A DNA stretch of 64,000 nucleotides. It comes from Apteryx mantelli. Lineage: Eukaryota > Chordata > Aves > Apterygiformes > Apterygidae. Every line of letters starts with the position of its first letter. Position 1 is the stretch's first letter. This document shows, piece by piece, positions 1 through 64,000 of the stretch. The translations under genes were made by a program, and so were the position numbers. The notes beneath the pieces are model-generated. The model was not told the DNA's origin. It saw only the letters and a list, made by a program, of their open reading frames with translations, and made no database searches. The stretch lies in assembly GCF_036417845.1 (NCBI RefSeq), contig NC_089990.1, positions 2,306,001 through 2,370,000 on the forward strand, given 5' to 3'.

Positions 1-921
1 TTCTGCTGCCGGATGAAAATGCGAAGTGAAACAGCCATTTTCATGACAAACCTGGCTGTTTCAGACTTGCTGTTTGTGTTCACCTTGCCTTTTAAAATTT
101 TTTATAATTTCAACAGGCATTGGCCTTTTGGAGACAGCCTATGCAAGATTTCTGGTACAGCTTTTCTCACTAACATCTACGGGAGCATGCTGTTCCTCAC
201 CTGCATTAGTGTTGACCGTTTCCTTGCTATCGTCTATCCATTCCGATCTCGTACCATTAGGACGAGGAGAAATTCAGCCATAGTATGTGCTGGTGTTTGG
301 ATACTGGTCCTCAGTGGTGGAATTTCAGCTTCGTTGTTCTCCACAACCAACGTCTCTAACACCAGCACAACCTGCTTTGAAGGTTTTTCCAAACGTATCT
401 GGAAAACCTACTTGTCTAAGATCACTATATTTATTGAAGTGGTAGGATTCATAATTCCTTTGCTACTCAACCTTACGTGCTCTTCTTTAGTACTCAGGAC
501 TCTTCGGAAACCTGCCACCTTGTCTCAGATTGGGACAAACAAAGAGAAAGTACTGAAGATGATCATTGTGCACGTGGCCATTTTTGTTGTGTGCTTTGTG
601 CCTTACAATTCCATACTCTTCTTGTACGCTCTCGTGAGGTCCCAAGCAATAGCAAATTGCTCCTTGGAGCGATTTGCCAGGACAATGTACCCAATCACGT
701 TGTGCATTGCAACAATGAACTGCTGCTTTGACCCATTCATCTACTACTTCACATCAGAATCCTTCCAGAAGTCTTTCAACATAAAAACCCAGATAAAAAT
801 GGATTCTCTTTTCAAGACTGAAACACCTCTAACAAAGACTGCACTACCAGCACCGCAGGACGAAATAAGTGACCAGGCTATTACGAATGGGGGAGATCCA
901 ACATCTGAATCACATTTCTAG
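1..921 (+). CDS. LPAR4: LPAR4, lysophosphatidic acid receptor 4 (3' part of coding exon, cut by window edge)
   Basis: Class A GPCR of the plasma membrane that binds lysophosphatidic acid and signals through G proteins. The frame is open from base 1 (codons F-C-C-R then [10 protein letters not shown]), so the ATG at 13 is internal and not the start. By recall of the human protein (370 aa), about 63 residues (extracellular N-terminus and most of TM1) lie outside the window; 306 codons and a stop remain. Visible: TM2 ([10 protein letters not shown]), TM3 with a conserved Cys (SLCKISG), the DRF version of the DRY motif at bases 214-222, the ECL2 Cys in TTCFEGF, TM6 CFVPYNS, and TM7 DPFIYYF. The tail [11 protein letters not shown] also matches human LPAR4. 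It lies head-to-tail with the P2RY10 pair downstream, as in the human block. There are no frameshifts. Identification by remembered family sequence is strong. Confidence 0.97.
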
Positions 922-1410
922 CGACCTGTTTACACATGGAGTTATCCCCCGTTCATTTCCTCATTAACACCACGTGCAAAATAGTTGTTTCAGAATGTAG
1001 GTTCACACATGGTGCTACTAGAGAAAAGTCAGTGGGGGATAACTACACAGGTGGGCAATGCTCACACTGGGATTGCTCCATCAGATGCAACGGGCATCTC
1101 CATTTGAGAACATGAGATATAATAATCCGGATGGATCTCTTTGGAGATTATGGATGGGTGACAACATACACACCGACTAAGAAGGGAATGGAACAGATTT
1201 TTTAATCACAAGATGCCAACATTTGGCTTTTTTTTCCCCCCAGCATTTGACATGGGACCAGTTGGGAAATAAAAAATTTAATTTTCTTAGAGATATCTGC
1301 CAATATTTCATGTCTTCTGGAGGTGAATCATCATATGTTAACTCAATAACTTCACACAATATGTATGTTTGCTTAAAAAAGGTGTAATAAAAGCCTTGGC
1401 TTTTTCTTAT
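922..1410 (+). other. LPAR4: LPAR4 3' UTR (inferred)
   Basis: AT-rich non-coding DNA follows the LPAR4 stop codon directly. The first canonical AATAAA occurs about 465 bases downstream, so a short 3' UTR ending near 1405-1420 is likely. Later AT-rich DNA could support longer isoforms. Inferred from signal position only. Confidence 0.6.
1386..1391 (+). terminator. LPAR4: Polyadenylation signal AATAAA for LPAR4
   Basis: Canonical hexamer within GTAATAAAAGCC, followed by a T-rich stretch (GGCTTTTTCTTATTTC) at about 1399-1414, as expected of a downstream element. It is the nearest canonical signal after the LPAR4 stop codon. Confidence 0.6.
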
Positions 1411-4400
1411 TTCACTGCAAGAGTATACATCCTGGTTTTACTAGATGCAGGCATTTTAAATTTATTTTTTGGAAAGGTTTGGAGTGTAAATAATTCTGTT
1501 TTGAAAAGAAGGCAAAACAGTTGCTTGCTGATATAAAAGAAAATTAATAAGAAAAGAGAATAATTAATGAAGCAATTTAGAAATAAGTTTCATTCTTGTA
1601 CAATTAAGCTGCTTTTTATTTTAAATGCCATCTCTAGGGAAAAGTAAAGAGTGCATTATGGCTGTGTTGCACGTGGGTTTTTATATCCCAGCAGATTATG
1701 TGTGACTATTTCTGGTAAGGACTGGACTATAAAGTCAGCTGAAAGAAAGGGTCTGAAACCCCAGAGTTCTTTCTAGGCCAAATCTATATATGGAAACTGT
1801 GCACAACTGAAGGATTGAAGAACCAGAGTGCTGATCTTGCTAAAGAACTTGTTTGCATATAGATAACTGGTGTCCTGTTAGCAGAATTAATCTTCTGACA
1901 GTTAGCAGAAGATCTTGTAAGTGATTGTTTGCTATTTTTTTGCTACACAGTCAACTAATTAAGCTAGAGGTCTGAAAGTAATTCCAAAAGAGGACTAAGT
2001 AAAACAAGTTAGCTGCACCGTTTTCCTAATTAGTCATAGCAATGTGTTTTCTTGTTCTGCAATTAATTTATTACATCCTGCACTTCCTTTTATAGATATA
2101 GATTATATAAATATATATGTAAAGTTAACTATCTGTATGCTGTTGCATTTTACTGAATGGTTCATTCCTGCAGCCTTTGTAGGGACAGAAGCTATACTGA
2201 CCTTAACTGGCTGATTCATCCTTCAGTGTCAGACATGTATATGAGATAACCAAGTTAACATGGAAAAGAATGAAGTTACTACTTGTTAGATCAATGATAT
2301 ATATTTTCTGCTGGACAGCATAAAGCTGCTTCTAGGGCTATATTGCCAATAAAAGACAGATAAAAAGTTAATGGAACAGATGCCTTCCACTGAACCACTT
2401 ATCTTAATTCTCTCAGATCAAATCTCATGAAATACTGAGCGCTACACATCAAATGCAATTACTTCTCAAAACAATCAGTTTTTAAAAGTGTGAAAAGAAC
2501 TCAGTTGCAAAAAATGTTGTGCTTTGAACGGAATATTTATGTAGCACTACTTTCACTTTGAATGAAAAAGTAATTTGCTTAACAAGCCTAAGACAGGCCC
2601 TCGAGGTCATTCTATTTTAGCTCTAAAATGACTGTTGGTTGTATAGTGCCCCTGTTTTTTAGCATGTATTGCAGAGAACCAGTATATAATAAATTCACCA
2701 TATGCAGGGAGTATTACAGCAGCCAAACCATTATATCTCAGCTTTGAGTTATGGCTCTATTCACTAGAAACTTGCATGTGAGACTGACTTGGGAGATTTT
2801 TGCTGCATATTAAACCCTCAGACAACAACTGCTCCACCTTGGGGCAGAAAAGAAATGTGAAAACAGGCGTAGATCATTCAAGCTAATTGGCAGAAAGAGA
2901 TAGACGTGGCAGGACACCGTGATTTTCTCAGTGGCCAGAAAAAGTTTACCTTGAATAGAAACAGTGAGCTGTGTTTTAAGAAGTATCGGTATTTGCCGAA
3001 CGTGTTTCCCTGTCCGCTTATGCCACAACCCCAACAAGCATAAAGCCCCCACACCTGATCTCAGCTAGCTTGGTTCTCTTGCCTACCTCCTGCACGAGGT
3101 GAGGGCTCCCGTGCAACTCCACGAGCGTCCCCCTGCAACCCGGTACGGCCATTTAACCCGAGGCAAAGTGCCGTGTCCCTTCCTCCCTTTCAGTACAGGC
3201 CCAAACTGAACAGTTTAGGAGGCTTTCTAAAATCCCCATTTCCTTTGGCTGATGGGCCTGTTTCAACACTTGCCATAAAATGTATATTTTTTAAAAGAAG
3301 CTGTTTCCATAACTTCAGATCAAAATCCAAAGTGAGGCAAGAGGGATTTACAAGCTCTGATACAAGCAGGGTTTTCCATACGCAGCAAACTATCCTTCAC
3401 ACTGCGGCACTGCCAAGCGAAGGAGAGGTCTGTGCAGCCATGAGCAGCTCCGACACATCCTGCGCCGCGGGGGAGAAGGGGGCACCCCGGCTCCACTGCC
3501 CTGCCCTTATCTGCTCGTTCACAGCTGTATTTAATGAGGCACCAGAGCTCTGTTTTTAGGGACAGCAGACAGAATAGCAGTGGAAAGGATACTTTAAAAA
3601 GCTGAGATTATGGTGTTGAAGATGCAGTTCAAACCCTCTTCCTATGGGCAAGAAAAATATACGGTACATGAGTAAATGCAGTTCTCCGAGGCAAAAACCC
3701 TTCTTATTTCACTTTTATAATGAAAGAATAGGAAGTTGTTTACATGCCAGCTGGTTCTCCATGGGCAACTTTTTACCTGCCGGCTTGCGAATCTCCTGTT
3801 TAAAGCTGCTGCTTTCCACTTGCAAGCAAGAAGCAGAAAGATGAGATTCGCGAGTTACACGCAGGGTTTGGGAGTTTCCTGGGACGAGGCTGCTGTCATT
3901 AACGGTGGCACCTTAGCTGCTCTGGTGTGAGCGAGAGCAGAACCTGGCCCAGCACAGCAAAGCTGGCAACAAAGCAACATCTCGTTTGCAAGGATCCTGG
4001 AAGACCTTCTGCTCTGTGCTCTGCAGATCTTCCTCTGGTTAAATTTGAAGAAAGAAAAAAAAAAAAAAAGAAGAAAACCTAACCTAGAAACCACTGTCTA
4101 GCCTTCTTAAGGAAATGTTAAAAGAGAGGGGGGAAAGAACTCTGTGTGACTGGACAACATCCAGGCTGTGCATACATAGCTTAACTGTAATACGAGCATA
4201 ATGGTTGTCTTTTTCTAAGTGAAACTAGTGCCAATGCTTACAAATTTCTGTTTGCAGTTTTATGGGGCAAGAGCTGTGGTTGATATTCTCACATAAAATG
4301 TAATACTATCATCATGTGCCAAAATGCTAACTGAAAAGATTCATTATTTTGTAATTTAATACCTTATAAATTATATGGAGATCATATGTTGACTGACACT

Positions 4401-5600
4401 CACATCTGGTAGGATAGTTCTTGACTAATCTTTTTTCTAGGTCAGGTATACCAAGTAAATGCTGTATGGTTTGTATATAAATAACCAATTATGCATTCAG
4501 AGAGAGGAAAAGTAATTTTTCAGATGTTGGTCAAGACAAGCTGGAAGGAACGATGGCGGTAAATGAAAAGTGGATTCACAGTTTTTCTGGCTAACATGCA
4601 GCGGAGTTTTTCTTCTCCCCTGTCTAACAAAGGGCTATTGTCAGCAAACGGTACAAACCAGAAGCAGGAGTTTAAATGCAAAAAAATCAAATTAAGAAGT
4701 CATCAATGCTTTTATCTAGCTGAAGCTGAGAGACAGGATGCAGAAGTCCTCTCGGACACTAAACATACAACACCGTTAATCAAAGGTTTCATCTGCTCCC
4801 AGGCAGCTCCCTTCTCCCATTCCCCACTTCTCCTTGAGCGACTCATTCAGCTGTAAGCTCACCACCTCACTTCGCAAAGCTTTGCCGTGCTGGAAAGCCA
4901 AAGCTCTGAGAAACACCACACAGACCTCTCTGCCCAAGCTCACCTTTACATATGCACATCCCTACGAAACGCCAGTGCCAGTCTACGAGTTTTCATGGTA
5001 GCTGTCGTTATATGAGGAAGCAGGGCCTTGTATTACGGTCACCATGAAAACCCTCCTCTTATAGTGAGTTTTTGTTAGTAAAAGAACAGGTTCTACATCA
5101 GAAGAAAGGTGCCAAGTACTCATGTGACAGCATAAGTCTTCTCTGTCTTTGTAGACTTAGTGGGAATTACCCAGGCTCAAATCCATGAAGTGGTCTGCAA
5201 GGGCAAGGAGGCAGCAGAAGGTCATGTAGAGAAAGTGGTGTACTGGCTCCTCGCATAAGGAGGAAGAGCTCCTCGTCAGAAAGGAACACGCTGTTCCTAC
5301 TAACCTTGCCCATCTCAGAGATCTGCTGAGTGCATTCAGCCTCTAGGTTCCCTAAAAACAGCCCCATGACATTTTTTGAGTCCTCCCTGTGGTTTTGCAG
5401 GAGAGACCCTCCCCTCTCCTACCTTTATCTAGACAAAATCCACTCTATAATTCGGAGAAGTCTCCCCTCTGACAAACAGTTGGTAAAGAAAAATGGGACC
5501 AACCATATTTATACAATAAGATTATATAGCACCTTTAACGGTCTTCTTGAAGGCCTGTGTCCCTAAAGGACTCGCCAGTAACACTTCCATGGCATTCCCA
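1411..5600. other. Intergenic, AT-rich, no gene seen
   Basis: I see no exon-like frame with recognisable protein similarity here. A 128-codon open frame at 3173-3559 (+) has no family features and mixed composition; I treat it as chance. A pure A run lies at about 4054-4068. ATTTA/TATA-rich segments (2090-2120) are unremarkable. Confidence 0.6.
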
Positions 5601-5614
5601 GCAGGCGGATTTGC

Positions 5615-5622
5615 TATAAAAG
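5615..5622 (+). promoter_or_regulatory. Possible TATA box (TATAAAAG)
   Basis: A consensus TATAAAAGG lies just before a locally more GC- and CpG-rich segment (about 5640-6020). A weak donor-like GAG|GTAACC follows near 5750. No coding exon can be tied to it, so a chance match or a non-coding transcript are both possible. Confidence 0.25.
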
Positions 5623-5639
5623 GAGGCAGGAAATGACCG

Positions 5640-8390
5640 TCTTGGAAATCCTGTCTCAGGACGGGGAACAGCAGCAGACAACAACAGGCTCTCTGAAAGA
5701 GTTTCTACACAGTGCTCTGTTTGAAGAAAGAAAAAATAGGATGTGTGAGGTAACCGAGAGGAGCGCTAGCCGTGCGCGTAGCGGCTGAGGCCGTTTCCAG
5801 AGCATGCCACGGAGCACAGCGCAGAGATGCTCCAGTTATCTTTGCCCCGGGCTGATAAGTCCAAACAAAACACGCAGAGCTGCGTGGGCTGGGAGCAGCA
5901 CAGCTGCACTTCTGGACTCCCGCGGCTCCTCTCCGAAGCCCGGTGCGCAAGTGTGACTGTCCTACCCCCGGGGCAGGTCAGGGGAGCCCACCCCGCACTT
6001 CTGAGGCTGTTGCTGGCATGCCGAAAGCCCAACTGGGTATCACTGTACCTGCAGAGCAAACGTAACCCTGAACGCAGGAAAACCCAAAAGCTTTGCTGCA
6101 TCCCAAAGGATGGACTGCAAGTGGTTCTCGGGGCATGATTTGCTCCGAGAACGTATAATCCAGATGGTCCCCGTTTCAGTAGACAGATGATGTTTGTCAG
6201 CATTACAGAGGCGCAATTATTCTTCATAAGATTAGAAGTCCGAGCCCTGCTTTCCCTCCCCTAATGCAAAAGGCTGGAATTTTAACTTCTGAATGCTGAC
6301 CTCGGGCTTACACTTGAGAGTGCTTCTGGGGTATGAGCTGTGGGCCGAGACTCTGACACACTCCCAAGGACCATAACCCTGAACACCCACGAGGTGGTGT
6401 GCTGTGGAAGTGTTTTACTTTGAAAATTAGGTTAATGGGAGACTTAAAATGCTACACTCAACCAGGGCCTAAGAAGGAAGAAAGAACTATTCAAAACCCC
6501 TTCTTTACTTCCCAAAACAGTGATCAAAGATGTATAGGGACCGCTGCTACTAACTGAAAACATAACAATGTTCACTGGCAAGGCCTCCTTTTCTCTAGAC
6601 ATTGATTCCAGCTCTTGAAGTCTTTTCCCTTTCATGTTCGTTCTGTCTATATGTTTATTAGTAAAAGTTTGTATTGTTCGTTACTGTGCTTTTTGCTATA
6701 GATGTGGAAACCAATGAGTTGCACCAGTAGGAGCACGTAGGATGCCAGGCATCGAGGATGCCGAGCTGACTTGGGTCCATGCAGAGCTTTTTGCCTGCCG
6801 GTGGTCTCCCTGCAGGAAGAAAGGCTGCTGGGTTTTTAGAACCTGCCGGGGTAGGGGAAAGGGAGGACAGAAAACGGACAAATGGACTTTCAATGCAGTG
6901 ATTTTAGCCTCTGTAAAACAGGCATATTTCATGGTGAAGAAAAAGGAAAGCATGGCACTATTTCCATTTTTCTCTGGAAAATGTCACTTCACTTAAAAAT
7001 AATATTTAACTGCACTGGCAGTTCTCTCTAAATTATTAAATTTCCCCTCTTCCATGTAAAAGCAACAGGACCCACAAACACACCTAAAACACTGGGACAA
7101 AAAAGGAGAGTCAGGTGGTTTCTCGTTAGGCTCAAGTAGTTATGTTGTGTGTATGTTTTCCCAAAATACTTGTTTGTCAAGTACCTAAGAAAATCCTGTG
7201 CTAGCTTTTCTCTGCATGGGGGATTTTGACCAATGTAAACATTGTATAGAAGTTAACAACATGCATGTTTTGCACTGTTTGCTCTTTTATATATGCGTGC
7301 ATGTGTGCGTGCGTGTGCATAATGAAAAAGCAAAGTTTTTTCCGGAAAAACAGTATGTGTGAGTGTGCTCATTTATTCTGACTTCTATAAATACACATAT
7401 TAACAGGAATAATATTTAAATTGAAGGTTTTCTGTAGACCTCTTGAGAAACTCTGACTACATCCATCACACACAGAGAATTTCCTGGAAACCATAAGTAT
7501 GGGAAACTGGTCATTCCCTTTTTGTTGTTTTATATATGCCCCCAGCTTCTTCTGCGGCAACGCATCGTTAACCTCAAACATCTCTGGAATCATGCAACGC
7601 TTCCTTTGAAGTCATTCACTAGATCACTTCTGAAAGTCAGCATCCAAAGACCATGACAGATGAGGAGACCAGAGCAGTTGCCAGAGAACTTATTTTAATG
7701 AATTTATTTCCCTGAAGACACCATCTCTCTCTGACACAGGATAACAAAGTCAGAGGCTGGGCTGCCGAAGCACCCTTCTCCTGCCTCCTCCAGCTGCTTT
7801 CCTTTCAGCGTGCATGTCTGCAGGATCCCCTTCGCCCTGACGGCTTCCTATTTCCGGTGCCTTGCTGGAAGAGTTTGCCCGAGAGCAGGTTGGTGTTACA
7901 GTGCACTCAACCCAAAAAGAAAATGAGACGACATATCCTCTAAGGGAAAAGGAGAACATTTCTCTGGATTTGGTGGTTTGGCTGTTACACTTGAATATCA
8001 AACTCCACAGTGGCACAATGTTTGTGTTCTCACACTAATGGCAAAAAATTAATCCCAGTCTCTCCTGCCCACTGGAAGGACTGTGCTGTTTCCAAAGCTG
8101 GCACCAGGCTGTCTTATCTCTGGAAACGAGCTGGCAGCAAAATGAACTCTGCAAAAGTCAGCGTTGAGACCTCCAACACTCTTACACAAGGAGCCCGAGA
8201 ACCGCACGTCACACTTGAACGACACTGATTTAGGAGCTGACAGGCAGGGGAGGTATTATTGCATTTGCTAAATTAAATCAGTTGCAATAGGGCAACTGGG
8301 GAAAGTGTTTCAAACACTGGTGTCCCACAACTCAGCACTGAATCAGCACAGTGAGTCACCACTCCGAGGCTGCTCCCTACTGCACAGCTG
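5640..8390. other. Intergenic, no gene seen
   Basis: Overlapping open frames on both strands at 5705-6227 reflect the locally GC-rich composition and show no family features. A degenerate TG/CG-rich simple repeat lies at about 7290-7320. Nothing else is supported. Confidence 0.5.
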
Positions 8391-8393
8391 TCG

Positions 8394-8432
8394 AATCTTG
8401 GGTTGGAAGATACTTCTACAAAGATCACTTGC
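8394..8432 (+). repeat. Short CR1-like 3' end fragment
   Basis: The stretch around CTTGGGTTGGAAGATACTTC and AAAGATCAC resembles the end of chicken-type CR1 LINEs (GGGTTGGAAGGGACC...AAAGATCAT, recalled). It has several substitutions and no neighbouring CR1 body that I can recognise. If right, it supports a sauropsid origin. The match is short, so confidence is limited. Confidence 0.35.
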
Positions 8433-11400
8433 ATAAAAAGGGAAAAAACTTGTTATCCTGTTATAATAGTGGCATGCTGTCATTATTATGTTACAAATGA
8501 TAGCCTGCCCTGTCACTGTATATTAGTGCCTTGAAAAGAACATGTGCAGTAAAACACTCATATCCAGGAATAAAGGAAAAAAATAATAAAAAAGGCAGAA
8601 TAAAATCTTGTGCAAGTGACCATGCTGCTCCTGCTAATGGGGTAAAGACATTTTAGCATGAGAATACTTTTAGGCACAGGTATCATCATCAGTGCCCCAA
8701 AATAGGGCTTAAAATTACAACAGAACTGAGATCCACTCACACAGCCGTAGAGCCTTAGTTCATACAACCCAACGCAAACCAGGCGATGCACAAGTTAAAC
8801 CAGGCTTTCTCTCCCCTTTCAAGAAAGATGCACATTTTCACCTGCTTGAAAAAAAAAAAAAATGTTTGCAGGAAAGCACCTGAAGTGCAATTTTGAACAA
8901 AACCACCTTCCTCCTCATCACCAAAACAGTAATCACCAGCATCAACACACATCCTCACCCTTCACAAGCTCAGCTGGAGCAGTATCTTTCACAAGGGCTT
9001 TCCTGGCCTTTTTGTACCAGTCACCTTCCTTATCTTCAGATTTGTCAATTGGCAGAATCTCATTTGCCAAGCAACTTCCTAACCTTTTCCTGATCCTGAA
9101 TATATCATCATAGAGATAAGAACTGAGGTTTCCATGGGGTTAGTTTATTGTTGCCTTCTGCAGCTCAGAAGAGCTCAACATCTACCATATATCACAGAAC
9201 TCCCTCACAAAATTCGGCTGGAAGTCAGAGTTTTTTGCAGTTAAGTAAGCCTACAGTTTTTCCTTCACAGATATTGTTTCACGTTGCTCTCCTCTGCCTA
9301 TGCAATAACAAAAGCAGCATTTGGTATTCACTAATTTGCCACCTGGCAGCTACGAGCATGTAAATCTAACACAGGAGAGGTTTTGCTTTTTACATCTGCA
9401 GCCCACCTTGACATTTGCAGTTTGACACATGCGCATCCATAGGATTTCAAATCCTCCGCAGTGGCTGTTCAGCAATCCCTTTGCCAGCTCAACAGGAAAG
9501 CGGATGGGTTTTAAATTCCATGCGAGGCCTTAAAAAAACAGCTAAACTTTTGAGCTGTCAAGCTGATAAGACCAGCGCCCCACCAAATCTGGCCCCATCC
9601 TTAGAGGTCAGCCCACATATCTGGAATTCAGGTCATAATCATCAAGTCTGATTCAAACACTGTTTCACAGTTCAAAACAGAAATGAACCCATTGCATGCA
9701 TCACTTGCACTGCATAACACGGGCTACATACATCTCCCAGCAAACAGCCACCTTCCTTAATTCAAGAGCCTGGTTCATACTATATTTTTACTTAGCTTGA
9801 CCTGTTTGGGTTTGCTCTCCAACTCTCCTAGCACCAAAGCACCTTCTACCGATATAGCAACATGCCCTTGGAAAAAGAATAAGCAATGCTGTTATAACCA
9901 TGCTTCCCAGTTATCAGTACGCTCGCCGTTGAGGAGGGACAGTTACCACTTTATCCTTGTTAGACGCAGCAGGACAGTTTAAGCGTGTAGAACAGTTACA
10001 AGGCCAGACTGCAGAAAGAGCGAGGATGACCACTGTCAAGCAGTGAGTACGTCTGCTTGAGCTCTTGAAGAGTCCTTGCATATGACAGACAGCCTTGAGC
10101 TAGACTTTGACTGATGTAAGAACTGCAGGACTGGATGTTTTGGCTATTTAGGGATTTTTAAGTCACATGTGGATTTGTCTGACACTAAAATCTCAGACTT
10201 TGCGTGATCTATAGCACTTCACTGAAGGCCTAGTAAGAAATTTGCAATGGGTAAATTCCTTTAAAAATTAAATAAACAAAACCCAAACTCATAGTTACCA
10301 AACTACAAACTCATAACTGACAGTTCAGCACCGAGGTCGCTGCAAGTTAAGCCAATGCAAGCCTGTTACAAGCAGAAGCGTCACACTGCAGCAGAGCAAC
10401 TAAATTGGGTTTTAATTGTATCTTTGCTAAGGCCGTCTGTCTTTTTACATTGACAAGGCCTACAGAACAGTATGATGTATTAGAGCAAGAGGCTTGTTAC
10501 TCATTTTAACAGGCATACTCAAATGTAATTCATGTCCTCGTCCCCTGAACAGCTGCCAGACAGCAATGCCTAACTCGTAATAATCCAGAGGAGAAAGTTC
10601 ACACATGGGGGATCAGTGCTGGGAATGACGCACTCACCCGGCAAGGTGACAAGTCATTAGGTGCAAACACCTCTTGGTGATGGTGATAGCAGAAAAATGT
10701 GGCAAGTCTGGTTCCTTCTAAATAACTTCCAAGTGAATTGGCAAGATATTTGCAAGGTGCTATGAGCCTGAAGAAACAACCTGGCATTTCAGTGGTTTAA
10801 AAAAATAAGAAGGAAGAAAAGAAAACCCAGACAGTCCAGCTTGCTGCCCTTCGGTCCTTCTACGCTGACCCAGGTATAAGATAAGGAATGCTTATTGGGG
10901 CGTGCGCCCCACATTGCTCGTTTGCTCAACTACTGCGCTCCTGCAAGGCGCTAGACTTCCTGACCTCGTTCAGGGCATGTAATAAGAAAGAATAACCAGA
11001 AGCGCCCTAAGATTTTCTCATATCTATGGGCAATGGCCTAAAAGAATTCCCTCACTGTATCCAAGCTGGTATCCAAATGAATACAAGGTTTTAAAGAGCT
11101 ACAAAGACAGAAGGGTAAGAAACAAGTACAGCAAAGAGTTCAGGATAATCCCCCATGCGTATTTCTTGAGGAATTAATTCAGTGATTTCTAGAATGAGTA
11201 GTTTATACTACAACAAAGTATAAGGATTTGGGGAGGAATCGGGGGAGAGGGAGAGAGAACTAAAATTAGAACTTGGATTTCCCCAAATAATGTATGGGCT
11301 TGAATCTTCCACAGGATTTACATCCACTTGCCAAGCTGGCTGGCTGCCAGCCAGCTCACACCTGAAATCCCTGTCACCGCCCCAGTACAGCACTGTGCTC

Positions 11401-14400
11401 CAGGTTTAATAACTGGAGGCTCCCGGCAGGGGCTGTTGGCTCCGGAACAACGCTGAGCTAACACGGCTCCCTCGTTTCCGTAGCAGTGCTGGCTTGCACC
11501 TGGCCCGCTCAGCACAGGAGTGGAGACAGCCCACGTCCAACTGCAAAAGGACCAAACTTAAATGCATCAGGTGCTTTGGAGACAGTTTTGCAATGTGATT
11601 GTTTTTTTTGATTACAAGCAGGAATCTGTAACCAGGACAAGCTGGAAATTGTTTTTTCAAATAAGTTTCATCTATCATAACAGCATCTCAGACTAGAGCA
11701 GGGAGGAGAAGTACAACCCCTTGCCAAAGCAATTCCTCTTTGCCTGTGAGTCAGTCTGAGTCAGCCGGTGGGACACGAGCCATCTGACAACAATAGAAAT
11801 CTGGCAGTTTGCATCTGCAAGCTAAACAAGCTCACGCGCCCTAAAAATAAAGTCTGCTAAGCTGCTGAAGTTGTATTTCCCTACCAAATTTCCTGCTGAG
11901 CAATTCCAACCATCATTTGACCACATACTGCTACACTGATAACTTTCTTGGTTTATTGTAGGTAAAGAGATTTAATTAGTAAGCAAGGAAGCAAGGAATT
12001 CCTGTTTTTTGAGGTGGGAGTAAGAGGGAAGAACAAATGAGACAAAAAATTATGAATGATGTGCATATTTGTTCTGGCACCATAGTCATCTCAGAATAGA
12101 TATGATGTTGTGAAACACACCTCCTTCCTCTGCATGTATGTCTCACCTTCCTTCCCTTCATGGAGTATGGTTTAAAAAAAGAAACATCTGCGGAAACTCT
12201 GCAGCAGATGAGCCCTAATCAGGCAAAGATAAATATAAGTATCTGAGGCGTGTACAGAGGTGCAGGATACCAAGGCTCTTTGTGAGACATGGGTGCCAAG
12301 TCACTTGAGCTGTAGATTAGAGTTGGCAGGGATTTCAAGGGAGCCAAACGCCTGCCTCGGGTACTGGGAAAATGTGTGGTGGTAAAGATACAGCAATGAG
12401 AAGTACTTACAGGAAAATACATGTTGAAGTATTGTGGCATGAAAAGGAATATATATGTGTATATAGTCATCTCAGTAAAAAGGACACGTTACAAGCAGAT
12501 CTATATGGCAAACAAAGAACAAGATGGTGATAGTGCAACACACTGTGACATACAGAGTTCATAACTAGAGCTGGAAGTACCCTCCGATTCCAGAACGACT
12601 TCTCTTGTGCGTGGGAGCTCTCAGATTAGGCCCCATCTTTCTGCCTGTTCTTAGGGAGAATCCAGGGCAGGGAAGTCCCAGTTCTGGTCAGAGATTTGTA
12701 GGGGAAATGAGCTCTTCAGGGTCCCAGTCCCCGACCAAGGTGTCCTCTGGGTGCTCTACACAAAAGAGGGACATGGCCTCTGCTCCTAATGGACATGCTC
12801 GATGCTTTGCATTATTAAATAACCAATCCATATACAAATAACATACTCACCCTGACTCATGAAGCATCTCCTAAGTATACTGCCACCATTAAAAATGATT
12901 TTTATCTGCCAACACTGATCACTACCACAGTCGTGTCTGTTCTTAGAACAGGAAATCCAAGAAAACACCACGCAGGGCCCTGTGAACAAACAGCAACTTT
13001 TTAAGCAGCCGTTGCTGGTAGTATTTTCACACCTCTCTCCTGGACTGCTGTTTCTCTTCCTATTCTGCTAAAAATTTCACCTGGGGGAGATGGGTAACAC
13101 AGGAGATTTAAAGCAGTTTCTCACAAAACCTGCTCAGTTTCATAACCCTCGCTCCAGCAGTAAAATCTCATCTGGTAAAGCTAAACAGACAGTTGCAGCT
13201 GGAGCAGGGTGAGACCAATGGCTTGAGCAGGATATATTTTTACTGGCTTTGTCTCACTTGACTGCAACAGAAAGCAAGCTAAGGGCCCTAGGAAAGGACT
13301 AGAGATCAAATTTACTTCCTTTTCTTGCAGAGTTTAAAGTGAAAGAGCATATTCCACAATGCTCTCGCATGAAAACATATCAAGCATATTTTTACCTTTT
13401 TTTTTTTTTTGGTAACAGCCTATGCATGACTGCACTGGATAAAGACCAGAGACGGGGCCTGGTATCTGTCTGCATCGACATTGTACTGGCTGGGCTGAGC
13501 CCCATCATAAAGTTGCAGAGATACATTAAAGGACACATGCACGGGAAGAATTTAACCAGCCAGTTTTTCATGTGCTGGGCCCCGAGCGCAGAGCCAAGGA
13601 CTCTGTGAGAGGCCTATAGGCACCTTACGGAGCTGATGAAAGGTGGGTGTCTCACAGCTTTATAACACTCTCCAAGCCAGAACTGTGAGGTGCTTATCAA
13701 ATAAAGTCAAATTTTGCAGCTCAAGGTCACAACTTATTCTGCATGGAACAGCACAGTCGGACTGGAGCCTCATGCTGCGGGAAAAGCCTTCCCACCTCAG
13801 TTATTTCACAGGCCTGAGGAAAGCGATGCTTCCAAAACCTCCATCTCTCCAGTTAATATCGTAGCAAGGAAGCTCAGGCTTTCACAGCATTGCACTCAAG
13901 AATTCCAGCCCTCGAGAAGCCACAGGCTAAAACCAAGGGATCCCAGAGATTGCCAAGTTGCCACTTAGTTTCTTGGGGAAAGAGCTGTTGGTAGGTGTTT
14001 GGTTTCTGACTCACGCTGCTCTGTTCACGCTGGGAACACTGAAAGCAAGTAAGGAAAGAAGCTCCATCCCCATCTGGAAAACAGTGCTTTTACTGAGGAA
14101 ACACAGGATAAATTGAAATAGGAAGGGATGCAGATAATACAGAGGTTGCGTTACTGTGCCTTGGCTGTATAAAGTTCCAGCAACACTTTGGAGACCATCC
14201 TAAAAAAAGGCTATTTATTCCTAGCAATGGAAAATAGGTTTGTGTTAGCTCCTACTGCACTGCAGCAACACTGCACGTCTGTAAGTGCCTCTAGCAGGAA
14301 ATCAGGGTAGGAATTTTGGTTACAGGTGATCACCACTGAAGATGCGTATTTGGATAAAAGAGACTTTTTATCCAGTTCCTCCTGTTGCGTGATTCATAGT

Positions 14401-17400
14401 CAAATTATAACCCTGTCCATATGGCCTTACAAAGTGGAACTTCCATAACAACTCTATTTAAGCTAGCTTCAGGATTGCAGAGAAAGCAGAAAGGTCATTA
14501 TTTAAGTACTTTGTTATTATAACTACCAGAAGAAATCCGATGACAAACACACAGTCATCTCAATTTATTTTTAAGTTTAATCTATTTAAAAGTAAAAATT
14601 CCTCTAGTGTGAAAATCCTTCATTTCAGGATCTGCAAATTGCTGGTCTGCTCTTACATACCCGTACTTCCCTTCAAACACTGTTCCCTGTTGGAAGAGGC
14701 AAGCTTTTCAGCAAAGGCGTAGGGCAAGAGAGTGAAACTGGCTCCATTTTCAGTGGTGCCCACATTGGAGAATCATGCGGAAACATATTGTTAGTCTTTG
14801 CTGTTATAGTCCCTAAGCATTGAAGTAATTCCCTTTTATAGTCGTGCTGATCTACAGAGGAACAGGCAGGACAGATGGCTGACATGGACACTAATCGCCC
14901 TTTGAAGAGCCTAGATTCTCTCCATTAGCTGAAGTACCGACATTTATATTGTTTATTCAGAAATATAAAGAATAGAAGAAAACTTGCCCAGAGCGCTACA
15001 CACCTTCACTTGTTTCTGAACAAGCACACACCCATCGGTTCCTCCCGCTCGAATATAGCTACTACACAGGTACGACTGAAGCTGATGCCAAACACAACCT
15101 TCAGGCCCCACGTCCAGACCTCCCTGAAGCCATCCCCCAAAACCAAAGGGGAAAGCGAGCTTCCAAAAGCTCTCTGCCAAGCTGGCCTGAAGCGTGATGC
15201 CAGGATGCCTGCTCCCTACTTATTGCACTTCTGCATCAGAATCAGAGCTGTTCGCACAGGGTATTTTTCCCCATCCACGGAAATGAGACAGCTTTTTTTT
15301 TTTTTAATGGAAAGAAGAAAAAACAAAAAAGCATACTTTCGATTATACAGTCAAACCAACAAAACAAAGCATCCTGTCCAGAGCCTGCAGACTGCTGCAG
15401 TTCGGACACCTGAAGCAGCAAACCACCGCCGCACCAGCACAGCGGCTTTGCACACAAGCGCTTCCGCAGCCTCCCGCTTCGGAGCTGAACCCTGACCACG
15501 TTTTGTCCTTCCCCTCTACGCATCCAACACTTCAGTCAAATCTAGAAGAAGGAAGGACGCAGCTGGTGTCATTTGGCTGCGAACATCCCACACATGCTGG
15601 ATTTCACCTCAGACACTGCCATGATCATTAATGTGCCTGGTCCCTGATGCTGAAACGCTGCTGATGCATTCGTTTTCATGTTAGAGCTCTAAAACAGCTG
15701 TGTATTTATTTCAAAATATCGAGAATTTAGTTTATAGCCAATATCAGTATTTCTCTTTGGCCTTCGCAGCTCCGGTGCTCATTTCAGGTGAAAGGTGAAC
15801 CGAGGATACCGCACCGGTACGGGGCCCAGGGCCGTCGCTACATGCACCCCCCGGCTGCCTTCCCCAGTTCTCTTAACTCTCTCCGGATGGCTCATTAGGC
15901 ACTGTGACAAACAAAAATGCAAAGCACCCCTTCTCCAAAGTAAGCCTCGAGAACATGAATCATCTTTTCCTTTCAGCTTTTGCGAGCAATAAAAACAGCA
16001 TTTCCGGAAGAGTGAAACGCGTAGTCAGCAGCTGGGTGCTGCCTCCTTACCTCCGACTGACCCAAAGGCCCGAAGCTCAGCAGCAAGTGGGATGACGCCG
16101 GCTGGGATCTGTGGGCAGGAGCTACTCCTCACACAGTGTCAGGACTAATGAGATGAGGTCAGGTACGAGGATCATCCCACACTTTCCCATCTCTCCTCTG
16201 GAGGGAGATCCTAAAAGGAAGGTGATCGTTAACAGCTGGCATTCGACACCCTCGTCACGTTCCAGGCATGGAGACACCTGTCATGCTGATGCCCATCCCA
16301 CTTGCAGAACCTTCTGCCCTCTTTGAAGGCAAAACTGGTCCTGTTGCTGGCTTTGCAGCCACCTGCTTGCCCTTGGAGATCTACCTGGATACTGCCTGGC
16401 ATCTGTGGCTCCCCAAATGCCTTTCCTCAACCTAAGATCTTAGCTTGATTTTACCAAGTTAAATGTGTTACCCGCAACTCAGCAACCCAGAGTTTAGGCT
16501 GGGATCAGCTAACACAGGTTAGTCAGATAACTTAAATACTTCCACCTAATTAAGAAATAGAGAAGGCAGATCTGGAAGTCTTCTATTTTCTTAAGTTTGT
16601 ATCAAGCTGGAGAGCAGACAACGCCTCCTCAAGCTCATAGCAGTCATCTCTGCCGCTTTGAGTGAATCGAGCGTCACTGCTCAGATAAGCAGATTATGGC
16701 ATCTGGCGTGTTGTCCGTACTGCTTGTCACATGCGCTCCAGGGGAGGCCAAGCGCCCCTCAGCCTTGGGACATCACTGAACAGCAAGGCTCCCAAGCAGT
16801 TCCCAAACACGGACAGCCAGGCCTTCTCCTAGCTGCTGCCGCTACGTTCCTGGCAGGAGCAGGCAGCAGGGGAAGAGGGTCAGCACTGCCTGCCTCACCA
16901 CAACACAGTCCCTTTCCAAATCAGAGCATGGAGAGGGAGCAGCCATCTCCCTGGTGGCCCAGAGGACCGGAGGATGCAACAGAGGGAAAAGGAGACATGT
17001 AGACAACTGGGAGAAAGACATGAAAGGGCAAGATGGGCTTGGGCAAATCCAGAGGGGGAGACCAGAAGAAAACCCCTAAGAACTAGAGGGAGAGAGGGAA
17101 GTAGCTGGAGAGCAAAGATAACGGGGCAGAGGGAGGTGATGTAGGACAGATAGGAAAGAGAAGCCTAGAACATAAAGCATGAAATTGGAAGAAAGTTTAA
17201 ACCAGAATGAGTCACTTGTTTATAGCCACGAATCCATCGCATACTTGAACTTATCCCTCACAGGTGGCTAAGAAGGAAACAGTAGAGATTCTTAGGTCCA
17301 GAGTCACTGAAGACATCGCCTCCTACACCAAAGCCATCCGGCCCAAAAAGGATCCAGGCTGCCAACTCATCCCCTGTTTTGTTCTACAGAAATGACTGTA

Positions 17401-18238
17401 TGCTACTGTAAGAACTCAGGAAGAATAAACATATCACTGCTAGTATCAAGAAAGCCAGGAAGGCCCAATTTCTCTTGCAAGACCCCACATGTAATCATAT
17501 GGCTTGGGCTAAAAGGGCAGATGGTTGCCTCCCCACCACTACACACACATGCAGTCATTCCTAAATAGTTACCAGGGACAAGAGAGTGGAGTACCCACAA
17601 CAGCTCTCCTGAGCAGAATTTCACTGAGCTCTCATATCTGTTACAGATCTACATTACAGCACACCTTCCCACCAAACTGACCTCAGGCTCCCTGCGGTCG
17701 GTGCTCCGGACACACACACACAGCGACAGCCCTTTCTTTGCAGAGCTTACAGATTGCTGGGGAAGGCAACTGTTAACTCACTATGCTCAGAAATCACCCG
17801 GGGCCAAGGCATCTGCTTCTCTCAGCTCCTGACTGGCATCACCTGACACCAGTTTCTGCAAAATTAGTTCCTCCAGCCCAGTCTAGCCAGAGTCTGCTGC
17901 TATTTTCCTTCCCCAGTCAAACACTGCAATTCTCAGTATTAACCACAGGCAGCATCTCAAGCATGTAGAAGTGAGATACTAAGTGGAGGCATTCACCCAG
18001 TTCCTGCCCATGCAGCTTCTCCAGAACCACTGCTGCGAGGAGGCAGTTCATACATCAGCTTTGAGAAGTCATTTCTGCAGCAGCTGCTGCTCATCTGAGG
18101 CCTCCTTAAGCACAATGGTAGAGTCGGTGCCCTTTATCCTCCTCCCCCCCATCTAGGGAAGACTGATTTTTCTCTACACCATATATCTGCCAGTAGAGAC
18201 AGCCCAGGCTGGAATTAAGTGAGCTCTACCACTGATCT
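8433..18238. other. Intergenic, no gene seen
   Basis: About 10 kb of mixed-composition DNA without a supported exon. Open frames up to 161 codons (15010-15495, +) lack recognisable domains, and several contain homopolymer runs. Contents noted: A and T runs at 8849-8861, 13398-13412 and 15294-15305, a short perfect hairpin at 11334-11356, and purine-rich DNA at 16980-17170. A (CA)-type run sits at 17711-17721. Confidence 0.55.
11334..11356. repeat. Perfect 10-bp inverted repeat with 3-nt loop
   Basis: AGCTGGCTGG (11334-11343) and CCAGCCAGCT (11347-11356) are exact reverse complements separated by CTG. It could form a small hairpin or cruciform. There is no poly-T tail or gene context to assign a function. 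Confidence 0.7.
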
Positions 18239-18660
18239 CTCGTTAAATACTCTGAAAAGCACATCTGTAACACCCAAATCTCTCCCAAGTACATAATTCA
18301 TCTGTAAATTATACCAACACTACATATCATTTTTTCATCTACAAGTGTATCAGGAGGAGGACTCTTTATGAGATCCCTTTTGGCAATGCCAATAAGTGGT
18401 TTGTGGTCAGTTCCAATTAATGTTTCTTTCCCATCAAGGGGACCTGAAACCCTTCCCACCCATGGAAGTTGGCCAAAACCACTTGGGAGCACTGACGCTT
18501 TGTTTGTGTTAATTCCCCAGATATACAAGCTACTTGTCTCCTCTCCTGATCATCCTGCCGCAAATAGACTATGTCAATAAACTCCACTGGAAATGTCTGG
18601 GTGCAACTTGTAGTTTTGCACTTACTGTCATTAGGACTGGGACCTCTTTAATTAACCTCT
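18239..18660 (-). mobile_element. Degenerate Ty3/gypsy-type retrotransposon fragment (RT end / RNase H)
   Basis: Read on the minus strand, three pieces in different frames line up in the order expected for the end of a Ty3/gypsy pol. First comes LIKEVPVL (about 18655), like the segment linking RT to RNase H. Next is ELTQTKRQCSQVVLANFHG (from 18515), like the conserved L-T-x-T-E-x-x-Y-S-Q-I region. Then TDHKPLIGIAKRDL (about 18380-18420), the hallmark T-D-H-K-P-L of gypsy RNase H. Last is YVLGRDLGVTDVLFRVF (about 18243-18293), matching the Y-V-P-G-K...V-A-D-A-L-S-R end. At least two frameshifts and stops show it is dead. I could not find LTRs, an integrase or a gag nearby. Recognition rests on recalled family motifs; the order and strand agreement make chance unlikely. 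Confidence 0.8.
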
Positions 18661-21600
18661 CCCGAGTTGGAAGCATTTTGCTAAGACTTGCTGCCAACAT
18701 CCTTAGGATTTCAGGACTTGGACTGGGGAGTACACAGCATGCACAAATTCCTATTTTTTTTCCCTAATGACACCCATCAGAACCATGCTGACCTGCCAAT
18801 TTTGTTTATTTATTAAAGATAGTCTTTATAAAAGTCTGACCCCTGAAGGCAGTAGAGATGCATCTGAATTTTACACATCTAATTATTTGGGTTCTGTGTG
18901 TAAGGAAAGTGTTTCCCAATGACAAGTGATTGCATTCACATGGTCAGTTTTTCTCTGGTGCTTAGAGCAGCAAGAGTGTCCCCTTCCCTTTTATTCTTTG
19001 CCTTCACACACAAGAAACCACCCAAGGCACAGGAGTCCTATGGAACAGATGGGCTCTGCCACTGCTCTGAGCTTCCCTAACCCACAGAAGGCATCCATGA
19101 CCTTCCCCTTCCTGGATGCACTCTCCTAATTTGACCAGGGGCTTGACTAACAGCTTATTTTCCCACACTTCTCCTAAAAAGCATTATTTATTCATATACT
19201 TAGCTATACATATGCCTTCAGTGAGAAAACAGTCACACTTTGGGCCTTGAATTTCACTTGTTTGCTGCCTTCTACCTCTGTTATTTTCAGTCATCTTCAT
19301 TTCTGGCTCCACATCTGGCTTAGGTGTTCGTACCTTATTTAAGGTGCTCTTTTTGCTTTCCTGAGGGTAGTGCAGCCACTCATTCGGAGCTGAGTACTGT
19401 AGCACTGTTTCATGGCTTGCTCAAGTGAACTAAGAGACTAATGAAGCTGTTAAAGGCAGCAAGGGCCTAAAGAAATGGCAAGTTTCTCAAAATTGCTTTC
19501 TGCTTTTTCTTTTACCTGCTCTCCCTTGGTTGGATACTATCATCACACCCTCAAATACAAATAATACCAAAAATAAGCAAAATGAAGCAAAAAGTACAGC
19601 AACTCAAGGCTACAAAGTCTGTATGGAAAACTGCTTAATGACAACCAGAAAACTCATACTGTTACAGCCAGTCACACAGAGCCAGAGCAACACCAGAGGG
19701 CAGGCGTGGGACATGAAAGCAAGCAGCAATCAGAAACTGAGAGGAATCAATAAAATACAACAGGATGAGAACTGTCTTCTATAAATTCTTCTCCTAACAG
19801 AGGAAACAGAGTATTTTGAAGACTGGAGGAAAAAAAATGTTCCCAAGTGGGAATATGCACAGGATCCCATAAGTAAAAAAAAACTTCATAAAGGTCCTTC
19901 AAAAACCTCAGATCATCTGAAGGCTTCTTTTCCAAGAAAGTCAGAGACACTCCAGATCCTCATACCATATGTTCATATCCAGAATTTCTCCCCCTATAGC
20001 TACTTCTGAAGGTCCTCTTCTTCTAAGCTCACTACCTTTAATCCACCACTGACAAATTCCTTCGATGAAAGGTTTGCTGCCACAAAGTCAAATACTGCTT
20101 TTCCTGTCACATCACCCTGAGCTACAGATTGATCCCTCAGTAGAATTCCCAAACGTGTTATCAACATGAGAAGCAGCACCTTGCAGAGGAAGCACTGTGA
20201 TTCAAAGCAATAGGACACAGTACCAGGAGGGAATTCAGACACATTCGGAGTAAGGGGAGAACTGACTTAAAGAGGAGGAATTTGGAAAGGTCTGCACTTT
20301 TATAAAGGAAAGCAAGATGTGATATTTTAGGCATGGGGGCATAAATACTTCTTTCACTTCTTAGAAGTTACTACAAAGAAAAGGATTAGAAGCTTACAGT
20401 CAGTTACTTTTAATATTAAAAATCGGAGCTGGTGCCTAAGGCATGTACCGCCCTCATGTGTTCAGAAAGAAAAATAGAGGACAAGAGAAGGCACTGACCT
20501 AGGAGGTTCAGCCAGTAAATGGGAACACCACTGTTTTGCAAGATCTACAAGCATTGCATAGCATCAGCTGCTCCTAGGCATTAAGGTCGGGTTCCTGCTT
20601 ACCACTCCAAACAGCTCAGCCTATTTTCCCAAATATGCTTTGAAGAGCCGCATGGAAATAAGGGTTCTTACTGACAACACTCCATTTACTTCTGTTACGT
20701 ACTTACCGGCATGCAACTATGCTCTCCCCTCAAATAGGTGCTGAGATAAATAAAACTGAAGGTACAAGCAGTAGGAAAGCCAGAGTCATTCTAAACCAAG
20801 CAGTTCAATCTGCTCCTCCCATGGGTCTGCCCTTTCCTGGCTTCCCCACCCTGCTTCAGACATGAGAATGAGGCTCAGGTGGGGAACAAACTCCAGGTGC
20901 ACCTGTTTTCTAGACCTCCTTCCATCCCTGCCTTGAGAAATGAGTCATGGATTATCAAAATGCTCTTGAAATTGCACCCAGAGTCACCCCTTGGCAAGTA
21001 TTATGATGGCAGAGCCACAATTCTGCAAGCAGGTAAAAGAAGACAGCAGTATATAAATGCTGGGAATTAGCAATACAAGACTCTTGAAAAACTGAGGTAC
21101 CAAGTGTGCTTTGTGGTGATTTTGCTTATAAATTCCCTGATCCAAAGCCTCCTTGCCCTCAAAGGGAACATGGTCATTATGGGAGATTTTTTAAAAATAT
21201 TTTTAGACTCACCAGTCATTTGTTCATAAAGTTACCAGCACATTAAAAAGTGCAACCAATATGTGATTAGTGTTCAGAAAAAAAAACAAATCTAATAATT
21301 TTAAAAGGTATATTGCAACAAGACAGGCTAAAGTGACTGTTAGCCAAGAAGGCTGAACTGCTGATGCCTTCATTATTGAACACAGTTGTTTGGGAATATT
21401 AATAGGAAAGGCAATCTGAAAGACCCTCAGATTCCTCAAAAACTGAGGTGAAACTGTCTGAACTTCAAAGAAGACACAGTCAAAGGGGTTAAAACCAAAA
21501 AAAACCACCACCCATCAAAATACAAACCTAAGCCAAATCATTTCTCCTTTGAGGTTTACAAGATCATAGCTCTTCTTGCCCCCACTTTCACACCTCTTAG

Positions 21601-22199
21601 AAAGCTATTAATGAATCCCAGATTGAAAACCTAGTGCTTTGCTTGGACCCACTATAACATCACTCTGCTGGATGCCAGGTTTTCTCTTCCCTTTTCTAAT
21701 GAAGCACAGGCATGGTCCTGGACAGCTCTGAGCAGTGACCCAGCCTGCTTCCATCTTGTTGCTCAATTCATGAACACATCCAAGTGCTTTTTCAGTTTAC
21801 CCTCAACTTCAGGACAAGATCAGCTGGCATGACTCTTTTCAGGGGAGCAGGAGCTAAATGTTAGAAACTGAAAGTCTTTTATAGTAACACAGCTGGGTGT
21901 TCTAGAAGGGACCATCTAAAGGAGAGGAAGGTGACAGCCTGGGACATTACTTGTGTTGATGATGTTTGGGGAACAGTCCATTACTGATTAACAGCAACCA
22001 ATTGTTCATGATTCTTTTAAGAAGTCTCCATTCCTTAAGGCAAACAAACAACCCAACAGAAAAAGCTGTGCTTTTTACTCTAGTATGTTACAATACTAAA
22101 ACATGGCAGCTATTCGCTGCACATTAGGATATTGAGTTATCATGACTTGCTGATAAATTTGCTAGCTGATATGATAGCTATAGCCATACCAGATGACAG
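18661..22199. other. Intergenic, no gene seen; possibly more decayed retroelement
   Basis: Low-CpG DNA with no supported exon. The stretch immediately right of the RNase H fossil is where the rest of reverse transcriptase should lie on the minus strand. I could not recognise the catalytic YxDD box or a finger domain, so that part is deleted or too decayed to see by eye. Confidence 0.45.
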
Positions 22200-23775
22200 A
22201 AAACTTGTGCTATGTTGCCTGTGATCAAAATGGAAGAAGTGGTGAGAGTCTGAAACAGAACTACTGTGCCAAACTTGAGCTGATGTCTGGTCATCCTGAG
22301 ATTCTGGCTTGGACAAGAGGAGGTGGGCCAGAAATGACCAGTTAATTCTGTAGATTGTTTGGCATAGACAAAGACTTTATATTTGTATTTGAGGTTATCC
22401 AGATGTGATTATTCAGAAATTAAGTGTAGAGGGAGAACTGAATGAAGGATGAAGCCCTCTCAGAATCCTACAAAATTCAGGGAGAAAGATGAGCTAGAGA
22501 CACAGGAGGAAAACCAGAATACTACCGCATTTTGGTTACCAAAAGACAACAAATACTTCAGGAAGAGCACTGTTGCATCGGTACTGGCTGAGGGGACAAG
22601 GAGGTTGAAAACAGAGTACTGCCTTTAAGAACTGGCTCTTCAAAACATGATTTGACACTTTGACAAGAGCAGTTTGAATAGACTGTCAAGGGCAAAGGAG
22701 GATTAGAGAAAGAGTAATAAGGAAGGAGAGGATGGACAAGGTGATCTCAGGTGATGGTTGTATGTTTTTTCATTTCTATCTGTGGAAAAAATTGAGATTG
22801 TGTGAAGGGAGATTCAGAAGTAGGAAGAAGTAAGGTCTTGTGCAGTGAATCAAGGTGACAAGAAACAGATTATGGGTTGGGATTTGATTAACCTGGAGAA
22901 GGAGAACTGTTAAGTACAACAGCACAGCATTAGCAAGAAAGAAGAAATTACATGTGCAGTGGAGAAAGGTGATGGGATTTTTGCCAGATATATATGGAAC
23001 CAGAAGAAGGGTGTGGGATAAAAGGCTGAGTCTGGAGTTGTCAGGCTGGACCGCACTGCATGAGGAAGGAGCAAAGCCATAAGATGAATCATTGAGGTTG
23101 TGGAGCGCGAGAGGAGGAGCCTGCAAGGAGAAGAGGAAGAAACAAGAGTTGACATTGAAGAAGGTGGCTAATGGGGAAGAGCTGAATGAAGATAGCTGTC
23201 AACAACCAGGACATGGGGAAGAAGCAGAGAAAGGGGTATGGGATGTGGGGTGGTGCATGAAGGTGGGATGGGAAGTGACAGAAATGAAGGAGGTAAAACT
23301 GGCCCTGATCAGAGGCAGGAGGAGCGCCTGGAGGACAGAGACCTGAAGAGGCTGAGAGCGATGAAAGCTTTTCTAGACACGCAGTAAGGATTTCAGAGAC
23401 AGCAAAGAGCAAGGGATAGGCAAAGAAAGCTGATGAAGCAGGAAATAAATGCGAAACAACTGCCAGGTTGGCAGAAACACTAGTGAAAACAAACATAGGA
23501 GATGTAAAGATAAAGGTGGTCTGCCTGCATAATAAGAGTCTCCGGAACTGAGGAGGACAAGGAGACAGAAAAGTACTGGTGAGAAAGAAACACCAAAACA
23601 GATAGTTGCAGAGGGGATGTAAAAAGGTTTGAGGTAGCAAGAATAGGGGGGAAAAGCTAGTGGAAAACGTGAAGGAAAGCAGAAAAACCCACGTCTTTAT
23701 TGTCAGGAGAGGTGCATAAGGGAAAATGGAGGACATGAGCAATGTCAGGAGTTCAGTCAAGCTTGTGCAGAGAGT
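22200..23775. other. Purine-rich (+ strand) / pyrimidine-rich (- strand) tract
   Basis: About 1.5 kb in which the + strand is dominated by A and G, with many GGAGAA, GAAGAA and GGAGG words. This removes stops from the minus strand and produces open frames of 116 and 223 codons (22776-23126 and 23089-23760) rich in Leu, Phe, Ser and Pro. Those frames show no domain and are read as composition artefacts. It ends where the next CpG island begins. Confidence 0.6.
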
Positions 23776-23779
23776 TGAA

Positions 23780-24720
23780 GATCAGGAGCATTGGCGGTTG
23801 CATTGCTGGAGGTAGTTAACGGAAACAGGGCACCTTCTCAGACGCTCGGAAACCAGAGCCGAAACATGGTGTTGGGCGCCACGGCGAGAGGGCCGGCGAC
23901 CTCCGCAGCCCTCACCGCAGCGGCCGCTGTGCTGTGCGGAGAGTTGGGGGCCTGCCCTCCCGCCGCAGCCCCACTCGAGCCCCGCGGCAGGGCCGGAGGG
24001 ATGAGATGGGCACAAGGTGACTGCCTGCCCACCCCGAGGCGGCTGCCCACCCCGAGGCGGCCGCCTCACCACAGCCAAGATGGCTTCCGCAGCCCTTCCG
24101 GCACGTTCCGCCACCCTGGCTCCCCTGGGAGAGGGGGGCCATGGCGGCTCACAGCAGCCTAACACGGGTCACCCCCGGGGCAGCACCTGCAGGGGAAGCG
24201 AGGGGGCTGCGGCACGAGGCACACGCTGCGCTCGCGTGCCGCGGCGGCCACAGCGCGCACATCCCACGGTGCCCCTCCACCCGGCGGCAGGCTCGCTGCC
24301 GTCACCGCCGTGACTGTTGCAACATGTTTATGCTTCAGGTACGTGCTTTCGATATCGCTTCTTTTGGCCCATCTGACACAAAAGAAGAAATACGTGGATA
24401 AAAAAAGAAAAAAGTGACAGTTTTTTTTAAAAAAAGAGGATATCCGAAGTCCTTGCAGCAGCGCCCGCCGTACGCAGCAATGCCCTGTGTGCTCCCTCAT
24501 CCCCGCTGTGAGGCCGGCAGGTGCGCGGCTCCGGCCCGGAGAGGCCAGCGAGGGCAAACCGGCCGGGGCAACGGCTTCTGCCCCAAGCGCACAGATATAG
24601 CAAGCGATGAGTCATTTACGGCCGCTAGCAACAGCCGGCTAGCAGACACCGGCTTCCTCCGCTCCTGCGGCTGACGGCGCTGTCGGTTGGCTCCGGCTGC
24701 TGCCTCGCTTCCTGCAGGAG
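23780..24720. promoter_or_regulatory. CpG island, possible promoter
   Basis: GC-rich DNA with frequent CpG, in contrast to the CpG-poor DNA on its left and the AT-rich DNA on its right. A good donor-like CAG|GTACGT occurs at 24336-24343 on the + strand, so a non-coding first exon is possible. Open frames here overlap on both strands and carry no recognisable protein. No downstream partner exon can be assigned from sequence alone. Confidence 0.5.
24025..24060. repeat. Perfect 18-bp tandem duplication in CpG island
   Basis: CTGCCCACCCCGAGGCGG occurs twice head-to-tail (24025-24042, 24043-24060). It is followed by CCGCCTC, the reverse complement of the unit's end. Confidence 0.9.
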
Positions 24721-26690
24721 GGCATCCTCCAGGGAGGAGGAAGGGCAGGCGGGAGCAGACCTTGGTATTGTTGCCTGTCCAATTATATTTTTAATTAAAG
24801 GAAAAAAAACACCCAAAACAGCAGCTACAGCAAGAGAAAAGTAAGGGAGGAATGAAGAAAACAGGGAGTCGCAGCGCTGCTTTGGGCACACATGCGCTGA
24901 CAGAAGGAAGTACGCTTGGCAAAAATGATTCCCTAATGTCTGCCAGACTAAAAAAGAGGAGGCAGGTGGTTACAATACGTATTTTTTTTAAATCAAGATT
25001 TTGTCAAAGTTAAGTTTCTTGTTTCAAAGCAGCACCTTTTCCTAATTTCACAGAGTCTTCATAACAGTGAAATAATCCCTTGTTCTCCCTGCATCTACAA
25101 ACACATAGATTTTCCCCCCCCCTTGTTTTTATTTCAGCAAGGCGACTTTTAAAATTGGTTTTAACTTAAAAAATAATCACTTTAGGGGGTTTAACACTTT
25201 TGTGTAGCTTCACATATGTTGTATTTCTTGCTCCACAGATTTTTTCACAAAGATTTCAGGACAGGGCCCAGACTTTAAGACATTCAGTTTTTTATACATA
25301 TAAATTCATTTCATTGAGTTTCAGTAGCAGATACCTCATAGCCTGAGGCAAATAACTGCCTACAGAAGAAATTTTACTATCTGAAGTGGGACTGAAGCTT
25401 ATTGTTACAAATAGTCACATAATTAGGTTAAAAGGGACATAAATCTTTACAAAGTCAAGTTCCTTCCTGTTCTGAAGGCAAATTTTCAGCAAGGGAAAGT
25501 CCATTTAGGCAGAGTTTGAAGCTGAAAAAAAAACCTTAAAATAGCAAGTAAACCTAAGAAGCTAATAAGTCACAATTATAAAATAATTTACTCTGAATAC
25601 AACTGTATGAAATTAGAATGAACTCCACAGCCATGTCTGCCAGAGAGCAAGAAACAGGTCATATAGGTAGGAAGGACTAGGTGGTCCCTTTACTTGTGAT
25701 TTCATATTTCAAAGGACAAAATACAGTTCAGTAGTTGGAAAGCCACCGGCTTGAGAGAGACCAGGGCCTAGTTCCTACTTCTGACATTTGTATCAGATAT
25801 ATCAGGCTATAGCAAAAATGGATCTGGCAGCTGACAGAGGACTTCAGTGAAATTTAGGAGCTTAAGTCCAAAACTGAGATCCTATAGTTTCTCCTGCTGC
25901 TGCTGTCTAAACTCTATAGGCACTTCTCACCTCAGCCTTATCGCGGCTCCAGACACAGGGCATGGGATGCAACTTGCATAACTTCAGATGCCAACTAGTC
26001 ATCTAGACTTCCTTTTAGTCACCAGTGAAAAACTGACACTTACAATGGCCACATTTATCTTCTCCTAAAATAGACGTCTAAAACAATCACACCCTAAACA
26101 TACCCATTTCTTTTTGGTAACCAAAAGAGGACTCCAACACAAATAGCTCAGAGCCCCACTGTGTGCCTGAAGTCAGAGGAGGTGACTGACTCACCACTTG
26201 CCCAAAGCACGCCGGGCTTGACCAAGCAACAGAGCACTCACTGTGGCCCTCACAGGACCTTTACGGACTGTCCTCCAGAGAGATGAGCCCTACAGACATC
26301 CACAGCTTGATGGCAAGAGCCATCAGGTCTCCACATAGCAACACAGGCAGTATTTTCTTTAAAAATAAAGAAAACAAAAAAAGGGGTCCCTCTGCTAAGT
26401 GTTTCTTATCCTCTCACCTCAGGCTGCTACCTGCACACAATACTGGCTACTCCAGGTCCCAATTTAAGAGAGCTCCCCCTCCCCAGGGAATACATGGGAA
26501 GCACAGACATCTCCCTCAGTTCAGCATCCATTCCAAAACCCTAGAATTAGCCACTCTAGCACCTAACTTTGAAGCCTGCAAGTCCTTTATCTGCTCTAAC
26601 CCCTTTATTTGGGAGGAAGCAGATATTCAGGCAGTCTCAGGAAGTTACGTAAAACCTCTAGCAAAACAGAAGATTGTCAGGGAGCACAAG
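24721..26690. other. Intergenic, AT-rich, no gene seen
   Basis: Low-GC, low-CpG DNA after the island. It contains a C/T run at about 25110-25127 and a SINE-like scrap near 25740-25800. The 144-codon open frame at 26283-26717 (+) has no domain, signal peptide or start context that would support it. Confidence 0.5.
25735..25800 (+). repeat. SINE-like fragment (tRNA-type/MIR-like body)
   Basis: The stretch around TTGGAAAGCCACCGGCTTGA and GAGACCAGGGCCTAGTTCC resembles the 'A-CC-GGGTTC' section of old tRNA-derived SINEs of the MIR/CORE type, as recalled. It is highly diverged, so this is a weak call. Confidence 0.3.
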
Positions 26691-27150
26691 GGCCGACTGC
26701 TCTCTAACAGAAGGTGAGGGTGACCCTGGTGCCAGCAGTGCCCTCACCAATAGATGCAATACCACCAGTGCTTACCACAGCAGTAGAGCCAGGTGCTGGC
26801 AGCAGGCTCCATCAACAGCCCCAGACCCAGCAAGCAATGACCCAGGTCCAGGACCCATCCACAGAGCTCAGGCAGGAGCAAAAGGAGATGGGGCCAGAGA
26901 CAGGACTGGAGACAAGGCTACAACACAGGTCCAAAGCCCCTCCAGGAGCCAGGGCTGGAGACAACCTCCAGCGTACGACCAAGGGGTCCATCCAAGAGCC
27001 AAGTGCTCACGCTGCAGCTCTGCATCCACCTGAGGAGCAGGGCAGGGCTGGAGACATGCAACCTGCAGCAGAGCCTGGAGGGGAGAGAGGGCCCTGGGCT
27101 GAGCTTAAATGGAGCCCCAGGGCCTGGGCAGGGTGGGTGGAGGCCCCAGG
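26690..27150. repeat. Imperfect CAG/GGAGC-rich degenerate repeat region
   Basis: The + strand repeats variants of GGCAGGAGC, CCCAGACCCAGC, GGAGACAAC and GGGCTGGAGAC, giving overlapping open frames (26714-27187, 157 codons) rich in Pro, Ala, Gln and Gly. It looks like an old expanded low-complexity sequence rather than a gene. A short direct repeat GATTTAGCAT (27181-27190 and 27194-27203) follows. Confidence 0.4.
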
Positions 27151-27203
27151 TGAGGCTGCTCAGGGCCATTTAGGCCTATTGATTTAGCATAAAGATTTAG
27201 CAT

Positions 27204-30200
27204 CAGGTGGCAAACATCACTGCTATAAGGTGGTTGCGGAGTCTTGCAGCCCTCCAGGCCTTTGTACAGACACTGATACTGAGTCACTCTCACACCAGGC
27301 CCTAAAAAAATCCTCTTCCTTTTCTAGTAAACCAATGCCCTGTCTCTGCACAGTAGAGGCTTCTTGCTTCTCTTCTCCTGCCACCCTGACTGCTGAACAC
27401 AGCATGGGGAATGTGCTCTCACAAATGCTGCACTTTCCTCTCAGCAGATCTCTGCTGGCCTCCTCCAAGCACAGACAGCATGTGCCCAGTGATGGTCTTC
27501 ACCTCCCAGTCCTCCTGCTCTGCATCCTGCCTGCGTGCTCTCGTGGGGCCCTACCTTCCACGTGGCTCCACTGAGCAATGAGGGCCCTCCGAAAGCAGAG
27601 AGAGGCAGAAGGGCACACACATTTCCACTGTAGGAGCCATCAACTGCGCCTTCAGCAGAGGCAAGAGCCAAGGCCCAAACAGCTTCTGAAAGAGCTGTGA
27701 GATGTGTGTGAGCAGTTATATGCACAGCAGCTGCCGCTGGTTCTCCACCTTGCTGCCCAGGTTCCTCTCGGACACCTCCCTCCACTCCGGGGCTGAGCTC
27801 TGAGGAACTCTGGAAATTGTCCACTGGTGCTCAGTGCAAGTCTTTCATCCACCTCGCCTGCTGTCCTTTCTCACGTGGTCTGCTCCAAGAGTCAGGTCTG
27901 AGGTGATGGAAGCAGCCTTGTTTTTTGCAATAATAGAAAAGCACCAAAGCTGTCAGTTCTAGGGCCTGGGGGCACGCAGTGCAATGAACACCGAACAGGC
28001 CTACCTTCCTGCAATACTGCACCCAAAATGCTTGTTGCAATTCTGTACCTATCTGCCTTTACTGGCCTCACGCCTTTCAGTCTTTTTTCAGGGGTTGCTT
28101 AGAAAAAAACTCTAGGCAGAGTGGCACACAAGCAAGTAAAAAGAAAAGACGGCACAGTCTGGGAGCCAGCCCTGGTGACCGCGGAGATTAGGTTAGCAAG
28201 TGCAGACAGTGAAGAGAGCTGATCTGTCCTGCAGTGCAAGACACACATGCTAACGGCACATCTGCTGGATCTCTTTCTAGATGGTACAGTGAATGGATTG
28301 AGAATCAGCTGCTGTTTGGGAAGGGGGTGATCTGGGACCTGCCATAGCATGCTGGACACATTCTAAGTCTTTAGGAAGGCTAAAAGGCCCTAAAATCTGT
28401 GCGGATCTTTCTGGAGGACTGTGGGCCGGCCAGCTGGTTTGACATGGTTGCATTCCTCAGCAAAACCCGAGTGTGAATCAGCCTCTGCACATCGCGTTCT
28501 CTCACTAGGGGAGCCAGCTGCAGCGGCAGAGCTGAATAAACACTAACATGAAAGGTTGTGTGGGTGAAGGGACCAAGACTAACACGAGAAATCAGAAGCG
28601 TTAGTCTTTGCAGTTCCTTGGTCCTGTCTCTGTGAAACAGGGCTAACACCACTGCCTTGGCTAATAAACTGAACACATTAAAAGCTGTAAGGTGTTCAAT
28701 TATATAAATGCATGACGTGTCTATGCTTCATCTCATACCTCAGGAGCCTTCAGACCTGCTGCCTGGGGAACTAATAGCAGCCTAGCCACAGCAGACGAAA
28801 CAGTGTGGGCTATGAAGCCTGCCCACAAAGCTGCATAAATATCCAGACAGCTCATGCTAGGAACTGTGCTGTTACAGCCGCACTGCGCTTGGCTAATGGT
28901 CTGAAGGCAATGCCTGCTGCAGCGGCTGCAGTGCAGAGAGGTTTTGGGGTTTGTGCACCGCTGGATTATCCAGCAGGCCAGAGCTGGTTTGGATCCTGGC
29001 CGGGGTGCTTACATTTCAGGCAAATTAATCATGACATGCAGTGGGGAGTAAACAACAAGTTTACGCAGGAGGACCGGCCGTTCCCAGGCGTGCCACTGCA
29101 AAGTGAAAATTCTGTGAACAAATGTGAAACCTCAGTGACTTCACAGCAGGTCAGTGCTGCATGTCATGCAGCTGTGCAGTCTGTGCGCTAGCATTAGCAG
29201 TCCTTTACTCAAGTTTACTGTCTTGCCAAGAAATGGGCTGAGAAGCAAGCATTTTTTCTCAGAGCTTTCTTTGGTGACCTACATGGGGAAATCGCTTGAT
29301 TGTCTTCCCTGAGTGATCAGTTTTTCATCAGCAGTCACACTCCCGAGCACTCAAAGCTGAGCTTGAACAAAGGACCTGGCCTCCTTAAATGAGGCTTTGG
29401 TAGAAGAGAGGTCCCAAAATCACAGTCACACGCAGCAGCCGCTGGCCTGGATGTGCCCAAGTGCTGCAGACACTGGGCGTTGTTACTTTCCCCTCATCAG
29501 ATCCCTAGAATTGTCTGGAACTGCCCGTCTGGAGCCGTTGAACACCGAACTCATGCCTAAATCCCGCTGGAATCCAGGAGAAAGCAGTGGTGGTGGTACT
29601 GCCGCCCCTTGTTTGTAATTTCCATGTGGCCGGAGCACCCGCTTGGGCTCAGGGCCGGCATTCGAGGTGGGCTCACACCCCTCTTGCATCCCTCGCAGGA
29701 GACTGCCCTAATTACCGCGCTGGTAAATCATTCCTTTTCAAGAGGAAGGTGCCTCCTCCACCCTTCCTTTCTCAGCTCTTCCAGATGTGCAGCCAAGAAT
29801 TCAGGATTCGCTGAGCCAAAAGAGAGAAGGAAAGATCACATACCCACAGACTCAGCTTTTGCTCTGAGCTCCCTGCTCACAGGGCCGGCTCCCCTCCGGC
29901 GTCTACCTCCCCTGGGGCTGGAGGAGAAACCCGTGAGCCGCACACAAGCTTCTGCCTTCACTTCAGAGGCCAAACGTCAGGCACAGCAATGCCAGTTCTT
30001 CAAGGATACATAGAAGCACCGGGTTTAGCCCCAACGTTTGTGAGCAGAAAGCAGCCAGGCACCATTCTCAGCCAGTTTCAGAGGAAAGTTATATACAGCC
30101 TTCTCTGAAAAAATAGCTGTGAGAAGGGTGGCTTAGTTCGGGGGTTAAACATGTAGTTTTTAAAATACGGCTGTGCCAGAAGAGGCTGCTCCGCTATGTG

Positions 30201-32790
30201 AGGAGATCAGTTCAGACCTTACTGTGAAGGGGCTCACATTTAAACACCATCACAGCGGGAATTAAAAACCCTCCCTCTGTTTTTTGGTGCTCTGTTTCTG
30301 AGAGAGCTCCTCTCTCTTCTGCAATAGCTTTAATCCATGCTTTAAGCAGGCGGGAATACGTTTTGCTGCCGTTACCCATTCAGTCCCCAGGAGAGTAGGA
30401 ATAATTACTTTCATCAGTGTTAACAAGAAACCATATTGCCTGCAAATAATGAACATTTCCTGTTTGCAGATTTGGCTTGACTGCACGTGCAGGCGGTCCT
30501 GTTCCTCCCTCCTCGCCCTGGAGCGCGTGCTCTACGGTTCAAAGGCAGACTTCATCCTCGGTATCTGTGCCGGACACCTTCTGTCAGCTGTAAGCTCTGT
30601 TTGGCCACTGTCCCTTCCTCCTCCTGCAAGCTGCTCTGCGAAATGTTCAGGACATGCTTATCCCTTTCATTTTCCTATACCTCTTTCACGGCAGCACCTC
30701 TCAGGCCACAGTCGCTCCTTATTTGTCTGAGTTGTCTAAACACACCGCCAGCCACCACTCAGCCGCAGCGAGTAAGAGCAGTTGAACACTGCTCAGCCCT
30801 GGCTGCGTCCCTCACGTGCTCTCGCTGGAATTTCCCTCCCCGCTCTAACACATGCTGTCTCACAGCCACATACACTGCAGAAGGCAGATCCTTCCTTCCT
30901 CTGCAGCATCTGTTGAAACCAATGACAAAAGGCAGGATACTGCTTTGGTGAAGGCTGATGCCTTCTGCTCTCTGGCAATCTAATTAATACATGTTAATAG
31001 AACTAACTTGAAATTCCTAATACAGTGACTGTTCCGTGCTGCTTCCAGTTATTCTCTTTCCAGTTAGAAAGAAAGAAAGGAGAATCATCCTGTCTGATCT
31101 TTACATCCTGACAGCATTATTTTATTGATTAAAGTTCTCACATCGCTGTTCATGCCTTGACCACAAACCAGTGGTTTCTTCCTTTCTTTTTTTTTTTTAA
31201 CTGTACAATAGTTCTCAGAAAAAAATGGTTGCATCATGCACTTACGAGATACAGCTATCCAAGACAATGTGTTTTATCATCCACTGTGGCTAAAAATGTT
31301 TTTTCTATAGATGCAAAGATGCTGAGAAGCCCTGGGAAAAGTAGAGATGGGGGAGAGACGGATGCAGAAGAGGAACCCGAGAATTACTAACAGATCTGGG
31401 AAACATCTGTGTTCTTCTTATGAAGAGTAAACAGAAAAAACCAAAAACGTTTCATGAAAGCTTTGCATGCCAAAAAAGAGAAAAAACAAAACAAAACAAA
31501 AGCTCCAAAAGTCCAGCCTGAAATGAGAAAGTGTAGAGTCCAATTCTACTTCAAAGCCAATTATCATTTCTCAGCTAGAGCCCAGCACAAACTGTGATTA
31601 GCTATGGCTTGATTTACATGGGGTCATCTGACAGCCGAGCTTCTTGGGAATCTGGGGCTCAGTCCAATACCCCCAAGACCATATGGGATTCTTCCACTGA
31701 CTTCAGGGAAGAGGGGAGATAAGGAACTTTGCTTTTTGTCTAAGATCAGATTTTTTAAGAAGCCAGTTCTGAACTTTTGCTCCCTTTGACATGGATCCCT
31801 GCAGACCCTACTCCTCAGTGTCTGAGCAGGCTTTAAATAGAGGCATTATCCCAATCTCAAATGCTTTCTTCGAAATCCCCCAAACAGCTTCTCAAAGAGG
31901 TTTTCATTTTAAAGCAGCAAAAATTAAAAATTATAATCAAATTAGAACACACCCTCTTTAAAAATTCACAAGGGTTTAGGTCTTGATTTCATGTTCAGAG
32001 TAGGTTTTCTTCAATTATATAAGAAAACTCATACCTGAGCACAAACCAGAGTGAGAAAAAGAAAACCGGTTAGCGCAGTGGCTGCTCTCACCAGCCAGAG
32101 CACAACAAGCAGCCTGGCTGGGTCTGCAGAGCAAGAAGGTCAGCACATCGCACTGGCACCCAAAACCCACATGCAGACCATCCTCTGATAGCGCCTAAAT
32201 TGCAGAAAGGCTGGTCAGCAGAGTCCTACAGTGAAATGCAATTGTAATGTTTTAGCTTATCTCCTTCTCTTCTAAAGAGATCCACTGGCTTCATGATGCT
32301 TTCGCCATCCAATATTAATATCTCTTTGGGCTTTCTCTGTGATCAAGCTGCCAAGGTACAAGCATTTAAGTTTACCAGCCCTACTATTTCAAGCTTCTGT
32401 TAAGGAAAGCCTCTAAGTAACGGTAACTGTAAGCTTTTGCTGAATCCCTAGAGACATGATGAATTCTCTTATGAACAGTTGGAATTTTATGAAATACTTG
32501 CTTTCTCAAGGGGGAGCAGAACTATTATGATCTGGATCCTTAATCAGCTACAATAGCTAAACACGCATTGTGTATGTGGGAAGTCATTTGCCAAGACCTA
32601 TTAGTAGTAAATACCCTTAATGTTCAAGCACACAGCTCAAACACACTTTAAGTGAGCTTAATTTCTGTGCAGAAACTTTAAGTTTACCAGCTCTAGAAAT
32701 TATGTGGAGAGTTTGCATGGGATTTGGACAGTTAAACCTCGGATTTAAACCCTAATGAACAGGTAGCACTTGTGGTGCTGGTTCAGGGAT
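27204..32790. other. Intergenic, no gene seen
   Basis: Mixed-GC DNA with scattered open frames up to 154 codons (30487-30951, +) lacking recognisable domains. A SINE-like tail lies near 28620-28680, A/C-rich simple sequence at 31482-31501 and a T run at 31187-31198. Nothing else is supported. Confidence 0.5.
28615..28680 (+). repeat. SINE-like tail (MIR-type)
   Basis: CCTTGGTCCTGTCTCTGTGA, then AACAGGGCTAACACCACTGC, resembles the common 'cctcagtttccc...tgtaaaatgggg-ataa' tail of old MIR-like SINEs. It is diverged; a repeat-library search would decide. Confidence 0.3.
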
Positions 32791-32791
32791 A

Positions 32792-32845
32792 GTGCAACTG
32801 GTAGTTGCACTTTCCCTCTACAAGTGCAACTACCATGTAGAGGGA
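32792..32845. repeat. Interlocking inverted repeats
   Basis: GGTAGTTGCACTT (32800-32812) is perfectly complementary to AAGTGCAACTACC (32822-32834) around a 9-nt loop. The loop sequence TCCCTCTACA (32813-32822) is itself complementary to TGTAGAGGGA (32836-32845). A further GTGCAAC copy at 32792-32798 can also pair with the first arm. Two overlapping hairpins are thus possible, but not both at once. Confidence 0.9.
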
Positions 32846-35800
32846 GAAACAAATTTAGACTGACTCCAATGCAACAAACATTTCCTTTTCCTAGCTCAAT
32901 AATCCTCCATCTGATCACGCATACTTAGAAACAGCCACTTAAAGTCAAATCTCTTAGGGTGACTACCAAAACCCCAGCTTCAGAAGTAGTATTTAAGGAA
33001 CTAGTAGTTTGATACAATCCACATTATAGATAGAAAACAAAAAAGGTGAGAAACTAAAAAGGTGAGAAAATAGGTGGGAGGGGAGTAAGAAAAATAGCAT
33101 GTAGCTATTTCGTTCTTTCCCAGAATTTGAAGGATGCTCTCTGTTTGCTCAAAACATGGCAATACTGCAGAACGCTGCAGATGTAATTAGGATGTTATTG
33201 TGTTGCATTTCATCCCCAGGTGTCACAGAAAAACAGCTCCTGCTGAGTGAAAGACAACCTGAAAAGAGAAAATAGAAAAAAGAAGACAAGCTAAAGACAG
33301 AGGTAGTGGAGAAGTCATCAAAAGGAGAAGCAGTGACTGAAAAATCAACAGGGCCAATGAATTACCATTGCCAAGGAAATCCTGACTCCTCTATCCAAAT
33401 GTAACTCCTTGTAATAGTACAGACTTACTCATTCCTTCCAACACACAGCTGGAGTTACAGTCTTCATGAGATGCAAGCAAAGAAAAGCATTCTCCAAAAT
33501 GGGAAGCAGGCCACAGGTCTGACATGCAGTCCCTTTGGCTCCCTCCTACCAGGTTCAGAAAACCAAATCCACTTTCTTGTGGGAAGCCACAGCTCTTTAT
33601 CAAGCCTCTTCCCAGATCTCCTTTGCCTATTTGCCCAGAACTTGCTCTGTAGATCTTCAGTCATAGCTCTGTCTGTGTCCACAGGAAGATGCAATCTTGG
33701 CCTTCACAATTGGTAACGTTCAGCTTCACTGGAGTCCAGCACAGTCAAGCAGTTTGACAGTCTGTTACATTCGGTGCTAATATGCTAAAAGCAAGAACAA
33801 GGCTTATAAAGAACTTTTGTAAGGTAAAAAGCAACAACAACAAAAAGACCAGATTAAGCTAAGCTAACATCTTTCAGGAAGGACTGAGATAAAGCTGCTC
33901 TGTCTTCAGGTACATACACATATGTGCACCCCTACCTTTGGGCAGGGAAACTAAACCAGCTCCCAAGACTGTATCCTGCTCTGTTAGAATCATGGAAAGT
34001 AGGAATAGGACCAAACCCTTTCCCTGTCTCTTCATTATTTCCAATGAATCAGTAAAATCCTTGTGGTAGATGCTTTGTTTTGTAGATGTTGTCAATGCTG
34101 TTTTTGATCTTAATAGAATGATTAAGTGATTGTTTCATGAGCCTGTTTTCTCCAGTGAATCATCCTCCTTGGATTCCTTTACCAGGCAGGAGCTACTCAA
34201 AGTAGACCTGAAATATGACTTGTGCTGTTGATCTGTTTGTGCTAGGTGTTGACGTCATTGGACTTGTTTTTTCTCTGAACAGGTTTACATCTTGATAGCT
34301 AGGCACACGCCTAGACCTGCGTTCAAGCTCATAAGGCATCCTGTCTGTCCTACATGTCACCTGACAGGTCTCTTCCCACACAAATTCAGCAGGACATTGC
34401 CAGCTCTGCACAGCTTCTGCAGATGTAGGCACCTGCTAACTTCCCATGGGAAACACCCCATTTGTAGCACACCCCTGTCCTACAGAACATGAATACCAGA
34501 TGTTTTCCATTTCAGTCCTGCTCTCCTCTGTTCCCATATCTGCTAGCCCTTCTGCCCACCCCTCATGCCCTTCACTGCCTGGACGCTGGAGAGAGCTTTC
34601 CAGCTGGGATGCCTGTTAACACTGTGGCCTGCCAGCAACACTCACAGCTGCTCAGGCCTCAGCCCATGTGCTGGGATTTCCTAGTGGATGGCCAGTGAAG
34701 TTGCAAAGGATTTCATCTTCCTTCAGGTGCAGTTGGCTTTGGTTTAGGGCAGAAGATACGTAAGGGTCTTACAGGGGATTAGCTTTAGTACCACCAAGTT
34801 GACTTGCTTTGTCTTTTGCTCTTGTATGGTTTGACTTGTGCACTGGTTTCATGTGTGTATGTTAGCAGTCTGACCTCATTCTTGTCAAGTTATTCCTAGT
34901 TTTTACATTTCGTGAAGTTCGCTGTTTGCCAAAACCTTTGCTGCTGTCTCTCCAGCTGAAGTGAAAGGGGAAGCCCAGCCCTATGAAGTAAATGTGATGA
35001 AGTACAAGAGCAGAGGTGGCTGATATTTGTTAGGAGGGTGTTTTCCAGTCTTGGGAATCCCCTGTGGAGTTTATTGTTTTTTTGTGTTCCAGTTCACACG
35101 AAAATACTTACCCTTCACTTTGCAGCTGTCATGCGCAGGCTGCAGCAGCCTGCAACATCACGGGCAGCATTTGGGGCACTGGCACACCGACGGCTTTTGA
35201 AGAAGCGTTGTTTTCCTTCCAGCCTTCTTGACACACACTCCTCTGCTGCTCCATGCATGCTGCTAAAAGCAGGGTGTGCAGTCATATGCTGGCAGTTAGC
35301 ATCTCTTAACTGATGGGAACTGCTTTGCCCTATCTAGCTGAGAGGAAGTACTGCAAACATGCAAATACCTGAACTCAGAGCCTTGGATCTTCCCACACCA
35401 GTTTCATGAGCTTTCCCCTGCAGACCCAGGCAGTACCGTCTTGACAGTTGACATATCTGCTGGCTTCGGCAGGAGAGCAAGCTGTGGGCATGGGAATGCC
35501 CCAGTGGTTCCAAACAGGTTGAAAATCTCATTTCCTGAAAGCCAGCTATTGTATTTCAGGTACGTTCCCAATGGCAACAGCCTGAGGATGCACAGCTTCA
35601 CACCAGTATCACAGACTTTCATTACCACTAGGCTTATAACTGGCTTGGCAACACAAAAGTGGTTAGCCACAGCCATATAAGAATTGAGATAGCTCTAGCA
35701 GCTTTCGTCTAAGCTGATTTTGGTTCCCTTAGTCTGATGATCTGATACTAGAAAGTAGGAGAAATCTCCTTGCGGAAGTCCATGAAGAGCTGAATCCTCA

Positions 35801-38270
35801 CGCAGAAGTTCTAAAGCCTGTCGGTTGTATAAAACATTTACATTTAGTTGGATCTCACCAGATTACACAGATCTTTCTCCTCCAGCAAGGCTGCTGACAG
35901 GTGAGCAATGACGGTTGGTGCAAAATCGGCCTCCTATGTTTACAAACTGTTTTCTCCGGCAGCTTGTTCCCCAGCTGCTTGCAGTGCAGAGCTGCTGGGC
36001 GATGAGACGCTGAAGGGCTTTGCAGGGAATCCCTAAGCAGCAGCAGCAGCAGCAGGTGTCAGGACCGGAGCGGCTCCGCAGCGCTGCAACTGCCCGCTGC
36101 CACCCATCATCGCGGCTGCGGAGAAGAGGCCCCGTCACTGATGTCCAGCTTCCTGGGCCTCACAACAAGGCGAGCTGTGATAAAACGCCGCCTGGTAGGG
36201 CTGCTGAGAAAGACAGGGTTGGTCACGGTTAGATTTGGGAAAGAACCGTGTTCTGCAGAGCAGAGCACTGACTTCATCCTGTGCCTGCATGCCGATTCCT
36301 AAAGACACTTTACAGATGTGTCCAAAACACTGTGCAGATAAGAAAAAGGGATCATATGTAGAGGCTTGAAAGAGCTGCTACAGAGCACAGGGTTACTTAC
36401 CACTGTGTAGACGCTCTTGGAAGGAGAGCTTCAGCAAACCCCTTGGACAAGCTGAGGAAAAAAAAGTTAAAATCACCACCAACAAAAATAAGCAAGCATT
36501 CCTTTCCCCAGGCCCTTCTCCACACAAATTTTCTTTCATTCAATCCAAAAAAGCATAGGTTACTTGATTTTAGGCATTAAGAGATTCAGAGTTGTAGGGC
36601 AAAAACATTTTAACAACGACAACTGATGGAGCTATTTTTAGAAGCTGCATGGAAAATACTTCTCGGAGGCTCTTTAGTGTTAGAATATAATACATATTTC
36701 CTCCTTTTTAGTTTCTGATGAAAAAAGAAGTTCAGAAGTAAATAATAATAAAAAAGAAACTGCTCGGAGTGGTAAGTACTTGTGGCTGGTACTGGGGAGT
36801 CTTACATCTCCCATGAGAAAGTCTCTGAATTTCATCCAGTTCCACAGATTCAAGGTGCTCAGCCAATCTGAATAAAATCTGGGGTGATCTGCCAAGATTT
36901 TGGGTGCCCCAGACTCTGAAACTTTCTAAGATTTCCCATGTCTTTCTACTATCAGAGAGGAATGTTTTTGTTATTGTAGAAACACTTGGATTATGAGTCT
37001 TTTCAGTTCTTTATAGCATCCTACTCACAATTTCACTAGCCCATGGAGGAGAGTGAGTGTTGTGGTACACAACAAGTGATAATCTAAGGCAGAACTAACA
37101 GACTTCTCTATTGAAAAATACTGCTGTGTTTTGAATAAAAACTATATATTTCAAATAAAATCTGCCAAAGAGCCTTTTGGGCAAAAATAGCATGCACTTG
37201 TACTAAGACCAGGGAAAATCACTGATAACATGATCTAACTATGTTGCATAATTTTAGCTATGCAGCAGTAAAAGATCCAGCAAAGAGCAATGTTATTGCA
37301 GTTGTCATCAAAATACAGGCAGGTAATTAGCAGTGGTTTCTCAGCGTACACCCCGTTTTTACCTCTCCCTTATGCTTGCTCTTTTTTTTTTCAGCAGAGG
37401 AAAAAATATATTATCATCTGGGGGCCCAAATATGCAGGGGAAAGTGCAGAATTTTGAAACGCTTTCCATCACATGTTCCTCTTTTTGTTATCTGATTTAG
37501 AGCGTGGAAGAACATTTTCTAATAAACAACACATTTACGTATTTTAATCCCCATACATGTTTTTCACGTCCTATCATTATCAGTGTTTGTACTCCTTTAA
37601 ATAAGTCCTTAAAATTAGTGATAAGGACAACTGGGATACAAATATTTACTTTTTGCTTGTAGTAGTACCACTTTTGACAAAAGTCAGATAACTTCTTGGT
37701 AGTAGCTTTCACTGAATATGTGCTTGTCCAAACCATGAAATGCCTGAGTTGACAACAAAATAAATTTGCTATCCACAGTCACTGAGATAAAAGAAACATT
37801 TTGACATGAAATCTAGCTCTGACTCTTTTTTTTCAGGTGAATGTTAATAATTATATTGTATTATTAATAGTGACAATATTTTAGACATGGGGCTGGTTTT
37901 CTCCCTAGTTCCCACTCAAGGGCCGTAATTTTTCCATTAGACTGACTTTTTTCCTCATGTGTCTTCTTCCCTTGTACATGCGGAAAACACACATATCTAA
38001 AAAAATGGCTTCAAATATTCTGTGAACTAAAATACGTTAATGCTGCTATTATCTGGTAAGACAAATAGCAGCATCTTTATTTTAGATTTCGGAAAAGAAC
38101 TCAGAAAGGAAGCACAAGCATAGAAAAGGCAGGGTGACATGTTTGTGCATGTGGTCACTCTTGCATGTTGAAAGACGCTTCCTAACAGACAAACAGGCAA
38201 ACCTGGAGCTTTTTTTTTTTTGCATTAAAGCAATGAAAACGTGTGTTGCTCAATTATTCGTAGGGAAGCG
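32846..38270. other. Intergenic, no gene seen
   Basis: Mostly AT-rich DNA. It includes a 16-bp near-tandem repeat (AAAAAGGTGAGAAA units at 33040-33071), a six-copy CAG run, and a T run at 37381-37391. Open frames are short and featureless. Confidence 0.5.
36038..36055 (+). repeat. (CAG)6 trinucleotide run
   Basis: Six CAG units in a small GC-richer patch (about 35990-36200). It would encode Gln in one short open frame, but there is no supporting gene context. Confidence 0.9.
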
Positions 38271-38274
38271 TTAC

Positions 38275-38510
38275 GTAACGGGGGCACTGCCGGCACCCAC
38301 GGGCTGCAGCCTGCTAATAGCTGCTCTCTGCTCCGCGGTTAAACCCCGCGTCTTCCAGCCGGGACGGCGGGCTCCGGCGCCTGCAGCAACCCGGAGAAGC
38401 GGCCCGAGCCGCAGAGCGGCGGCCGCGGCCTCCGTCACGCTGCCGAGCGCGCCAGCGAAGGCGCCGGGTGACGAGGCACCAGCGGTGCGCTGGAGCTGAG
38501 GCCGAGCAGC
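38275..38510. promoter_or_regulatory. Small CpG-rich block
   Basis: Dense CpG (GGACGGCGGGCTCCGGCGCC and similar) flanked by AT-rich DNA. It is the first of several such blocks in the right 26 kb. No TATA box or clear donor seen. Confidence 0.4.
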
Positions 38511-38954
38511 TGCTCCGAAATCTGCAGCTCATTCTGGTGGCTGAATGCTTCTGGTAAGCCCAATGTTCTGGTAAGCAAAAACCCAGAGCAGGAACAATTT
38601 TAGGCATGCTATGCAAATCAAAGATTTACCTACACGGCAAGGGCAAATAGATATAGGGGGAAAGTACATCAGTAACCAATATAACTGTCTGCAAAGTCTC
38701 TAGAGGAAATTCAATTTTATCAGTAAAAAAGGTCACGTCCCACTCCTCACCTCCGGGATAACTTACTTAGGAAACCGATGGGCAATGCTAGCAAGCAAGT
38801 TTCAGATCCTCCAGGCTGGCTGTAAGAGTCCTCTGCTAGCACAAACCATGCCTTGGCGTGACAGCATGCTGCCGGACCCTTCACTAAGAAGTTTTTTGAA
38901 TGTATGTAATCTTTCAGCTAAGTATTACAGAAGTCTGGGCAACATCCTTGTGTT

Positions 38955-39050
38955 TAGGATGGGAAAATGTCAACCCCACTCTACAACCGGGTAAACTCAA
39001 GCACAGAGAAATTCTGCAGAATTAGTCTGCAGGTGCTATGACTCAGGCCT
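38955..39050 (+). repeat. MIR-like SINE fragment
   Basis: GGATGGGAAAATGTCAACCC, then CCGGGTAAACTCAAGCACAG and AGAAATTCTGCAG, follows the pattern of the MIR core (conserved 'ggaaactgaggcacagagaggtt', recalled), ending in GACTCAGGCCTTTAAACC. It is diverged but collinear over nearly 100 bp. Confidence 0.45.
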
Positions 39051-40030
39051 TTAAACCTCTGTTTCGCAATTAGACATTTTTTATAGCAACCTGCACTGAA
39101 CTAGGCTGCCAGGACAGTTTATATGGATACGTATACAGTAGCAATGGTAGCTGCATCTCTTTTGTAGGTAGATCTGTTCCTAAGAGTCCAGTGTATTTTC
39201 ACAAGATGCCTGTTTTTGGTGTTATAGCTTATCTTGCAACTGTGCAATGCATTTCAGGTACCAACGTGCGCAGTTGCAGCTATGGTTAATTTAATCTCTA
39301 TTCTATAAAGAATGTAGCTTTTGCTCAAATCAGTCAATTCTATTAGTGACAAGTGAGGGATGAAAGAATCGCAGTGAGAAGCTCACGCGGACGAGAGCAT
39401 CTGCAGAAGGGCTGATAACGTCTGTTTCCCACAGACGTGACTCAGGGCAGTCAGTGAAGTATTTCAGAAAAGCTGGTCCAAAACTGGCTTCTGCTTAGCT
39501 TGCTGGGCTACAGAGTATCGTGAGGTGATTTAATTAAAAAGACGGCTTTGCTGTTGGAGAGGTTCCAGCAAATATGTTCCCATTGCTGATGAACAACTTA
39601 AAAAAATCAGCTAAGCAGGATGTACTGATAAACACTGCAATATCGGCCAAGAGCTCGCTATTGCTTTTCATGAAGCCCATATAAATAATTCTAAAATAAA
39701 CAGCTGGCAATATAAAATCCAGCTTTTACCAACCTCCTTTGACAAATCATGGAAACATCTGTCTATGGACCGCAGCTGTGCTTTTTAAGGAGTATTAATT
39801 TTGGGTCATCCTTATTTCAGAGACATTTGTTTTAGCGCTACAGTAGTGATAATGAATTTAGAAAGTCAGAGTGGAGAACTGACGACCCAGGCGGGACCCC
39901 AGAGCAGAGGAGGAGGTGGTCACAGCCTGCTTGCGAGGTTCGGCCAGCAAACCACGAAGCTTCCTCTGCAGCGCTGGCCCCGCTCCCCTCCTCGGGGTGC
40001 ACGGCCGGGCCACGGGGCCAGAGCCGCACG
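39051..40030. other. Intergenic, no gene seen
   Basis: AT-rich to about 39,880, then rising GC. No supported exon; the open frames at 39801-40332 overlap each other on both strands and run through the (GAG)n repeat. Confidence 0.5.
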
Positions 40031-40032
40031 GC

Positions 40033-40069
40033 GAGGAGGAGGAGGAGGAGGAGGAGGAGGAGGAGGAAG
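40033..40069 (+). repeat. (GAG)n microsatellite, about 12 units
   Basis: An uninterrupted GAG/GGA run, ending in GGAAGGAAG. It produces poly-Glu, poly-Gly, poly-Leu and poly-Pro in the overlapping frames, which explains the odd translations here. Confidence 0.95.
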
Positions 40070-40439
40070 GAAGAGACCTGCGGCTCTGTCCTGCTCCCCT
40101 CCGTACCTGGGCAAGCCGAGGTAGCGCCCCGAACGCAGGTTTCTGAGGAGTCAGGCGTCAACATCTGCGTTGTCCCGAGGTCAGAGAATAGGTGCAGGGA
40201 TGTTTTACTCTGTACTTTAGCAGAGAGTTTAGCCGCTGAGCTACGCGGGCGGTCGTGTGCCGCAAGCCAGAGTCCGACCCGGAAAAGGCAAGGCAGGTTG
40301 GATTCCCTACGGCTTCCTGCAAATCCAAACAATTAGACCTCCGAAGATTTGTGATACAGAAATGGAAGTGGGTGAAGTCCCAGCCTCGTTAAAGCATTAA
40401 CCCCCTGGAATAAGGGGGAGGCTGGATTTCACCCCGGTG

Positions 40440-41170
40440 CGGGAAACGTTTGAGGAGCCGCCGCTGCTTGGCATCGCTGGCAGCGAGCTCCAGCAAGCGT
40501 AATCCGAGTTGCCTGTTTATTAAGTGCAAGCGAAATAACGAGCAAGGCTCAAGCGAGCGCTATAAAAAGCCGCTGGGATGCTTGACCCCTCTGGAAAGAG
40601 GAGGTGGCGCCGGGTCAAACGGAGCGAGGGCCAGCCAAGGCTCCGACATGGCAACGGAGGGGCCCGCACGGCCGGCGAGGAGGCGAGGGCAGCAGCTTTG
40701 GGAACGTTTCGGGACAGCTCCAAGAGGAGCCCGCGGAGCCGGCATGGCCCGGAAAGGGGGCAGCCCGCTGCGCTCCGCGCCGTCTCCCGGGGCGGCGGGA
40801 AGTGGCGAGGCCGAAGGCGCGGGAGCCCCGCGGGGCGCGCGAGCCCGGCGGCACCTTGCAGCGGCTCGTGATGTCACGCAGGTCGCTCCGCACATGTAAA
40901 CACGGCCGCTGCGGTGCCGCGCGAGACGTCGCACTTCCTCCTCGAGCGGCGCGCTCGCCGCTGGCTGGATTCCTGCCTGGGAAGGTAAGGCTGCTTTTAA
41001 GCTCTCTCTCCACGGTTTAGCACTAGCCTTAAGGAGCCTCCGCGCTTTCCTACGGCAGCGCTGCCTTTCCGGAGCTTTTTCTTTGGGGTCGGCTCCTGCC
41101 GGGAGCAGGTTAGTGGCACGTTGAGTCTTGCAGAAGCAAGGGGGCTCCTCGGGCGCCAATCCTCCGTTTG
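40440..41170 (+). promoter_or_regulatory. CpG island with TATA box and strong donor: candidate 5' exon of P2RY10
   Basis: CpG-dense DNA containing TATAAAAAG at 40561-40569, a CRE-like TGATGTCAC near 40869, an ETS-type CACTTCCTC near 40931, and an excellent donor AAG|GTAAGG with GT at 40985. That arrangement fits a non-coding first exon (about 40.59-40.98 kb) spliced to the acceptor at 46,482. Human P2RY10 has untranslated upstream exons, but I have no sequence proof that these two sites are joined. Open frames of up to 249 codons on the minus strand here are GC-composition artefacts. Confidence 0.45.
40561..40569 (+). promoter_or_regulatory. TATA box in CpG island
   Basis: TATAAAAAG in a GC-rich context (GAGCGC before, CCGCTGGG after), on the same strand as the downstream receptors. 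It would place a start site near 40,590. Confidence 0.45.
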
Positions 41171-44100
41171 AACACACGGAGGAGTTAAAACAGCGGCGGC
41201 ATGAAGCTACCGTTACTAGAGAAAGTACAGTTTTATAGCACGGGCGATAAAGGGTTCCCTGCCTGGTCTCAGATGTCTTTGCTAGGCACAGTTTTCTTCT
41301 TTTGCCCAATTACTCAACAAGTACCTTCTAGTTTCAAATTGTATTTGACAGTGAGGGAATTGTTGCAAATCCGTTCCTTCTGGCAGTAATTTATACCGAA
41401 AAAAAAAAAAAATCTACGTGCTGCATTGTGCAATCCACCCTGCTCAGACTGAATCGCACCAGCGGCACATGAGTCCTTGCTGGAGTCGGGGGGATGCAGC
41501 AGGACAGAATTAGAGGCAGTTGGACGTATTCTCATTCTCAAGAGCTCTGGGGCGGTTCCAGTTCATAACTCAGGCTGCAGTCTCCAGCGCAGATTGAGAT
41601 TTACCGCGATTCTTTGGCTGACACTTTTAGACCACACTTTGCAAAGGACGGCTTACTGCCGAGGCTGAAACCACCCCGAGCTGCCCCTCAGCTCCCAGGG
41701 AAGCGTGAGCAATTCGTACCGGCGGCGTTTGGCAGAAACGGATGAGGTTCAAGCTGGGTGGACCCTGAATCTGAAGGGTCACAGAGTAAATCAGCAGTGT
41801 GCTTTGGGGATAGCTTTGCGCCATCAAAACACTGCGAAGGGCGAGTCAGGGTGTGCAGCCTGTCGTGCCTCGGGCTCGTGCAGGGGAGGACTTCAGCAGT
41901 AGGCTGCTGTGTATGAACCGAGAGCGTGATTTTGTTTAAGGGCGTATTTTCTGTTGTCAAGTTGTGTGTGCCTCGGCGAAAGTGCTCAGCCCTTGGCTCC
42001 CGCGCAGACCTCACAAGCCACGGGAATCTTGTCCGCAGGGTGACTCCATGCCCGGGACAGCCCTCGTCCGGCAGAGGGACAGCGCTCGGACCAGGCTGCC
42101 TTCTGCTTGGGCGTGCAGTTTCTTCAGCTGCTAGAGCTGCAGAAGTGAAAATTAGATGAGCATTGCCAAACCAAAACATATTGTTGTTACAGATCAGGCA
42201 ACCCAGAGCTGCTCTTTTTTTTTTTTTGGAAGAAGAAAAACAGAAAAAAAAATACCCTTAACTGTAGAACTTTCCACTTCTGGCTGCAGAGGTTTCATAC
42301 CGAAGTGTGAGTGCAACAGCGTGACACACTCACAGCCGCGCAATGAGGCCAGAGTCTACAGAAAGGCATTTCTGCCTTAATTAAACCAGTTAGTTCGTCT
42401 GCTGATGTACATGACGGAAAGATATAGGACTGAGGAATGGCATTCCTGTACTTCTCAGTCCTATCAAGATGAACATCCTTTTCCTGGAAATGCCATGAAA
42501 TAATAGTTTCCAAACGTGCAGCTACAAGTAATAGCTTGCACACTTAATTCTTTCCTTATTGCAACAACCTCAGAAATACAGACTCTACTTAAAATGTAAA
42601 AAAAACCTAGTTATATACCACTGTGTTTTTTTATTACCTTTTTTTTTTTTTTTGAAATGGCATATTCTGAAAACAATGTTTCAGCAGGAGGCTGGTTTTG
42701 AAGAGCCTTTCACTGTCTCCCTGCACCATGCAAGGGAGTGTGGATAAATCAGACGGGGCATTTCAGCTCTCGACCTTCACTGTACATTGTGCAGCAAATG
42801 TCTTTGCTTCCTTAACAGCTTTGCAGGCGGAAAGTCTAATTTCAGGCAGACATTCAGTAGTATTCCTGCCCGTGCGTCCGCTTCTGCACTCACGCAGGCA
42901 GCAGGGGGACGGGGAGGGATGCGGCTCCAAACCGAGCAAGAAAAGTGGCATGAAGGGCAGATACAGAGCCATTTTATGGTCCCCTGCATAAACCAGCCCT
43001 TGTGCGTATGCCTGGGCGCATTTTAGCTATGGGGATGGTTAAATCTCACTATATTTTTATGCCTTTGCAGCGAAGTCATTCGGTATCAGAAAGCACTGTG
43101 TGCTGATGAGCCAGCAGACTTTACACTCGTATAGATTAACCGTATACGTGGTTTTGCACTGCCAGCCAGGTAATGCTGCGTTTTGTTCTAAATGGCCTGA
43201 GCGCGAAGTCGAAGGAGAGCCCTCCTCGGGCTCCGCGACGCTTTGCCTTGGGCTCATACGCGCCGTTAATCAACCAGAGGCGTTAGATTCACCGCGGGTG
43301 GTGGTGGGAGGACAACCCCGGCGTTTCTGTCTCTTGGGTTTCGTGACCTTCTAGCGCCAAGGGCTCGGGGCAGCCACCGCGGCCACCACGCCGCAGCGCC
43401 TTGGGACGCTCCTTGCTGCAAATGCCAGGAATCGGAGGACTACGCTTGGAGCATTCTTATGTGTCATATATATCAGTTATATAGGCACCCAAGAGCTTTG
43501 CGGTTTGGGCTCGTCTCAGAAGACAGCAAGACAAAGTCCGGAAAAGGCGGTGGTGCCACCTGCATGCTGGGACAGCCCTTGTCCCCTCATCTGCTCCTGT
43601 TAGAGAACTGCCTGAAAGAGGAGGGGAAAGAAGTGAAATCTTGATGAACTCTGACACCTTGTGGACAATTAGCAGAGGGAGACGAGCCGGGGGGAACCTG
43701 TTCCCGCTGCAGCCCAGGCACCGTGCGCACCGCGCGGCTGCACACAGCTTTCTGCCCCAGAAGGCGAAGGCTGAACCACGATACCACGCGTGTGCATGCA
43801 GCATCCTCCTCCTGTTTTAGCAGATATGCCCTGGGCATGTGGGTTTACCCTGAATGCCCCCGTTCGGGGAGGGCAGTGTGCAATCTAGTTGCAATCTCGC
43901 CCCATAATTGTCACATGAGGCGTAAATACAGACTAACTGGATCTGGGGGCATCCATGAGCAAACTGCTATGACTCACTTGAACTCAGACTCACTTAAGAA
44001 CACGGATCCACTGGCCAGTTTTTAAGTAATAATATTCCTCAAAATGGAACATTTTGCAAATGCACCTAACCCTCCATGATTTCAGTGGCCGCCTGGCACT

Positions 44101-46461
44101 CGTGTTTTGCAGACACATAGGTCCGTCAGCCTAACCTGGACAGCCGAGGAAACGCAAACAGCTAATAACTTCGAAAGTGCCTGCTCGATGGCTTCTTGCC
44201 AAGCAGGGATGTCACATGAAGACAGACAGCAACTGGGTGCACCACGCAGAGTTGTCACTGAGGATGGGGACATCAGCCACATGTCAGAGCTGCGGGTGAC
44301 ACAGACGGAAAGGGAGCACAAACTTCCCGCGCTCCAGAAATTCAGTCTCTAGAAACGGGATGCAATGCAAAAGATGACATTTCAGATAGGCAAAGGAGAA
44401 ATATTCCCCCTGAAAAGGAGGAATGCCTGGATGCAAAATTGAGGCTTAGTGGCCAGCTCCCGGACAGCCGGGAACACCCTCCTGCCGCCCCCGCCAAACA
44501 GAGCATCTCACCTGAGCTTGCTCCAAAGCTGCCCCAGGGACGAGGCTTAACGCCAGTGACTTGCAGCCTGGAGCAATTGTCCTAGAGGGATGGAAAGAGC
44601 CTGCGAGGGTTGCTTTGAAACACCCGGCCTCCGTATGCTCCTGTTGTCTCAGTAAAGGAGATGGGCTGGATAGAGTTTCTTGATTATGGCATTTTGTCGA
44701 TGCTTTGGTGCAACTAAAGGACGTAGCCCATTTGCTAAAGCTGATGGTGCTGCAGGAGATAAATCAGCAGGCCTTGCTTTTTGAAGACTAGGAGAAAATG
44801 AAACTTAAGGGAATGGAAGTTTGAAAAGAAAAACAAGAAAGCTGGCAGCAGGGTCTGTTGGCAGCCCCCGCAGGCGCAGTGTTTGGTGGTCCTCCTCACC
44901 ATCCGGGTACGCGAGCCAGCCATTACGGCAGCGCTGAGCTTGGACTGTGTCCTGTGCTAGGACCTGGCCACATCCAGGCATTTCTGGGGCCTGAATTACA
45001 GCCCTTCCATAACAGCCTTCAGTAGAGTCTGTACTAGCTGCCAACTTCAAGTACCACAGTGATTAACCAACTTAAAAAACAGCTATTTGTGTTCTCTGTG
45101 ACTTGAGAACTCTAAACTCTTTGCCTTTTTTTTTTTAATAACATGAAGTAAAAAAAGCATTAGTAACAGGATACGAGTTACTAATATCTACCTACAGAGA
45201 CACTTTTTCTGGCAAATGCCCCTTGTAAGCAATACTTGCAGAAAATGAGTCACAAGCAATGAATCAGTGTCTGCAGAGCCACATGAAATAGGAAGCTGAT
45301 ACTCAGTTTTTTTAACCATTAAATTAGACAAAGGAGGGAATCACTGTACCAAGAATTACGACCCTATGGGGAAATACCCAGTGATACCAAAATCTTCCTG
45401 CCTGTGTTACCCTCCTGAAAAAAGTCCCAGTTAAAAATGCTAGTGAAAGAAAGAAGACCCAACAGTCCAGTCTGCGACATTTAGCCATCTCTATTCATCT
45501 GAATCAAAGGAGAACCAGAAGCTGGAAATATCTCAAAACAAAATTATCTGATGAAGAGACGTGTTAGATGGAGGGTGCTGGGGAGATGAGAAATGGAAGC
45601 CTGTGATCAGATTAGGTCTCTGCCTTTTATTTAAACACAGGTCAGTTCACTTCAGGAGCAGTAACTACATTTACAGTCTTCAAGTCCTTCAAGCCCACTC
45701 CCTGCTCCGCTTTCCCCCGGAAGGGCCACACGGGCTCTCCCCATCATGCAAGGTGAACGGGGTCCGTCAGGTCCGCCAACACTTGACTTGACCCCAAGAC
45801 ACCCATGCAACGCCCAACCAGCAACTTCATGGCAGGTCTGATTCAGTGGCTGCCACCCACATTTTGATCTCTAGCCCATGTGGTCGTTCACACGCAGAAG
45901 CTGGGCTATGGCACATCTGCCTTTAGCTTATTGCTGGAACACCATGTGGCTTATGCCAGCTGCTGTTACCCAGGGACCCAACCATAGGTGGTCCTGAGCT
46001 GCCAGAGGAAGGGCAGCTTCTCCTACCCTTGACGTAGCGGTTTGGCACAGCTTCACCCACGCTTATGTCTTTGAGGCAGCCCCTATTTCAGCTCCTGAAA
46101 CTGGATCGCTTGTTTAAATATATTTAAGGTAGCCTGAAAATTCCCCAGTTCAGTGTGTTGCACTGCCGTGGACTCCCCGTCTGACCTTAAGGGTTGGTCT
46201 CAGCGCGTGAGCTCTCTGCTTGACGGATGGTGACAGGAGCAGAGCCTTTGGTGGGGCACGCGGAGAGCACAGCAAGGGGACTGACAGCGACAGCTCTGGG
46301 AACACTGCGGCGGTGGGAGACCTCTGAGGAGGTAGCTTTGAAGAATAAAGCGAGATGCTTTATACAAAAGACTTTTCCAAACCTCTACTTTCTACTGAAT
46401 AGTCAAATAAGAAATGCAAATGTAAATATAAAAACTATTGCAGTGCCTTTGCCTTTACAGC
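41171..46461. other. Intergenic or intron of P2RY10, no coding exon seen
   Basis: If the candidate first exon is real, this is the P2RY10 intron. It contains scattered CpG-richer patches (43,200-43,450), a hairpin at 42424-42464, and T runs at 42217-42229 and 42640-42654. No open frame shows a domain. Confidence 0.5.
42424..42464. repeat. 11-bp inverted repeat with inner palindrome
   Basis: ATAGGACTGAG (42424-42434) pairs perfectly with CTCAGTCCTAT (42454-42464). Inside lies AGGAATGGCATTCCT, itself nearly palindromic. Too short for a typical microRNA precursor; function unknown. Confidence 0.85.
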
Positions 46462-46482
46462 CTTTGTTTTTATTCCCTACAG
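46462..46482 (+). promoter_or_regulatory. P2RY10: Splice acceptor of P2RY10 coding exon
   Basis: A long pyrimidine tract ending in TTCCCTACAG, with AG at 46481-46482, is followed immediately by the conserved coding exon. The paralogue at 57.4 kb has the matching TCTCCCTACAG, supporting a shared exon boundary. Confidence 0.8.
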
Positions 46483-46484
46483 GA

Positions 46485-47507
46485 ATGACCCACCCACTCT
46501 ATCCTGCGCTGAACGTTTCCAGCAGCCCCGTGATGACGCAGAGCAACCGAACTTGTCCTGATCCCGTGATAACGTTTAAATACAGCCTGTATGCAACCAC
46601 TTACACCATCATATTCGTACCCGGGCTTCTGGCAAACAGCACTGCCTTGTGGGTGTTATGTCGCTTCATCAGCAAGAAGAACAAAGCTGTGATTTTCATG
46701 ATCAATCTGGCCATGGCTGACCTGGCTCACGTCCTCTCCCTGCCGCTGCGGATATACTACTATATTAACCACACATGGCCTTTTGGGAGGTTCCTTTGCT
46801 TACTGTGTTTCTACCTGAAGTACCTCAACATGTACGCGAGCATTTGCTTCCTCACCTGCATCAGCATCCAGCGGTACCTCTTCCTGTACCAGCCGTTCAA
46901 GGCCAAGGACTGGAAGCGGCGGTACGACGCGGCCATCAGCGCCGCGGTGTGGCTCTTCGTCGGGGCGGCTTGCTCTCCGTTTCCCATCATGCGAAACTAC
47001 GGCCTAGCCAACAGCACAAACACCTGCTTTGCAGACCTCGAGGTCCGGCAGATCGACAGCAAGGTGGCCACGGTGCTGATGACAGCGGCGGCGGAGCTCT
47101 TCGGGTTCGTGGGCCCTCTCGTTATTATTTTATTCTGCACTTGGAAAACAAAAGTTTCCCTTCGGGGATTCCAGATACCGCCGCAAAACGGCAACGAGAG
47201 GCAGAAGGCTTTACGGATGGTTTCCATGTGCGCCATCGTGTTCTTCGTGTGTTTTGCACCGTACCACATCAACTTCTTTTTCTACATGATGGTGAAAGAA
47301 AATGTTATTACAGACTGTTTCTTACGTAGCTTCACTCTTTACACTCAACCCTTTTGCTTAAGTCTTGCAAGTCTGGACTGCTGCTTGGATCCAATCCTGT
47401 ATTTCTTTATGAATTCAGAGTTTCAGGATCAGATATCAAGACACAGCAGCATGGTCATCAGGAGCCGGCTCATGAGCAAAGAAAGCGCCTCATCGTTTAA
47501 GGAATGA
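46485..47507 (+). CDS. P2RY10: P2RY10, lysophospholipid-sensing GPCR of lymphoid cells
   Basis: Class A GPCR, 340 residues from this ATG (human recalled as 339). Known in the family as a lysophosphatidylserine-type receptor of lymphocytes. Visible: N-glycosylation sites N10 and N21, TM1 (TIIFVPGLLANSTALWVL), TM2 (MINLAMADLAHVLSLPLR), TM3 ending in Q129-R130-Y131 in place of DRY, ECL2 Cys (NTCFADL), TM6 CFAPYHINF, TM7 D302-P303...Y306, and the P2RY10-specific tail SRLMSKES. The exon begins at 46483, so the ATG at 46485 lies 2 nt inside it. A second in-frame ATG at 46533 (324 aa) sits exactly 50 nt after the acceptor, the same spacing as in the paralogue, and may be the real start. The frame also stays open 86 codons upstream to an ATG at 46227, across the acceptor; I treat that as intron. 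Confidence 0.93.
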   Translation: MTHPLYPALNVSSSPVMTQSNRTCPDPVITFKYSLYATTYTIIFVPGLLANSTALWVLCRFISKKNKAVIFMINLAMADLAHVLSLPLRIYYYINHTWPFGRFLCLLCFYLKYLNMYASICFLTCISIQRYLFLYQPFKAKDWKRRYDAAISAAVWLFVGAACSPFPIMRNYGLANSTNTCFADLEVRQIDSKVATVLMTAAAELFGFVGPLVIILFCTWKTKVSLRGFQIPPQNGNERQKALRMVSMCAIVFFVCFAPYHINFFFYMMVKENVITDCFLRSFTLYTQPFCLSLASLDCCLDPILYFFMNSEFQDQISRHSSMVIRSRLMSKESASSFKE

Positions 47508-47652
47508 AAAGAAGGCTTAAAAGAGTAACTAAGCATTTCATTTGCAATCCGAGACTGTTCTGTGATGTTCATTTACCAACCGTTATGGAAGATCCTGCAA
47601 GTTTGTTTTTTCAGGGGATTTTGTGGCAGTGGAAATCTTTTGATTTACACAA

Positions 47653-47658
47653 AATAAA
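47653..47658 (+). terminator. P2RY10: Polyadenylation signal AATAAA for P2RY10
   Basis: First AATAAA after the stop codon (about 145 bases), in CACAAAATAAAAACTTG. It is followed by the TG-rich CTTGTTTAAG...GTGTTAGTAG. It implies a very short 3' UTR. Confidence 0.7.
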
Positions 47659-47689
47659 AACTTGTTTAAGACCAGCGTGTTAGTAGCCG

Positions 47690-50600
47690 ATGAGTGACCC
47701 AGCTGGCGTGACGGCGCCTGCCGACGTGATGCCCATGCCTGACCTGACCGGACTGCGGAAGTGCAGAAGGGAGCAACAGGGCTTTCGCTGGGAAACAGCG
47801 GAAACGTCCCAGCAGCTTTTTTCTAATTTCCCATCTGTAGTGGTTCTATGACCAAGCCGGAGACAGTCATACACTGACATCCACTGAAGTGTCTTCTCAA
47901 CTGGAAACATGCAGTGCACGCGAGAACCCCAAAATGGCCAATAACCGTCAGCGACTATTTCAGGTCCCTGCGCTCGGGGATGCGGCACATGAAAGGTTCG
48001 CGGCTCCCTTCAGCGCGGCAGCCTCCGTTTGCCGACTTTAGGGACACGCTACGAGTCACAACGCTTGCATTTGTTTCGTTCTCGCCGTATTTCCCCCCTC
48101 CCGGCTCGTTCATCATCTGCCTCCCCTTGCCCAGCTCTGAGCTTGCTCTCCACCGCTGCCGCAGCATCTCCACGCCGCGACTCCGCAGCCGCCCCGGGGC
48201 GCGGGACCGGCCCTTGCTCCCGACGCCTCCCGGCCCCCGCTGCCCGCTCCGCAACGGGACCGCGGGGCTCAGGAGCGCGGGGCGCCGGGAGCCCGTCTGC
48301 TCCGGACTAAGCACCGCTGCGGCTGCATTTAACGCCCCGGCGGCACCGTGCAAGTCCTCGCTCTGCTCTGCGTACGGCTGTCTTAGGCCGAGAGGGGTCT
48401 GTGATGGTTCTACTGCGAAATCCGTCCTCAGCAAAATCCGCTGAAAAATCTTTGGAAAAAGAAAGGCACCCTTGCCGAGATGATTTCACCGATCGAGCAA
48501 TGGCTAATCTCTTCAAGCAAGTTATTCACTGATATTTTTCCCTATCAGCCATTCTCATGATCTTAGCGTTTACCTTCTTATGACTTCATTAACTACGAAT
48601 ATATTAAAAGCAGTCACAAGCTGGGATTCCATTTACCCCTGAAGTGTTTTAAATAAGCCACAGCTTTTAGGCCACATTCACCCAGTTTGTGTAACTTCAA
48701 GGGTTTCAGTGCGCTGATGGCTGGGGATAGCTTTGGCACTGATTTACTCCCTTTGGAAAACCTGTGGCTTTTTAAAAGCATTCTGAGCAACCCTCAGCAA
48801 GCATCGGTGGCAGCACCCCATGTATTGCTGTAAAATACAAGAAATTTCAGAAACACTTGCTGAGTGTAATTGAAATCTAACTACTTAATTCCACTTTGTT
48901 ACATTTTGACTCAACCAAAGATTTTCTGCGTATTAGTTTTACACACAGTGAGGTGGGAAAAAGCAAACAACAGCCAGGTTTAAATAACCATGACGCCAGA
49001 GTTCCTCTAAAAGTTCCTTCTAAAACTGAAGACATACTGTTTCAATAGAATAAGCTACTGCAGTTCTCCCATTTGTAAAAAGACGATTAGGATCTATAGC
49101 ATGATGAACTTAATCTTACACGTATGTAAATGAAAGGACTGAAATGTGCTTATCTGAAGGAAATAGCTTTTAAGAACAGTGTATTCTTGCAAGTTTTTCT
49201 AGTTTTCTAGTGAAAAAACTGCCAAGTAAGTGAACAGTCCACCTCCCATTGAAGTCAATATTTCCACTGGTTTAACTGGGCAGTTTATTATGCCAGTGGT
49301 ATACATACACGTTTACACACTGCAGGTAATCCCTTTAAAACGTGAGCAGAGGTTGATGTTCAGGTATAGTTAAGCACGTATAATGCGATTCTTGCCAACT
49401 TAGCAACCTTCTCACGAGCTAGACGCTGTACAATATCGTCTGTGAATGAGACTGCAGTTTCAATGGCTGTTTTGAGGATTTTTATAGACCTTAATCACCT
49501 AGCATGTGGCTGGGAGCCGCGTACTGTAATTTCCTTCTCAAACAATTCTGCATTTATGGGGTGAAAACAAGTTGAAGACACTGCTATGGTAACTGTGTAG
49601 CTTGTACTACATTTTTCCTTCCAAAAATTAATGCTTAAAAAATAAATGCGTTTTGCCAAATGTAAGCTGAGTTTCATAGTTATCACTTATCTGCAGAGCC
49701 GAATGAGACCAGTTTCTGCATCGCCTAAATCACAGACTGGCCTTCAGGTGATTAAGTGCAGTGACCACTACCAACTTTTGTTATCCTTAAGCAAATTGCT
49801 TCCCTGTCTACAGAGAGGTTTTCACCCCAGTCAAATACGATTTTTTTTTCTGTTTTTGAACTACAACACTTAAGTTGGCTTTAGCCATGTTTTGTGGGCA
49901 GAAAGGTGCCAAAGAGCAGGACAGCTTTTCACCCTTCCTCCGCGGGAATAGGTGTGGTGCTGGAAGAGCTGTCAGTCACAACCCCGGGGCTGCCCGTGTC
50001 CCGGCACGGGGAATGACTGGTTGAAGACGACTGAACGGCGTCACCAGCTCTCCCACCCTGAACGTTGCGTTCTGGGAGGAAAGGCTTTTTGGGGAAATGC
50101 CATGGGGAGTAGGGATAACTTTTAGTGAGACCTGAGGTCCCCGGGCTCATGAGAGCAGTCATTTGGGGAGAAACACGCTCGCTCTTCTTTGTCACTTGTT
50201 CCGAGGCCGCTTTGCTCTTATCAACCCTGATTCCTGGGAAGAATGAGTCAACATGAGTATAACACATCTGGTGGCTCCAGAAGGGTGACATCCCTGTCAC
50301 CACGACAGCATCCCCAAGTACCCTCAGCCTCGACCACTCATGCTGGAGCCCTGGTCTTCCTGCCTCTTCTGCCCTCTGAGCTCCCTTAGACCCACACGAA
50401 ACCAGTCCCTTTTACAGACCACAGTAGAAAGCGGGGGCAAAACCAGTGCATGAGGTGTCCCCCTTCCCCGGGGCTTGCGCTGGGCAGAAAACACTCTGTT
50501 ACGTCCAGGGGCATCACATCCGCCAGCAAAAGGAAACGCGTTCCTCTGCAGGGTCAGCAAATGGTCATCCTATCGTAACCGATATCAGAGCGCTGATAAT

Positions 50601-52330
50601 TCCTCTCCCAGCCCAAGCCTGTAGATACGTCTATGAGAACGGGGCTCCTGTGCACGACACCAACTGCATTTAGAAAGAAAGAGAGCCGCGGGCAAAACTC
50701 ACAGTACGTAATGCCTCTCTTCCAGCCCCAGTTCGAGCGGCAGGATTTTGTGAGCACCCCAGCTTTATTTTCTTTCCCTAAATGAAATTACCAGTTCTCT
50801 GAGCAGAGGAAAATTGAGAGATGCTGTAAATACAGGACAGCAGCTCAAAAACTAGAAGGCAATTCAAAAAAATATGAAAATTCTTCATTCTGTGTCATAG
50901 ATTTTGGAGACATGTCCAGAAATCCCTGGTCTACAGTTTACATGAGGGCTTAATCTGAAAAGGTAGAGAGTCACTGACATTTATTTGCTCTAAAATAAAT
51001 CAAAGCCTCCTAAAAACGCTACCTCTGCGCAGGCCACTTGGGTGTAGTGGTGAAACTCAGCTGTATGCAGCGGGCCACCAGCACCCAATGGCACCAAGAG
51101 CCGGGTGGTGATGCCTCAGCTCCGAGCGTCCCAGCTCTCTGCACAGGGGTGAGCTGCTATTTGTGTGGACAAGACCTCTTCCTTCTGAAAAGCCCGGGCT
51201 TGTTTTTCCATACATCCTTCAGGTGCATCCTGTCAGATATCACCAGACGCAGCACGGTTAAAGAGATGCCCTTTATATGCGTTTGGCCTTCTGCCCACAG
51301 GATACCAGTCCAAAGGCAAAGAATCAAAGGCCTTAGATAAAGTTTCACAGTTATTTGAAAATTCCTTTTATCTTCTGCTTTTAAAAATGTAAAATTGCAT
51401 AGTGTAAAATAGGCATGTTTAGCACTAGTAATGAGCCAGAAGAGCCAAGTAAAAATATACACGCAGTTGAAAGAAGAACGAAGAGGTTGTTCAGTATGTG
51501 TTGAAGGGTCAGGCTTAATGCTCATCAACCCACTGACCTTCCATGGCCAGGAATGCCACCACCTTCTGCGCAGCACGGCAGCGAGCAGAGGAGGAACCCA
51601 ACACAACCGTGAACCCAAGGTGCAAGTCCAGCCCTCGCTGCAGACTAAGGGCCAAAGACCCTCCAGCCCCACCACCCCTCTCTGAGTAGGTGCCTAGAAG
51701 GAGGCCGCAGCACCGGCTGGAGAGGATGCTGGATGTGTGCCTTGGTCGCGGAAGTAGGAAGGCCAGCCCGGATATCCTGATAAGATAGCCACTCGGTTCG
51801 GGAGAAACCTCTAAACTCTGGAGAGGGAGACGCGCTGGACCAGCGCCCACCTCCCTGTTAGGGCTTTGCGAACGCTGCAGCAAGCACCCGAGCGTCGTTC
51901 CTGCTGCCAAGGAGCTGCAGCAGCTGCTGAAAATGATGCACAGGGAGAAAACCTTGAATGACAGGCAACGCTTATACCTTGCCAGGCCAGGGCTTCGCTC
52001 TCGGCTGAGACAAGAAGCGTGGGGCTCTGCATAACAACCAATAAAAAAACTAATTAAAAAAATTAAATTAAAAAAAAACTAGAAAAAGCAGTTTTATTTA
52101 TATATTATACACAATAAGAAAGGGAAACATGCCAGCAGCCATATCATCTTTGCAAACAGTGGGCCATAATAACTATATATTATGTAGCACTGTCCAGCTG
52201 GAAATGAGTCATAGGGCACACTACAACATATGCATGTATTGTATAGGCAACATATGCATATACCGATCACAATAGTCCAGAAGGGAGGGCCTCTTTTCCA
52301 GGTCTTCTGCAAGCACTAGAAGAATTAAAA
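47690..52330. other. Between the two P2RY10-type genes; CpG block, then AT-rich DNA
   Basis: A CpG-rich block lies at 47,940-48,440 with overlapping open frames on both strands and no recognisable protein. The rest (48.5-52.3 kb) is AT-rich with occasional GC-richer patches (49.9-50.6 and 51.5-52.0 kb). No exon supported. An AT-only stretch is at 52041-52080. Confidence 0.5.
47940..48440. promoter_or_regulatory. CpG-rich block
   Basis: High CpG density (CCGCCCCGGGGCGCGGGACC and similar) about 450 bases after P2RY10. Could be an unmethylated island or simply GC-biased DNA; no TATA box or donor of quality seen. Confidence 0.45.
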
Positions 52331-52333
52331 AAT

Positions 52334-52366
<33 letters not shown>

Positions 52367-52455
52367 CATATATATTTCTATATACACACACATATATAAT
52401 ACTATGTATTTTTATATATACATATAAAAATATATAGTATATATTTATATATATC
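52334..52455. repeat. Compound (CA)12 / (TA)n microsatellite
   Basis: Twelve perfect CA units (52334-52357), followed by about 100 bp of TATA and CACACA mixtures ending in TATATATAT. Confidence 0.95.
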
Positions 52456-54230
52456 TCCAAAGGAAAGGAGTTAAAGGAGGTAGAAAGAAGAAAGACACCA
52501 ATGAAGTTGGGGGTGATGGACATTTTCTTAGAAAGTAAGTGTTTTGGGAAACTCTCAACCTTAAACCATCATATTATTTCAGGAATAAAGCCTAAACCCT
52601 TAAAAGTTTTAGCCTATAGCCTTTATGGTCTCAAGGCTAATAAAATTCCCAAGGAAAGGAGGAAAATTACTACCTTCCAGTGAATTTCTACTGATATGCT
52701 TTTCAGTTTTACTTTAGTGAGTACTTCCTGGAAGATTTTTCTTTCTGTATTTTGTAGTTTTTTAGCAGGCAAATGGCAAGTGATTGCAGATAAAAGCAAA
52801 ACCAGCAGATAAAAGCAAAACCAGCTTGACTGAAGGAACGAATGCACAAATCATTATAACACACAGGTTTTGTGCAAACAGAAAAAAAGAAATCTGTGCC
52901 CGAGTCCTAAATCACGCTGCACTTTTGGATCAAATGATGTCATCGTCATTCCAGTTGTTTTAACGTCATTAACTGTACACATTTTGTGTGGCGAAGAGAA
53001 ACAAAATACAGGATTTCCTGTTCTACAGACACTGTATTGGTCTGCAGATGCCGGCAGCATTTCAGCGCTCTGAAATTTCCCTCAACATGCTGAAGTTTAA
53101 AGACGACTCTTTGGGGCTGGGATTTCGGAGAAAAGTTGTAGCAAATAAAAGCAGGAAGATTGCTCCTCCCGCTCGCTAGTATGGATGTCACCCCCCCGAA
53201 GAATGGGAGTTGCAGGAAGGTAAGCTGGATTTCTCTCCCGTTTTCTTCATAAGCTATCGCAATTCTGAGCAATATTTTCATCTGTATTTTTGCGAGAGGT
53301 CTTGCCAGACAAACGCCGGTGCAATGTCCTCGGCAGCTTGGGACAGTGGCAATTTATTCCTATTTCTCTTCATTCTGAAGGGCTGGGGAGCAGGGAGCAG
53401 GGCATCAGAGCACAAGCCTGCTATGTGCAGCACTAAATAGGGAAAGCCTGTTTTACGGAAAGTACTTCAAAACCATTCTGATTGACAGAAGCTACTACCA
53501 CCGATCCGTTCTGTTTATGTGTTTTCTATTAGTGCCTGGATTGAAAAAGCAAATGAAATTACTGCTTAAAACAAAAGGTCCGGAAAGCCTCCACTGCTTA
53601 AAATAAGAAGCTTTAGAAAAACTTATTTCAAGCCAAAAGCAGATTTTTTTTTTTTCTTTTACTAGACCGCTTTTCCTTCCAGCATCCAAGGATTGGAGCA
53701 GATGCGCGGGGGGACGCTCTGCCGTAGGGAGCGGGCTCCGGTTTGGCCGAGGGCTCCCCGAAGCCGGGGCTCCTCGGCGGCACAGTTTGGAGGGCAGCGT
53801 CGTAATTCTTTAAAGAACAAATACATGGAAAAGATGAGGGCAAGCATGCCCGTAAATCTGGGAGCAGTAAATGCAATACCGCAGAAATGTAGGGCTGGGT
53901 GGGGCCCGCAGTGATTCAGAATAACCAGGCAATTTTCAATAATGACAGCCGCGTACGGAGCTAGAAAAAGAAATTGCTAACACACTCAGAAAAAGAAACA
54001 CGGGTATTACCATCGCTGCCTTAAGCTGCTAACTAATTGCAAAAATCAGCTGTTGATTAAAAAATTGCAGGGCTACAGCCACAGCCAGCGCTCCGATTCT
54101 TCCGGTGGCAAAACCTGTCTGCCCTCCCTCTTTGCAGCTAGACTGCAAAGACCCCAGGACAGGAATTCATTTTAGCCTGCAGCTGGATAAAACTCAGCAA
54201 AAAAAAAAAAAAAAAGAAAAAAGCAAAGCA
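52456..54230. other. Non-coding, AT-rich; possible 5' exon donor
   Basis: No coding exon seen. A donor-like AAG|GTAAGC with GT at 53220-53221 could belong to an untranslated exon of the downstream receptor, but there is no promoter evidence. A-rich run at 54201-54215. Confidence 0.4.
52787..52824. repeat. Perfect 19-bp tandem duplication
   Basis: CAGATAAAAGCAAAACCAG occurs twice head-to-tail (52787-52805 and 52806-52824) with no difference, so the duplication is recent. Confidence 0.95.
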
Positions 54231-54269
54231 ATTTAGGAGTTGCAAGAGGTATTTTCTGCAAGTTTCAGA

Positions 54270-55960
54270 AAGCCACCGCACCGAAAGCTGGCCGAAGCGC
54301 GGGGGACGGGGGCCTGGGAAGAAGCTCTGCCCCGAGCCAGCGTCCCCGCTGCAAACCGCGGGAGGACGCGGAGGGACTCGGGGCGAGGGACAGGTGAGAG
54401 AAAGTTCCCCGCTGAGCCCAAACCGAGAAACAAGAGTACTAAATAAAACATTCGCTGTCTCAGGAAGTGCTGCTCTGAGTAAGGCGGCACCGAGCGCAGG
54501 CTGGCAGCGGCCGGGCGGGCGGCGAGGGCCGCGCTCTCGCCCCGTGCGCTAGCAAGCGGCAGCAAATGCAAACCGAAAGCGTCGGCTCGCAAGAGCGACA
54601 CGCTGGCGCTGCCGGCTCGGCACGGAGACCAAACACCGAAAAGAGCCCGGGTGCCGTCGCGGGCCGGCAGCCCGCCCCGGGGAGCAGCGTCAGGACTCGG
54701 GCCGGGGCGCGGGGAGGGATGGAGGGAGAGCGACGCAGGAGCCGTGCGGAGAAGAGCTCCCCCATGACATCGTCTCCCGATTTTCTGCGGAAAAGTGAAG
54801 GCGAAGCTTCACAATTTCTTGCCAGGCTCAAAAAAACCTCAGTGCCAGGAGCATGGATCGGGCTGCGGCAAAGCGGCGCCCAGGACATGTGATGGCTGGA
54901 GAGGTTCCCGTTCCCGTGGAGGGGGAAGGTGCCGGCTCGTGGCTGCCTCTGCTCATCCCGGCATGAAACTCCGGGCCGGAGCGCCGTCGGATGAGCACGG
55001 CTGCCTGGGACTTGTGGTCACCAGCCCGTCCTCGAGGCGCCAGCCCCTTCCTTCGGGGTTTCGGGTGGGCAGCGAGAGTGCGGGAACCTCGCAGGATCCC
55101 AGGAAATGAGGTTTTGCTTCTCGCCGCCACCTCGAGCTGGGCGTCCCCGGCCCCTGCCTGCTCCAGCGGCTCCGGTTTGGTAGGGAAAGGAGAAACCCTC
55201 TGACCGGAGGTCACCAGGCCAGGCGCCCGCAGCGGCCAGAAGGCACGTTCGTGTGGCGGGCAGCCTGCCCGGGGGTTTCACTTCGCTGTTTCGCTTTTAC
55301 ATCCCAAAAGAGGAGAAATAAGTGAGCAGGAGAACCCAGTTTCGCAAGGACTTAACTCACGAATCGAGACGTGAGCGCCGCACGAACGCATTGCAAAAGC
55401 CGGTGGTGCTTTTGAGCAGCGCTGCCGGCCCGGGCTTTGGGTCATGCTCCGCTCCACGCAGCGGCCGGCTGCGTCCAGCCGTGGGCGCTCCGGTCTGAAT
55501 CCAGGGCACCCGGCGCGGGGAAACCTGCTCTTTGCTCCAGCTTCCCGCAGCAGCATGAAGCTCTTCCGCGAGGCCGGTCCCGGTCCCCACCGCGGGCGAT
55601 CTCCTGGGGGACGGCAGGCACCGCGCTGGGGGACGTCCGGCAGCGCTCGCGGCTGCTGCTCCGGCGCCGAGAGGCTCCGTGACGCGGCGGCACCGGCTCT
55701 GGGGGCTCCCGTCCCCCCCCACGAAACGAGGAAGGTGCCCACGGCCACAAGCTGTCCGTGACACCTCGTGGTCGCTTACGGACCGCGTGTCCAGCACCCC
55801 GTCCCCAAGAAGGGAATTGCACCGCTCTGTCCCAAGTGCCGCTGCAGGCCCTGCCGGGTTTGGTAGCATCGCTGCCCAAAAAGCAGAGCTGCCCTACGGG
55901 CTTTGCTCAGGAAAAGCGAGATTCATTAAATTCATCACGTCGTGGAGACCTGGGCGAGCA
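54270..55960. promoter_or_regulatory. Large CpG island upstream of the second P2RY10-type gene
   Basis: About 1.7 kb of CpG-dense DNA. A donor-consistent CAG|GTGAGA (GT at 54394-54395) on the + strand could end an untranslated first exon for the gene at 57.5 kb. The many overlapping open frames (up to 170 codons, both strands) are what GC-rich DNA gives by chance, and none has a domain. Confidence 0.5.
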
Positions 55961-57400
55961 CCTATGAACCACGCATGACCCACAGATACCCTCAGCCTTG
56001 ACAATAGGAGGCGAAACGGGTAAACGGATGAAACGAATTTCTGGTCTAACTAACAGACAAATGTATTTATCTTCCTCCGTGTCCTGAGCTGTTGCTGGAA
56101 GATAATTCCTGTTGCTACAGCACGACGCCTGCGTAATGCGCCATGAGCACAGAAATTGAGTTAGCAGCACTGACAGATAGGCTGTGTGCATTCGCTCAGC
56201 TATTAGTTTTTAAATCCACTCTTGAATCTGGAGCCAGAGCGCTGATAGATCTGTCTGCACCTCTCCATCACCGGCCCCCGCCGCAGCCCGCCGTCCGCCA
56301 GCACCGTCGTTACTCACGGCGATCGCTGCCCTTGCAGCCGATTCGCATCGAGCCTCCGCTCAGCTCCGAACGGCAGCGGCTCAGTCTGCTCCGCGTCTGC
56401 GTTTACTTATGGTCCCTCCCGAATCACCTGGAGACCTACCAGAGAGCACCAGTCGGACAGGAGTTTGGCAGAAAATTGCATGCAATAAAAGCCAAACGGT
56501 CCTGGAAGAAACCCCCGCGGAGCTGAAGCAGTGGCCTGGCATTACTAGCAGAGGACCTGGCGCACGACGGCAGCGCGAGGATGCGGGAGGGCAGGATGGC
56601 CAGCTGCCCTCGCGCAGAGCAAGCCTGCTCTGAGCCATGTGGAAGACGCCCTGGATCAATGCCACCAGGAGAGGTCGGGCTCTGCACCCTTCCCAACGCA
56701 CGTGTGCTCTCTAGCCATATACGCATGCACCCCTACATAAAATAAATAAATAAACATAAATAACTTTTTCGTAAGTCCACTCTAGCTCAGTCCCTTCCAG
56801 GCTTGAGGCTCTACCTAGCTGGTACTTCTGTGCTTCTGAGCTCAGGATGAGGGACAGGAAAGACGATTTAGACGTGGCTATGACGGCTGGGATGTGCACC
56901 GGCTCACGACGCCCCCAACCAGGCTGCCAGTCCAAGCTGAGAGAATTTTCAGTCCTCTTTGACCATAAGTTTGATCTGTTTCTCAGGGGAGTCAATCACC
57001 TACCTGTTCCCTGCTATCTCTCTTTTGAGATATATATACACACACACATATATATGTATATATATATACACATACATATATACACATATATATACTGTAC
57101 ATAGGACCATAGCACTCAAGGACCCTCCAAGAGCTTAAGAAGCAGCAGGGTACAGGGCAATGCAGCAATACACCAGTTTATCCATTCCAGTGAGGTCAAA
57201 CACTTGAGGTCCAGCTGTGGCCGACTGGACAGTTTGCTGCACAGAAATACCCACCGGGGCAGGTGGACCTTTCCATGAGAACATTATAATCTCAATGCAT
57301 CGACATTAGGAGCCATCTCACTTAAAAATTATGTTTCTGTACTGAAGTGCATTTATATAATGTGGGAAATTACTGAAAAGTTTTGGGCTTTACAACATCT
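55961..57400. other. Intron or upstream DNA of second P2RY10-type gene
   Basis: A smaller CpG-rich patch at 56,240-56,640, an AAAT-type run near 56737-56763 and the TA/CA microsatellite at 57.03 kb. No coding exon is supported. Confidence 0.5.
57030..57098. repeat. TA/CA compound microsatellite
   Basis: Alternating TATATA, CACACA and TATATGTATA blocks over about 70 bp, ending about 370 bp upstream of the receptor exon. Confidence 0.95.
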
Positions 57401-57417
57401 GTTTTTTCTCCCTACAG
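57401..57417 (+). promoter_or_regulatory. Splice acceptor of the P2RY10-like coding exon
   Basis: A pyrimidine tract TTTTTTCTCCCTACAG ends with AG at 57416-57417. Exactly 50 nt of 5' UTR then precede the ATG. Close match to the P2RY10 acceptor. Confidence 0.8.
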
Positions 57418-57467
57418 AAACCCTCCATTCACCTTAGTTGTCTCTTGAGTCAAGAGATTCAGTCGAG

Positions 57468-58583
57468 ATGGAGAGCAACGCGTCCTCTGGGAACTGTACT
57501 GATCCCCAGATGTCCTTTCAGTCCACCCTGTATGCAGTCACTTACACCATCATATTCGTACCCGGGCTTCTGGCAAACAGCGCTGCCTTGTGGGTGTTAT
57601 GTCGCTTCATCAGCAAGAAGAGCAAAGCTGTGATTTTCATGATCAACTTGGCCGTGGCTGACCTGGCTCATGTTCTCTCTCTGCCTTTACGAATGTATTA
57701 CTACATAAACCATACGTGGCCCTTTGGAAGCTTTCTTTGCCAGGTGTGTTTCTACCTGAAGTACCTCAACATGTACGCGAGCATTTGCTTCCTCACCTGC
57801 ATCAGCATCCAGCGGTACCTCTTCCTTCTCCACCCGTTCAAGGCCAAGGACTGGAAGCGGCGGTACGACGCGGCCATCAGCGCCGCGGTGTGGCTCTTCG
57901 TCGGGGCGGCTTGCTTACCGCTGCCCATCGTGAGGAGCCCGGCCTTATCCAACGCCACAAACACATGCTTTTCAGACCTAGGCGTGAAGCAAATGACGCC
58001 AGGAGCCTCCATCGCTTTGGTGGCGGTTGCGGAGCTATTTGGGTTTGTGATCCCCTTGGGTATCATTGCCTGCTGCACGTGGAAGATGAGGCAGTCCTTG
58101 CAGGACTGTCAAACGCAGCTGCAAAACACCAGTGAGAAGCAGAAAGCTTTGCGAATGGTCTTAATGTGCGCCGCCGTGTTCTTCATATGCTTCACCCCAT
58201 ACCATATCAACTTCCCGTTATTTATGATGGTGATAGAGAACATCATCAAAGACTGTGCCGTTCACAGGAGCACGCTCCGCTTTCACCCCATCTCCCTCTG
58301 CCTCGCGAGCCTGAACTGCTGCCTGGATCCTGTCCTCTACTACTTCATGACATCCGAGTTTCAGGATCAATTGCTGCAACACAGCTGTGCTGCCCTGAGG
58401 TCTCGGTTTGCACGCAAAGGGAGCAGCTTCTCCGCTAGGGAGACCAGCGACAATATTCATATGAAAAAGCGAAGTTTTCCACGTTTCAAGTTTTGGTCCC
58501 TTCCAAAGTTCTTTGGTCGAATAAACAGCATGGAAATTCCTCCAATGCCACCAGATGAGCTTTTGTTAGAGTCCATCTCTTGA
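57468..58583 (+). CDS. P2RY10-like GPCR, tandem paralogue with extended C-terminal tail
   Basis: Class A GPCR of 371 residues, clearly a duplicate of the P2RY10 gene 11 kb upstream. The ATG at 57468 has a good Kozak context (GAGATGG); an open extension before it starts at TTG and is disregarded. Visible: N-glycosylation sites N4 and N9, the shared TM1-TM2 block, Q115-R116-Y117 in place of DRY, ECL2 Cys (NTCFSDL), TM6 CFTPYHINF, and TM7 D287-P288...Y291. After TM7 the tail is about 46 residues longer than in P2RY10, basic in its middle (KKRSFPRFKFW), Pro-rich (MEIPPMPP) and ending DELLLESIS, where D-E-L-L-L fits a DxxLL dileucine signal. It may be the functional counterpart of the human pseudogene P2RY10BP; that is inference. 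Ligand unknown. Confidence 0.92.
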   Translation: MESNASSGNCTDPQMSFQSTLYAVTYTIIFVPGLLANSAALWVLCRFISKKSKAVIFMINLAVADLAHVLSLPLRMYYYINHTWPFGSFLCQVCFYLKYLNMYASICFLTCISIQRYLFLLHPFKAKDWKRRYDAAISAAVWLFVGAACLPLPIVRSPALSNATNTCFSDLGVKQMTPGASIALVAVAELFGFVIPLGIIACCTWKMRQSLQDCQTQLQNTSEKQKALRMVLMCAAVFFICFTPYHINFPLFMMVIENIIKDCAVHRSTLRFHPISLCLASLNCCLDPVLYYFMTSEFQDQLLQHSCAALRSRFARKGSSFSARETSDNIHMKKRSFPRFKFWSLPKFFGRINSMEIPPMPPDELLLESIS

Positions 58584-59640
58584 AATACAAGACATTTCCC
58601 TCTGTGTAGGTGCTTCTCAGAGCTTGAATGAAGATTGCATTAGGTCTCCAAATACGTGTCGAATTACCCTTGTGTGCAACAGGTGCAAGAGTCTGACACA
58701 GAATGACATTTCGATGAAAACACTTTCACAGTTGTGTTGTTGCTATTAGTGACTCTTTGACCTACTGTGGTCTCTATTATGTTACTGTTAATATATTTGA
58801 AACAGCCCTCACTAAAATCGGTATTTTTCCCACGCTGAACTGCAGCCAGGTTTGGTTCTCTACAATTCCTATCACTTCTGTGGAGTCCCGCAGGAAAGGG
58901 GAATATTTCTGAACCACAAAAAAGTGTATCTATATATTCATCATTCTTGAAAACCCTTCTAAACCCTGGCTTACAACCAGCCAGCTCTGCCCTCAACAGA
59001 GGTACCACCAGGTGGAATTACAGCACTGCCTGCAGCTGCGTGCGTCCAACTAAAATTGCCTGCGCTGCGCTCTCATTAGGCTCTAGATCCGGACAGTTAA
59101 CTATCTCCATGCAGAACGAACCTCCTTCCACTGAGGACTTAACCTAGGCTAGACTGCAGGACTATGACGTTACCAGCAAACACCAAGCCAGCAGCGTTAA
59201 CCCATACCCACGTCAGGACGAAAGGGAGTTTTTCAGACAAGCTGAGTTACGTTGGCTGAGTTGCCTCTATTGAAGAAAACCACCCGGATCTAAGCGAGGG
59301 AGTCCGTGAGGCTGAAGCGGTCATGGGGGATGAATACGTGAAGGATGCCTGTAACGGGATACGCCGAGGGCGAGGTGGGAGAGGGAACGGGGAGTCCTTC
59401 CCGCGGCACGTTCGCGCGGGAGCCGCCGCTGCTGGGGAGCTCCCGTCCCGTGTCGTCGTTGCGAGTCTCGTGTTACCTGGCGTTTTGCTAAAGCCTCTGC
59501 TCGTAGATTAGGATGTTACACGAGCCTCTCGGTTTTGCCTTAAAGAGCAAAAACGTTTCCAGCCCCCGCTGGTTACCCGAAGTTTACAGAGCTGATCCGA
59601 GCGCATCCTTAAGGCTTCAGGCTCGGGAGGAAATAAAATT
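58584..59640 (+). other. 3' UTR and flank of P2RY10-like gene (inferred)
   Basis: AT-rich DNA follows the stop codon. The first canonical AATAAA is at 59632-59637, about 1.05 kb downstream. AT-rich DNA ends near 59,300, where CpG-rich sequence begins, so an earlier non-canonical signal is possible. Confidence 0.4.
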
Positions 59641-60590
59641 ATCCCAACGCGTTATTTCGGCATTGCGGGGATTATTTTAAGCGCGACGACTTGTAAATAA
59701 CCTCACCGTCTCGGGGAGCTCCCGCAGACGCCGCAGAGGTGGGAATCACCCGCTGGGGACCGGCGCTCGTGGCGTGAAGCCCAGCCCGGACCGGAGCGCG
59801 GGAGACCGGCCGCAGTGCACCCGTCTAAGGGATATTAGAGGCGTCTCCGAAAACGCCCCAGCACAGGCTGGGCGCAGCCGCTCCTCCCGGGACGGGCTGC
59901 CCGAGCCCAGCCCCGGCCCGAGGCGCCGGGCGAGCGGACCGAACGCGGAGCTCGGTGCTTCAGACGCGGCGGCGGGAGGCGCACGGCGCTCCGGGGAGCA
60001 GGGCGCCCGCTGGGCGGGAATCACCAGCACAGGGAAGGAGAAGTGACGGTTTGCGCCGAATCCCCTCTTCTCCGCAGCGCGTTTTTCGTGGGCAGCTGTA
60101 TTTGGCCTTTCTGCTAACCAGGCATCATCTCTGATTTTAAAGCCACGGTATCGCCCCCAGAAGGACCCTTCTGCTCGCGTCCCGCTGGAGCGGAGAGCGG
60201 CTCAGGAAGGCCGAGCAGAGCCCCATGACCATCCTGGCCCCCCGGGACCGTCCCGGCCCCACTGGCCGGCGATGTGGACCGGGGCGTCGAGGGTTGCAAC
60301 GCCAAAAGGATTGCTTAAGCAAACGCAGGCAGAGGATTTCTGAAAGTTAGCCTCCCACGTGTGAGAAAACAGCTCTGCTGCTAATCGGATGCACGTTTGC
60401 AGCCCCTGCTGCCTTTCTGGTAACTGGCAGATCTGGCCGCGCCGTTCGCCGCGCGCGCTGCCAAAGCTGTTCCCGGAGAGAGGAGAGGAGGTCCAGGCGG
60501 CCCGAGGAATCGGCTTTGGTGCCTGCAGCACGCGGGAGACCGGCAGGAAAGCTGCTGCCGTGCCGATCAGCCTGTCCCTAGCTAGCAGAG
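59320..60590. promoter_or_regulatory. CpG-rich block downstream of P2RY10-like gene
   Basis: CpG-dense DNA, densest at 59,700-60,300. Overlapping open frames on both strands are featureless. May be a promoter for a gene beyond the window, or GC-biased intergenic DNA. Confidence 0.45.
59632..59637 (+). terminator. Possible polyadenylation signal AATAAA
   Basis: Nearest canonical hexamer after the P2RY10-like stop codon. Its setting in CpG-rich DNA makes assignment uncertain. Confidence 0.3.
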
Positions 60591-61479
60591 ATCTCCTCCT
60601 CCAAAAAGGAAAGGAAAAAAAACCCCATAAAGACAAAGGGACACGTTTTCCTTGCTTGCTTGGGGGAAAAAAGGGTTTTCAGGGCTAAAAAAAAAAAAAA
60701 CTATTTCAGAGGCACTTGCTAAAGGATGGCACAGACCCAGCAGCACGCCCAGGCAGAAGAGGAAAAACGCCCTGATGAAGCAAACGACGACGCAGGCGAG
60801 CTGGGAAGGGAGGGGACGCAGCCCAGCAAAGACGGGGCAAAGAGCACCACTGGTGCACCGATCCGGGAACGGGGGGTTTAGCCGGGGGGGAATCTCTCCG
60901 GATGGCCAGGGCTGCACATCCCCGGTGCGGACACCCGGCCTGGCAGGTCGCAGCTGGCACCACGTGGCTGGACACCCGTCCACGGGGATTCACCCGCCCC
61001 GACGCGCCGGCGGCCAGGGTGCCGCTCTGCTCGTAGCTCCCTCGGGCTGCCGGAGCCACGGCGCACACACTCACACTGTATATGTGCATATATATGCATG
61101 CACTATATATGTGCATATATACACACACACACATGCACTCACATATTATTTTTATATATATGCATGTGTAAAAAAATGAAATTACGCAGTACTGCGGAAC
61201 ACAAATAAGGGATTATCAGCGAAGTCTCTCATGCACAATGCTTTCCAGGGCGCTGCAGGAAAGGAAGGAAGGTTGCTTTTTTTTCTTTGCTAAAAATATC
61301 TATCTGCATTTCTTTCCCACCGTGACCACATGCTTCCAGCCCAAAGACAGCTTAGTTACTTTGCCTCTGCAGAAACACTTAGTCTCAGTTCTCAATGAAA
61401 CGTGCACCACCGACTCACCAGCGAGACACAGAGTCTCACGAATTTTGGCACACTTCTAACAGCCACTGGCCCTGGAAAG
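60591..61479. other. Non-coding between CpG blocks
   Basis: Contains A/T runs (60686-60701), a second CpG-rich patch at 60,780-61,060 and the microsatellite at 61.06-61.17 kb. No exon supported. Confidence 0.5.
61062..61169. repeat. CA/TA/TGCA compound microsatellite
   Basis: CACACA, TATATGTGCATATAT (twice) and ATGCATG blocks over about 105 bp. It is the third TA/CA compound repeat in 9 kb. Confidence 0.9.
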
Positions 61480-62845
61480 CAGGTTTTTTTAGATCCTCCC
61501 CTGCTCACTCCGGAGAGAGAGGGGCAGCGACTGTCGGGAGGAAAAACACAACAGCAGCGAAAGCTCGAATCCCCAGCGCGACCTCAGCGCGCAGCAAGTG
61601 AATTGCTTTGCTTTAAACCGCACCAAAACAGGGAGCTTTTCCCGCTGGCCAGGGTTTCAGCAGAGCCAAGCCCGAGGTTTTGTTGCATGGGCTCGGCACA
61701 TCCCGCGGGAGCCGGGTGGGATGTCACCGCTCCGGAGACCCTGGCTGTTCCCCCACTCCCGGCTCGCTGCAGAGGGGCAGCGCAACACGGCGCCCCGGAG
61801 AGGTTTCCAAGAGCTCGGCGCCGCCGTTCCCGCGGGGCTGCGTCCGGGCGCCCTGTGCGCGTCCCCCCCTGCGGCGTGGGATGGGGCCGTGCAGGGACGG
61901 ACGCGGCACGGGGCCCCGAGCGCGGGCTGCGCCGAGAGCCAAGCCCAGGCAAAACAGGATACGGTGACGTCCCGAGGCGCCTCTGAAGCTAAAGGTCTAG
62001 GCAGCAAATGCGCTTGCTACGCCGAGCCGAGCGCGGCCTTTTCTTTCCTATAAATGGGCCGGCTTCGGGGGAAGTGAAAGTGCAAAATCGAGCATCCATT
62101 GCACATCTCAGGAAAAGTATATCAGATAAGGAGCTTGCGCCGTAAAACACACATCCCAGCTCTGCCCAGCCCCGTCCGAGGGCAGCGAGGCCACATTGTC
62201 GCTGTCTGCCCGAGCCCCTCCGCTGCCCCGACGTGCTCCGGCCGCCGCTGCTCCCTCCCAGCCCTCCGTGTGCTCCCGAAAGCCTGGCCACTGCCTGGGA
62301 ATTTTGTTTTGTTTTCCTTTTTTTTGTTGTTTTTTTTGTTGTTTTTTTTTTGTAGTGCCTTTATTCCGGGGACTAACCCCAGCCCTACTCTCAAAGTCAC
62401 GTGCAGACCGGCGGGACGAGGGCAGGGATGAGTGCAGCACCGAGGCGCGATCCGGGCAGGGGGCCCGTTTTGCAGGACGCGCGCGGCTGGATTCAGCACG
62501 CACCGCGGGGGAAGCCCTGCGAAGCGATCCGGCACGCAGCTGCGCGGCGTCCGATCGATCCCAGCTTTGCCCGCTAAATGCTCCCGTTTTCCGACGCGGC
62601 CAGGCGCAGCGGCTTGTGGTTCTTCTGGCAGGCCCCAGGATGCAAGACTTGGAGCCTGGGAATTGCCGGATTTTTGCATCGCGTGATTGCAGGGGGAGAG
62701 GAAAAAGGTTTTCTTCTCTCTGCGGAGCGGCGAGGGCGGCAGACGGGCAGCACTTACGGACCTGCTGCGAGAGCAACCCAAAAGGAGCTGCCCTCCACTG
62801 CCAAGGCCTCGGGATGCTTTGCAAAATAGCCCCCCCGGGGGGGAC
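61480..62845. promoter_or_regulatory. CpG island with TATA box and ETS-IRF composite site
   Basis: CpG-dense DNA on both sides of a TATA-type CTATAAATG (62048-62056) on the + strand. Twenty bases on is GGAAGTGAAA, a perfect match to the ETS-IRF composite consensus GGAAnnGAAA. The island also holds a C7G7 palindrome (62830-62843) and a T/G-rich run (62305-62354). Open frames up to 291 codons on the minus strand have no domain and overlap others. It might be the promoter of the next gene in the block (GPR174 in human order), which lies outside the window. Confidence 0.45.
62070..62079 (+). promoter_or_regulatory. ETS-IRF composite element (EICE) match
   Basis: GGAAGTGAAA matches GGAAnnGAAA, the sequence bound by PU.1 or SpiB with IRF4/IRF8 in lymphoid and myeloid cells. 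A ten-base match is expected by chance in a window this size now and then, but its place next to a TATA box near lymphoid receptor genes raises its value. Confidence 0.4.
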
Positions 62846-63080
62846 GAGCTCCATTAAAGCAATAAAGCCAAAACCTCCGATGCTTTTAGTCCAAAAGTAG
62901 CACCAGATTAATCCGTCCCCAAAGCAATGGAGACAGGAGTGAAGACACCACAGCGCTGGGAGCTCTGGCTCCCGCAGTCCCAAGGCTAATTAAGGCACAT
63001 TAAGCAATCAGCAGGCTTAAAAACAAACAAAAAGGCTCTAAGCTCTAAACAGCAGGAGCATCGGCTAATAAAAGCGACCC
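62846..63080. other. Non-coding, no gene seen
   Basis: AT-richer spacer between CpG-rich blocks, with A-rich segments near 63020-63035. No feature supported. Confidence 0.4.
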
Positions 63081-63440
63081 TAACTAGGCAAGCTTTGCGT
63101 TTGTGCAAAAAGCGAGCACGCGGCCGTGAACGTGATGCCTCCGAAATAAGGGAGCGGTAAGAAAGCGTGTGTTTGAGCAGGCGACAGCTGTGAACCCCGA
63201 GCGGGGCCCGGCGCCACATCCCGGAGCGCGGCGGAGAAGGAGCAGGTGCTTAGGAGCACCTCGGCGGCCGGGTGGGCTGCAAGGGCTGCGAGAGCGGGCG
63301 AGCGATGCTGCGGAGGCGCCGGGGGGGTCTGGAGGAGCCGCGGCACGCAGCGTCGCCCAGGCGTCCGGGTCCCCTGCCTCCGGGTGCTCTTGCGGAGCCG
63401 GGTCCTTGGCTACGGGACGTGTGGCCGCATAGAGCTTCCT
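63081..63440. promoter_or_regulatory. CpG-rich block near right edge
   Basis: CpG-dense (GGAGGCGCCGGGGGGGTCTG and similar). No TATA box; a weak donor-like GCAG|GTGATG occurs at about 63480. May be part of the same upstream region as the 61.5-62.8 kb island. Confidence 0.35.
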
Positions 63441-64000
63441 TGTTTCCCTGAACGGACATGCAAGAAAACGAATAAATGCAGGTGATGAAGTTATAATTTA
63501 AGTAGAGTTGCTACATAAACTAAAAAAAAAATAAAAAAAACCTCTTTCAAAATAGCCTGTACAAATTGAATCAAGAATCCTTGAGCCTTCTTGATTTTAA
63601 GTTTACTGAGTTGAGGTTTTTTTTTTTAAATAGTTCTTGAGCTAGGGTCACCAGACTGATAGCTACAGAATTACTACTTAAAAAAAGAAAAAGATCACAA
63701 GATCACCTAATATTAGGTAGAAAAGTGAAAAGTTTGTGCTCTGGAGGAACGTCAACCCTCCGATAGGGTGTCCTACACTGCCCCCTGCTGACTGAGATTT
63801 ACCAAAATCCTGGATTTTTCTTGCACAAATACTCTGCTTCTCACTAACCCAATGGAAGCGGCTGCTCATCTCACCACGAGGCATCGGGTAGGAGATGGGA
63901 TAACACGACGAGCATGATTTCGTAGCACGGACATTCATTCAGAAGGGAGAAATCGTTGGTTCTGGCCCTCATTTGCTTCACGTAAGCTACAGAAATGTGC
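63441..64000. other. Non-coding, AT-rich, no gene seen
   Basis: Contains A runs at 63521-63540 and a T run at 63619-63628. Open frames are short. No feature supported before the window ends. Confidence 0.5.

Follow-up and report, generated by a model that had tools for sequence, protein, structure and literature searches.

Two tandem P2RY10-like receptor genes in the 64,000-nucleotide stretch of Apteryx mantelli DNA analyzed here (the window) very probably exchanged short tracts recently by non-allelic (interlocus) gene conversion, a reading to which we assign a probability of roughly 0.87. This reading is supported by sharply bounded blocks that lack most silent differences and lie beside a segment in which the protein is conserved and the silent sites are saturated. 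In the proposed mechanism, repair of a break in one exon would have used the copy 10.9 kb away as its template. Copying would have extended over about 110 bp in block 1 and about 170 bp in block 2, and the intervening 98 bp would either never have been copied or have been restored later. We infer the repair mechanism, the recency of the exchange and its possible recurrence in block 2. All features described below are on the + strand, except where indicated.

Two P2RY10-like receptor genes in tandem

Copy A (46485..47507) is an open reading frame in a single coding exon, with 340 residues from the ATG at 46485. This start codon directly follows a splice-acceptor-like CCCTACAG, and an alternative ATG is found at 46533. 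Copy B (57468..58583) is an open reading frame of 371 residues from its likely ATG at 57468 and is located 10.9 kb downstream of copy A in identical orientation. Each copy has a 7tm_1 match, which identifies it as a rhodopsin-family receptor. The top match among solved structures is in both cases the P2RY10 chain of PDB entry 8kgg, which we take to be the human protein, with 469.7 bits for copy A and 453.6 bits for copy B; the corresponding GPR174 scores are 320.9 and 344.9 bits. Both copies are thus nearer to P2RY10 than to its closest paralogue, GPR174 (in rounded bits, 470 versus 321 for A and 454 versus 345 for B).

The 46 C-terminal residues of copy B (58443-58580) extend past the end of copy A, and this extension is absent from the solved P2RY10 chain (339 residues). 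A further rhodopsin-family receptor gene with a 7tm_1 match, presumably LPAR4, is found at the start of the window (13-921), in the same orientation and about 45 kb upstream of copy A.

Upstream of copy A, the end of the intron with its splice-acceptor-like site (46432..46485) is 72% identical to 57367-57420 over 54 bases. Since similar acceptor-like sites precede both coding exons, the pair looks like the product of a DNA-level tandem duplication rather than of retrocopying.

Near-identical blocks and the diverged middle

The two copies were compared base by base, and then codon by codon, at an ungapped offset of 10,941. This offset had been proposed in an earlier, sequence-only reading of the same DNA, and the base comparison bears it out. 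Block 1 (46598..46705) is a near-identical tract that differs from its partner in copy B (57539..57646) at 2 of 108 bases, 46641 and 46681, both of which change the amino acid as that reading had claimed. The divergent middle segment (46706..46803 in copy A, 57647..57744 in copy B) carries 24 differences in 98 bases, 17 of them silent, and base and codon comparison reproduced the earlier counts exactly. Block 2 (46804..46974), also near-identical, pairs with 57745..57915 and differs at 4 of 171 bases. The four differences that had been described are present (46886, 46887, 46888 and 46892); they occupy three codons, however, and not two. The accompanying statement that the blocks contain no synonymous change at all was wrong by one, as 46886 is a silent CTG/CTT difference (Leu/Leu). 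These four differences are confined to a seven-base island (46886..46892; 57827..57833 in copy B) that contains the one silent Leu, followed by YQ in copy A versus LH in copy B. When the island is omitted, none of the 82 bases on either side differs (0/164 in all).

According to a topology inferred from the receptor fold, block 1 spans TM1 to the start of TM2, the middle segment spans TM2, ECL1 and the top of TM3, and block 2 spans TM3, the QRY motif, ICL2 and TM4.

A two-state segmentation agreed with the base comparison on the blocks and their partners in copy B, and placed the outer ends at 46598, 46705, 46804 and 46974 at all four switch rates. The tracts therefore end sharply within alignable sequence. 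Block 2 was itself split at 4/4 switch rates, with the 7-bp stretch as a separate divergent island. This segmentation describes the island as a remnant, which is a description and not a proof; the island may have arisen later by clustered mutation, or it may be what remains between two identical 82-bp tracts. The left end of block 1 is defined by amino-acid-changing differences in the variable N-terminus, because the 5' flank (46557-46598) has no silent difference in its six degenerate same-residue codons (0/6). In the same interval, the Nei-Gojobori count attributes 2.0 silent differences to codons with more than one change.

Silent differences were counted from 46557 on, in codons for degenerate residues that A and B have in common, with residue-changed codons left out. 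Only 1 of 82 such codons differs inside the blocks, versus 59 of 127 outside (Fisher P 6e-15, for blocks picked after the fact). By segment, the differing codons number 0/31 in block 1, 16/28 in the middle, 1/51 in block 2, 43/93 in the 3' part and 0/6 in the 5' flank. The longest runs of identical codons are 37, 28 and 27, and the next longest is 5. A run as long as the longest appeared at a frequency of 5.5e-5 in 200,000 codon shuffles, whose model has no autocorrelated rates, and the two longest runs were never matched jointly. Both the silent-site contrast (1/82 versus 59/127) and the shuffles (0/200,000) thus describe tracts with far fewer silent differences than their flanks. Fourfold-degenerate sites agree with the all-codon result, at lower strength: 0/13 differ in block 1, 7/14 in the middle, 1/22 in block 2, 17/33 in the 3' part and 0/3 in the 5' flank. 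When these sites were shuffled, the longest run was equalled at a frequency of 0.0077, and both top runs together in 1 of 100,000 shuffles.

The middle segment serves as an internal control, with 29 of 34 residues conserved and silent sites that are saturated. The argument that purifying selection on the protein cannot erase silent differences in bounded blocks therefore holds, as the middle conserves its protein yet differs at 16/28 degenerate codons. Protein conservation thus fails to explain the blocks, and the earlier reading's interpretation of the pattern as gene conversion is supported.

Third-position composition distinguishes the two blocks. The GC3 of block 2 is 0.95 in copy A and 0.93 in copy B, versus 0.64 and 0.69 elsewhere in the copies, and such values were reached in 0 of 20,000 permutations for copy A and at a frequency of 0.00015 for copy B. 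The GC3 of block 1 is 0.69 and is not raised (permutation P 0.63 and 0.81). GC-richness, which had been put forward as a mark of biased conversion, is accordingly present in block 2 and missing from block 1, whose GC3 is ordinary. It is thus for block 2 alone that the GC bias would support biased or repeated conversion.

Additionally, positions 46804-46974 contain 15 CpG dinucleotides in 171 bp, with an observed/expected ratio of about 1 versus 0.52 for the window, and this CpG-rich coding patch is found in both copies. The direction of transfer was also sought in third-position composition. The middle is GC-richer in A (10 versus 6) and the 3' part is GC-richer in B (42 versus 27); since the GC-richer copy switches between the two segments, no donor direction can be inferred.

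Age of the duplication and alternative explanations

A blastn comparison of 42001-50000 with 53001-60500 (word size 7, E 1e-3, low-complexity filter on) returned a single match, 46549-47431, with 78.6% identity over 884 bp, blocks included. With one match, and with the 72% identical acceptor region alone beyond it, the flanks appear diverged and the duplication old. Protein comparison points in the same direction. In an alignment of four proteins, the 205 gap-free residues outside the blocks give an identity of 62% between the copies, and of 63% and 62% between each copy and the outgroup P2RY10 (8kgg). For the 91 residues inside the blocks, the corresponding values are 96% between the copies, and 80% and 81% to the outgroup. 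The copies are therefore as distant from each other as from the outgroup outside the blocks and far closer inside them, such that an old duplication followed by a recent exchange is probable. Moreover, among sites that vary across the three P2RY10 sequences, residues common to A and B and absent from the outgroup make up 15/19 block sites versus 23/109 elsewhere (P 2e-6). Maximum-likelihood trees of the four proteins, with P2RY10 and GPR174 as outgroups, gave no resolved topology for the blocks, the middle, the rest or the 3' part, and in the blocks tree the A+B grouping scored 0.1 log units below the best-scoring grouping.

Provided that rates were similar, the identities outside the blocks suggest that the duplication dates from about the time when this species and the outgroup lineage diverged; the pair may also be younger and have evolved fast. 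At an assumed rate of 1.9e-9 per site per year per lineage, the 2 to 6 differences counted in 272-279 bp correspond to a conversion age of about 2 to 6 My, with intervals (0.2-12 My together; 0.1-25 My from the single silent change) that are too wide for use. P2RY10B is described as a mammal-specific duplication in the available text of PMC6504862, and that text of the survey mentions no duplication of P2RY10 in birds.

The lengths of the tracts fit gene conversion, since they fall inside the range of 50 to several hundred bp that the accessible part of PMC3924818 gives for most tract-length estimates. Other observations count against it. An identity of just 78.6% across the 884 bp is low for efficient conversion; GC3 is not raised in block 1; the four differences in 7 bp of block 2 require a separate cause; and the protein trees gave no resolved topology, with A+B not the best-scoring grouping in the blocks. 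In a search of the window for a third source copy, with the blocks and the middle as queries, the only other match at E < 0.001 was a 38-bp match to block 2 (172-209), which belongs to the receptor gene at the window start. No relatives of the copy A protein, the one query used, were found in viral contigs.

The exchange may alternatively have taken the form of one 377-bp tract (46598-46974), in which the 98-bp middle was put back afterwards, either through patchy repair of the heteroduplex or because an unconverted allele recombined with the converted one. Such a course is a tentative second choice among the forms that conversion could have taken. It is consistent with blocks that are similarly low in differences (2/108 and 4/171, or 0/164 without the island) and are only 98 bp apart, although the repair machinery would have to tolerate and then restore 24 mismatches in 98 bases. 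The present data fit one tract and two events alike.

An artefact of assembly or polishing, with reads of one copy overwriting the other copy in the more similar stretches, could produce blocks of about this size, as short reads are about as long as the blocks. A copy-paste error, however, should leave zero differences. Assembly error is therefore unlikely because the blocks hold six, and the sharp ends and the two reading frames, both of which remain open, also speak against it.

Selection on the DNA itself, through an overlapping frame, an exonic regulatory element or a structured RNA, is very unlikely to have frozen the silent sites of the blocks. Block 2 is indeed crossed by an open alternative frame in copy A (46769-47329) and in copy B (57662-58135), and block 1 of copy B lies within a 52-codon + strand frame (57503-57661). 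The frame across block 2, however, passes the block edge and continues into the diverged 3' part, where 43/93 codons differ; the edges of this block are therefore not explained by overlapping coding. Copy A has no alternative frame of at least 50 codons across the whole of block 1; a - strand frame at 46470-46655 covers the block in part. A search of the whole window against Rfam at gathering thresholds gave no match, and an overlapping gene or RNA element is judged unlikely from the extents of the frames and the absent Rfam match.

The pattern can hardly be due to chance or to a locally varying mutation rate, and no point in favor of either was found. The shuffles (0/200,000, with autocorrelated rates outside the shuffle model) exclude simple chance, and the two near-identical blocks are separated by a saturated 98-bp segment.

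Receptor function and comparison with known systems

The residues that form the lysophosphatidylserine (LysoPS) pocket of GPR174 and are reported to be conserved in P2Y10, in the part of PMC9950150 available to us, are R2.60, Y2.64, Y3.33, R4.64, an ECL2 F, Y6.51 and K6.62. Copy A keeps all seven (7/7) and copy B keeps six (6/7), with Ile in place of K6.62. The codon at this site is AAA (Lys) at 47295-47297 in copy A and ATA (Ile) at 58233-58235 in copy B. P2RY10 and GPR174 both carry Lys at this position of the pocket (K257, 6.62, in GPR174).

A further reading, which we regard as speculation and as rather doubtful, is that repeated conversion homogenized the TM1-TM4 part while selection protected copy-specific residues in two divergent islands. 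These islands would be the top of TM3 (LL versus QV) and the two residues before ICL2 (YQ versus LH, GPR174 positions 121-122). If this were true, the twin receptors would share a core but differ in ligand entry or G-protein coupling, and the loss of the LysoPS-pocket Lys 6.62 from copy B would fit such divergence.

Taken as gene conversion, the P2RY10 pair offers a clean single-exon example between old receptor paralogues, with a built-in control between the tracts. It also has a practical consequence, in that trees or orthology calls made from the converted TM1-TM4 parts can make the pair seem to be young duplicates. The general point, that tandem GPCR genes undergo conversion, is not new, and the case is an ordinary one of a well-known process. 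Among the papers searched, none turned up for P2RY10 or P2Y10 together with gene conversion. For tandem GPCR genes in general the process is established, and the P2RY10 pair is a new example of it.

The chemokine receptor pairs CCR2/CCR5, CCR1/CCR3 and CXCR1/CXCR2 are likewise neighboring class A immune receptor genes for which sequence exchange has been reported, according to the accessible text of PMC2880985 and PMC2684142, the latter citing Shields 2000 for its statements. The chemokine receptor cases in these texts were demonstrated with paralogues from several species, whereas the P2RY10 case is one pair in one sequence. The mammalian pairs BMP8A/B, DDX19A/B and TUBG1/2, as presented in the available part of PMC2720389, similarly contain old, bounded near-identical regions with raised GC, third positions included. 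Those regions cover exons and introns, in contrast to the P2RY10 tracts (108 and 171 bp), which are within one exon and of which one is GC-rich. The GOT1p1/GOT1p2 genes of Tigriopus californicus were studied in several divergent populations, and the P2RY10 pair in one sequence; in both, regions of high divergence persist between converted stretches, for the Tigriopus genes according to the abstract of PMC3728101.
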